From Candidatus Gastranaerophilales bacterium (GTDB lineage Bacteria; Cyanobacteriota; Vampirovibrionia; Gastranaerophilales; Gastranaerophilaceae): 39,429 nt of DNA. Position 1 is the first letter of the stretch. Every line of letters starts with the position of its first letter. The notes below the pieces were generated by a model. The model was not told where the DNA came from, ran no database searches, and saw only the letters and a program-made list of their open reading frames with translations. Made by a program: the position numbers and the translations under genes. This document shows positions 1 to 39,429 of the stretch, piece after piece. Where the stretch lies: the NCBI GenBank assembly GCA_944323265.1, contig CALURX010000001.1:1-39429 (forward strand). The letters are read 5' to 3'.

Positions 1-530
1 TCACTCCAATTCTCATATTGATTATCCTGCGGAATAGGTGTTTGAGCACCGTTAACAGTATTATTAGATGTATAGTTAGATGTATCAAGCTGCTCTTGAG
101 CCTCTTCTAACTTCTTCTGAGCCTTTTTATTAAGAGGTTCGCCTGCAACTATAAGCTTCTTATAGTGTGCATCCTGAGCAGCATCCATTATATCCATAAT
201 AATAGAACTCTTAACTTTTTCATCCGCTTTAACGATAACTTCAGCCTTATCATTATCGCCCTTTAGCTTTTCCAAATCTGCCGCAAGTGTCGCTATTGAT
301 GAGCGTTTACTATCTACATAAACAGTACCGTCCTTTGTAACAGAAACTGTAACCTTGCCCTGCTCAATAGACGTGCCGCTGTTAACTTCAGGAACGCTTA
401 TAGAATTATCAATTGACTGGAATGTCGGAGCGACAACCATCATTATAATTAACAGAACAAGAAAAATATCTGTTAACGGTGTTATGTTAATTTCTGTAAA
501 TAAAGCTTTTTTACCTGTTTTAATACCCAT
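1..530 (-). CDS. exbD: ExbD/TolR-type biopolymer transport protein, 3' end cut by window
   Basis: The frame is open from an ATG at 530 to the first base, giving at least 176 residues, so the C-terminus lies outside the window. Seen: a short cytoplasmic N-terminus (MGIKTGKKALFTEINITPLT) followed by one hydrophobic segment at about residues 21-36 whose first residues include an aspartate (TDIFLVLLIIMMV). This is the ExbD/TolR layout, in which that membrane aspartate takes part in proton flow. The periplasmic part follows, then a Lys/Glu/Gln-rich tail from about residue 135 that is longer than usual ExbD proteins (about 140 residues). The gene lies 16 nt downstream of exbB and after the TonB-like gene, so the three should form one energising complex in the inner membrane. 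The ribosome site is weak (AAAGAA). Confidence 0.93.
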   Translation of the reverse strand, partial: MGIKTGKKALFTEINITPLTDIFLVLLIIMMVVAPTFQSIDNSISVPEVNSGTSIEQGKVTVSVTKDGTVYVDSKRSSIATLAADLEKLKGDNDKAEVIVKADEKVKSSIIMDIMDAAQDAHYKKLIVAGEPLNKKAQKKLEEAQEQLDTSNYTSNNTVNGAQTPIPQDNQYENWS

Positions 531-546
531 TTTAGTTCTTTCTTTT

Positions 547-1197
547 TTAACCTAAAGCAACACTTGATTTAGATTGAATCGTAGTTTCTTCTTCTGAATC
601 AACAAAGCTTAAGAAAAGAAGCTTGATTAACTGGAAGTCATCTTCAAATCTTCTTACGGTAGATTGGAAAGTGTTGTAGCAAACAACTGCAACAATAGCA
701 ACTCCAAGACCGAAAGCTGTAGCAATCAATGCAGATCCAATACCCATTGCAACAGCAGCAGATTGGTTACCTTGAGAAGCCAAATCCTGGAATGTATAAA
801 GGATTCTTACGACAGTACCGAACAAACCTAAAAACGGAGCAACACCGCCAATTGTACCAAGTATTGTTAATCTGTGTTCAAGCTTTCTTGTAGCAAGAGC
901 TGAAGCGATATCAAAAGAACGAGAAAATCCTTTTTTCTGCTCTGATAAAATTCTTACACCTTCTTCTGTTACTTCACCGATAATACCGCCGCATTGAACA
1001 GCAAGATTTTGAGCTCCCACTAAGTTATTTTTAGCAAGTTCCTTTTGTAATTTGGGAATAAACTCTATAACATTTCTTTTGTTAGCATTATAAAATGCGG
1101 CTCTGTCTATGGCTACCATAACGGTTAAGATAGAGCAAATAAGAATCGGTAACAATACCGGCCAGTCCAGTTGAATTGAATGTAGTAATAAATCCAT
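547..1197 (-). CDS. exbB: ExbB/TolQ/MotA-family proton channel subunit
   Basis: A 216-residue inner-membrane protein of the MotA/TolQ/ExbB family. Three hydrophobic segments are visible at about 12-30, 111-133 and 151-174, with a cytoplasmic loop between the first and second, as in ExbB. The family signature is the Gly-rich stretch GTIGGVAPFLGLFGTVVRIL near 114-133 and the third segment beginning GIGSALIATAFGLGVAI. Together with ExbD it forms the pentamer-dimer motor that uses proton motive force to drive TonB. The length is slightly below that of E. coli ExbB (about 240). The start is supported by GAGG upstream of the ATG. It sits between the TonB-like gene (33 nt upstream) and exbD (16 nt downstream) in one operon. 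Confidence 0.95.
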   Translation of the reverse strand: MDLLLHSIQLDWPVLLPILICSILTVMVAIDRAAFYNANKRNVIEFIPKLQKELAKNNLVGAQNLAVQCGGIIGEVTEEGVRILSEQKKGFSRSFDIASALATRKLEHRLTILGTIGGVAPFLGLFGTVVRILYTFQDLASQGNQSAAVAMGIGSALIATAFGLGVAIVAVVCYNTFQSTVRRFEDDFQLIKLLFLSFVDSEEETTIQSKSSVALG

Positions 1198-1230
1198 AAT
1201 TTTATCCTCATTTATCTTATACTTTATTTT

Positions 1231-2418
1231 CTAATATCTTGACCCACCAAATACGTTATAGTCAAACGTAAATTGTATGTCTATACTTTGTCCCCTAAAA
1301 TCAGCCGGCAACGGTCTGAATGGAGCTGTTAATTCAACAGCTTTCAATGCTGCCTGGTCTGCAGACGGTAATCCAGAGGATTTATGAACCCTGCAGGAAA
1401 GCAATCTGCCATCTTTTGCTATTTTAAATAGTAATACTACACGCTTACTTTCATTACCCTTTGGAGGATCCCAATTAAGCTTAATTCTGCGTTGTAATTC
1501 TCTCATATATGGCCCAAAATCAGGTTCTCTAAGAGCATCTATACCCGGAGCTCCACCGCCGCCGCCAGGGTTTCCGATATTACCGCTGCCGGATGAGCCG
1601 CGCGCAAGCGGACTGTTGCTTCCGCCTCCGCTTGATGGAGACAAAGATGGTCTCGGAGCGTATGAACCGCTGCTTTTTGGAGCACCACCAGATGATGCAG
1701 AAGATTTCGCTCCTGTAGGAGCAGATGTTCCGCCAACAGGCCCAGTCGCTAAAGTTTTACCAACCGGCGCACCTTTTGGAGCAGGTACTGTAAAAGGTGT
1801 TGAAGGCTTTGCTGTAGGTGCCGGTGTTGTTACCGGACGAGAACTTGGCCTTGCTGTTGGAGGTGCAGGTTTTGCCGGCGACGGTTTACTTGCCTTAGGC
1901 TGTTGAACAGGCTTTTTAGCCGCCTGTTGCTGCACAGCCTGTTGTTTTTGCTGCTGCTTTATCTGTTTTTTAACTTCTTGCTGCTGTTTTTTTATAAGTA
2001 GATTCGCACTTTTTGCAGCTGCAGAAGGTTTTGAAGCCTTTTTAGGAGCGGGAGACGGCATTGAAACCTTACGTTTAGGATCATTTATACCGCCGCTTCT
2101 TGAATTCATATCTGAACGGTTCTTGGTATTTGGATCTCTCGGCATTGCCTCTTTATCAACAAGAACAAATTCTATATCTTTTTTTAACTGAGCTTGCGGC
2201 TTTTTGAATAACGTTAAATTTATACCCATTAAAGCCAGAGCAACTGTTATTAACCAAGCAAGGAGGACAACTGCCGGATGCAAAGCTGTAGAGATTGCAA
2301 GAGACTTCTTTATAGGAATAACTTCAGGTTTGCTTGTTACTATTGAAGGAAGCGTATATTCCTCAATATCCTTCTCCTCATCCTCTTGTATAAAATTTTT
2401 ATTACTTATTATTGACAC
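1231..2418 (-). CDS. TonB-family energy transducer with long Pro/Lys/Ala/Ser-rich linker
   Basis: A 395-residue protein with an N-terminal cytoplasmic stretch, one membrane segment at about 44-70, a very long low-complexity periplasmic region (about 110-295, first Lys/Gln/Pro-rich, then Pro/Ser/Gly-rich), and a C-terminal TonB-like domain from about 298 (PYMRELQRRIKLNWDPP, then VVLLFKIAKDGRLLSCRVHK). The C-domain would contact outer-membrane partners while the linker spans the periplasm. The start codon is GTG at 2418; there is no ATG before the membrane segment, and the ribosome site is weak (GTGAG). It is the first gene of the tonB-exbB-exbD unit. No TonB-dependent receptor is in the window, so the substrate is unknown, and a TolA-like role in envelope integrity remains possible. 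Confidence 0.87.
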   Translation of the reverse strand: MSIISNKNFIQEDEEKDIEEYTLPSIVTSKPEVIPIKKSLAISTALHPAVVLLAWLITVALALMGINLTLFKKPQAQLKKDIEFVLVDKEAMPRDPNTKNRSDMNSRSGGINDPKRKVSMPSPAPKKASKPSAAAKSANLLIKKQQQEVKKQIKQQQKQQAVQQQAAKKPVQQPKASKPSPAKPAPPTARPSSRPVTTPAPTAKPSTPFTVPAPKGAPVGKTLATGPVGGTSAPTGAKSSASSGGAPKSSGSYAPRPSLSPSSGGGSNSPLARGSSGSGNIGNPGGGGGAPGIDALREPDFGPYMRELQRRIKLNWDPPKGNESKRVVLLFKIAKDGRLLSCRVHKSSGLPSADQAALKAVELTAPFRPLPADFRGQSIDIQFTFDYNVFGGSRY

Positions 2419-2487
2419 TTTAGATTTCTCACTTTTATTACTCTATTAGAATAATAAATTTACTTGTAAATTAAATTAACCTACTTA

Positions 2488-3231
2488 CTAATTTTCATAA
2501 CTATAACTTGAGGCAGACACCGTAATCGGCTGTGTAAGTAATAGCTCTATACAGGCATTGGCAGGGATTTCGACATCATCACCTTTATCCCATACTGATT
2601 TTACTAATCCGCCTCCGGCCCCAACTGCAGTGCCAAGAGCTGCGCCGCGTCCTACATCACCACCGGCTAAAGCACCAAAAACAAGCCCTGATAAAGCGCC
2701 TGCAGCACTGCCTGCGGCTAAGTCTTTGGCATAATCTTTAGTAACGTCAAGCTTTGTACCGCCTTTTAAAACGCCTGTACCATCGTCAGTTTTTATGACT
2801 GCTGAAATAGGTATCTGCGTTCCGTATGGAGTATTAATTTGTGTAAATCTTACATTTAGTTTGCCGTTCATGCTTCCGCGCTTAGCTTTTGAAGCTTCCA
2901 ACACTGTCCCGTACACAGAACTTCCTGCAGGAGCAATCAGTTTATTATTATAATAAAAATCTGAGTTTAAAAGCAAACTTACAGCTTGCCCGGCAGAAAC
3001 ACTAGCAGACGATATAGGGGAGGTCAGCATAACCGGCATTGTAGTACCAGCCGGAACCATTACAACATTACCTTGCAAAGGCTGATTAGTGCTATATTGC
3101 ATTGGAGCCTGATAATATTGGCTGTTGTATACAGGTTGTGTCTGCATTTGCTGATATGAGTAATTAGCATCAGCAAAAACAGGGCTTACAAAAGAAATAA
3201 GCACAAATGTAATTAAAAGCTTTTTATCCAT
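2488..3231 (-). CDS. exported glycine-zipper protein with repeated (V/I)PAxxxxxxLLTxPI motif
   Basis: The open frame extends upstream to 3423, but the likely start is the ATG at 3231, preceded by AAGGAGAGG and followed by a clear signal peptide (MDKKLLITFVLISFVSPVFA), giving 247 residues. After a Gln/Tyr-rich spacer (21-50) comes a beta-rich domain (about 57-148) beginning VPAGTTMPVMLTSPI, then a Gly/Ala zipper-like segment (172-213) that could insert in a membrane. It ends with a second copy of the opening motif (IPANACIELLLTQPI, 222-236). The fold resembles VirB10/TrbI-type periplasmic domains, but I cannot assign a function. The upstream gene is a probable paralogue. It follows that gene by 44 nt and probably shares its promoter. 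Confidence 0.75.
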   Translation of the reverse strand: MDKKLLITFVLISFVSPVFADANYSYQQMQTQPVYNSQYYQAPMQYSTNQPLQGNVVMVPAGTTMPVMLTSPISSASVSAGQAVSLLLNSDFYYNNKLIAPAGSSVYGTVLEASKAKRGSMNGKLNVRFTQINTPYGTQIPISAVIKTDDGTGVLKGGTKLDVTKDYAKDLAAGSAAGALSGLVFGALAGGDVGRGAALGTAVGAGGGLVKSVWDKGDDVEIPANACIELLLTQPITVSASSYSYEN

Positions 3232-3275
3232 AAAAATCCTCTCCTTATAACATTTTATTATTAAACCTGATTTTG

Positions 3276-3851
3276 TCAATTCATCATTGTGTGTGACATA
3301 TGAATAGGAGCGACTAATACTACTATTAAATCTGCACCGGATGCGATTGTAACATGTTCTCCCATTGTTCTTTCGCCTCCCGGAACACATTGCAGCGTTC
3401 CCATAGCTCTGAACATTGCCCATCTTTGATAGTGAGGTATTCTTATATACTTAGCAGGCGGAGTAAGTTCACCCCCTATAACATTATTATTTGCTGTATA
3501 TATATAAGATTTTATAGGAATTTCATATCCGTCAGGAAGGTACATTTTATTGACAAAAACTTTCATAGCCGCATTTGTTCCAATAATAGGCTCATTCTTT
3601 TTGTCTATATAGCCGGTTAATTTGGTACCTTCAGGGATAACATTTTTATTATACATATAAATATCAGTTGTTGTTTCAAAGCTTACTTTGTCACCTTCTT
3701 CACAGTAGGCAGTTGAAAATTCTTGCAGAGAAATAACCGGAATATGGGTTCCTTCTGGAATATCAAACTCGTCATAACCGCGTAAGTCAAGTTCTGCAGC
3801 TTGACCAAAGGTCATAAACAGCATTAATAATAATGAAATAAGTAGTTGCAT
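3276..3851 (-). CDS. exported protein of unknown function, paralogue of the next gene
   Basis: 191 residues with a signal peptide (MQLLISLLLMLFMTFGQAA). The mature part starts IPEGTHIPVISLQEFS, contains NVIPEGTKLTGYI and ends IASGADLIVVLVAPI. These line up in order with VPAGTTMPVMLTSPIS, LIAPAGSSVYGTV and IPANACIELLLTQPI of the downstream protein, so the two are probably distant paralogues; this one lacks the Gly zipper. No function can be named; a periplasmic or outer-membrane-associated role is inferred from the signal peptide. The ATG at 3851 has no ribosome site, but a promoter-like -10 lies 7 nt before it, so the mRNA may be leaderless. The gene is divergent from the FAD-dependent dehydrogenase at 3963. 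Confidence 0.7.
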   Translation of the reverse strand: MQLLISLLLMLFMTFGQAAELDLRGYDEFDIPEGTHIPVISLQEFSTAYCEEGDKVSFETTTDIYMYNKNVIPEGTKLTGYIDKKNEPIIGTNAAMKVFVNKMYLPDGYEIPIKSYIYTANNNVIGGELTPPAKYIRIPHYQRWAMFRAMGTLQCVPGGERTMGEHVTIASGADLIVVLVAPIHMSHTMMN

Positions 3852-3858
3852 ACTTATT

Positions 3859-3886
3859 ATTATAATATTTTACAAAGGTTTGTCTA
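3859..3886 (-). promoter_or_regulatory. candidate leaderless sigma70-type promoter for the 3851 gene
   Basis: Read on the minus strand: TAGACA (3886-3881), a 16-bp spacer, TATAAT (3864-3859), then 7 nt to the ATG at 3851. Transcription starting about 7 nt after the -10 would begin at or next to the start codon, and no Shine-Dalgarno is present. Confidence 0.6.
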
Positions 3887-3901
3887 GATATATAAAAATA
3901 A

Positions 3902-3935
3902 TTGCAAATTGCATGTATTTAAGGTATCTTAAATA
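3902..3935 (+). promoter_or_regulatory. candidate promoter with overlapping inverted repeat, upstream of the FAD dehydrogenase gene
   Basis: TTGCAA (3902-3907), a 17-bp spacer and TATCTT (3925-3930) form a plausible promoter. A perfect inverted repeat with 8-bp arms, TATTTAAG-GTAT-CTTAAATA (3916-3935), covers the -10 position. A repressor could bind there, or the arms could be incidental in AT-rich DNA. Confidence 0.4.
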
Positions 3936-3962
3936 AGTAATAGACAATTAGGAGTTAGGAAT

Positions 3963-5339
3963 ATGTACAATGTTGCAATTATAGGGGCAGGGCCTGCCGG
4001 AATATTTACTGCGCTTGAGATTGTAAAATTACGTCCTGAGTGGAAAGTAATTATGATTGAAAAAGGGCAAAAAATCGAAAAGAGAAAATGCCCTATCAGG
4101 GAAGGTTCACCAAAGTGCGTTAATTGCAAACGCTGCGGTCTTTTATGCGGCTGGGGCGGCGCAGGAGCTTTTTCTGACGGAAAGCTGACTCTTACTCCTG
4201 ATGTTGGCGGTCATCTGGTTGACTATATGTCAAGAGAAAAAGTTGAAGAATATATCAAATATGCTGATGATTTGTATCTTGAGCATGGTGCTACAGATGA
4301 AGTTTTTGGAACTGATATGGAAGTCTTTAGAGAGATTGAACGTCAGGCTGTACTTGCCGAATTAAAACTGGTTCATTCTCCTGTTAGGCACTTAGGCACA
4401 GAAAGAAGCTTACATGTATTAAAGCACATGCAAGACTATCTGGAAGATAAAATTACTATTCTTAATAATGTTTCTGCAACAGACCTTATTGTTGAATGCG
4501 AACAGGTAAAGGGAATTGTACTTGATAACGGCGATACAATAAGAGCAGAGTATACAATTATTGCACCGGGAAGAGAAGGTGCAGATTGGCTTACGCATGA
4601 ATTTGCAAAAAATAAGATTGGTATGGTGAATAACGCTGTTGATGTTGGTGTAAGGGTTGAACTTCCTGCACCAGTATTTGCGCCGCTTACTGATAAACTT
4701 TATGAATCAAAGCTTGTGTACTATTCTCCGACATTCGGGGATGAGGTTCGTACTTTCTGTATGAATCCAAACGGCGAAGTTGTTCAGGAGAATTATAACG
4801 GAATTGCGACTGTAAATGGGCACAGTTATGCAAATATAAAAACTAATAACACAAATTTTGCGCTTTTGGTAAGCAAGAAATTTACTGAGCCGTTTAAAGA
4901 GCCGATTGCTTATGGTCAGCACATAGCAAGTCTTGCAAACATGCTTGCGGGAGGGATTCTTGTACAGAGATTTGGGGACCTTCTTGAAGGACGGCGCTCA
5001 ACTCCTGATAGAATTAAGTCAAGTGTTATAACACCAACTCTAACCTGTGCTACACCGGGCGATTTAAGTCTGGTTATCCCATACAGACAAATGAAAAGTA
5101 TTATAGAAATGCTTTTTGCGCTTGATAAAATTGCACCTGGTACAGCTTCAAGATATACACTGCTTTACGGAATTGAGGTTAAATTCTATTCAGCAAGAGT
5201 TAAACTTACAAATGAGCTTGAAACAGAAGGGGTTAAAAACTTGTTTACAATAGGTGATGGTGCCGGTGTAACAAGAGGACTAATTCAGGCCTCTGCTTCA
5301 GGGGTTTACGTTGCACAGACGATTTGTAAACGAGGCTGA
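3963..5339 (+). CDS. NAD(P)/FAD-dependent dehydrogenase, COG2509-like
   Basis: 458 residues. The N-terminus has the dinucleotide-binding pattern G8-A-G-P-A-G13 after a hydrophobic strand (MYNVAIIGAGPAGIFTALEI). A cysteine-rich stretch follows (C43, C52, C55, C58, C62), then GGAGAFSDGKLTLTPDVGG, typical of the uncharacterised FAD-dependent dehydrogenase group COG2509. The C-terminus carries the second FAD contact, FTIGDGAGVTRGLIQASASG. The substrate is unknown. The close-set cysteines could bind a metal or a cluster, but no known cluster motif is complete. The ATG at 3963 has AGGAG at 8 nt or so. It is followed by a palindrome and then the FliI-type ATPase gene, which seems to have its own promoter. 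Confidence 0.85.
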   Translation: MYNVAIIGAGPAGIFTALEIVKLRPEWKVIMIEKGQKIEKRKCPIREGSPKCVNCKRCGLLCGWGGAGAFSDGKLTLTPDVGGHLVDYMSREKVEEYIKYADDLYLEHGATDEVFGTDMEVFREIERQAVLAELKLVHSPVRHLGTERSLHVLKHMQDYLEDKITILNNVSATDLIVECEQVKGIVLDNGDTIRAEYTIIAPGREGADWLTHEFAKNKIGMVNNAVDVGVRVELPAPVFAPLTDKLYESKLVYYSPTFGDEVRTFCMNPNGEVVQENYNGIATVNGHSYANIKTNNTNFALLVSKKFTEPFKEPIAYGQHIASLANMLAGGILVQRFGDLLEGRRSTPDRIKSSVITPTLTCATPGDLSLVIPYRQMKSIIEMLFALDKIAPGTASRYTLLYGIEVKFYSARVKLTNELETEGVKNLFTIGDGAGVTRGLIQASASGVYVAQTICKRG

Positions 5340-5367
5340 TAAACCATCGACTTAAGCTGATGGTTTA
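5340..5367. other. 9-bp stem inverted repeat between the dehydrogenase and ATPase genes
   Basis: Arms TAAACCATC (5340-5348) and GATGGTTTA (5359-5367) with a 10-nt loop. No T-run follows, so it is a weak terminator candidate. The right arm overlaps the proposed -35 (TTTACC, 5364-5369) of the next gene, so it could instead be an operator. Confidence 0.5.
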
Positions 5368-5392
5368 CCCTATAAATAAAATATGCTAGAAT
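5364..5392 (+). promoter_or_regulatory. candidate leaderless extended -10 promoter for the FliI-type ATPase
   Basis: TTTACC (5364-5369), a 17-bp spacer, then TGC-TAGAAT (extended -10, hexamer 5387-5392) and only 6 nt to the ATG at 5399. No Shine-Dalgarno is present, consistent with a leaderless mRNA. Confidence 0.55.
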
Positions 5393-5398
5393 AATCCT

Positions 5399-6745
5399 AT
5401 GGACGGAGTTAATCAGGAATACCTGGATAGTCTTAAAAGCAGGGTTAAAGATAAAATTGAAAATGTTGACTTATACCAGTTCAAGGGAAGCGTATCAAAG
5501 CTTGTCGGGCTGACTGTTGAGGTTAAACTTCCCGGGCTTAAGATTGGTGATTTGTGCTATATTGAAGCTGCTAACGGAGAAAAAAAGCCTGCAGAAGTTG
5601 TTGCTTTCAAAGGCGATGCAGCACAATTACTGCTTTTATATGATGGGGCAGGAATCGGTCAGGGCAGTCTGGTAACTACAACCGGAAAACCTATTATTAT
5701 TCCAGTTGGGGATTTTCTTCTTGGAAGATTGATTAACCCAATGGGTGATCCTATTGACGGCAAGCCAATGAATACGGAAGGCGCCTTATGGCGTCCGGTA
5801 GAAGGCCCGCCACCTGGACCTTTCGAAAGACCGATTATTACGGAAATGTTCTCTACAGGTGTGCGGGCAATAGATTCCTGTTTAACTTTTGGCTGCGGAC
5901 AGCGTATGGGCTTATTTGCCGGATCAGGTGTTGGTAAAAGTACCCTTCTGGGTATGATTGCAAGAAATTCAGATGCTGATGTTAACGTAGTTGCACTAAT
6001 AGGAGAACGCGGCAGAGAGGTTAAGGAATTTGTAGAGGACGCATTAGGCCCTGAGGGTATGAAAAAATCTGTTCTTGTATGTTCAACAGGGGACCAGCCG
6101 CCTTTAATCAGACAAAAATGCCTTTTGACCGCAACTGCAGTTTGTGAGTATTTCAGAGATCAGGGCAAAAAAGTTTTCTTAATGACAGATACTGTAACCA
6201 GATGCGCTATGGCAGGGCGTGAAGTAGGCTTGTCAATTGGAGAGCCACCTACAATGAAAGGGTATCCGCCTTCAATATTTTCTTGGCTTCAAAAAGCTCT
6301 GGAGCGTGCAGGTAATAGCCCCAAAGGTTCCATTACCGCATTTTATACAGTCTTGATGGAAGGTGATGATATTAATGACCCGATTGTTGATACAGTGCGC
6401 GGTATTACTGATGGTCACATTTTCCTTTCAAGAAAAGTCGCAGAAGCAAATCATTACCCTGCAATTGATATTTTGGGAAGTATTTCAAGGCTTATGTCTG
6501 CGATAGCCTCTCCTGAGCATAAGGAAGCGGCCGCAAAGCTTAGAAAAATTATGGCAATGTATAGAGAAAATAAGGATTTGATTGATGTTGGTATGTATCA
6601 GCCGGGAACAAATCCAAAGCTGGACATTGCAATTGAGATGATGCCCCAGATTAATGCGTTTTTGCAGCAGAGAACAACTGACAGTGTTAGTATGCAAAAC
6701 ACTATTGATACACTGATTAATATGATGTCGGGTGTTGATATATAA
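5399..6745 (+). CDS. fliI: FliI/YscN-type flagellar or type III export ATPase
   Basis: 448 residues, the usual length for FliI. Seen: Walker A A-G-S-G-V-G-K-S-T (174-182) preceded by MGLFAG, then LIGERGREVKEFVEDALG, YFRDQGKKVFLMTDTVTR and GEPPTMKGYPPSIFSWLQKALERAG, all in the FliI order. FliI hydrolyses ATP at the base of the flagellar or type III secretion gate to release chaperones and unfold export substrates. Differences from common FliI include IRQKCLLTATAV in place of the usual LRxxxAxxAT segment and DTVTRCAM in place of DSLTRFAM. No other flagellar or type III gene lies in the window. The start has no ribosome site and an extended -10 lies 6 nt upstream. A V/F-type ATPase is unlikely given the GxPPTxKGYPPS signature. 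Confidence 0.87.
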   Translation: MDGVNQEYLDSLKSRVKDKIENVDLYQFKGSVSKLVGLTVEVKLPGLKIGDLCYIEAANGEKKPAEVVAFKGDAAQLLLLYDGAGIGQGSLVTTTGKPIIIPVGDFLLGRLINPMGDPIDGKPMNTEGALWRPVEGPPPGPFERPIITEMFSTGVRAIDSCLTFGCGQRMGLFAGSGVGKSTLLGMIARNSDADVNVVALIGERGREVKEFVEDALGPEGMKKSVLVCSTGDQPPLIRQKCLLTATAVCEYFRDQGKKVFLMTDTVTRCAMAGREVGLSIGEPPTMKGYPPSIFSWLQKALERAGNSPKGSITAFYTVLMEGDDINDPIVDTVRGITDGHIFLSRKVAEANHYPAIDILGSISRLMSAIASPEHKEAAAKLRKIMAMYRENKDLIDVGMYQPGTNPKLDIAIEMMPQINAFLQQRTTDSVSMQNTIDTLINMMSGVDI

Positions 6746-6842
6746 TCATATTTGTTATACGATTCTTTTAGCATAATTTATTGCTCATGTGTATTATATA
6801 CAATATTAACAAATGTAAAAATTTTGTAGTACATGCCGAAAA

Positions 6843-6852
6843 TTATGGCAAA
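6843..6852 (+). promoter_or_regulatory. TAGCAAA-type upstream element, copy A (7/10 match)
   Basis: TTATGGCAAA ends 47 nt before the GTG at 6900. It matches the exact TACTAGCAAA found before two other tagged genes (20837 and 38210) at 7 of 10 positions. Around it, CATGC lies 6 nt upstream and ACTTTATATAT about 18 nt downstream, both mirrored upstream of 20837. Confidence 0.45.
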
Positions 6853-6899
6853 AAATATTTTCTTACAGACTTTATATATTTGTAGAAGGAGTTTCCGCG

Positions 6900-9800
6900 G
6901 TGTTTATTAATAAAATTAACGGTGTATCAAATTTAGGGTTCAAAGGATATCAGCACGTAAAAAATGACGTGGGTGAGGATATTTACAGATTTAATTATCC
7001 TTATGACTATGCAAAGGAAGACTGCGAAGTCCAGATATTCAGGGCTGTTCCTAATGAAAAACTAAACTATACAATCTCCGAAACACCGATTGCAACTATC
7101 AAATTAGAGCCTCAAGGTGTTAATGTCAACCTGCAGGATATTACTAACCTTGATAAGGATGCACCTTTTGCATACAAAATTGTAAGAAGAAACAAAGCTG
7201 ACGGAAGCATTATCTGGGAAGGTCCTGATACAGGTATGAATATGAAAGCCGGAAAAAACGGAGATTATGTTTTCAGGACAAATGTTGATAAGGGCGGCGA
7301 TGCTGATTTTGAGGATCGTATTGCCGGCTATAAATATTCTTTGGTAGCAAGACGCGGAACAACACCACGAGTTCAGGGAGCCGGATATCTTGTTATGCCT
7401 GACGGACTAAAGCCCGGCGTTATGTATAGAGGGTTTACTGACAGCAATACCGGCGAGATTTATTATGACAAAGATTACCAGAAAAAAATGGAAGGTGTTA
7501 TAAAGACTTTTGCAAACAAGCTCGGCGGTAATATTGCAGGCATGCAGTCTATGATTCCGTATTTAAAACAAAACGGATATACCTACATGTTTTCTACTCC
7601 GATAGCAAATGGCGATAATGTTTCATCTCACAGATATTGGAACAAAAACAATATGCAGATAGCTCCGGATATGGGCAATACCGAAAACTTTGCTTCATTT
7701 ATGAGAGATTTGTATTCTAATGGTATGAAGTATGTTTATGACGGTACTTTTACGTCAGAAGGGTTGGAAGGTGTTCACTTCCAATACGCTTTGAGGTGGG
7801 CAGAAAAGAATCCGCAGACATATTACTGGTTTAGAATGTCAAGTATAAAAGATACAAACCTCGGATTCGGAACTGTTCCTAAAAATAAAGAAAATTTAAG
7901 ACACAGGGTAATAAATGCTCCTTATATTTATACACAAAACGATAGCGGAAAGATTGAAAAGAAGGCAAACCCAAACTATGATTCTAACAAAGAAACATTG
8001 TTCCAGATTTATGATGCTTCTCAGGTAGATAGCGAACAGATTAAGGATTTGGATAATGCCATTAATACGTACAAGAACTTAAAATCCGGCAAAGAGCTTG
8101 ATATCGTAACTCACGACGATACTCTTGTTAACTATATCTGCCAGATTGACCCGAAAGAATACCAAAAACGAGTTGATGTTATTAATGATTTGAACAAGAC
8201 ATACGGAAAGAATATCCAGCTTGATTCTGCGGACGGAACTATTCTTGTATCACAGTTTTCAAACTTTAAGATTGATAAGAAAACTGAAGGCGGTTTTGTT
8301 GCCTGGGATGCTAACACTGATATGGTAAAAATGAATTATCATATCTCAGGCTATGACGAAAAGATTAATCAAGCAATCGTAGATAGAACAAAACGTGACC
8401 TTGAAAAGCAAATGATTGAACGCGGAACTTATGAAGTTCAGGATTTGGCAATACAATCAGGTAAATATTGGACCGGCAAAGTAAAAAATATTCAGACCCT
8501 TTATACAGCACAAACTGTCGGCAAGGCCAAAACTGTTGACGGTATTAATAAGCTTATTGATGAAGGAAAGCTCCCACAAAATGCTAATATAACAGAGCCG
8601 GTATTAAATAATATTTTGAATGGTCAATACCTTCTGGAGCCAAAAGGTATACTTGATAAGGACTCAGTTACTGTAAAATCCTTAATGAGCCTTCCTCTTG
8701 ATACTTTAGAATTTGGCGAAAACACTGTTGGAGTTTTATCAACATCTTATTTCTCAAATAGAGCAACAAGCGAAGACACTATCGGGATTTCAAGATTTGA
8801 TTTGATGAAACAGAATAATCCTCATCTTGTTGAACCTTACGCAAAAACTTACAATAGAGTAAACGGTCTTTATAACAATGAATTGAAGGACTTTGCCGAT
8901 TCTATTATCAAGAAAGTTAATGACAAATCTGACGAAAAACTCCTTGATGTAAATGGAGATTATACGGAATACGGTGAATATGTAATGGAGCTTGTAGGAC
9001 AGGATATTGCAAAATATGCTTTATTAAAATCTCTTAGCGGTAAAGCTTTTAATTCCAAGATTCTTGATAATGGCGAAATTACTTATGATTATGAGAGTAT
9101 AAGGAATGCGACATCACTTAAAGCTATAGGCATTAAAGCTTACAATCCGGATGATGAAGCATTACAGCTGGAAAAGAAAATAGAAAAAGGGCTTAAATCA
9201 TTATCAGACAGTGATATTACTTATGTAGCAGACTCTATCAACAAGAGAATTGCAGGAACAGATACAATGAGCTTTAGAATTGCAGAAGCTGCAGTTGACA
9301 GAGCTTCTCTCGGGTTAGACTGGAGACTTGATGCAGCAAAAGACGTTATTGACATGGATTCTGTAAGAAACAATGATACTGATTTTGATGATGCTTGGAA
9401 TCAGGCTATTGCTTTCTGGTCAAAATTTGTACAGGCTGTAAAGAGTGAAAACCCGAATTCATACATCGTTGCAGAACTTACTGATATTCCGGACTTATTA
9501 CGCGCTCATACCGGTGCAGAATCCTGCCCGTATAGAGATCAGACAAATATCGGTCAGCGTTATAACGGTGAACCTGATGCTATGGCTAAATTCTTTAATG
9601 AAACAGGTATAACAACAGAGGCAGGGTATTCATACTTCTTTACGAATTTGTTAACTTCATTTGCACCGGCGTTTGACGACGGAACGAGTATTTCTGAAAC
9701 TCATGATGGATTCAAGCAAAGACTGGATCTATTAATGCAGACACGCAGTGCAGATTATATAAGAAACCTCTGGACGTTTATGGATAACCATGATAAGCCG

Positions 9801-11684
9801 AGAATGATTCATGGGCTTGCACTCGATATGGGATTATTCCATTCATCATTAAAACATGGATATAAAAACGGACATGCGGAATTTGAGGGCAACCGCAGCT
9901 ACAGACAAGACATGATGAGAGCACTTACCGGTGCAAGGACAAATACAGAACTTCCGCTTGAATTGAGATTGAATATCGATAATAACGAATATTTCAGAAC
10001 AACAAGCTCTCGAGCTGCAGCAATGACAAATGTTCTTATGGCAGCTGTTTATGAAGATTTAAATGGTATTGCAAGCGAAGAAGATAAAAAACGTTTAATT
10101 GATGCTCTTGTTGATCTTACAAACGGAAATTATTTAGGCGAAGGTCAGACATTGAGTCCTGCGGTTATTAATGTACCGGAGCTTTCAAGCCTTGAAAATG
10201 CTTTTGAAGCATTATTAAAAACTGCTGAAAACTCTTATGGGCTAAAATTATCAGAAGCTGAACGTAAGCAGATTTTTGATAACGTTATTAAGATCGCTAA
10301 TTCTGATGATATGATGAACAATTATCTGGTTCATGGTGGTTTTGACTGGGCAGGCCCTAATGAAGATATTGGAAAAGCAAACAGAGAAAGGGCTGATAGA
10401 ATTTTAGGATCCGTTTCTGATTACAGTCAATACAGCCTGTATACAGTTAATCTTGCATCACTGCTCTTGGATTCTTATACAAAGACCGGCAAAAATCCTG
10501 CAGCTAAAGAAGCTTTAACCAAAGCGGCAAAAGAATTTGTAGAAAAATATGACAGAGACTATGTTCAAAGAAACTCTTCAGAGCTTCCGAAGATTGAAGA
10601 CCCCAAAACAGGCATGAGAAAATTAGGCTATTCTGCAAGAGATATTAAAGTTGCAATGTCAATGGCAATAAAACAGGCTGAATACAAATCCGGCAAGCCT
10701 ATTGCAAATAAAGAAGCTATTGTTGATACAGTATTCAAATCCGTAACAGAGCCGGCTGTAAAAAAAGCCGCAATGATTACGGAATATCTGAAAGGGCTTC
10801 CGGGTGTTCCAACAAACTATGCAGGTGATGAGCTTGGTATGAGCGGTTATGAAGAAAAAGCAAAGAACGTATATCTCCAAAACAGAAATGCTCTTCCCTG
10901 GACAGATGTTGAAAGTGACAGTGATATTGGAAAATACAGAAAATCAATAATGGCATCAATCAATGGTGCTTTGAAAGACAGAAGCAACCCTGAATTACAC
11001 GCGCTTAACGATGGTACACCTTATGCGATGGACGTTACAATAGGCGGCAGGAACAGAGATGCCTTATATCAAAGATTTTATGAGGTTAAAGGCGCGTTAG
11101 AGAAAGACCCACAAAACGAAGCTTTGCAGAACGAAAAGCGTCAGTTAACGCAGGCACTTGCAAAAGTTGCTTATATGATGCAGAGCGCAAACGGTGATAT
11201 GACAGTTACCTTGTTCAATGCAGGCGGAATTGATCATAAAAATAGAGTTGACTATTTCGCAAAATATGGCTTAGATACCGATGCAAAACGCAAAAAATTC
11301 TTTGCCGATAACGATATTGAATCAATAAATCCGAATAACAAATATGTACCGATTCAGCCGAAATCAGAAGTTGATTATCTCCTTCTTGGCGCAGGAGTTG
11401 CAGTTCCTGTTGGAACAGTGTTTACAAATGCTAATGTTAGAGATAAAGCAAAATATGTAGTTAAGGAAATTAACGGACAGCTGGGTATATTCAAAGAAGG
11501 CGGAAAAATTGTTCTAAGCGATTTAACAGCCAAAAACGGAGTTATGATATTGAAACATATCAAAAATATTGCCTTTAAAGGCCATAGAACATACTATAAC
11601 CCGCAATATAACTTTGTATCAAATCCATACAAAAAGCAAGAAGTACAGGAAGAAGGAAAGAGATTATCTATTATATCAAAATAG
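6900..11684 (+). CDS. giant GH13 (alpha-amylase family) enzyme with N-terminal LGFKG tag
   Basis: 1594 residues, far above the usual 450-700 of the family. GTG start at 6900 with AGAAGGAG about 9 nt upstream. No signal peptide; it begins MFINKINGVSNLGFKGYQ. The GH13 conserved regions are present in order: region I D281-GTFTSEG, region II W808-R-L-D811-AAK (nucleophile D811), region III A-E859-L (acid/base), region IV F-M-D-N963-H-D965, and the late-barrel strand Y1307-AGDELGM. So the catalytic triad is complete and retaining hydrolysis or transfer on alpha-glucans is expected. Spacing is abnormal: about 530 residues separate regions I and II and about 340 separate IV and the last strand, so large domains are inserted in the barrel. 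A second FKG motif sits near the C-terminus (1559-1561). The AAA+ gene follows after 15 nt. Confidence 0.85.
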   Translation: MFINKINGVSNLGFKGYQHVKNDVGEDIYRFNYPYDYAKEDCEVQIFRAVPNEKLNYTISETPIATIKLEPQGVNVNLQDITNLDKDAPFAYKIVRRNKADGSIIWEGPDTGMNMKAGKNGDYVFRTNVDKGGDADFEDRIAGYKYSLVARRGTTPRVQGAGYLVMPDGLKPGVMYRGFTDSNTGEIYYDKDYQKKMEGVIKTFANKLGGNIAGMQSMIPYLKQNGYTYMFSTPIANGDNVSSHRYWNKNNMQIAPDMGNTENFASFMRDLYSNGMKYVYDGTFTSEGLEGVHFQYALRWAEKNPQTYYWFRMSSIKDTNLGFGTVPKNKENLRHRVINAPYIYTQNDSGKIEKKANPNYDSNKETLFQIYDASQVDSEQIKDLDNAINTYKNLKSGKELDIVTHDDTLVNYICQIDPKEYQKRVDVINDLNKTYGKNIQLDSADGTILVSQFSNFKIDKKTEGGFVAWDANTDMVKMNYHISGYDEKINQAIVDRTKRDLEKQMIERGTYEVQDLAIQSGKYWTGKVKNIQTLYTAQTVGKAKTVDGINKLIDEGKLPQNANITEPVLNNILNGQYLLEPKGILDKDSVTVKSLMSLPLDTLEFGENTVGVLSTSYFSNRATSEDTIGISRFDLMKQNNPHLVEPYAKTYNRVNGLYNNELKDFADSIIKKVNDKSDEKLLDVNGDYTEYGEYVMELVGQDIAKYALLKSLSGKAFNSKILDNGEITYDYESIRNATSLKAIGIKAYNPDDEALQLEKKIEKGLKSLSDSDITYVADSINKRIAGTDTMSFRIAEAAVDRASLGLDWRLDAAKDVIDMDSVRNNDTDFDDAWNQAIAFWSKFVQAVKSENPNSYIVAELTDIPDLLRAHTGAESCPYRDQTNIGQRYNGEPDAMAKFFNETGITTEAGYSYFFTNLLTSFAPAFDDGTSISETHDGFKQRLDLLMQTRSADYIRNLWTFMDNHDKPRMIHGLALDMGLFHSSLKHGYKNGHAEFEGNRSYRQDMMRALTGARTNTELPLELRLNIDNNEYFRTTSSRAAAMTNVLMAAVYEDLNGIASEEDKKRLIDALVDLTNGNYLGEGQTLSPAVINVPELSSLENAFEALLKTAENSYGLKLSEAERKQIFDNVIKIANSDDMMNNYLVHGGFDWAGPNEDIGKANRERADRILGSVSDYSQYSLYTVNLASLLLDSYTKTGKNPAAKEALTKAAKEFVEKYDRDYVQRNSSELPKIEDPKTGMRKLGYSARDIKVAMSMAIKQAEYKSGKPIANKEAIVDTVFKSVTEPAVKKAAMITEYLKGLPGVPTNYAGDELGMSGYEEKAKNVYLQNRNALPWTDVESDSDIGKYRKSIMASINGALKDRSNPELHALNDGTPYAMDVTIGGRNRDALYQRFYEVKGALEKDPQNEALQNEKRQLTQALAKVAYMMQSANGDMTVTLFNAGGIDHKNRVDYFAKYGLDTDAKRKKFFADNDIESINPNNKYVPIQPKSEVDYLLLGAGVAVPVGTVFTNANVRDKAKYVVKEINGQLGIFKEGGKIVLSDLTAKNGVMILKHIKNIAFKGHRTYYNPQYNFVSNPYKKQEVQEEGKRLSIISK

Positions 11685-11699
11685 ATAGTTGAGGATATT

Positions 11700-13184
11700 A
11701 TGAGAATTACACCCATAAGTGCAGGCATGGTATACCGGACGCCTGCACAAAGGCAGGAAGTAAATAGCAAAAATGTAAGAAATTGTACAGAGATTCCAAG
11801 TTTTTACGGACTTTGGGGAGATAAAAAACCTACTTTGTCAGATAAATTCAGATATGGCTTAGAGGCTTTAGATGACAACTCTATGCTGATAGTTACATCT
11901 GATGATAAAGTTTCAAATTTTATGCTCAATAAAGCTCTAGAAAATATAGATATACCCATTATAAAAACTTATACTCTTAAAGTCGGCGAAGGTGATTTGA
12001 TAAACCGAAACAAACTGGAGGCTAATTTCGGAATTTTTAAGAAAAACAATGATTATTACGTAATTAACTTGTCTGAATGGATTTACCGGCTTGAGGTAAG
12101 AAATCCTGATGAATCTCTAAACGCAAACCGGCATTTTATAAAATCAGGCGAGACAAAAAAACTGACGCAGGGAGAGTTTATCGGAACAGGAGAACTTTAC
12201 TCGTATATTCACGATAAGCATAAATTTATGTTTAATCCGCCATATAGTTATAACCCTGCAAATGCAGAAAGATATCTTGAAGTAAAAAGTGCTGTTTCGA
12301 CCGCTGAGGGACTACAAAAATTTAATAGACAGACAATCTCGGCTCTTACTGCTGGCGAGAAAAGAGTTACAAAACGGAAAGAGTTTACATTCCAAGATAT
12401 AGGCGGGTTAGGAAATGTTATTGAAAATCTTAGAAAATCTATAATAAGACCGATTAATTACCCGATGGTATATCAAAATATAAGGTTAAATAAGGGAATT
12501 ATGCTATATGGCCCGCCAAGATGCGGTAAGACACTTCTTGGGAAAGCTATCGCAAATGAAGCAAATGCCGAATTTCGATATGTAAATGCCAATGAGTTTA
12601 AAAGCTCAGAAGTCGGCGGCTCAGAAAAAAGTGTCAGGAATATTTTCCAAACAGCAGAAGATAAAGCCCCATATATTCTGTTTATAGATGAATTTGATGC
12701 AATCGGTAAAAAACGTGACGGAAGCTCTAATGCAAGATTTGACGACAGCGTAGTCAATCAGTTTTTGGGCTGCATGAGTGATTTAGAAAAAAGTAATGCT
12801 ATGGCTTTTGTAATAGCAGCAACAAACAGACTTGATTTGATTGATCCTGCGCTTCTGGCTTCCGGCAGGTTCGGGCTGCATTTGGAAGTACCTATGCCGG
12901 ATTTAGAAGGGTTAAAAGAAATTTACGATATACACTCTAAGGGGCAGCCGATAGGTAATGATGTTTCAAGAGATGAGCTTGCTCAAATTATGCTTGATAA
13001 TAAATTTAACGGCTCAGATGTTGCAGAAATGGTTACACTTGGGTATTATAACGCGCTTGAACGCTTAGGGATTAACGAAAAAATGGACAATAAAACATTT
13101 ATGCTAAGCGACCTTGAAAAAATTAAAATCGCAAAAGAGGACTTTCTGCAGGCAATTTCCAAGCTTGCTAAACAGAAGCTTTAA
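11700..13184 (+). CDS. AAA+ ATPase (FtsH/Cdc48-like module) with unknown N-terminal domain
   Basis: 494 residues. Residues 1-225 match nothing I recognise; 226-494 form an AAA+ module opening FTFQDIGGLGNVIENLRKSI. Walker A is G271-P-P-R-C-G-K-T278, where the usual GPPGTGKT has R-C at the G-T positions; Walker B is FIDEFDAIG (D330-E331); sensor 1 is ATNR (N376); then DPALLASGRFG. The common arginine in LLRPGRF is missing, leaving one arginine for the finger. Such modules remodel or unfold proteins as hexamers; no protease domain is present. GAGG lies upstream of the ATG, 15 nt after the giant GH13 gene, so the pair is co-transcribed. The N-terminus (MRITPIS) resembles the tag start without the NFK part. 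The 3' end overlaps the convergent gene by 17 nt. Confidence 0.85.
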   Translation: MRITPISAGMVYRTPAQRQEVNSKNVRNCTEIPSFYGLWGDKKPTLSDKFRYGLEALDDNSMLIVTSDDKVSNFMLNKALENIDIPIIKTYTLKVGEGDLINRNKLEANFGIFKKNNDYYVINLSEWIYRLEVRNPDESLNANRHFIKSGETKKLTQGEFIGTGELYSYIHDKHKFMFNPPYSYNPANAERYLEVKSAVSTAEGLQKFNRQTISALTAGEKRVTKRKEFTFQDIGGLGNVIENLRKSIIRPINYPMVYQNIRLNKGIMLYGPPRCGKTLLGKAIANEANAEFRYVNANEFKSSEVGGSEKSVRNIFQTAEDKAPYILFIDEFDAIGKKRDGSSNARFDDSVVNQFLGCMSDLEKSNAMAFVIAATNRLDLIDPALLASGRFGLHLEVPMPDLEGLKEIYDIHSKGQPIGNDVSRDELAQIMLDNKFNGSDVAEMVTLGYYNALERLGINEKMDNKTFMLSDLEKIKIAKEDFLQAISKLAKQKL

Positions 13185-14082
13185 CCAATGCTTTAGCCGC
13201 CTCTATTGCGCTATGCTGGCAGTCCAGACAGTCCCAGAAATCTTTTGAATTTATATAAGGTTTTACAACCTTCCTTGCCCAGGAACCGATTGCGATTCCC
13301 CAGTAGTTAATTCCGCATAGCTTTGCAAGCTCTGCTGTTTTGGAATTTGTTCCGCCGGATAGCATAATATGTACAGGAAGGTTGGCATTTTGTATAATCT
13401 CAGCCATTGCAACCGCTTGCAGGGTTGTTTTAAACGTATCGTCCGAGCCACTCATAGGGATTCCGTCTGCCTGAACAATCGTTGTATAAGGTTTTCTGTG
13501 TGCAATCATATTCCTTATGCGGGCTAAAACTTCTTTGTTGCCGAAATTTTCCCTGTCTATACAAATGGCAGCATATTTGGGGTTACATTCGTTGATAACT
13601 TCCCATTTGTAATCCAAATCTTTTTTATCATGCCCCATTATGTGAAGTTCCAGAATTTCAACTCCGTTTTCAACCAGATAAGGAAGAATTTCTTTTACAT
13701 TTACGTCCTTTTCAAACATTGTAATAGAGCCTGTCGGGCACTTCTTTGCGCAGGTTCCGCAGCCAATACAACGCTTTTCGTCAATAATAATTGAGGAATA
13801 TATCGCATCATTAGGACAGCTCCTGTAACAATTTCCGCATTTAATACATTTAGATGTATTGATTTTAGCCTTGTTAATATGCGGGTCGCCTTTTATACCC
13901 ACACTGACACAATAATGCAAATCTTCCACACCGGCCAGAGCCTGAGCTTCTTTTGCAGCTTCCAGAATCTCTTTTTTTGCAGATAAATCAAAATACTTAC
14001 AACCCGCTTTGGCGTAGATATAAACTAATCTTTTTACACTTTCGCAGTCTTCATTCCCTGCACCGCAAACTACTTTAAGCAT
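13168..14082 (-). CDS. LdpA-like protein with two [4Fe-4S] ferredoxin motifs
   Basis: 304 residues. The start MLKVVCGAGNEDCESVKRL, followed by a segment on the source of activity (AKAGCKYFDLSA), and the two cluster motifs C79-IKC-GNC-YRSC89-P and C105-IGC-GTC-AKKC115-P, resemble the cyanobacterial protein LdpA, an iron-sulfur protein reported to link redox state to the circadian clock. The C-terminal 180 residues look like a TIM-barrel-type domain (ELHIMGHDKKDL, VHIMLSGGTNSKTAELAKL). Each motif could hold a [4Fe-4S] cluster. A flavin-linked or tRNA-modifying enzyme is an alternative. It is the last gene of a seven-gene operon, 4 nt after the FtsL-like gene, and overlaps the convergent AAA+ gene by 17 nt with no terminator between them. 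Confidence 0.65.
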   Translation of the reverse strand: MLKVVCGAGNEDCESVKRLVYIYAKAGCKYFDLSAKKEILEAAKEAQALAGVEDLHYCVSVGIKGDPHINKAKINTSKCIKCGNCYRSCPNDAIYSSIIIDEKRCIGCGTCAKKCPTGSITMFEKDVNVKEILPYLVENGVEILELHIMGHDKKDLDYKWEVINECNPKYAAICIDRENFGNKEVLARIRNMIAHRKPYTTIVQADGIPMSGSDDTFKTTLQAVAMAEIIQNANLPVHIMLSGGTNSKTAELAKLCGINYWGIAIGSWARKVVKPYINSKDFWDCLDCQHSAIEAAKALVKASV

Positions 14083-14086
14083 CTTT

Positions 14087-14620
14087 TTAAAAACCTATCG
14101 CATAATTAAATATTTTTTTATTTGTCTTTTTCTTAGAAACGAGAGAAGAATCTACCGTAATTTCAGGAGTTTCAATAACCTGCCCCGCTCTTTGCAGCAT
14201 ATTATTCTGCTGCAGGGTTTTATCTACATTATTAAACGATTTTAAAGTGTCCAGCTTATTCTGCAGCTCTTCATTTTCATTATTAAGAATAATTGTCTGA
14301 CGGCTCAAATCATTTAATTTCATTTCACAGGAGATTACAAAATAGTAGCTTACAACTACCACCCCTATAAGCAGGCTCAAAATCACGCACAAAGTCTTGT
14401 TTACACGTTTTATTGCCATATCTTTTACCAGATTCTCCTTTGGAAAGTACCCTTCTATTATACTATTAACAGCCAGATTTTGAATAGACTTATCTACAAA
14501 AGATTTAGGTTCTTCTATTTCATAAGCATTTGTTGTTTCTTTTGAAAACTTTTTTATAAAACTATCTAGGCTTCTTACATTTCCGGATTTATTGTTGTTG
14601 ATTCTTAAAGCTGAAACCAA
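14087..14620 (-). CDS. FtsL-like bitopic membrane protein with coiled coil, TTG start
   Basis: 177 residues: a long cytoplasmic N-terminus (1-75), one membrane segment (about 77-97, LCVILSLLIGVVVVSYYFVI) and a heptad-rich coiled coil (about 99-143, including NNENEELQNKLDTL). This is the build of FtsL/DivIC division proteins, and the position directly after rsmH is that of ftsL in dcw clusters, so I infer a divergent FtsL that would help recruit septal peptidoglycan synthesis. Sequence similarity alone would not settle it; the N-terminus is longer than in known FtsL proteins. The start is TTG at 14620, chosen because GAGGAG lies 8 nt upstream. Followed after 4 nt by the LdpA-like gene. Confidence 0.6.
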   Translation of the reverse strand: MVSALRINNNKSGNVRSLDSFIKKFSKETTNAYEIEEPKSFVDKSIQNLAVNSIIEGYFPKENLVKDMAIKRVNKTLCVILSLLIGVVVVSYYFVISCEMKLNDLSRQTIILNNENEELQNKLDTLKSFNNVDKTLQQNNMLQRAGQVIETPEITVDSSLVSKKKTNKKIFNYAIGF

Positions 14621-14679
14621 TTATATTACTCCTCTATTCCCAAATTAGTAAACAGAAAGTCCGGCAGCCATCCTCCGGA

Positions 14680-15609
14680 TTAACGAACTTTTCGTGCAAT
14701 TCTTAATTTTGCACTTCTGGATGGCGGATTTTCCAAAATCTCCTTCTCTCCCGCCATTATCGGTTTTTTGTTTACCAACTCGATTCTTGGCGGAGGGCAT
14801 TTGCAAATCATTTCATTGCATCTGCACTTTTGGCTCTCAAACTTGAAAATATTCTTAACTATCCTATCTTCCAAAGAATGAAAACTTATTACAGAAATTA
14901 TACCACCATTGTCTAATAAATCCAATATATCATGCAGTACAATATTTACATTTTTTAACTCATTATTTACTTCTATACGAATTGCCTGAAACACTCTTGT
15001 AGCAGGGTGTATATGAGACTTAACCCTAGGAGTCGCAGAGATAATGATATCAGCCAGCTCTTTCGTTGTTCTAATCGGTGCATTCCTTCTAGTTTCAACA
15101 ATCTTCTTTGCAATTCTTTTTGAAAATCTTTCTTCCCCATATTCACTGAAAATCCTTACTAAATCGTCTTCATGGTATTTGTTAACAACATCATAAGCAG
15201 AAAAGTCGCTCTGCATGTCAAATCTCATATCAAGCGGTGCATCTTTTGAAAAAGAAAATCCCCTTTCAGCTTTTGTAAGCTGGTGATATGAGGCGCCCAA
15301 ATCTAAGATTACTCCGCCTGTAATCTTTTCTATTCCGAGCTTATAGAGCTCTTCTTTAATATTAGTATAAGATGATTTGATTATTGTGAGATTTGGATAA
15401 TCTTTTAACCTGTCTCTTGCATGCGCTATAGCCTCTTCGTCAATATCAAACGCAATAAGCCTTCCTTCGGGCGAAATTCGTTTCAGTATAAGTTCGCTGT
15501 GCCCTCCGCCTCCAAGAGTACAATCAACATAAATTTTCCCTCGCTGACACTCCAGAGCGTCAACAGCTTCATTAAGCATGACTGTATAGTGCTTGAAATC
15601 ATCAGCCAT
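14680..15609 (-). CDS. rsmH: 16S rRNA (cytosine(1402)-N(4))-methyltransferase RsmH
   Basis: 309 residues from the ATG at 15609, which has GGAGG upstream; a TTG two codons earlier (15615) is less likely. The protein methylates N4 of C1402 in the decoding centre of 16S rRNA using S-adenosylmethionine. Seen: HYTVMLNEAVDAL at the N-terminus, the SAM-binding VDCTLGGGGHSELIL, AFDIDEEAIAHAR, LDLGASYHQLTKAERGFSF, and the C-terminal PPSRSAKLRIARKVR, all typical of the family at normal length. A small cysteine group (CRCNEMICKCPP) near residue 265 is common in family members. The start overlaps the 3' end of dtd by 8 nt. It stands before an FtsL-like gene, the conserved dcw order. Confidence 0.96.
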   Translation of the reverse strand: MADDFKHYTVMLNEAVDALECQRGKIYVDCTLGGGGHSELILKRISPEGRLIAFDIDEEAIAHARDRLKDYPNLTIIKSSYTNIKEELYKLGIEKITGGVILDLGASYHQLTKAERGFSFSKDAPLDMRFDMQSDFSAYDVVNKYHEDDLVRIFSEYGEERFSKRIAKKIVETRRNAPIRTTKELADIIISATPRVKSHIHPATRVFQAIRIEVNNELKNVNIVLHDILDLLDNGGIISVISFHSLEDRIVKNIFKFESQKCRCNEMICKCPPPRIELVNKKPIMAGEKEILENPPSRSAKLRIARKVR

Positions 15610-16048
15610 TTTCAACCTCCAGCATAAATGTTACAGGCCCGTCGTTTATAAGCGCAACATCCATCATTGCACCAAATTGGCCGGTTGCGGTTCTTATTCC
15701 TCTTTCTTTTACAGCTTCAATAAAAGCTTCATAAAAATTGTTTGCAATATCCGGCTGTTCTGATTTATCAAAGCTCGGACGCGTACCTTTTTTGCAGTCT
15801 CCGCACAAAGTAAATTGAGAAACCACAAGCATTTCTCCGTTTATATCTTTCAGCGAACGGTTCATTTTATCATTCTGATCAGGGAAAATCCTTAAATTTA
15901 CTATCTTTTCAGCAAGTTTTTCAACCATCTCTATGGAGTCGCCCTTTTTTACTCCGACAAAAGCTAAAATTCCCTTATTTATTGAGGAATAAACTTCTCC
16001 GTCAATTGTAACAGAAGCTTCCTTCACTCGCTGTATTAAAATTTTCAT
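15602..16048 (-). CDS. dtd: D-aminoacyl-tRNA deacylase
   Basis: 148 residues, the normal length. Dtd hydrolyses D-amino acids (and glycine on tRNA-Ala) from mischarged tRNAs, protecting translation. Seen: N-terminal MKILIQRVKEASVTIDG, the SQFTLCGD motif, KGTRPSF and the C-terminal NDGPVTFML carrying the Gly-cisPro-type GP dipeptide, which together form the active-site pocket at the dimer interface. The ATG at 16048 has GAGGAG upstream and overlaps the stop of the DUF115 gene by one base (TAATG), so translational coupling is likely. The 3' end overlaps rsmH by 8 nt. Confidence 0.96.
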   Translation of the reverse strand: MKILIQRVKEASVTIDGEVYSSINKGILAFVGVKKGDSIEMVEKLAEKIVNLRIFPDQNDKMNRSLKDINGEMLVVSQFTLCGDCKKGTRPSFDKSEQPDIANNFYEAFIEAVKERGIRTATGQFGAMMDVALINDGPVTFMLEVENG

Positions 16049-17943
16049 TATATCTCCTCAAGTGATTTTTGTAGAATCCCGGATACCCGATTGATTCTCT
16101 TTTCTGCGTTATCATAAAAAGCGTTCATTTTTTCTATAATATTTTCAATAATTTCAGGCGTAAGAGTTCTTGCCATTTTCATTTCATAATCCAGATTAAT
16201 TCTATCTGCTATTGTAATAAAATCTAAAAGCTTGCTTTCTTTTGTGCAGTCAGAGCTCATATAAAGATAATACTCAGAAATTTTTTTGAGCGATTTTAAA
16301 ATTTCCGGCGTAATATTCTTTTGCCTTTTAAGGTCGTTATTAAAGCTTTTCAGCATCCCTCTGCCTTTTTCTAACTTTGGAATATCTTGTACAAGCCCAT
16401 TTAAATCATGCTGTAATTTTTCTTTAATTACAGGAATATTATAACTATATTTATTATCAATCTCTCCGAAGTTTAAATCCGGCAGATTTTTTAAAGCTTC
16501 CTCCAGCGGCATATTTTTAAATCCGTCAATCTGTGCACCTACCATTGAAGCATTAATGTATTCTCTGTCGTTAAATTTTTCCGTGTATTCGTAAAGCGGC
16601 TTTATAAACGCTGCGTACACGGATTCTGTAGGAATCAACTCACCTTTTATACTCTTAACGTAATAAAGCGATTTATTAAGATTTGTAAGTCTCCTTGTTG
16701 CAGTTCTCTTGCGAGCCTCTTCATTGTCAGAGTTAGACAGAGATTTTGCAAAAGTATCAAAGTCTTTTGCCGTAATCTCCCACCTGCCGGTTTGAGGGTT
16801 CTTTGCACAGACAAGATCTTTGTATGCAGAATCCTTACTGTAGCACTGCCCTTCTAAATACGCTAAATCCTGCCCTACAACAATAATTCTTGAGCAGCCT
16901 AAGATTCTTGCAGAATTTATTGCAGTATATGAAACAGTACCTTTAGACCAGTATTCTTCCGCACTTTCTCCGATGACATCTGCCCAGTATAAGTTTATAG
17001 GCATATTAGCCGAAATATGAGAATAAACATTTTTGAATTTAAATTTTCTTAAATTCGGGTGTGAATAAGGCTCTGTAATAAGATTTACCTTTGATAAATC
17101 AATTCCTTCAATTTGTCTTGATGAATCATAAGATTCAATCAAACAAAGATAATCAGGTGTAATATTATGTTTAGCAAGAGTTTTCATTGCTGTCCCGACA
17201 ACAAAAAGAACGAATTTGTGCCGGTATTTTTTTATGACCTCTATGTCTCTATCTAATGAAGGCCCAGCAGACACTACAACTGCAGTCTTGCCTTTATATA
17301 AATCTTTGATGGAAGTTAGCGGAGGCTCATTCATAAGATGCGGAATATTTTGCAATAGGTAAATAAGAAGCGGATAAAATTTTTGTTTCGTATACTTCAA
17401 ATCCAGCATGTATGAGCCTATCATTCTTTGCAGCTTTTCCACAAACTCTCCGAATCCGGCGCCGCATAGTTCTCTGTATGCCGTTGTTATAAGCATATAG
17501 GGAGAATTTTGGGTATTGGATTTTTTGTAAATATATTCTCCGGCTTTTTCTAAATCAGTCGTGATAAAGACATTTGATTTTAGTATATCTTGAGAAAAAT
17601 CAACCAGGGTAAAAGCTATTTTTAATATATTTAAGTCAGGTTCATATAGAACAACCGTTCCTATTGAATTAGCTGATGCAACCTGAAACAAATATCCAAG
17701 CCCTATTCCGTAAATAATATGAATAGATACAGGGTCATTTTTTACTCTTGCAAAAATCTCCCTTGCTTCGCCCAATGGGTTTTCTTTATGGTGGAGATAC
17801 TTACCTTTGTATATAAAATTATAGAACCCATTTTCCTGCACAAGCTGAGGAACATCAGTTACTATGTACTCCGCTAACTTCTTAGCAAGATTCTTGTCCT
17901 TTGTTTCTAAAGCCTTAATATTTTTTTCAAAAATATTATTCAT
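16048..17943 (-). CDS. DUF115 (6-hydroxymethylpterin pyrophosphokinase MptE-like / motility accessory factor) family protein
   Basis: 631 residues from the ATG at 17943; GGAG ends 5 nt before it, while an ATG at 17946 or GTG at 17949 would be too close. The central part (KTAVVVSAGPSLDRDIEVIKK followed by YLCLIESYDSS and IIVVGQDLAYLEG) matches the DUF115 core found in Maf motility accessory factors and surface glycan transferases. The N-terminal half (IHIIYGIGLGYLF, VVLYEPDLNILKIAF) is the companion Rossmann-like region, and the C-terminus is helical. Maf proteins put nonulosonic acids on flagellin, but here no flagellin or sugar-acid synthesis gene is visible, so a general glycosyltransferase role is only inferred. 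It lies inside the translation-related operon between rlmN and dtd. Confidence 0.8.
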   Translation of the reverse strand: MNNIFEKNIKALETKDKNLAKKLAEYIVTDVPQLVQENGFYNFIYKGKYLHHKENPLGEAREIFARVKNDPVSIHIIYGIGLGYLFQVASANSIGTVVLYEPDLNILKIAFTLVDFSQDILKSNVFITTDLEKAGEYIYKKSNTQNSPYMLITTAYRELCGAGFGEFVEKLQRMIGSYMLDLKYTKQKFYPLLIYLLQNIPHLMNEPPLTSIKDLYKGKTAVVVSAGPSLDRDIEVIKKYRHKFVLFVVGTAMKTLAKHNITPDYLCLIESYDSSRQIEGIDLSKVNLITEPYSHPNLRKFKFKNVYSHISANMPINLYWADVIGESAEEYWSKGTVSYTAINSARILGCSRIIVVGQDLAYLEGQCYSKDSAYKDLVCAKNPQTGRWEITAKDFDTFAKSLSNSDNEEARKRTATRRLTNLNKSLYYVKSIKGELIPTESVYAAFIKPLYEYTEKFNDREYINASMVGAQIDGFKNMPLEEALKNLPDLNFGEIDNKYSYNIPVIKEKLQHDLNGLVQDIPKLEKGRGMLKSFNNDLKRQKNITPEILKSLKKISEYYLYMSSDCTKESKLLDFITIADRINLDYEMKMARTLTPEIIENIIEKMNAFYDNAEKRINRVSGILQKSLEEI

Positions 17944-17945
17944 CA

Positions 17946-18968
17946 TCACTCCAATTTATTCTTACCCCTGAGCTGGCCGCAGGCTGCGTCAATATCAGCA
18001 CCGCGTTCAAGTCTTACAGTAACTTTCTTGCCCGAATGTTCGAGAAGATATTTAAACTTCATGGTGTCATTTACGGAAGGTTTTTTATAATCATTCTCAA
18101 TAACTGAATTATAGGGTATGAGATTAATATTACATTTCAAATCTTTTAGGTAATAAACAAGCTCTTTTGCAACTTGCGAGGTATCATTGAAACCGTGAAT
18201 TAAAATATATTCTATAGTTATTCTTCTTCCGGTTTTATTAATATAATTTAAAAGAGCATTTTTTAATTCATTTAGTTGGTATTTATTTTCTATCGGCATA
18301 ATTTGTTTTCTCAAATCATGCGTTGGAGCGTGCAAAGATATTGCAAGAGTGGACTGCAAATCCATATCTGCAAGTCGATTAATCCCCGGAATAATTCCGC
18401 TTGTTGAAATTGTAATTCTTCTTGCTCCTATTTGAAAATCATTGTTAAAAATTTCCAATGCCTTAAGAACATTATCGAGATTTAACAACGGTTCGCCCTG
18501 CCCCATAAATACTATATTTGTAACCTTGAGCCCTGTATCTCTTTGAATAGTTAATACCTGCTCTATAATTTCTTTGTAATTAAGATTTCTTCTAAATCCG
18601 CCCTTACCGGTTGCACAAAAAGAACAGTTGACTGCGCATCCGACCTGAGAACTTACGCAAGCTGTGAGATTTGCCCTATTATCAAACCTCATCAAAACCG
18701 TTTCAACACACTCACCGTCAGGATATTCAATCAGATATTTGATTGTACCGTCTTTGCTGACCTGCTTTATTTTAATTTGTGTATCTGTAACAGAAGCAAT
18801 ACTTTTCAGCTGCTCTCTAAAATCCTTGGAAAGATTCGTCATCTCATCTATAGAAGATACAGATTTTGAATAAATCCAATTATGAATTTGTTTAGCCCTA
18901 AACTTTGTTGCACCAAGTTCAGACATTAAATTTTCAAGTTCTTCTAACGTTAATCCTGCAAGTATCAT
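17946..18968 (-). CDS. rlmN: 23S rRNA A2503 / tRNA A37 C2-methyltransferase RlmN
   Basis: 340 residues. A radical-SAM enzyme that methylates C2 of A2503 in 23S rRNA and A37 in some tRNAs. The radical-SAM cysteines form C111-AVN-C115-SF-C118, inside SSQVGCAVNCSFCATGKGGF. Further family signatures are NIVFMGQGEPLLNLDNV, ITISTSGIIPGI, LAISLHAP and the C-terminal DAACGQLRG, whose cysteine is the methyl-carrying, resolving residue of the family. Cfr is an alternative, but A2503 C8 methylases lack such a housekeeping context, so RlmN is preferred. The start codon overlaps the stop of the upstream YkgJ-type gene (ATGA), indicating coupled translation. Confidence 0.95.
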   Translation of the reverse strand: MILAGLTLEELENLMSELGATKFRAKQIHNWIYSKSVSSIDEMTNLSKDFREQLKSIASVTDTQIKIKQVSKDGTIKYLIEYPDGECVETVLMRFDNRANLTACVSSQVGCAVNCSFCATGKGGFRRNLNYKEIIEQVLTIQRDTGLKVTNIVFMGQGEPLLNLDNVLKALEIFNNDFQIGARRITISTSGIIPGINRLADMDLQSTLAISLHAPTHDLRKQIMPIENKYQLNELKNALLNYINKTGRRITIEYILIHGFNDTSQVAKELVYYLKDLKCNINLIPYNSVIENDYKKPSVNDTMKFKYLLEHSGKKVTVRLERGADIDAACGQLRGKNKLE

Positions 18969-19702
18969 TGTAATTTATCCTTATAAAATTCAATGATATC
19001 AACTTTTGCTTTTAGTAATAAAGCCTGATGAGCAACTTCATCCTTCCAGGCATTAAATGCGCAGGAGGAAGGAAGAAGTTTAAGCGGATTATGCGGGAAA
19101 TCTTTGCATATATCCGGTCTGTTTTCATAGTCCGAACAAAGATTTCCTTTTAACTTCGGACAATAGTAATAATATACCTTTTCATCCCCCATAGTATTAT
19201 TTAAAAGCTCAAAATACTCCGGATTAGCCTTTTTAGCGTCCTCGTCAGTTTCATAGGGAACAAATACCGAAACAAAATCCTTGGAGAATTTATCTCCTCT
19301 CAAAGCTCTTTGTTTAAGCTGAGCATAAGATAATTCGCTTGTTGCAAGTTTGCAGCAAGATGCACACTTATTGCAAGTATAATTTGCTTTTTTTTCAAGA
19401 ATATTTTTATGAATCGTTTTTAGCTTTTGCCTGTAATCTCCTGCAAGAAAGCTTAATATTTTAATCTGCCAGTCTCTGTATTCACAATTTGGAGGATACG
19501 GAGTAAATACATCTTTTTTCTCAATTTTGCAGTCTTTTACAGGACATTTTGCGCAAGGATTTTCAGGCTTAAATTTATTAACCTCAGCCCTTATGCTTTC
19601 TGCAGCCTCAATAAAAATTCGCTCATAGTTATTTTTTAAATCATCAAACTGCTCTTTTAATGGTTTTATATCTTCAGATGCTTTACTAAAAAAATTATCC
19701 AT
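18965..19702 (-). CDS. YkgJ-type cysteine-cluster (zinc/iron-chelating) protein
   Basis: 245 residues from the ATG at 19702; a TTG at 19738 extends the frame but is better read as part of the promoter. Seen: a first cysteine group C-AKC-PVKDC near residue 50, the YkgJ-family core YTCNKCASCCK near 120, and C-PKL...C-SDYENRPDIC-KDFP near 190-210. The family is thought to bind zinc or an Fe-S cluster; the biochemical role is not known. It opens the operon with rlmN (4-nt overlap). No ribosome site is visible; a -10 lies 7 nt upstream, suggesting a leaderless mRNA for the whole seven-gene unit. Confidence 0.82.
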   Translation of the reverse strand: MDNFFSKASEDIKPLKEQFDDLKNNYERIFIEAAESIRAEVNKFKPENPCAKCPVKDCKIEKKDVFTPYPPNCEYRDWQIKILSFLAGDYRQKLKTIHKNILEKKANYTCNKCASCCKLATSELSYAQLKQRALRGDKFSKDFVSVFVPYETDEDAKKANPEYFELLNNTMGDEKVYYYYCPKLKGNLCSDYENRPDICKDFPHNPLKLLPSSCAFNAWKDEVAHQALLLKAKVDIIEFYKDKLQ

Positions 19703-19709
19703 ACACCAG

Positions 19710-19738
19710 ATAATATCACAAATTACCGAGCTCGACAA
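19710..19738 (-). promoter_or_regulatory. candidate leaderless promoter of the seven-gene operon
   Basis: On the minus strand TTGTCG (19738-19733), a 17-bp spacer, TATTAT (19715-19710), then 7 nt to the ATG at 19702. No Shine-Dalgarno occurs before that ATG. It sits in the 87-bp gap shared with the divergent superoxide reductase gene. Confidence 0.6.
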
Positions 19739-19789
19739 TGCGGATAAAATATAAGAAGTTAAAATGGTGGGTGTAAGAAAGGATATGTT

Positions 19790-20182
19790 ATGGCTACAGA
19801 AAAATTACAACTTTACAAGTGTGAAGTATGCGGAAACTTGGTTCAAGTAATCTTACCAGGGGTTGGGGAACTTGTCTGCTGCGGAGAACCTATGAAATTA
19901 CTGGAAATTCAGCACGATACTAGTGAAATTGGCGAAAAACATGCTCCGAAAATTGTATTCAGAGAAAACGAAAAATATGTAGAAGTAAAAACTCACCCTA
20001 TGATTTTAGAACATTATATTCAGTTCATTGAAGTTTATAAGAAAGACAAATCGGAGCTGCATTTGAAATATCTGAATCCAGGCGATACTGCGGAATTTAA
20101 AATAACAGGCCTTGATGATGACATTAAAGCTATAGAAAATTGCAATATTCATGGTCTGTGGGGGGAGGATAAAAATGATTAG
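19790..20182 (+). CDS. desulfoferrodoxin-type superoxide reductase
   Basis: 130 residues. It reduces superoxide to hydrogen peroxide without releasing oxygen, a defence typical of anaerobes. Both iron sites are visible. The desulforedoxin-type Fe(Cys)4 centre uses C11, C14, C30 and C31 (YKCEVCGNL, VCCGEPM). The catalytic Fe(His)4Cys centre uses H51, H69, H75, C118 and H121 (EKHAP, THPMILEHYIQFIE, ENCNIHGLW), so this is the two-iron class. The lysine of the EKHA motif is present at 50. The ATG at 19790 has AAGAAAGG about 8 nt upstream. The 3' end overlaps the ferritin gene by 8 nt, so peroxide made here would arise beside a protein that consumes iron and oxidant. Confidence 0.95.
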   Translation: MATEKLQLYKCEVCGNLVQVILPGVGELVCCGEPMKLLEIQHDTSEIGEKHAPKIVFRENEKYVEVKTHPMILEHYIQFIEVYKKDKSELHLKYLNPGDTAEFKITGLDDDIKAIENCNIHGLWGEDKND

Positions 20183-20663
20183 CGACTCTATTAATAATAT
20201 TATTAATGAACAGATAAACAAAGAATTTTATTCCGGTTATTTGTACTTGTCAATGTCTGCTCACTTAAGAGAGCTTGGTTTATTCGGGTTTGCAAACTGG
20301 ACGAAGGTTCAGGCAAAAGAAGAAGTCGAGCATGGGCTAAAACTCTTTGATTATCTGATTGAAAGAAACAGTTTTGTAACTTTAAAACAGATTAAAACTC
20401 CTGAATTCGAGTTTAATGGTATACTGTCAATTTTTAACCATATTTATGAACATGAAAAAAGTATAACCGCATCCGTTATGCAGATAGCAAAAGCTGCGGA
20501 AGAAGAGTGTGACAGAACAACTCTGTCTTTTATTGATTGGTTTATTAACGAACAGATTGAAGAAGAGCAGAATGTAAAGGATATAATAAAACGTCTGGAA
20601 CTTTTTGGCGACAACCATGCTTCTCTATTCCTTATGGATAAAGAACTGGGCGAACGTAGTTAG
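20175..20663 (+). CDS. ftnA: bacterial non-haem ferritin (FtnA type)
   Basis: 162 residues from the ATG at 20175, which has GGGGGAGG just upstream; the open frame extends 8 codons further from a GTG, but the ATG is much better supported. All ferroxidase ligands match the numbering of E. coli FtnA: E17, E50, H53, E94, Q127 and E130. The protein assembles into a 24-subunit iron-storage shell. No haem-binding methionine pattern suggests bacterioferritin. The gene overlaps superoxide reductase by 8 nt and is followed at once by a strong terminator, so the pair forms a two-gene stress operon. Confidence 0.95.
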   Translation: MISDSINNIINEQINKEFYSGYLYLSMSAHLRELGLFGFANWTKVQAKEEVEHGLKLFDYLIERNSFVTLKQIKTPEFEFNGILSIFNHIYEHEKSITASVMQIAKAAEEECDRTTLSFIDWFINEQIEEEQNVKDIIKRLELFGDNHASLFLMDKELGERS

Positions 20664-20664
20664 C

Positions 20665-20690
20665 AAAAAAGGACTTTATAGTCCTTTTTT
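20665..20690 (+). terminator. intrinsic terminator after ferritin
   Basis: AAAAAAGGACT, loop TTAT, AGTCCTTTTTT: an 11-bp stem with T-run, starting 2 nt after the ferritin stop codon. It separates the stress pair from the tagged operon that follows. Confidence 0.92.
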
Positions 20691-20777
20691 CTTGTTTTTT
20701 ATTTTTGTTTTTGGTAAATTAAATTGTGTGTGGAGTATTTTTTTATTTTGTAAAAAAATGTAAAATTCATGCTTAAA

Positions 20778-20787
20778 TACTAGCAAA
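20778..20787 (+). promoter_or_regulatory. TACTAGCAAA upstream element, copy B
   Basis: Exact TACTAGCAAA, ending 49 nt before the ATG at 20837. The identical 10-mer precedes the tagged gene at 38210 at nearly the same distance. A TAATAT hexamer (20809-20814) 21 nt downstream may be the -10. The rest of the 173-bp gap holds the ferritin terminator and AT-rich DNA without an ORF. Confidence 0.55.
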
Positions 20788-20836
20788 AATTTATATTTTA
20801 GAAACTTTTAATATATAGGTACCAGATGGGGTTCGT

Positions 20837-21916
20837 ATGATTAAAGCAGTAAGAATAACAGATAGTAATACAAGTTTTGGCGCGAAGTCCGAATCAAAAA
20901 AAGAAGAGGATAACGAATCCAAAATATTGCCAAATACTTTAAGAACGCGAATTGCACAAAAAATTGATAAAACACAAAGTGCGTTCACTGAATATCCCAT
21001 AAAAGGGTTTCGAGGTGATGTTAATTCCGACTTTTATGAATTTTTATCAATGGGAATTGTGCCATATCTGGCAGGAAGTGCAATGTTTATGGCAATGTTC
21101 AATCTGGTTACCAAACATCTTAATCTAAAATCGCAGAAGCTAGCAGTAAATGGTAAAAAAATGGCGCTGGGCGTTATACTTTACGGTTTATTCAAAACAT
21201 TGTCAGCAGATCTGGTAACCCGTCCTGTATACTGGGGAACCGGAGTTGATATCGAACTACCTTATACAAATGTTTATTATCCGCTTCCAACACAGCCCGG
21301 TAAAGATGCTAATATTTATCCTTTAAGGCAGCAAAGAAAAGTTTATGACAGCAGAGAGTTCTTTAGAAAAGACTTAATCCAAAATGATCCGGACTATGGG
21401 GTTAAATATTACGATAAGATTGCAAAGAAAATAGGTTTAGGAGATGACTTAAATGATTCTGTTACAGAGACAACCCCAATAATCCAAAGTATAATTTCAA
21501 CAACCAAGACAGCAAAATCGCTTTCAACTTATGCTTGGGCTGGTGTTGGTGTTGGTCTTGCGGCTCAAAATTCCTGGACAGACTTATTTGATGCAATATC
21601 AAACAGAAAACGTCATATTGCAAAACCCGGAGAAGGCTTCTTTACTAAAATTGGAGCTAGACTAAAGAATGCAGGCACTAATTTTGTTGATATCTCCAAA
21701 ACATTTGGAAAATCATTTGTAAAAGCATTTAAAACATTATGGACCGGAGAAAAAGGAACTTCAGGCTTTATGAAACATGCTGGAAAAGCTTGGATGCTTC
21801 TGACAGCGGCTCTTACTATTGGAAGTACAGCAAATGTTATATATAAGGCAAGACATATGGGTAAATTAGCCAATAAAGACATTATAGATGACAATAAAGA
21901 AAGTACGGTGATTTAG
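20837..21916 (+). CDS. multi-pass membrane protein of unknown function with N-terminal SFGAK tag
   Basis: 359 residues and no family I recognise. It opens MIKAVRITDSNTSFGAKSES; the SFGAK at 13-17 resembles the NFKA/NFKG tags of other proteins here. A charged linker follows, then hydrophobic segments at about 73-92, 108-125, 228-246 and 318-340, so it is probably an integral membrane protein without a cleavable signal. Between the second and third segments lies a soluble part rich in Tyr and Pro (for example NVYYPLPTQPGKDANIYPL). Start ATG at 20837 with TGGGG as a poor ribosome site. It is the first gene of a three-gene unit ending with a GH13 enzyme, and the next gene starts 1 nt after its stop. 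Confidence 0.75.
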   Translation: MIKAVRITDSNTSFGAKSESKKEEDNESKILPNTLRTRIAQKIDKTQSAFTEYPIKGFRGDVNSDFYEFLSMGIVPYLAGSAMFMAMFNLVTKHLNLKSQKLAVNGKKMALGVILYGLFKTLSADLVTRPVYWGTGVDIELPYTNVYYPLPTQPGKDANIYPLRQQRKVYDSREFFRKDLIQNDPDYGVKYYDKIAKKIGLGDDLNDSVTETTPIIQSIISTTKTAKSLSTYAWAGVGVGLAAQNSWTDLFDAISNRKRHIAKPGEGFFTKIGARLKNAGTNFVDISKTFGKSFVKAFKTLWTGEKGTSGFMKHAGKAWMLLTAALTIGSTANVIYKARHMGKLANKDIIDDNKESTVI

Positions 21917-21917
21917 T

Positions 21918-24551
21918 ATGACATCAATTAATCCGATACAGACAAATATAGATAATACTAAGTCTCATAAGCCTCATAGACCTTATAGAGAGGCTGAAGG
22001 CCGTATTCAGACACAAAATAATGCCAAGCCGCTTCCGGGACAAGGGCATCTGGTACACGATTCTTTAATTACTATCCCTAAATATTTCTTAAAAGATATC
22101 GCGTACGACATAAAAGCAGTTAAGGATGGATTCAAAGGCACTGCTAATGATCACCAGTCAGGACGTCTCAACGATGTAGGTCTTAAGCTTGGCGGTATCG
22201 GAATTGCAACAATGCTGGCTGCAAGAACAACAAACCCGATGGCAAGAGTTATGGAATATGCGGGGCTTGGAGCTTTTCTGGCTTCTATGTCATTGTATCC
22301 TTTGATTGCAATAAATACTCCTTCAAGATTATATCAAGGTTTTAATATCGGAAAAGAATATATTGACGATCAAGGCCGTAAAAAATCCGTATTACAGGAT
22401 CCGAATTATATTCCGTTTGATCTCTATAGAGGAGAATATCCTGGTGAAGATTTGGATATTATCGGTGACAGGTTAGGAGTTCCAAGAGGTATTCAGGATC
22501 GCCATGATGTTATCAAAGAACAGATGAGAAAGATTGGTATCCAGAATAATACATTATGGATGATGACTGCTGGTGTCGTTCCTGTTATGACAGCTTTGAT
22601 TTGCTGCGGATTGGAAAAAATCATAGGACCTTGGATTGAAAAGGCAAGAAATTCAAATTACAATTCTAAGATTACAAAGGCTCTTGAAAGAACCAACAAT
22701 ATGAATATTTCCGCAGGAGAAATCGGAAATACTACTCTGAGCAAAAATGTAGCAAGAATACTTACGAATTACAAAAATCAGGAACTTCCAAAATCTGAGT
22801 TTGATAATCTTGTAAAAATGTTTACTAAAAATCTCGATGCAAATACTGCAGAAGGTGTAAAACAAGATTTGGCAAATATATTGCAGATGGAAAAACGCGG
22901 CGTCAAATCATTTGTTACAGATGAAAAAACTGCCGAAACTCTTATTAATACAATAAGAACCAGTTTGCCAAATACTAATAAAGCAACTTTAGAAAAAGTA
23001 TTCATCCCGACACAGGATGAAATAAATAGTATTCTTAAGAAATTTGAATCAAAAGAGTTAACATCAGAAGAACTCTTGAAGTTTAAATCAGAACTTAAAT
23101 CTCTTTTTGATGAAAAAATCGCAAAAGAAGCGGCAGTTTCTAAAGAATCTTTAAATGGGTTTAAAAACAGAATTATTGAAAATATTTCAAAATCAATACA
23201 GAAAACCCCTTCAAATTATGTATCTGAAGCTAATATAAAAGAAATCACCGATTTTGCTAAAATTCTTAGTGTATTTAAAGAAAACGATAAGATTTTAGAT
23301 AAATGTAAATCCTTCAAGTTTGAGCACGCTCCGGAAACGGTTATTGCGCGTTCTTACAGTGCTCAATTTGAAAAGACGCTGCTTGATGTTCTTGGTGTAA
23401 AATACAAGGAGCTTAAATTACTGAGAAACTCTGAGCAGGCAGTGCAAGAAATGCTTGACAAGAAGCTTACAGAGCTGGCGTCAAATCCGGCTAAGTATGA
23501 AGAAGCTGTTTCTAAGCTCGGAAAGATTATGTCAGAGATGGAAATCAAGCTTAGCGGCAAATCTGCAAGCAAATCTCACATTGTTGATTTAATAACCGCA
23601 ATAGAGAATAATTACAACAATACTGCTAAACTTCTGAATGAAACCGGTAAGGGCAAATTCTCAAATACAATCGGAAAACTTGTAAAAGAAGACGTTTCAA
23701 CTCTTTCAAATTCAGTAAGTACAAGACAGGAATTGTTTGATATACTGGATGGTGTTAAAGAAAATAAATTTGCGGATATTGCAAGTAAATACTGGTCCCC
23801 AGAATTTGGAGAAGCCGGAAGAATTGAATACGCAAAAGAAAATGCAAAAGGTGTAGGTTCTTCTAAAAACTATACAATTTCAAGAATCATCGAAAGATAT
23901 CAAGGTGCAAACAATTCGTTTAACAGAATCTTGCATACGCTTGATTTGTATAACAGAAAAGAGCCGGTATCTGCTTATGATAAAGAAATTCTTCAAAAGG
24001 GTAAAGAGGCAATACTCACTGCAACATCTTCCGATCATACATTGAAGCTTAATACAATAAATAATCCTGACTTCTACAAAGATGTTATGAATACAGTCTG
24101 GGGTGCAGAAGAAGGCGTTGATCCAAAAACAACTAAGGCAAAAGGACGTATTACAGAATCAACAAGGAACGCTCTTAAACGTTATGACAGTAAGGAATCC
24201 GGTAATATAATGACAAGATTCCAGCAGTACATAAACAGATTCAGAAATATAATCGGAAATAACAATATAGACTTTACAAAACCGGAACATCTTGTGGATC
24301 CGGCAGCACTTAGGAATTATACAAAAGAATCTAAGACCAGAATGTCTATGTTCAATTTGGTATCACAAACTCCGGTAGACTTTGTTAAGAATGCCGCAGA
24401 GAGACGATATACAAACCAAAAATGGGCAAGACTTGCCGGTACAATAGGCGGAATAGTCCTTGGCGGAACAATTCTTGCACAGTTAGGATTCGGTAAAATA
24501 AGAAACCCACATACGTTAAAAAAGCAGGTGAGCGATGATGCAAGTAAGTAA
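21918..24551 (+). CDS. large membrane-anchored coiled-coil protein of unknown function
   Basis: 877 residues with no family I can name. The N-terminus (MTSINPIQTN) is tag-like in its Ile spacing but lacks NFK; GFKGTAN appears at 71-77. Hydrophobic segments lie at about 87-103, 114-132, 208-232 and again at the end (about 842-862). The 600 residues between the last two are hydrophilic and helical, rich in Lys, Glu, Asn and Leu, consistent with a long cytoplasmic or surface stalk anchored at both ends. It may act as a scaffold for its neighbour enzyme (inference). The ATG at 21918 follows the previous stop by 1 nt with GGTGA upstream; the 3' end overlaps the GH13 gene by 14 nt. Confidence 0.75.
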   Translation: MTSINPIQTNIDNTKSHKPHRPYREAEGRIQTQNNAKPLPGQGHLVHDSLITIPKYFLKDIAYDIKAVKDGFKGTANDHQSGRLNDVGLKLGGIGIATMLAARTTNPMARVMEYAGLGAFLASMSLYPLIAINTPSRLYQGFNIGKEYIDDQGRKKSVLQDPNYIPFDLYRGEYPGEDLDIIGDRLGVPRGIQDRHDVIKEQMRKIGIQNNTLWMMTAGVVPVMTALICCGLEKIIGPWIEKARNSNYNSKITKALERTNNMNISAGEIGNTTLSKNVARILTNYKNQELPKSEFDNLVKMFTKNLDANTAEGVKQDLANILQMEKRGVKSFVTDEKTAETLINTIRTSLPNTNKATLEKVFIPTQDEINSILKKFESKELTSEELLKFKSELKSLFDEKIAKEAAVSKESLNGFKNRIIENISKSIQKTPSNYVSEANIKEITDFAKILSVFKENDKILDKCKSFKFEHAPETVIARSYSAQFEKTLLDVLGVKYKELKLLRNSEQAVQEMLDKKLTELASNPAKYEEAVSKLGKIMSEMEIKLSGKSASKSHIVDLITAIENNYNNTAKLLNETGKGKFSNTIGKLVKEDVSTLSNSVSTRQELFDILDGVKENKFADIASKYWSPEFGEAGRIEYAKENAKGVGSSKNYTISRIIERYQGANNSFNRILHTLDLYNRKEPVSAYDKEILQKGKEAILTATSSDHTLKLNTINNPDFYKDVMNTVWGAEEGVDPKTTKAKGRITESTRNALKRYDSKESGNIMTRFQQYINRFRNIIGNNNIDFTKPEHLVDPAALRNYTKESKTRMSMFNLVSQTPVDFVKNAAERRYTNQKWARLAGTIGGIVLGGTILAQLGFGKIRNPHTLKKQVSDDASK

Positions 24552-26325
24552 AATCTCAACAGTAAATTTTAAAGCGTCAGATTATCAGGTTACTCGTGAA
24601 AAACCAGAGCAGCCGCAAAATCATCAGGACAATGGCTCTATTGATAAGTATTTGCAAAATATGGCACTTATTAATGCGCCAAAAGTTCATAAAGTTGAGC
24701 TTGCACAAGCTCCTGTAAAACCATATAAAAATAATTTAAGAACAATGATTCGCAATAATGAATCCGTAATGCTTGCAATAGTTCCCAGAACATTTACAGC
24801 TCAAGATTTAAACGGTGATGATATTGTAACTTTAAAGACCGGCGAAAAGAACGGAACTTTTTTAAGTGCCATATCAAGGTTAGATGAATTAAAAGAGGAC
24901 GGTATTAATACAATACACATCCTTCCTATTCACCCGACAGGCAAGAAAAATGCTCAAGGAACCGCAGGGTCTATATATTCTCCTGCAAAATATGTTACGG
25001 ATGATGGGCATTTGGCAATCGATCCTATGATTATTGAAAAAGATGATCCGAGAACTCCTGATGAACAGTTTAAGGCGTTTATAGATGAGTGCCACAAAAG
25101 AAACATTAAAGTAATGTTAGATTTACCGAGCTGCGCTTCTGTGGATATGTTTGAAACAGAACCGGAGTTAATGGCATACGGAAGAAACGGCGAGGAAAAA
25201 ACTCCTCAAGGATGGACTGATATCAGAATGTTTGAGCCCTGGGATGATGAATCAAACAGAACATTAAATCCTAAATTGTTAGAAATGCATAAACAATATG
25301 TAGATGCCTGCATTGATTTGGGGATTGACGGAATCCGCGCCGATGTTGCAAGAGCGAAACCGCCTGAATTTTGGGATATATTGATTAAATATTCTCATCA
25401 AAGAGACCCTGAATTTGGATGGCTTGCTGAAAGCTACACTTATGAGTGTGCTTCTCCTATGATTAATATGCCTTATGACAGACCTGAAGATTTACTAAAA
25501 GCAGGGTTTGATGAATATTACGGTCAGTACCACATTTTTCATGATTGGAAAAATGCCGCAGAATTTAATGATTATGTCAAATTGAACCTTGATTTGTCTC
25601 ACAGACTGCCGGCAGGAAAAAGTGTTATAGGTTCATTCTTAACACACGATGACAGCTCATCAATGATTCATGGCGGAGAAAATTACTGCAAAATGACAAC
25701 AGTTTTGCAGGCTACAATTCCGATGTGCAATCCATACTTTATTGATGGTTTCCAGTCCGGTGATTATTATGATTACAAATACAGAGACAAAGATAATATA
25801 GAGACCTGGACTACAAAACTGGACCCTGTTGAACATAAACAGGTGCCTAAATATGATATGAACGATCACAGATACAGACTTGCCCTGTTTAATCTGTCAA
25901 GAAAACCTGGCGGTGATTCTCCGGATATTGAAAGGGTTATGAAAGGTGTTTTGGAGATGAGACGCAATAATCTGGATGTTCTTGCAGACAGAAACAGCAG
26001 CTTTATTGAGTTAAATAAAAGAGAAGACAAAAACGACCAGATAATAACTTATGCAAGACACAATAACGGAAGAACACTTCTTGTTGTTGCCAATAAAAAT
26101 CCAAACAGAAATGTTACAGGAATTATTGAGATTCCTGGATTAAAAGCTGACCAGAAGCTTGTAAATATGGTTCCGGCTTACGGTGAAACCAGCGAGTTTC
26201 AAGCTGATGCTAACGAACTAAGAGTTAATTTAGCCCCAAATGATGCTTATGTCTTTGAAATTGATACTCCGAATATTGAAAAAGACAGAAAAGGTCATGT
26301 TTATAAACAAAAAGTAAATGATTAG
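24538..26325 (+). CDS. GH13 (alpha-amylase family) enzyme with N-terminal NFKA tag
   Basis: 595 residues from the ATG at 24538; an ATG one codon earlier (24535) is too close to AGGTGA. It begins MQVSKISTVNFKAS, matching the protein at 38210 at residues 1-6 and 10-12. No signal peptide. GH13 region II is G-I-R-A-D269-V-A-R (nucleophile), region III W-L-A-E298-S (acid/base) and region IV F-L-T-H370-D371-D, so the triad is complete. Region I is degenerate (LDLPSCAS, without the usual N-H pair). The C-terminal beta domain (TLLVVANKNPNRNVTGIIEIPG) looks normal. An alpha-glucan hydrolase or transferase acting inside the cell or at a special site is expected; the substrate is unknown. Last gene of the three-gene unit, followed by a terminator. 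Confidence 0.87.
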   Translation: MQVSKISTVNFKASDYQVTREKPEQPQNHQDNGSIDKYLQNMALINAPKVHKVELAQAPVKPYKNNLRTMIRNNESVMLAIVPRTFTAQDLNGDDIVTLKTGEKNGTFLSAISRLDELKEDGINTIHILPIHPTGKKNAQGTAGSIYSPAKYVTDDGHLAIDPMIIEKDDPRTPDEQFKAFIDECHKRNIKVMLDLPSCASVDMFETEPELMAYGRNGEEKTPQGWTDIRMFEPWDDESNRTLNPKLLEMHKQYVDACIDLGIDGIRADVARAKPPEFWDILIKYSHQRDPEFGWLAESYTYECASPMINMPYDRPEDLLKAGFDEYYGQYHIFHDWKNAAEFNDYVKLNLDLSHRLPAGKSVIGSFLTHDDSSSMIHGGENYCKMTTVLQATIPMCNPYFIDGFQSGDYYDYKYRDKDNIETWTTKLDPVEHKQVPKYDMNDHRYRLALFNLSRKPGGDSPDIERVMKGVLEMRRNNLDVLADRNSSFIELNKREDKNDQIITYARHNNGRTLLVVANKNPNRNVTGIIEIPGLKADQKLVNMVPAYGETSEFQADANELRVNLAPNDAYVFEIDTPNIEKDRKGHVYKQKVND

Positions 26326-26346
26326 AGGCAAAACATTAAGTAGAGG

Positions 26347-26376
26347 AAAAAAAAGACCGCTTAGGCGGTCTTTTTT
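26347..26376. terminator. bidirectional terminator between the GH13 and acetyltransferase genes
   Basis: Stem GACCGC (26355-26360), loop TTAG, GCGGTC (26365-26370), extended by A6 and T6 on the two sides. It can stop transcription from both converging genes; the right side overlaps the acetyltransferase stop codon. Confidence 0.93.
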
Positions 26377-26926
26377 ATTGTTCAATAGTCCTGATAACTT
26401 TTGCCGGGTTTCCGACTGCAAGAGAATTGTCCGGAATATCTTTTGTTACAACTGCCCCTGCTCCAATAACACACCCATCTCCGATTGTTACTCCCGGAAG
26501 AACTATGACACTTCCTCCAAGCCAGCAATTTTTTCCTATTTTAATAGGCTTTGCACTTTCTATAAAAGTGTTTCTGGTTTTGTAATCCAAGGGGTGAATC
26601 GGAGTATAAAGCTGGGTATTAGGCCCTATAAAAGTATCACTGCCGATTGTTACAGGCGCACAGTCAAGAACAACACAGTTGGCATTAAAATAAACTCTGT
26701 CTCCTAACTCAATATTACATCCGTAATCACAAAAAAAGTTTGGTGTTATATAGCATCCTTCACCGACTTTTTTAAACAGTTTTTTTATTATATCTTCACG
26801 CTTGGAAGTGTCTTTTTCGATATTAAATTCTGCAATAGTCTCTCTTGATTTATCTCTAAGCCCTATAAGATAATCCGTCATCGGATAGTAATCTTCTCCG
26901 GCTATCATTTTGTTAAATTCTTCCAT
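26375..26926 (-). CDS. maltose/galactoside-type sugar O-acetyltransferase
   Basis: 183 residues, the normal length for the LacA/Maa/NodL group, which move an acetyl group from acetyl-CoA to the 6-OH of sugars. Seen: an N-terminal helical cap (MEEFNKMIAGEDYYPMTD), then hexapeptide repeats of a left-handed beta helix (for example VTIGSDTFIGPNTQLY and GVTIGDGCVIGAGAVVTKDIP), and the catalytic histidine region TPIHPLDYKTRN. The C-terminus GNPAKVIRTI is typical. It converges on the GH13 gene, but a functional link with maltose metabolism is only a guess. The ribosome site is GAGGAGG-like (AGGAGG upstream of the ATG at 26926). Confidence 0.93.
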   Translation of the reverse strand: MEEFNKMIAGEDYYPMTDYLIGLRDKSRETIAEFNIEKDTSKREDIIKKLFKKVGEGCYITPNFFCDYGCNIELGDRVYFNANCVVLDCAPVTIGSDTFIGPNTQLYTPIHPLDYKTRNTFIESAKPIKIGKNCWLGGSVIVLPGVTIGDGCVIGAGAVVTKDIPDNSLAVGNPAKVIRTIEQ

Positions 26927-26952
26927 ACAAACCTCCTCAAATATTGTATCAA

Positions 26953-26988
26953 AAAAGCGGAATTTTGATTAATCAAAATTCCGCTTTT
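26953..26988 (-). terminator. 36-nt perfect palindrome, terminator of the 60-residue gene
   Basis: The two 18-nt halves (26953-26970 and 26971-26988) are exact reverse complements with a GCGG core, and a T6 run follows in the minus direction. It lies 20 nt after the stop of the small gene at 27008, so it ends that transcript. Confidence 0.88.
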
Positions 26989-27007
26989 AATAAATCCTCC
27001 AGTCCAA

Positions 27008-27190
27008 TTACCAAATAGAAGCCCCACCGGTCAAAGAATTCTCAAGACCCGGATGTTTTTTTGCAACATCCCAAGCACTTCCTGTTTGTAGTTCTTGATA
27101 ATATGCAGGAACTTGCACATCTTTGCGGTCTTCTTCTGCCTTTGCCCAGATTGGCGCTGCTCCCGAACTGCTTATTGCTTCAGCACTCAT
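27008..27190 (-). CDS. 60-residue protein of unknown function with terminal (G)AxxIW motifs
   Basis: A short acidic protein with no signal peptide or membrane segment. It carries SGAAPIW near the N-terminus (9-15) and ends TGGASIW, so a small motif occurs at both ends. The middle is polar (AKAEEDRKDVQVPAYYQEL). No family is recognised. Evidence that it is real: a good ribosome site (GAAAGG) before the ATG at 27190, a strong terminator after the stop, and coding-like codon choice. It lies 96 bp after emrB on the same strand, so it may be read through from the efflux operon or have its own AT-rich promoter. Confidence 0.65.
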   Translation of the reverse strand: MSAEAISSSGAAPIWAKAEEDRKDVQVPAYYQELQTGSAWDVAKKHPGLENSLTGGASIW

Positions 27191-27200
27191 AGTTTTGTCC

Positions 27201-27279
27201 TTTCTTTAATATCATCGAATATATACTTGTATATATATAAAGTTATTTTTTATATAAAAATTGCCTGATATTAAAGAAA
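27201..27279. repeat. 14-bp inverted repeat spaced by 51 bp, before the 60-residue gene
   Basis: Arms TTTCTTTAATATCA (27201-27214) and TGATATTAAAGAAA (27266-27279) are exact reverse complements. The AT-rich interior holds a smaller inverted repeat (TATATAC-TT-GTATATA, 27220-27235). One arm abuts the ribosome site of the small gene, and the other begins 7 nt after the emrB stop. Confidence 0.7.
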
Positions 27280-27286
27280 TGTTACA

Positions 27287-28843
27287 TTACTTAACATCTT
27301 GTTTTCGTTTGGTCTTATTTTTGAGAAGCAGGGTTAACGGAATTGCTATAAGCATAATAACAGCAAGTATCGTAAAAATATCAAAGAAAGCTCCAAGCCT
27401 TGCTTGTGCGAGTAATTCTTTGTATAGCGTCCCATTTGCTTTTCTTGTTGCAACAACGGATGGGTAATAGTGCATAAATTTTTGCTGCAGCATACTCAAC
27501 TTATACCTGAACATAGGGTTATGCGGTGAGAGGTTTCCAACATAATAATTTTGATATACCTGAGAAACCCTTGCGATAAAAGTTGAGGAGACCGAGGTTG
27601 AAACCGCAGTTACAATGTTTTTAAAAAGAGCGTGCAGTGCAGCAGCGTCCGCTGTCTTAGATGGAGATAAAGTTTGAAATGACAAAGCCGTAATTGGCAC
27701 AAATGCCGTAGGTACACCGATACAAAGCAGTATATTAGGGAGTATGATACTCTCCATAGAAGAGGTGGGGTTCATTTGTGTAAGCATCAAAACAGAGGCT
27801 GCCATAATTAAAAAGCCTATTATCGCAAGAAGTCTGCTTTCAACGTATTTTGAAATTTCCCCGACAACAAGCAGCCCTATAAAGCATATAACCGCTCTCG
27901 GAAACATTGTAAGTCCTGACATAGAAGGGCTGTAGCCAATAAGACTTTGGATAAACATAGGGACCAAAAGCAATGTTGAATAAATCATTAAATTTATAAA
28001 TGAGCTTACGGTCGTTCCTACAAGGAAATTTCTATCTTTAAAAACTCTTATATCAATAACAGGGTATTTATATTCAAGCTCCCAAACATAAAAGAATACA
28101 AACGAGAAGATACAAATTCCCGTGAGCCAACAAATCCAAGGTTCATCAAACCAGTTATGCTGCTGTCCTTTATCAAGAACAATTTGCATACAAGCCATCG
28201 CAATTACAACCGCAACATAGCCTACTATATCAAATTTTTTATTATATTTTAATTTTTCAGGAACATCGTCATTAACAAGGAATTTGATTAAAACTAAAGA
28301 TAGAATACACAGCGGTATATTAATAATAAAAATCCATTGCCAAGAGTAATTATCAGTCAGATAACCTCCCATAAACGGCCCTGCCAGTGGGGAGAACATC
28401 GCAGCAACCCCAAATAAGCTCATTGCAACGCCCCTTTGTTCCGGCGGAAAAACTTCCAGCAGAATTGCCTGACAAAGCGGCAGGATACATCCGCTTCCGA
28501 TTCCCTGTACAAGTCTTGCAAGAATCAGAGCAAGTAGATTCGGTGCGAGGATACATAGAAGACAGCCTATTGCAAAAACAATAATGCTGTACATAAACAG
28601 GAGTTTCTTCCCGATTAATCTGACAAGGTAACCTGTTACAGGAAGCATTAAGCCTCCTGAAATGATGTAACAAGTAATTACAGTATTTGCTTCGTACTGT
28701 GTTGCACCATAGAATCCTGCAATGTGCGGTTGGCTTACATTGGTACCTGATGATGCCGCAAGCGCAAGAAATGAAGGCAGGAGTACCGCAATTGCCACGA
28801 TATAAGGGTTTATCTTCTTTTCCTCAATAACTTCTTCTGCCAT
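27287..28843 (-). CDS. emrB: EmrB/QacA-type MFS drug efflux transporter (DHA2 family, 14 TM)
   Basis: 518 residues with about fourteen hydrophobic segments. The family motif of the fifth segment, here GVAAMFSPLAGPFMGGYLTD (motif C, GPxxGG), marks a drug:proton antiporter, and LVRLIGKKLLF is the motif-A loop. In the first segment the common DHA2 signature LDxTxxNVALP reads AASSGTNVSQPHI, so the membrane aspartate is replaced by alanine; this may alter coupling or substrate. With EmrA and a TolC-type channel it would pump hydrophobic drugs or organic acids across both membranes. It starts 1 nt after the emrA stop; the ribosome site is weak, suggesting translational coupling. Confidence 0.93.
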   Translation of the reverse strand: MAEEVIEEKKINPYIVAIAVLLPSFLALAASSGTNVSQPHIAGFYGATQYEANTVITCYIISGGLMLPVTGYLVRLIGKKLLFMYSIIVFAIGCLLCILAPNLLALILARLVQGIGSGCILPLCQAILLEVFPPEQRGVAMSLFGVAAMFSPLAGPFMGGYLTDNYSWQWIFIINIPLCILSLVLIKFLVNDDVPEKLKYNKKFDIVGYVAVVIAMACMQIVLDKGQQHNWFDEPWICWLTGICIFSFVFFYVWELEYKYPVIDIRVFKDRNFLVGTTVSSFINLMIYSTLLLVPMFIQSLIGYSPSMSGLTMFPRAVICFIGLLVVGEISKYVESRLLAIIGFLIMAASVLMLTQMNPTSSMESIILPNILLCIGVPTAFVPITALSFQTLSPSKTADAAALHALFKNIVTAVSTSVSSTFIARVSQVYQNYYVGNLSPHNPMFRYKLSMLQQKFMHYYPSVVATRKANGTLYKELLAQARLGAFFDIFTILAVIMLIAIPLTLLLKNKTKRKQDVK

Positions 28844-28844
28844 A

Positions 28845-29939
28845 TTATTTTATATTAACCTTCGGAACAACTGACATACCCGGAACTATATTATAGTCAG
28901 AGATATCTTCATCAAAAACGATTTTGACAGGAACCCTCTGCACAATTTTTACATAACTTCCCACTGCATTTTCCGGAGGAAACAGGCTTGATTTAGCGCC
29001 GGTAGCTCGCTGAATGCTTTCAACATGCGCCTTAAATCTTTTATTTGGATAAGTATCGACTTTTACTCGAACCGGCTGTCCTTCTTTCATATTCGTAAGC
29101 TGAATCTCTTTAAAGTTTGCAACAACCCACACCTGCTGAGGGACAATATTCATTAAAGGCTGGCCTATATTTACATAATTACCTTTTTCGACACTTCTGG
29201 CCGCAACTTTACCGTCCTGAGGCGCATAAATTTTTGTGTATTGCAGATTTAATTTAGCCTGATCAACTTCTGCCTCCAGTCTTTTAATCAATGCCTCATC
29301 TGCTGCAGTTTTAGCTTTCCCTGAATCTAATGCGTGCTGAGCTGCCATAGAAGCTTCCTGAGCTGCATTAAAGTTTGCCTGTGCTACATCCAATGCTGAC
29401 TTACTGCGCTCAAAGTCTTGTTTTGAGACAATTCCGTCTTTATAGAGTTCCTGATATCTTGCAAAATCTTTTTCTGCAAATTCTAACTTTGAAGAGGCTG
29501 ATGTTATGTCTTCATACGACTTGTTAACGTTAGAAGAACTCTCGTCAACTCGTTTTTCCGTCATTTTCAAACCAGCCCTAGCCTCTTCAAGCTTAGCTTC
29601 CGCTTGCTCCAGCGCAACTTCAAAATCTTTAGGGTCAAGCTCCACAAGCAAATCTCCGGCCTTAACTTCCTGGTTATCATCAACTAAAAGTTTTATAACC
29701 GGTGCCGCAACTCTCGGTGCAACAGAAACTAATCTTCCCTCAACAAAAGCATCGTCTGTTGACTGAAAATAAGTTGCATGAATTGCGGCATAAATCCCGA
29801 GAATTACAAGTATAATTGCTGTTATTGTCGGAATTACAACTCGTTTTTTCTTATATTCCGGGCGTCTTTTCTTTAAACGTGATTTTGCTTTTTTTATAAA
29901 TTCTTCATCATGATTATCCGGATGTCTTCGTTTTGCCAT
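28845..29939 (-). CDS. emrA: EmrA/HlyD-type membrane fusion protein
   Basis: 364 residues: a basic cytoplasmic N-terminus, one membrane segment (about 34-55), then the EmrA hallmark STDDAFVEGRLVSVAPRVA. The lipoyl half-motifs flank a long helical hairpin (roughly 95-205) rich in Ala, Glu and Lys, followed by beta-barrel sequence (TKIYAPQDGKVAARSVEKGNYV, VWVVANFKEIQL). It links EmrB in the inner membrane to an outer-membrane channel. The ATG at 29939 has GGTGAGG upstream. It lies 10 nt after marR and 1 nt before emrB, giving an emrRAB-like order. Confidence 0.94.
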   Translation of the reverse strand: MAKRRHPDNHDEEFIKKAKSRLKKRRPEYKKKRVVIPTITAIILVILGIYAAIHATYFQSTDDAFVEGRLVSVAPRVAAPVIKLLVDDNQEVKAGDLLVELDPKDFEVALEQAEAKLEEARAGLKMTEKRVDESSSNVNKSYEDITSASSKLEFAEKDFARYQELYKDGIVSKQDFERSKSALDVAQANFNAAQEASMAAQHALDSGKAKTAADEALIKRLEAEVDQAKLNLQYTKIYAPQDGKVAARSVEKGNYVNIGQPLMNIVPQQVWVVANFKEIQLTNMKEGQPVRVKVDTYPNKRFKAHVESIQRATGAKSSLFPPENAVGSYVKIVQRVPVKIVFDEDISDYNIVPGMSVVPKVNIK

Positions 29940-29949
29940 TTTTCCTCAC

Positions 29950-30411
29950 CTAGTTCTGTAAAATCGTATTCTTTCTCAAATTTTCTTCTAATTTATCTAA
30001 AGTTACTAAAAACTTATCAATTTCTTCTTCGTCTATATCTTCAACTATTGTATTCCATACACTTAATATAGTAGGAATCATGCTTTCACAAATATTTTTT
30101 CCTTTGTCTGTAATATAAAGTTTTTTGACCTGACGTCCGCCCTTAGATTCCAATACGGAAGAGAGATAACCTTTGGACTCAAGTATTGCAACAATTCTGG
30201 TCATATTCGGTCTGTCTTTGAATGTGATATTCGCAATTTGGCGCATGTACATTCCATTATTCTCACGAAGAGTATTCAACACAGTGAACTGTTCAGGGCT
30301 TATATCAAAGTTTTCTTTGGCACATGCCTGTATTGCAAATACCTTTGAAAGAAGTCCTATGCGTGATAAACGCCAGCCTATTTTATGTTTTAATAAAATC
30401 TCTTGTTTCAT
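29950..30411 (-). CDS. MarR-family transcriptional repressor
   Basis: 153 residues, the usual MarR length. The winged helix-turn-helix occupies about 40-105 (PEQFTVLNTLRENNGMYMRQIA, then RPNMTRIVAILESKGYLSS and a wing with GGRQVKKLYITDKG), flanked by helices that form the dimer. MarR and EmrR proteins repress efflux genes until a phenolic or similar ligand releases them. The gene comes first in the emrAB operon and is divergent from the outer-membrane factor gene. The perfect palindrome at 30421-30442 in the intergenic gap is its probable operator, so it should repress itself, emrAB and the divergent genes. Ribosome site AAAGGGA, 5 nt before the ATG at 30411. Confidence 0.92.
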   Translation of the reverse strand: MKQEILLKHKIGWRLSRIGLLSKVFAIQACAKENFDISPEQFTVLNTLRENNGMYMRQIANITFKDRPNMTRIVAILESKGYLSSVLESKGGRQVKKLYITDKGKNICESMIPTILSVWNTIVEDIDEEEIDKFLVTLDKLEENLRKNTILQN

Positions 30412-30420
30412 AAAATCCCT

Positions 30421-30442
30421 TTGTGTTATTATAATAACACAA
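30421..30442. promoter_or_regulatory. 22-bp perfect palindromic operator for MarR with divergent -10 hexamers
   Basis: Half-sites TTGTGTTAT and ATAACACAA around a TATA centre, all 22 positions symmetric. TATAAT occurs on the plus strand (30430-30435) and on the minus strand (30433-30428), so the site would overlap the -10 of both divergent promoters. Start codons lie 10 nt (marR) and 18 nt (outer-membrane factor) from its ends. Confidence 0.85.
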
Positions 30443-30459
30443 GAAGGATAAGTGTAAAT

Positions 30460-31818
30460 ATGACATTTAAAAAATTTTTTATAGTATTGATTTTATTAAT
30501 ATCACTGCCGGTTCAAGCAAAAGAGACAGTGAACAAGCTTAATTATTTAAATTTAGACTGGTGGAAAAATTATCATGACGAAATTTTACTTAGCCACCTG
30601 CAAACTTTGTATACAAATAATCATGATTTAAAAATTGCAGCGCTTAAGACAAAACAGTCGGAAGAAAATGTACGTCTTATTGGTGCAAACCAGCTTCCGC
30701 AAGTTGGATTTGACGGCTCGCTATCAAGAGTTTTAAGCGGTGCTCAGACTGAGTTTGGCTCTGTAATAATTCCTGAATATTCACAAAACGAATTTTTACT
30801 GCCGCTTAGTGCTTCTTATGAAATAGATATTTGGGGGCAGAATTTTCTAAACAGAAAAAGCGCCAAAAAACAAAAAGAAATAACAGAACAGCAGGAAAGA
30901 GCTGCTTATATTTATATTACATCTGTTTTTACCGCTAATTATTATAATCTTATTAAATCAGAAGAGTTAGAAAAAAATCTGAGAGAAATTATATCTTTAC
31001 AAACTGATATTGTAAAAATGACCGAGAAAAAATATAATTGCGGTCTTGCATCTATTCATGAATTTTTAAATGAAAAGCAAGCTTTAGTTAAATTTGAGCA
31101 GGATTTGAATAAGCTTGTTGAAAACAGAAAAATTTTGAATAACGAACTCGTAGTTTTATTAGGACTTAAAACGGATAAAGAAATAGAGCATTCTTCATTT
31201 AGTGATATAAACTGCCCTGAAGTTCCTGAATCTTTGTCAACAACAATTATTCAGTACAGACCTGATTTAATAAGTTCCGAAAATTATGTCAAGAAGACAG
31301 GACTTGATGTTAGGGTTGCAAGAAGAGAATTTTTGCCGAAATTTGTTATATACGGTAATCTTGGGTTTAATGCCTACAGGTGGAATCGAGTATTTGCAAA
31401 TGAAACCTTTTTGTCTAATATAGGTATTCTGCCAAGCTGGGATATTTTCTCGGGAGGGGCAAAACTTGCAAGATACAGAATTAATAAGTATGAATACAAA
31501 AAAGCTGTGGAAAGTTATGAAAGAACTGTTTTAACTTCTATACAGGAAGTTAATGACGCACTGGTTTCTGCCAAAACAACCAAAGCCAATTTAATAAAAT
31601 CTAATGACGATTATTCTCTGGAGGAGGAAAAACATACACTTGCTGAAAAACAGTACACAATAGGTGATTCTTCTAAGTTAGATGAAATGAAATCTAATAT
31701 AGCCTTGCTTCTTGCAAAACAAAGAGATATAGCTTCAACAATAGATAATGTAATTGCGACTATCTCACTTTATAAAGCAGTAGGAGGAATTGACTACACT
31801 AATCCTGAAAATTTGTAA
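30460..31818 (+). CDS. TolC/NodT-type outer-membrane efflux channel 1
   Basis: 452 residues from the ATG at 30460; the frame extends upstream to 30403, but only this ATG gives a signal peptide (MTFKKFFIVLILLISLPVQA) and has AGAAGG at about 12 nt. The mature start resembles OprM/NodT proteins (LDWWKNYHDEILLSHLQTLYTNNHDLKIAALKT). Two long helical repeats follow, with barrel strands such as GFDGSLSRVL and FVIYGNLGFNAYRW. It lacks a lipobox. It forms the trimeric exit duct for a tripartite pump, either for EmrAB across the divergent promoter or for the RND genes downstream. Expression should be under MarR control through the palindrome overlapping its promoter. Confidence 0.9.
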   Translation: MTFKKFFIVLILLISLPVQAKETVNKLNYLNLDWWKNYHDEILLSHLQTLYTNNHDLKIAALKTKQSEENVRLIGANQLPQVGFDGSLSRVLSGAQTEFGSVIIPEYSQNEFLLPLSASYEIDIWGQNFLNRKSAKKQKEITEQQERAAYIYITSVFTANYYNLIKSEELEKNLREIISLQTDIVKMTEKKYNCGLASIHEFLNEKQALVKFEQDLNKLVENRKILNNELVVLLGLKTDKEIEHSSFSDINCPEVPESLSTTIIQYRPDLISSENYVKKTGLDVRVARREFLPKFVIYGNLGFNAYRWNRVFANETFLSNIGILPSWDIFSGGAKLARYRINKYEYKKAVESYERTVLTSIQEVNDALVSAKTTKANLIKSNDDYSLEEEKHTLAEKQYTIGDSSKLDEMKSNIALLLAKQRDIASTIDNVIATISLYKAVGGIDYTNPENL

Positions 31819-31914
31819 TATTCAGGGTATCTATTATCCAATTGGCTTCTTGACCCGATAAGTAGCTTTTGTTATTATTACGTTTAAAATTGAACACTTA
31901 ATTATAAACAATAT

Positions 31915-31935
31915 TTGTGTTATAAAATAAGATAA
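31915..31935 (+). promoter_or_regulatory. degenerate second MarR-type operator before the RND genes
   Basis: TTGTGTTAT (31915-31923) is identical to the left half of the palindrome at 30421; after AAA comes ATAAGATAA, which matches the right half ATAACACAA at 7 of 9 positions but with a spacer shorter by one base. It ends 28 nt before the adaptor start. The rest of the 145-bp gap shows no ORF or clear terminator. Confidence 0.45.
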
Positions 31936-31963
31936 GATTTTATACGTCGGATTTGGAGAGATA

Positions 31964-33157
31964 ATGAGAAAAAATATAATAATTATAATATTTATTGCTA
32001 TGGCATTAATTGTCGGCAGAATGGTCTTGTCTAATATAGACAAGATAAAAACTGCTAAGCAGCGAGCTCTTGCAAAAACTCCTGCCGTTACAGTGGAGGA
32101 AGTTCAAACAAGAGAAGTTACAAGACAATATGAAGCAACAGCTCGTGTTGCCGCAAAATATAGAGTAGAAGTTCTGGCTCGTATTAATGGTTACCTTACG
32201 AAGAGTTTCTTTAAAGAAGGTGATTATGTAAAGGCCGGTCAGATTCTGTTTGAAATTGAGCCGCAACAGTATGAATACGCTGCAAGTCAGGCAAAGGCCA
32301 ATCTTGATAATGCAAAATCGCAATACACTTATTATGAAAAACAATTAGCACGCTATAAACAGCTTGTCCAGCAGGATTATATAGCACGTTCTGATTATGA
32401 TAATATTTTATCTCAAAGAGATGCTTATAAAGCGCAGGTAGCAAGTGCGGAAAGTGCGTATAGAGATGCACAGAGAAACCTTGGATATACAAGGGTTAAA
32501 TCTCCTGTTGACGGTCGTGTTGGTATGATATCTGTAACAGAAGGTAACTATGTTTCAATGAACAGCGGGCCTTTAACGACTATTAACAGTAACGATCCGA
32601 TGTATATCACATTCCCTATTGAATCAAAAAATTACGCTGAGCTGGTTCGAATTGATAAGTCCGCGAATGTAAACAGGGACGTAGAATTTATCTTTAGTTC
32701 CGGTCAAAAGTATAAATACAAAGGTGTTCAGGATTTTCATGATAACAAGATAGATGAGTCTACCGGTACTATTACAATGAGAGGAACATTCCCTAATCCG
32801 GATGACGAGCTTATTCATGGGGATTTCGGTAAAATTATTATTTATTCAAAAGAAAAAGATTCAACCCCTGTTATACCGCAGACAGCAACACTGGAGAATC
32901 AGGAAGGAAGATATGTCTTTATTTTGGATGAGAATAATTTACCCAAAATGTCTTATATAAAAACAATGGGCCAGACTGATGATGACAAGTGGATAATCCA
33001 GTCCGGAGTAAAAGCAGGGGATAGAATTTTAACAAGCGGATTGCAAAAGGTTGTTCCGGGCAATCCTGTAAGAATCGTGCAGGCTCCTGTAAAAGAAACA
33101 CAGCCGCAGAAAAAAGAAGGACTTTTTTCGAAAATTTTTAATAAGTTTAAAAAGTAA
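31964..33157 (+). CDS. RND efflux periplasmic adaptor (AcrA/MexA type)
   Basis: 397 residues. An N-terminal hydrophobic anchor (about 5-22) without a lipobox cysteine, then the lipoyl part (VEVLARINGYLTKSFFKEGD), a helical hairpin (about 100-165, with ASQAKANLDNAKSQYTYYEKQL), GYTRVKSPVDGRVGMISVTEGNYV and the beta-barrel and membrane-proximal domains. It couples the RND pump to an outer-membrane channel. The C-terminal tail is basic (GLFSKIFNKFKK). GGAGAG precedes the ATG at 31964 by 7 nt. It is separated from the first channel gene by 145 bp holding a degenerate MarR-type site, so it may have its own promoter. The pump gene follows after 15 nt. Confidence 0.95.
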   Translation: MRKNIIIIIFIAMALIVGRMVLSNIDKIKTAKQRALAKTPAVTVEEVQTREVTRQYEATARVAAKYRVEVLARINGYLTKSFFKEGDYVKAGQILFEIEPQQYEYAASQAKANLDNAKSQYTYYEKQLARYKQLVQQDYIARSDYDNILSQRDAYKAQVASAESAYRDAQRNLGYTRVKSPVDGRVGMISVTEGNYVSMNSGPLTTINSNDPMYITFPIESKNYAELVRIDKSANVNRDVEFIFSSGQKYKYKGVQDFHDNKIDESTGTITMRGTFPNPDDELIHGDFGKIIIYSKEKDSTPVIPQTATLENQEGRYVFILDENNLPKMSYIKTMGQTDDDKWIIQSGVKAGDRILTSGLQKVVPGNPVRIVQAPVKETQPQKKEGLFSKIFNKFKK

Positions 33158-33172
33158 CACAAAGGAAATATA

Positions 33173-36100
33173 ATGGCAGGCAACCTATTTATAAAACGTC
33201 CAAAATTGGCAATTGTAATATCTCTTGCAATAATTCTTGCAGGTTTGATAAGCTTAACCACTCTTCCGCTGGAAGAGTATCCGTCAATTACACCTCCGCA
33301 GGTTGTTGTTACAGCAACATACAGCGGCGCAAGTTCTGACGTTATAACATCTACCATTGCAGCCCCTGTTGAATTGCAGCTTAATGGTATTGAAGATATG
33401 CTTTATATGTACTCCGAATCCAAGAACGGTTCATATAAGCTGACACTATTTTTTGAAGTAGGTTCTGACCCGGATATGGCATTGGTAAACGTACAAAGCC
33501 AGCTTCAATTGGTAACACCAAGACTGCCTGAGGAAGTTAAGCGGTATGGATTGACCGTAAGAAAGTCAACAGGCGGTGCCGGATGTCTTTTGATGTCGCT
33601 CTCGTCGCCTAACGGAACGTATGACTCTCTGTTTCTTGCAAACTATGCAACGATGTTTATTAAAGATGAACTTGCGCGTATAAAAGGGTGCGGTCAGGTG
33701 CAAATATTTGGTGCCGGCGATTATTCAATGAGAATATGGCTAAAACCTGATAAAATGGCAAGTTTGGGGGTTTCTACTACAGATATTAACAACGCGGTCA
33801 CAGCCCAAAACGTTCAGACACCTGCCGGAAACATAGGTGTCGAGCCTATGGATACGCCTCAAGTATTAAAATTTACGTTGAGGACTAAGGGACGGCTTAA
33901 AACGGTTGAAGAATTTGAGAATATTGTTGTTAAGGCAAATACAGACGGCTCCAATGTAAAACTTAAAGATGTTGCGCGAATCGAACTGGGTGCGGAAAGT
34001 TATACTTCATCAGTAACTATTGGTGAAAAAAGCTCTGCAATGATTTCTATTGCCCAGCTTCCTGAGGCTAATACAATCGACTTGGTTAACCGTGTACAAG
34101 CTAAAATGAATGACCTAAGCAAGAAATTCCCTAACGATATGGAATACCATGTTCAATATGACATAACGGAGTTCGTTAGAGAATCTATTCATGAAGTTAT
34201 AAGCGCAATTGTACTTGCAATTATTCTGGTAAGTGCGGTTACATACTTATTCTTAGGAACGGCAAGAGCTGCGTTTATCCCTTTCTGCGCAATTCCGGTG
34301 TCTTTAATCGGAGTATTCATTTTTATGGCTCTGATGGGATTTTCTATAAACCTTTTGATTCTGTTCGGGTTGGTTTTAGCGGTTGGTCTCGTTGTTGACG
34401 ACGCTATCGTTGTACTTGAAAACACGCAAAGGCATATACAAGAAGGCAAAAATGCAAAAGAAGCTACTGAAATTACCATGCAGGAAGTTTTCGGGGCTGT
34501 TGTTGCAACTTCACTGGTGTTGATGGCAGTATTTGTTCCTGTATCATTTATGACAGGTATTACAGGCCAAATGTACAGACAATTTGCCGTATGTATTGCA
34601 ACATCTATCGGCCTTTCAACTATCGTTGCGCTGACACTTTCTCCGGCTCTCTGTTCTTTAATTCTCAAGTCAGGAGAAGAAAAAACAGACTTTGAATTTA
34701 TTCAAAAATTTGAAGACTGGTTTAACGGAGTAAGGGAAAAATATTTAAGCGTAGTAAGTTATTATGTTCACTCTCCAAAGAAAACCCTTCTCGTTCTTCT
34801 GGGAGTAATACTGTTTATTCTGTTTATGTTTAAAATAACTCCTACAGGCTTTCTTCCTGATGAAGACAGAGGCGCTTTATTTATTCAGGTACAGCTGCCT
34901 GACGGCGCTACGTTATCAAGAACAGCTGGGCTTGTAAATAATATTTCAAAAGAATTAACTACAATTCCGGGAGTTGAGTCTGTTATGCAGGTTAACGGTT
35001 TTTCAGGAGAAAATACGGCATTTGTAGTTGTCAGATTAAATCCGTGGTCAAAAAGAAAATCTGCTAAACTTTCTATTAACAGTATTATAAAGCAGGCTAC
35101 TGCAATAACTTCAAAGTACACAGAAGCCAATACCTTCGTAACCCAGCCGCCTGCAATTTCCGGCATGGGTATGTTTGGCGGTTTTGAATATCAGCTTCTG
35201 GATAAAGGTGACAGGACGCCGGATGAATTATATACACAGGCTCAATCGCTTCTTAGTGTAGCAAGACAGGATCCTGCATTTTCAAGTTTGTATACTTCTT
35301 ACACATCATCTCTGCCTCAGGTAATTGTTAAGATTGAAGAAGAAAAAGCAATGGCGCAGGGTGTTGAAATTGCTGAAATATATTCTACACTTGCTGCACA
35401 ATTCGGTGCAACATATATAAACGACTTTAATAAATACGGAAGAGTTTATCGTGTTTATATGCAGGCAGATGCTCCTTACAGAGCTACGATGAGTGATTTA
35501 AGCAAGATATATGTTAAAAATAAACAGGGTAAAATGGTTCCGATTTCTTCTGTTATAACAACGGAAAATATTGTCGGTCCATACTTACTAAACAGGTTTA
35601 ACATGTATCCATCTATTGTTATTAACGGAAACCCTGCTAACGGTGTAAGTTCCGGTGATGCGATGAAAGCTATGGAAGAAATCTCGGACAAAGTATTACC
35701 AAAAGACATGGATTTTGCCTGGTCGGGAACTTCTTTGCAAGAACAAATGTCTGCCGGACAAATCGGGCCTATTATTACTATGGCTCTGACATTTGTTTAC
35801 TTGTTCCTTGTTGCATTATATGAAAGCTGGACTTTACCTATTGCGGTATTGCTCGTATCTCCGGTTGCAATGCTTGGTGCGTTATTCTTCCAGTATGTAT
35901 CAGGATTGTCTCTTGATATTTATGCGCAGGTAGGGCTTGTAATGCTTATTGGTTTGAGTACAAAACAGGCTATTTTGATTGTTGAATTCGCAAAAGATGC
36001 GATGGAAAAAGACGGAATGAACTTTATTGATGCTGCTCTTCAGGCTGCCAAGCTCCGTTTTAGAGCTGTTATGATGACAAATATTGCGTTTATTTTAGGT

Positions 36101-36307
36101 TTGCTGCCTCTTGTATTTGCAAAAGGTGCAGGCGCAGGAAGCCGACATTCTATCGGGGTTTCAGTATTCGGAGGGATGCTTGCGGTTGCTTTCTTCGGAA
36201 GCATTCTGGTACCGGCATTTTTTGTACTTACAAATACAATGAAAGTTAATTTCCGCAGCTATATTTCACGTTTTAGGAATAAAAAGAACTATGAGAAAAA
36301 TAATTAA
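33173..36307 (+). CDS. RND multidrug efflux pump (AcrB/HAE1 family)
   Basis: 1044 residues, normal for HAE1 pumps. Twelve membrane segments with two large periplasmic loops. The proton-relay residues are D409 and D410 in the fourth segment ([18 protein letters not shown]) and K931 in the tenth ([19 protein letters not shown]), matching AcrB D407, D408 and K940. Other family marks are [13 protein letters not shown] at the N-terminus, [21 protein letters not shown] and [21 protein letters not shown]. It exports lipophilic drugs, bile acids or similar compounds with proton drive; substrate range cannot be read. AAAGGAAA precedes the ATG. The 3' end overlaps the second channel gene by 17 nt. Confidence 0.97.
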
Positions 36308-37775
36308 AATATTTTTAATAAGTTTTTTTATAACAGGTGTTCTGACACAAAATTGTCAGGCAGCTTTCTGGCACCATGGCGAAAGTTTAGGAAATGAAAT
36401 AAAAAAAGAAGAATATCCTGACAGCAAAGATGTTGAACCTAAAGTTGATAACAGTGATGAAGCTATGGTTATCAAGGGCGGTGTTGAGACTACAATGGAT
36501 ATTACCTTGGAGGAATGCTTAAAGTATGCTCTCGGTAATAATCCTAAGATTCAAGCTGCAATGCAGGATGTTTTCGCCTCTGACGCAAGGATAAGAGAAA
36601 CCTGGGCTGCATATTTTCCTCAATTCGGCTGGCAGACAGGATATACAAGAATCAGACAACTTCAATTGTCTGATGTATTCAGAAGAGATTTGATATTTAA
36701 CTACTTTGTTTTAGGACAAATCAGTGCTTCTCAAATGCTCTATGATTTTGGAGTAACGCAGAATCAGGCAACTATTAGAAAGTTAGATAATCAAGGATAC
36801 AAAATTACATTAACAGGGACTGTTAATACAGTTATATGCGATGTTAAGAATGCTTATTACAATCTTCAGTATGCTCTAGAGGCGAAAAAGGTTGCGGAAG
36901 ATATGGTAAAGCGCTATGAAGCTTTCTATGAACAAGCTAAGGCCTTTTATCAGGCCGGGACAAAGCCTAAAGTTGATGTTACAATCGCAGAGGTTAACCT
37001 AAGTAATTCTAAGCTTACCCTTATTCAAGCAGAAAATGCCGTTGATATTGCTATGGCAAAATTAAATAATACAATGGGACTTCCATATTCAAATAAATAC
37101 AAGGTTTCTGAAAATTTGCGGTATGAACCCTGTGATATAACGCTTGATTGTGCAATTAAAATGGCCCAGGAATCACGCCCTGAGTTTCAATTAGCCGATG
37201 TAAAAGTTGAAGAAGCAAGACAGAATGTAAAACTTGTAAAAAAATCATATTTCCCTCAGCTTACTCTTGAAGGGCAATACCAGATTGGTGGTAAATCTCC
37301 AACATCTAACTATGGTTATAACTTTGGCGGATACCTAAACTTCCCGACAATTAACGGTATGCTTATAAAAAATGAAATAAAAGAGGCACAAGCACTGCAC
37401 TCTAAAGAAATTGCAAATGCAAATGATACAAAAAATAATATCTACTATGAGGTTCAGGAATCTTACTACTCGCTAACTGAGAAAAAGAATAAAATTCCTG
37501 TTGCATTTTTGGGAGTTAAGCAGGCAAAAGAAAATTATGAACTATCTTACGGCAGATATAAGGTCGGTGTCGGCGACCCGATTGAATTAAAAGACGCTCA
37601 GGTGCAATATCAGAATGCAATGTTAACTTACTATCAGACAATGTATGAATACAATACGGCAAGGGCTACACTTGAAAAATCTATTGGTAAAAATATTGCT
37701 AATGGTGAGGTTCAGCTAGATACCGGCAAAACTAAAAAATCTAAATCTAAAACTAAATCAAAGCAGAATTCTTAG
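36291..37775 (+). CDS. TolC-family outer-membrane efflux channel 2
   Basis: 494 residues. A signal peptide ([20 protein letters not shown], cleavage near NCQA-A) is followed by an acidic linker (about 25-60), then the TolC repeat [24 protein letters not shown], and a second repeat [27 protein letters not shown]. It is more TolC-like than the first channel (which is NodT-like) and ends in a Lys/Ser-rich tail. The gene overlaps the RND pump gene by 17 nt, so it is the natural partner of that pump, which leaves the first channel for EmrAB or as a second exit. The start is preceded by AGGAATAAAAAGAACT. Confidence 0.92.
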
Positions 37776-37844
37776 TATATATAGTGTATTGTATCTTATT
37801 TGATTGTGATATATAATTTTATAACAAATAGGAGAAATAGAAGT

Positions 37845-38096
37845 ATGTTACCAATCATAACAGAAGAGATGGCATCTGAAATATTTACGGAAGTATTTCA
37901 GGATGTTCAGACTTGGAGGAAGAATATGGTACAGTATTTAAAGGAAGAAAATCCTGAAATTAACAGTGCTATATTAGAAGTTGCTAAATATGACGAAAAT
38001 ATCGACTTAAAAGCTGTTGCACTCGGTGCTTATTTATCATACAGAATGCTGGAAGTAGCTACAGAAAATGATGTTATTGGATCTATTGGCGAATAG
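37845..38096 (+). CDS. 83-residue protein of unknown function
   Basis: The likely start is the ATG at 37845, 8 nt after AGGAGAA; a TTG at 37800 would extend the frame by 15 codons but has no ribosome site. It is an acidic, helical-looking protein (MLPIITEEMASEIFTEVFQD), without signal peptide, membrane segment or cysteine. No family is recognised. A promoter with TATAAT-like sequence (ATATAATTTT, about 30 nt upstream) is possible, and a 14-bp stem terminator follows the stop, so it is a monocistronic unit. Confidence 0.65.
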   Translation: MLPIITEEMASEIFTEVFQDVQTWRKNMVQYLKEENPEINSAILEVAKYDENIDLKAVALGAYLSYRMLEVATENDVIGSIGE

Positions 38097-38110
38097 TTGT
38101 GGTTAATACT

Positions 38111-38145
38111 AAATACTTATTATTGTAAAGAAATAATAAGTATTT
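38111..38145 (+). terminator. terminator after the 83-residue gene
   Basis: AAATACTTATTATT (38111-38124), a 7-nt loop, then AATAATAAGTATTT (38132-38145) followed by TTATTTTA. A 14-bp AT-only stem with a T-rich tail, 15 nt after the stop codon. Confidence 0.75.
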
Positions 38146-38151
38146 TTATTT

Positions 38152-38161
38152 TACTAGCAAA
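38152..38161 (+). promoter_or_regulatory. TACTAGCAAA upstream element, copy C
   Basis: Exact TACTAGCAAA ending 48 nt before the ATG at 38210, identical to copy B upstream of 20837 (49 nt before its ATG). It is followed by a T10 run and TAATGT (38180-38185), a possible -10. Confidence 0.55.
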
Positions 38162-38209
38162 TTTTTTTTTTACGTACATTAATGTAATCAGAAAGAAAGG
38201 AAAAAGACA

Positions 38210-38524
38210 ATGCAAGTATCAAAAATTACATTAACAAATTTTAAAGGCGGTAAATTACCGCAGGCAGTAAAAAGAGCTGCAAAACCGGTTACAGAAGAAG
38301 TTAAACCTGATTTTAACGTATACGCTTATGGCGTGCCAACAGGGGATATGCCTAAGTCAATAATTAAAGCTAAAGAAGCAGCTACTCCTGCCAACTATTA
38401 TCCATATTCAACTCCTATTACGCAAAGCGAAACTACGCTGGTTGATGCTGCAAAAAAAGATACAATTGCCAAAGATAATAAATTTTATGAATATCTTTCG
38501 GCATCTATGCAAATTAAAAAGTAA
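38210..38524 (+). CDS. 104-residue tag-only protein with N-terminal NFKG
   Basis: It starts MQVSKITLTNFKGG, identical at 1-6 and 10-12 to the GH13 protein at 24538 (MQVSKISTVNFKAS). Beyond the tag there is no domain I recognise: a Lys/Pro/Ala/Tyr-rich, low-complexity stretch (PDFNVYAYGVPTGDMPK, ATPANYYPYSTPI) with no signal peptide, membrane segment or cysteine. It may be a structural or adaptor component of whatever the tag addresses (inference). AAAGGAAAAAGACA precedes the ATG. It is a single-gene unit with its own TACTAGCAAA element and a terminator that overlaps its stop codon. Confidence 0.72.
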   Translation: MQVSKITLTNFKGGKLPQAVKRAAKPVTEEVKPDFNVYAYGVPTGDMPKSIIKAKEAATPANYYPYSTPITQSETTLVDAAKKDTIAKDNKFYEYLSASMQIKK

Positions 38525-38550
38525 AAAACACCCCTTATGGGGTGTTTTTT
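38523..38550. terminator. bidirectional terminator between two convergent small genes
   Basis: AAAAAACACCCC, loop TTAT, GGGGTGTTTTTT: a perfect 12-bp stem that includes the A and T runs for both directions. The stop codons of the 38210 gene and the 38747 gene lie at its two edges. Confidence 0.95.
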
Positions 38551-38747
38551 TAAGCATTTTTCTTGCCTTCTTCTTTTTTTTGAGATTTTTTTGCTAGTTT
38601 TTCTTTCATTTCATGAGCTTTTTCTTTAATTTCTTCTGTCATATGACGAGTTTTTTCTTTGACATCTTCAGATGCGTCTTTCAAATCATGTTTTAATTTA
38701 CAAGCTTCATCTTTTATTTTATCTTTCATAGATTCTTTATCTGTCAT
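38550..38747 (-). CDS. 65-residue charged amphipathic-helix protein
   Basis: Almost wholly Lys, Glu, Asp, Met and Ala (MTDKESMKDKIKDEACKLKH, later EEIKEKAHEMKEKLAKK), with repeats of an EKxxxxxEEIKEKA type, so one long charged helix is expected. This composition is shared by LEA-like and CsbD/YtxH-type stress proteins and by apolipoprotein-like coats, but no family can be fixed. One cysteine (C16). Start ATG at 38747 with AAAGGAG upstream; the gene converges on the 38210 gene and shares its terminator. No signal peptide or membrane segment. Confidence 0.68.
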   Translation of the reverse strand: MTDKESMKDKIKDEACKLKHDLKDASEDVKEKTRHMTEEIKEKAHEMKEKLAKKSQKKEEGKKNA

Positions 38748-38874
38748 AATAAGGCTCCTTTCATAATCTAATTATTGATTATTTACCTCGAAATTTTATG
38801 CGATAATTGGAGTAAATCTTTTTATTAATGAAATATGAGTAAATTTAGTTTAATATGATTTCAAGGAGGCAGAA

Positions 38875-39207
38875 ATGGTTAATATTCTTCTAAGGTGGAT
38901 TGTATACGCACTTATCATTGTTTTTGTTTCATGGATAATTCCAGGTATTGAAGTTGATAATTTTATAAGTGCAATGCTTGTTTGCATAATTATGGCTCTT
39001 ATTAACACCTTTATTAAGCCGTTTTTGCAGATAATAACCCTTCCTGTAACTATAATAACATTCGGGTTATTTACATTTGTAATAAATGCCCTGATGCTTA
39101 TGCTTGCAGGCTGGATTGCTCCCGGGTTTGAAGTTGAGGGATTTGTGAGCGCCCTGCTTGGCTCATTGCTTCTTTCTTTGCTATCGCTTGGAGTCAGCAG
39201 AATATAA
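38875..39207 (+). CDS. YvlD-type (DUF360, phage-holin-IV-like) membrane protein
   Basis: 110 residues with about four hydrophobic segments and an internal similarity between halves: WIIPGIEVDNFISAMLVCII and WIAPGFEVEGFVSALLGSLL. The central INTFIKPFLQIITLPVTIITFGLFTFVINALML is the family signature. The family is widespread and is annotated as phage holin family 4 or YvlD; its role in non-phage loci is not settled (membrane-related stress in Bacillus). Nothing phage-like is nearby. AGGAGG precedes the ATG at 38875. An 11-bp inverted repeat follows the stop. Confidence 0.9.
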   Translation: MVNILLRWIVYALIIVFVSWIIPGIEVDNFISAMLVCIIMALINTFIKPFLQIITLPVTIITFGLFTFVINALMLMLAGWIAPGFEVEGFVSALLGSLLLSLLSLGVSRI

Positions 39208-39215
39208 GTTTAGAC

Positions 39216-39251
39216 AATACGGCAGATTGTAGAAAGGACTTCTGCCGTATT
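39216..39251. terminator. inverted repeat between yvlD-like and rlmH genes
   Basis: AATACGGCAGA (39216-39226) and TCTGCCGTATT (39241-39251) with a 14-nt loop. The 11-bp stem with a GC core sits between convergent genes, but the T-runs are poor. Confidence 0.65.
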
Positions 39252-39253
39252 CC

Positions 39254-39429
39254 TTATTTATGATAAGTTTCGTTGTTCAGAATCTTAAAACCTCTGTAAA
39301 TCTGCTCAACAAGCAGTAAACGTGCAAATTGGTGAAGAAAAGTCATTTTAGAAAGACTGAGTTTAAAATTTGCTCTTTTTGAGACATTTTTGGAGATACC
39401 ATAGGAAGAGCCTATGACAAATATCAGTT
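39254..39429 (-). CDS. rlmH: 23S rRNA (pseudouridine(1915)-N(3))-methyltransferase RlmH, C-terminal part
   Basis: A partial frame entering from the right edge and ending at a TAA at 39254. The 57 visible residues read [20 protein letters not shown], then [20 protein letters not shown] and [15 protein letters not shown]. This is the RlmH (SPOUT) C-terminus, with the VIG-GxxG SAM-binding knot loop, the SLSxMTxxHQ segment and the YHK terminus. RlmH methylates pseudouridine 1915 in helix 69 of 23S rRNA. About 100 residues (N-terminal) lie outside the window. Confidence 0.93.

Follow-up and report, generated by a model that had tools for sequence, protein, structure and literature searches.

Two membrane proteins (M and S) and a GH13 enzyme are encoded together in a real, class-wide and unannotated membrane-enzyme unit. 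The class consists of non-photosynthetic relatives of cyanobacteria from the gut and the environment. We describe it here from a window (the whole stretch of DNA that was analysed) of 39,429 nucleotides, contig CALURX010000001.1 of a Candidatus Gastranaerophilales bacterium (assembly GCA_944323265.1). The unit and its boundaries in the window are as follows.

20665..20700, + strand: terminator-like hairpin and T run between the ferritin gene and M359 (hairpin at 20665-20690, reported by a scanner, a consensus match only)
20837-21916, + strand: M359, a polytopic membrane protein of 359 aa with no Pfam or NCBIfam family, carrying the leader ...TSFGAK
21918-24551, + strand: S877, 877 aa, a paralogue of M359 in which an inserted large helical domain separates the third hydrophobic helix from the last
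24535-26325, + strand: GH13 enzyme, 596 aa, without a signal peptide, carrying the N-terminal leader MQVSKISTVNFKA
26351..26376, + strand: terminator-like hairpin (AGACCGCTTAGGCGGTCTTTTTT) and T run directly 3' of the GH13 gene (hairpin at about 26353-26375, read from the sequence, absent from the scanner's list)

The three open reading frames have the positions and lengths given in the original prediction, including the gap of 1 nt between M359 and S877; its overlap of 14 nt between S877 and GH13 corresponds to a start at the second ATG (24538), and the overlap is 17 nt when counted from the first ATG (24535). As terminator-like hairpins are found on both sides, M359, S877 and the GH13 gene look like one transcription unit.

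Conservation and distribution of the unit

We searched for the M, S and GH13 families in 57 of 60 selected genomes, using sampled genome stretches, and added 80 named loci, the best among 547 relatives in the GTDB species collection. All of the 99 complete Gastranaerophilales loci in this sample, which includes those best 80 of 547 relatives, have the order M-S-GH13 on a single strand, with median gaps of 1 nt (M-S) and -4 nt (S-GH13), so the tight arrangement is not a matter of chance. The conserved gene neighbourhood across Gastranaerophilales that was anticipated is thus seen in order, strand and spacing, and the outcome that would have spoken against it, three genes lying apart in most relatives, is the reverse of what these 99 loci contain. 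Flanking genes vary between loci while M-S-GH13 stays fixed: of 79 loci with flanking genes, 79, 78 and 77 contain the three families, and 48, largely from one lineage, contain the next commonest neighbour. Other genes seen next to the unit include two that encode very similar proteins of 627-629 residues starting MTSIQNNMSYDFNKDGKVTYDDYEYA, dockerin or EF-hand-like, directly after it in one genome (G038; L096 12564-16483).

M and S are found in an identical set of genomes (49 of the 57), and the presence of GH13 matches this pattern, the exceptions being a fragmentary genome and weak matches to other GH13 genes. According to a class-wide sample of 289 genomes, M occurs in 204 (nearly all of the window's family, plus families f9 and f15); for families f8 and f10-f14, no M was among the matches listed in this sample. 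The M-S-GH13 arrangement recurs in the f9/f15 loci, which are class-level relatives. In Candidatus Caenarcanum (L244 8464-12994, and L105) the order is GH13-M-S, with the genes still adjacent; these two loci are not counted in the 99, as the contig ends within S. The unit is described in no title or abstract that we found in the literature on Gastranaerophilales and Vampirovibrionia.

The membrane pair and the enzyme

Judged by profile-profile comparison (96% probability, E-value 1.1e-9, over ~200 residues; 93% and 3.2e-7, again over ~200 residues, when largely different sequence sets were used), M and S are paralogues that have a membrane module of ~200 residues in common. M359 is multi-pass, as had been proposed, with hydrophobic segments near 69-87, 109-127 and 318-336 (the family average adds a fourth at about 225-243), and S877 does have hydrophobic segments at both ends (near 114-132, 213-231 and 839-857). 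Both proteins therefore have hydrophobic helices early and one at the C-terminal end, and given this common placement and the profile similarity, S is best seen as an M-like protein that carries a large insertion.

The insertion was modelled with AlphaFold in an S homologue (L219, 31% identical to S877; pLDDT 83.7, pTM 0.70; the corresponding values for M359 are 82.9 and 0.78, and both models are confident). There, some 500 residues are predicted to fold into a domain that is mostly helical. The long helical middle described for S877 is thus mostly helical, but in the homologue model it is a folded domain and not one rod. A scaffold role for it, by which the middle would position the enzyme, is not supported in that form, given two observations. 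Class-level relatives that retain the unit have a middle reduced to a few hundred residues or fewer (S has ~500-615 residues in the unfused outgroup copies), so it is not a simple spacer and not what defines the unit; and where S and GH13 are fused (see below), the enzyme is attached to the last hydrophobic helix, not to the middle.

Neither M359 nor S877 matches a Pfam or NCBIfam model above cut-off, and no consistent Pfam match was seen among 73 members of the M family. A PHROGs search of M and S gave nothing usable (a phrog_184 baseplate match with an E-value of 0.003 was judged to be chance), and Foldseek found no match with an E-value of 0.001 or less for the M and S models in the PDB. 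The best VIA Z scores of these models against the PDB are 5.8 and 7.6, within the chance range for helical models; a likeness to phenylalanine ammonia-lyase (Z 7.6 over about 94 residues) was set aside for the same reason. The S model has no clear relative among viral structures. The C-terminal tails of M and S contain 23-32% Lys/Arg, fitting a cytoplasmic C-terminus, yet the loops of M are Lys-rich on both sides and this charge distribution misfits a simple four-helix topology, so the membrane side is not certain.

The third gene encodes a GH13 protein, as predicted, though a divergent one: its match to the Pfam Alpha-amylase family (PF00128) is partial (residues 82-197) and borderline, at 22.3 bits against a curated cut-off of 22.0. 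The best score to NCBIfam equivalogs (GlgE, TreZ, GlgB, pullulanase, amylase) is 32.9 bits against a cut-off of 538.8, and PADLOC returned no defence model for M, S or GH13, only a weak GlgB-like match of GH13 (E-value 0.004). The nearest solved structures are the alpha-amylases 4gkl and 3dhu, the maltosyltransferase 1gju and GlgE (GH13_3), with matches that cover mainly residues 100-360 at low score. The enzyme has the TIM-barrel motifs and the catalytic Asp, Glu and His-Asp of the superfamily, and differs from known members in its conserved N-terminal leader, its C-terminal extension and its membrane-protein partners or fusion.

The nucleophile D270 (in G-x-R-x-D), the acid/base E299 and H371-D372 of region IV are invariant in 40 homologues, and the catalytic residues are kept in all compared outgroup copies but one (L298, with TPYD in place of THDD, a copy that may be inactive). 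The enzyme is thus likely to be catalytically active. Region I is altered: the N-H of D-x-x-x-N-H, whose His belongs to the -1 subsite, is replaced by S-C (the His becoming Cys200), and by S-A/V/I in the fusions. This His is not strictly required for membership of GH13, and its loss could mean a weak or unusual activity. The unit's GH13 has no signal peptide; a paralogue elsewhere in the genome has one (L126 10651-12180, G000:C55; 44% identical, Sec signal peptide, region I also D-L-P-S-C). This paralogue usually adjoins a conserved gene for 333-337 residues that resembles tryptophanyl-tRNA synthetase.

Fusions, companion protein and leader

In three loci (L295, L297 and L299), S and GH13 form a single open frame without stops, of 986, 1030 and 1082 residues, respectively. 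The three come from different genera among the class-level relatives, and one of the genomes is a single contig. Each fused protein retains the membrane module at its N-terminal end, a middle of reduced length and the final hydrophobic helix, directly followed by the GH13 domain. One genome (G081) has both a fusion and a separate copy. Gene fusions are standard evidence for two proteins acting together, so these instances indicate that S and GH13 do so, with the enzyme placed next to the membrane, and they are our best evidence for a physical complex. That M, S and GH13 form one membrane-bound complex is well supported. The original prediction derived a complex from tight coupling, and one that puts the enzyme at a membrane is the best reading of a conserved unit with S-GH13 fusions in three genera.

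A second GH13-type protein is encoded upstream in the window.

6900-11684, + strand: B, a GH13-type protein of 1594 aa, with D811, E859 and H963-D964 assigned by motif and the leader GVSNLGFKG

B varies from 1103 to 1648 residues across genomes and adjoins M-S-GH13 in many of them, including five outgroup loci. M, S, GH13 and B are all missing (weak matches to other GH13 genes aside) in seven genomes (G034, G040, G042, G045, G050, G051 and G056). Congeners of two of these, G045 (99% complete) and G050, hold all four, so the set was jointly lost more than once. In G015 no B was found, and G036 and G052 have only weak or partial matches; the link of B to the unit, to which it would belong as a second GH13-type protein, is thus strong but not perfect. 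Directly 5' of the B gene lies a divergent FliI/SctN-type export ATPase (window 5399-6745), and the two are adjacent in several species of the genus (L308, L309) and near each other in L310, L312 and L320; since this neighbour is found in only part of the genus, we discarded it as a link to type-III export. Window 11700-13184 encodes a CDC48-like AAA ATPase that weakly resembles the anti-phage ATPase IetA; in relatives, the window's ATPase carries an N-terminal F-[K/Q]-G leader.

M, GH13 and B have an N-terminal F-[K/A/S/R]-[G/A] leader in common, which S lacks. The pattern F-[KASRGT]-[GAS] is found within the first 60 residues of B in 46 of 47 sequences (8.5 expected from shuffling) and within the first 50 residues of M in 60 of 97 (13.4 expected), of GH13 in 34 of 105 (10.4 expected) and of S in 2 of 97 (6.3 expected), counts that come from related, not independent, sequences. 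Over all families, F-[KRQ]-[GAS] is enriched about twofold at N-termini (19 against 9.6 expected), and the leader appears convincing only inside particular families. Several families have GlgA-like synthases with a leader of this kind in front, and a form M-[K/R/Q/F]-[I/V]-x-x-[I/V] ... F-[K/R/Q/S]-[G/A] recurs on unrelated proteins, among them an epimerase, a GlgA-like synthase and an AAA ATPase. Leader-bearing examples are:

window 6900-11684, 24535-26325 and 38210-38524
L137 1911-3747
L310 3873-7550

It is doubtful, though conceivable, that this leader gathers GH13, B, GlgA-like synthases and the epimerase at an M/S membrane platform in Vampirovibrionia.

The unit resembles the canonical glycogen pathway (GlgA, GlgP) in its alpha-glucan enzymes, and in two genomes (G003 and G018) B is adjoined by an epimerase and a large GlgA-like synthase with a similar leader. 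The difference is that the unit occurs independently of canonical GlgA: f7 genomes with the unit, two of which are 99% complete, have no canonical GlgA, and it is found in genomes without the unit. The unit is therefore not simply one for glycogen storage, and the polysaccharide body to which the original prediction would bring the enzyme is hypothetical. We rejected a coupling to glycogen synthesis through canonical GlgA on this presence pattern, and the large GlgA-like synthases remain as candidates. Phosphorylase is found nearly everywhere, making its presence pattern uninformative.

A proposed mechanism and its alternatives

We lean, by a modest degree, towards the following model. M359 and S877 would form a heteromeric inner-membrane anchor that holds GH13 at S877's C-terminal hydrophobic helix, on the cytoplasmic face. 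GH13, with a working catalytic set and a modified -1 subsite, would have an alpha-glucan as its substrate. It would most likely be a transglycosylase or a remodelling enzyme and not a free amylase, and B would work together with it; the short F-x-G leader that M, GH13 and B carry may assist in gathering the enzymes. The conserved unit, the M/S paralogy, the S-GH13 fusions, the joint loss and the catalytic residues are seen in the sequences themselves. We infer the cytoplasmic side from GH13 having no signal peptide and from the Lys/Arg-rich C-terminal tails; the alpha-glucan substrate and the role of the leader are likewise putative.

Among the alternatives, it is unlikely that the complex builds or trims a cell-envelope glycan (a lipid-linked or exported glucan) and not an internal store. 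Membrane anchoring and the uncoupling from canonical GlgA would suit such a function, but no envelope-glycan genes recur among the neighbours in the 79 loci with flanks, and GH13 has no export signal.

Quite unlikely, in our estimate, is that M and S are a transporter or channel for a sugar or other solute, with GH13 as a bound chaperone or regulatory subunit. The precedent is the SLC3 heavy chains of amino-acid transporters (4F2hc, rBAT), in which an extracellular, catalytically dead GH13 domain sits on a single helix; two polytopic paralogues with a GH13 domain that is fused to one of them in outgroups, and whose region I is altered, recall this joining of a GH13 domain to a membrane partner. 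The unit's enzyme, however, keeps its catalytic residues (invariant in the 40 homologues, unlike a purely structural subunit), the C-terminus is predicted to be cytoplasmic, and three to four marginal hydrophobic helices per protein are few for a carrier. No transporter-like fold was seen among the PDB matches either, which is a weak argument.

Mere co-regulation of the M, S and GH13 genes without a complex is very unlikely: tight operons are frequently just co-expressed and regulation alone could keep several conserved genes together, but the S-GH13 fusions in three genera and the joint loss of the set argue against it. Most improbable is export of the leader proteins via a type-III or flagellar apparatus, with M and S as secreted, membrane-inserting translocator-like proteins. 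Type-III translocators of the YopB/YopD type consist of two hydrophobic, helical proteins whose N-termini are disordered, and M and S are also paired, hydrophobic and helical, with disordered N-termini and, in M, a leader; they have no detectable relation to YopB/YopD, the unit's partner is an enzyme, and S is without the common leader (2 of 97). Two distinct full-length FlhA genes were found in 8 of 8 unit-bearing outgroup genomes checked and in nearly all Gastranaerophilales examined, and flagellar gene sets were reported to be incomplete in most Gastranaerophilales genomes then available (PMC4040986), as would fit such export, but two FlhA genes can also occur where the unit is missing (G063), so that FlhA presence does not discriminate; similar leaders are found on an NAD-dependent epimerase, an AAA ATPase and a GlgA-like synthase, all expected to be cytoplasmic, and no effector context was found. 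The FlhA pair lies at G000:C11:16637-18628 and G000:C4:57394-59370 (L143, L301), and most Gastranaerophilales genomes examined also encode a third protein, about 500 residues long, that resembles the C-terminal part of FlhA.

Returning to the membrane-anchored complex, Gastranaerophilales are widespread in the gut and for the most part uncultured, with hardly any of their cell biology known, and an orphan membrane pair with a universally linked and sometimes fused GH13 enzyme offers a testable handle on how they organise their glucan metabolism. A role for the unit would assign two large unannotated protein families together with the companion giant GH13-type protein. If the doubtful role of the leader were true, the leader and the M/S platform would be a previously undescribed bacterial system that places polysaccharide metabolism on the membrane, and an enzyme leader common to several proteins would represent a novel type of sorting signal in bacteria.
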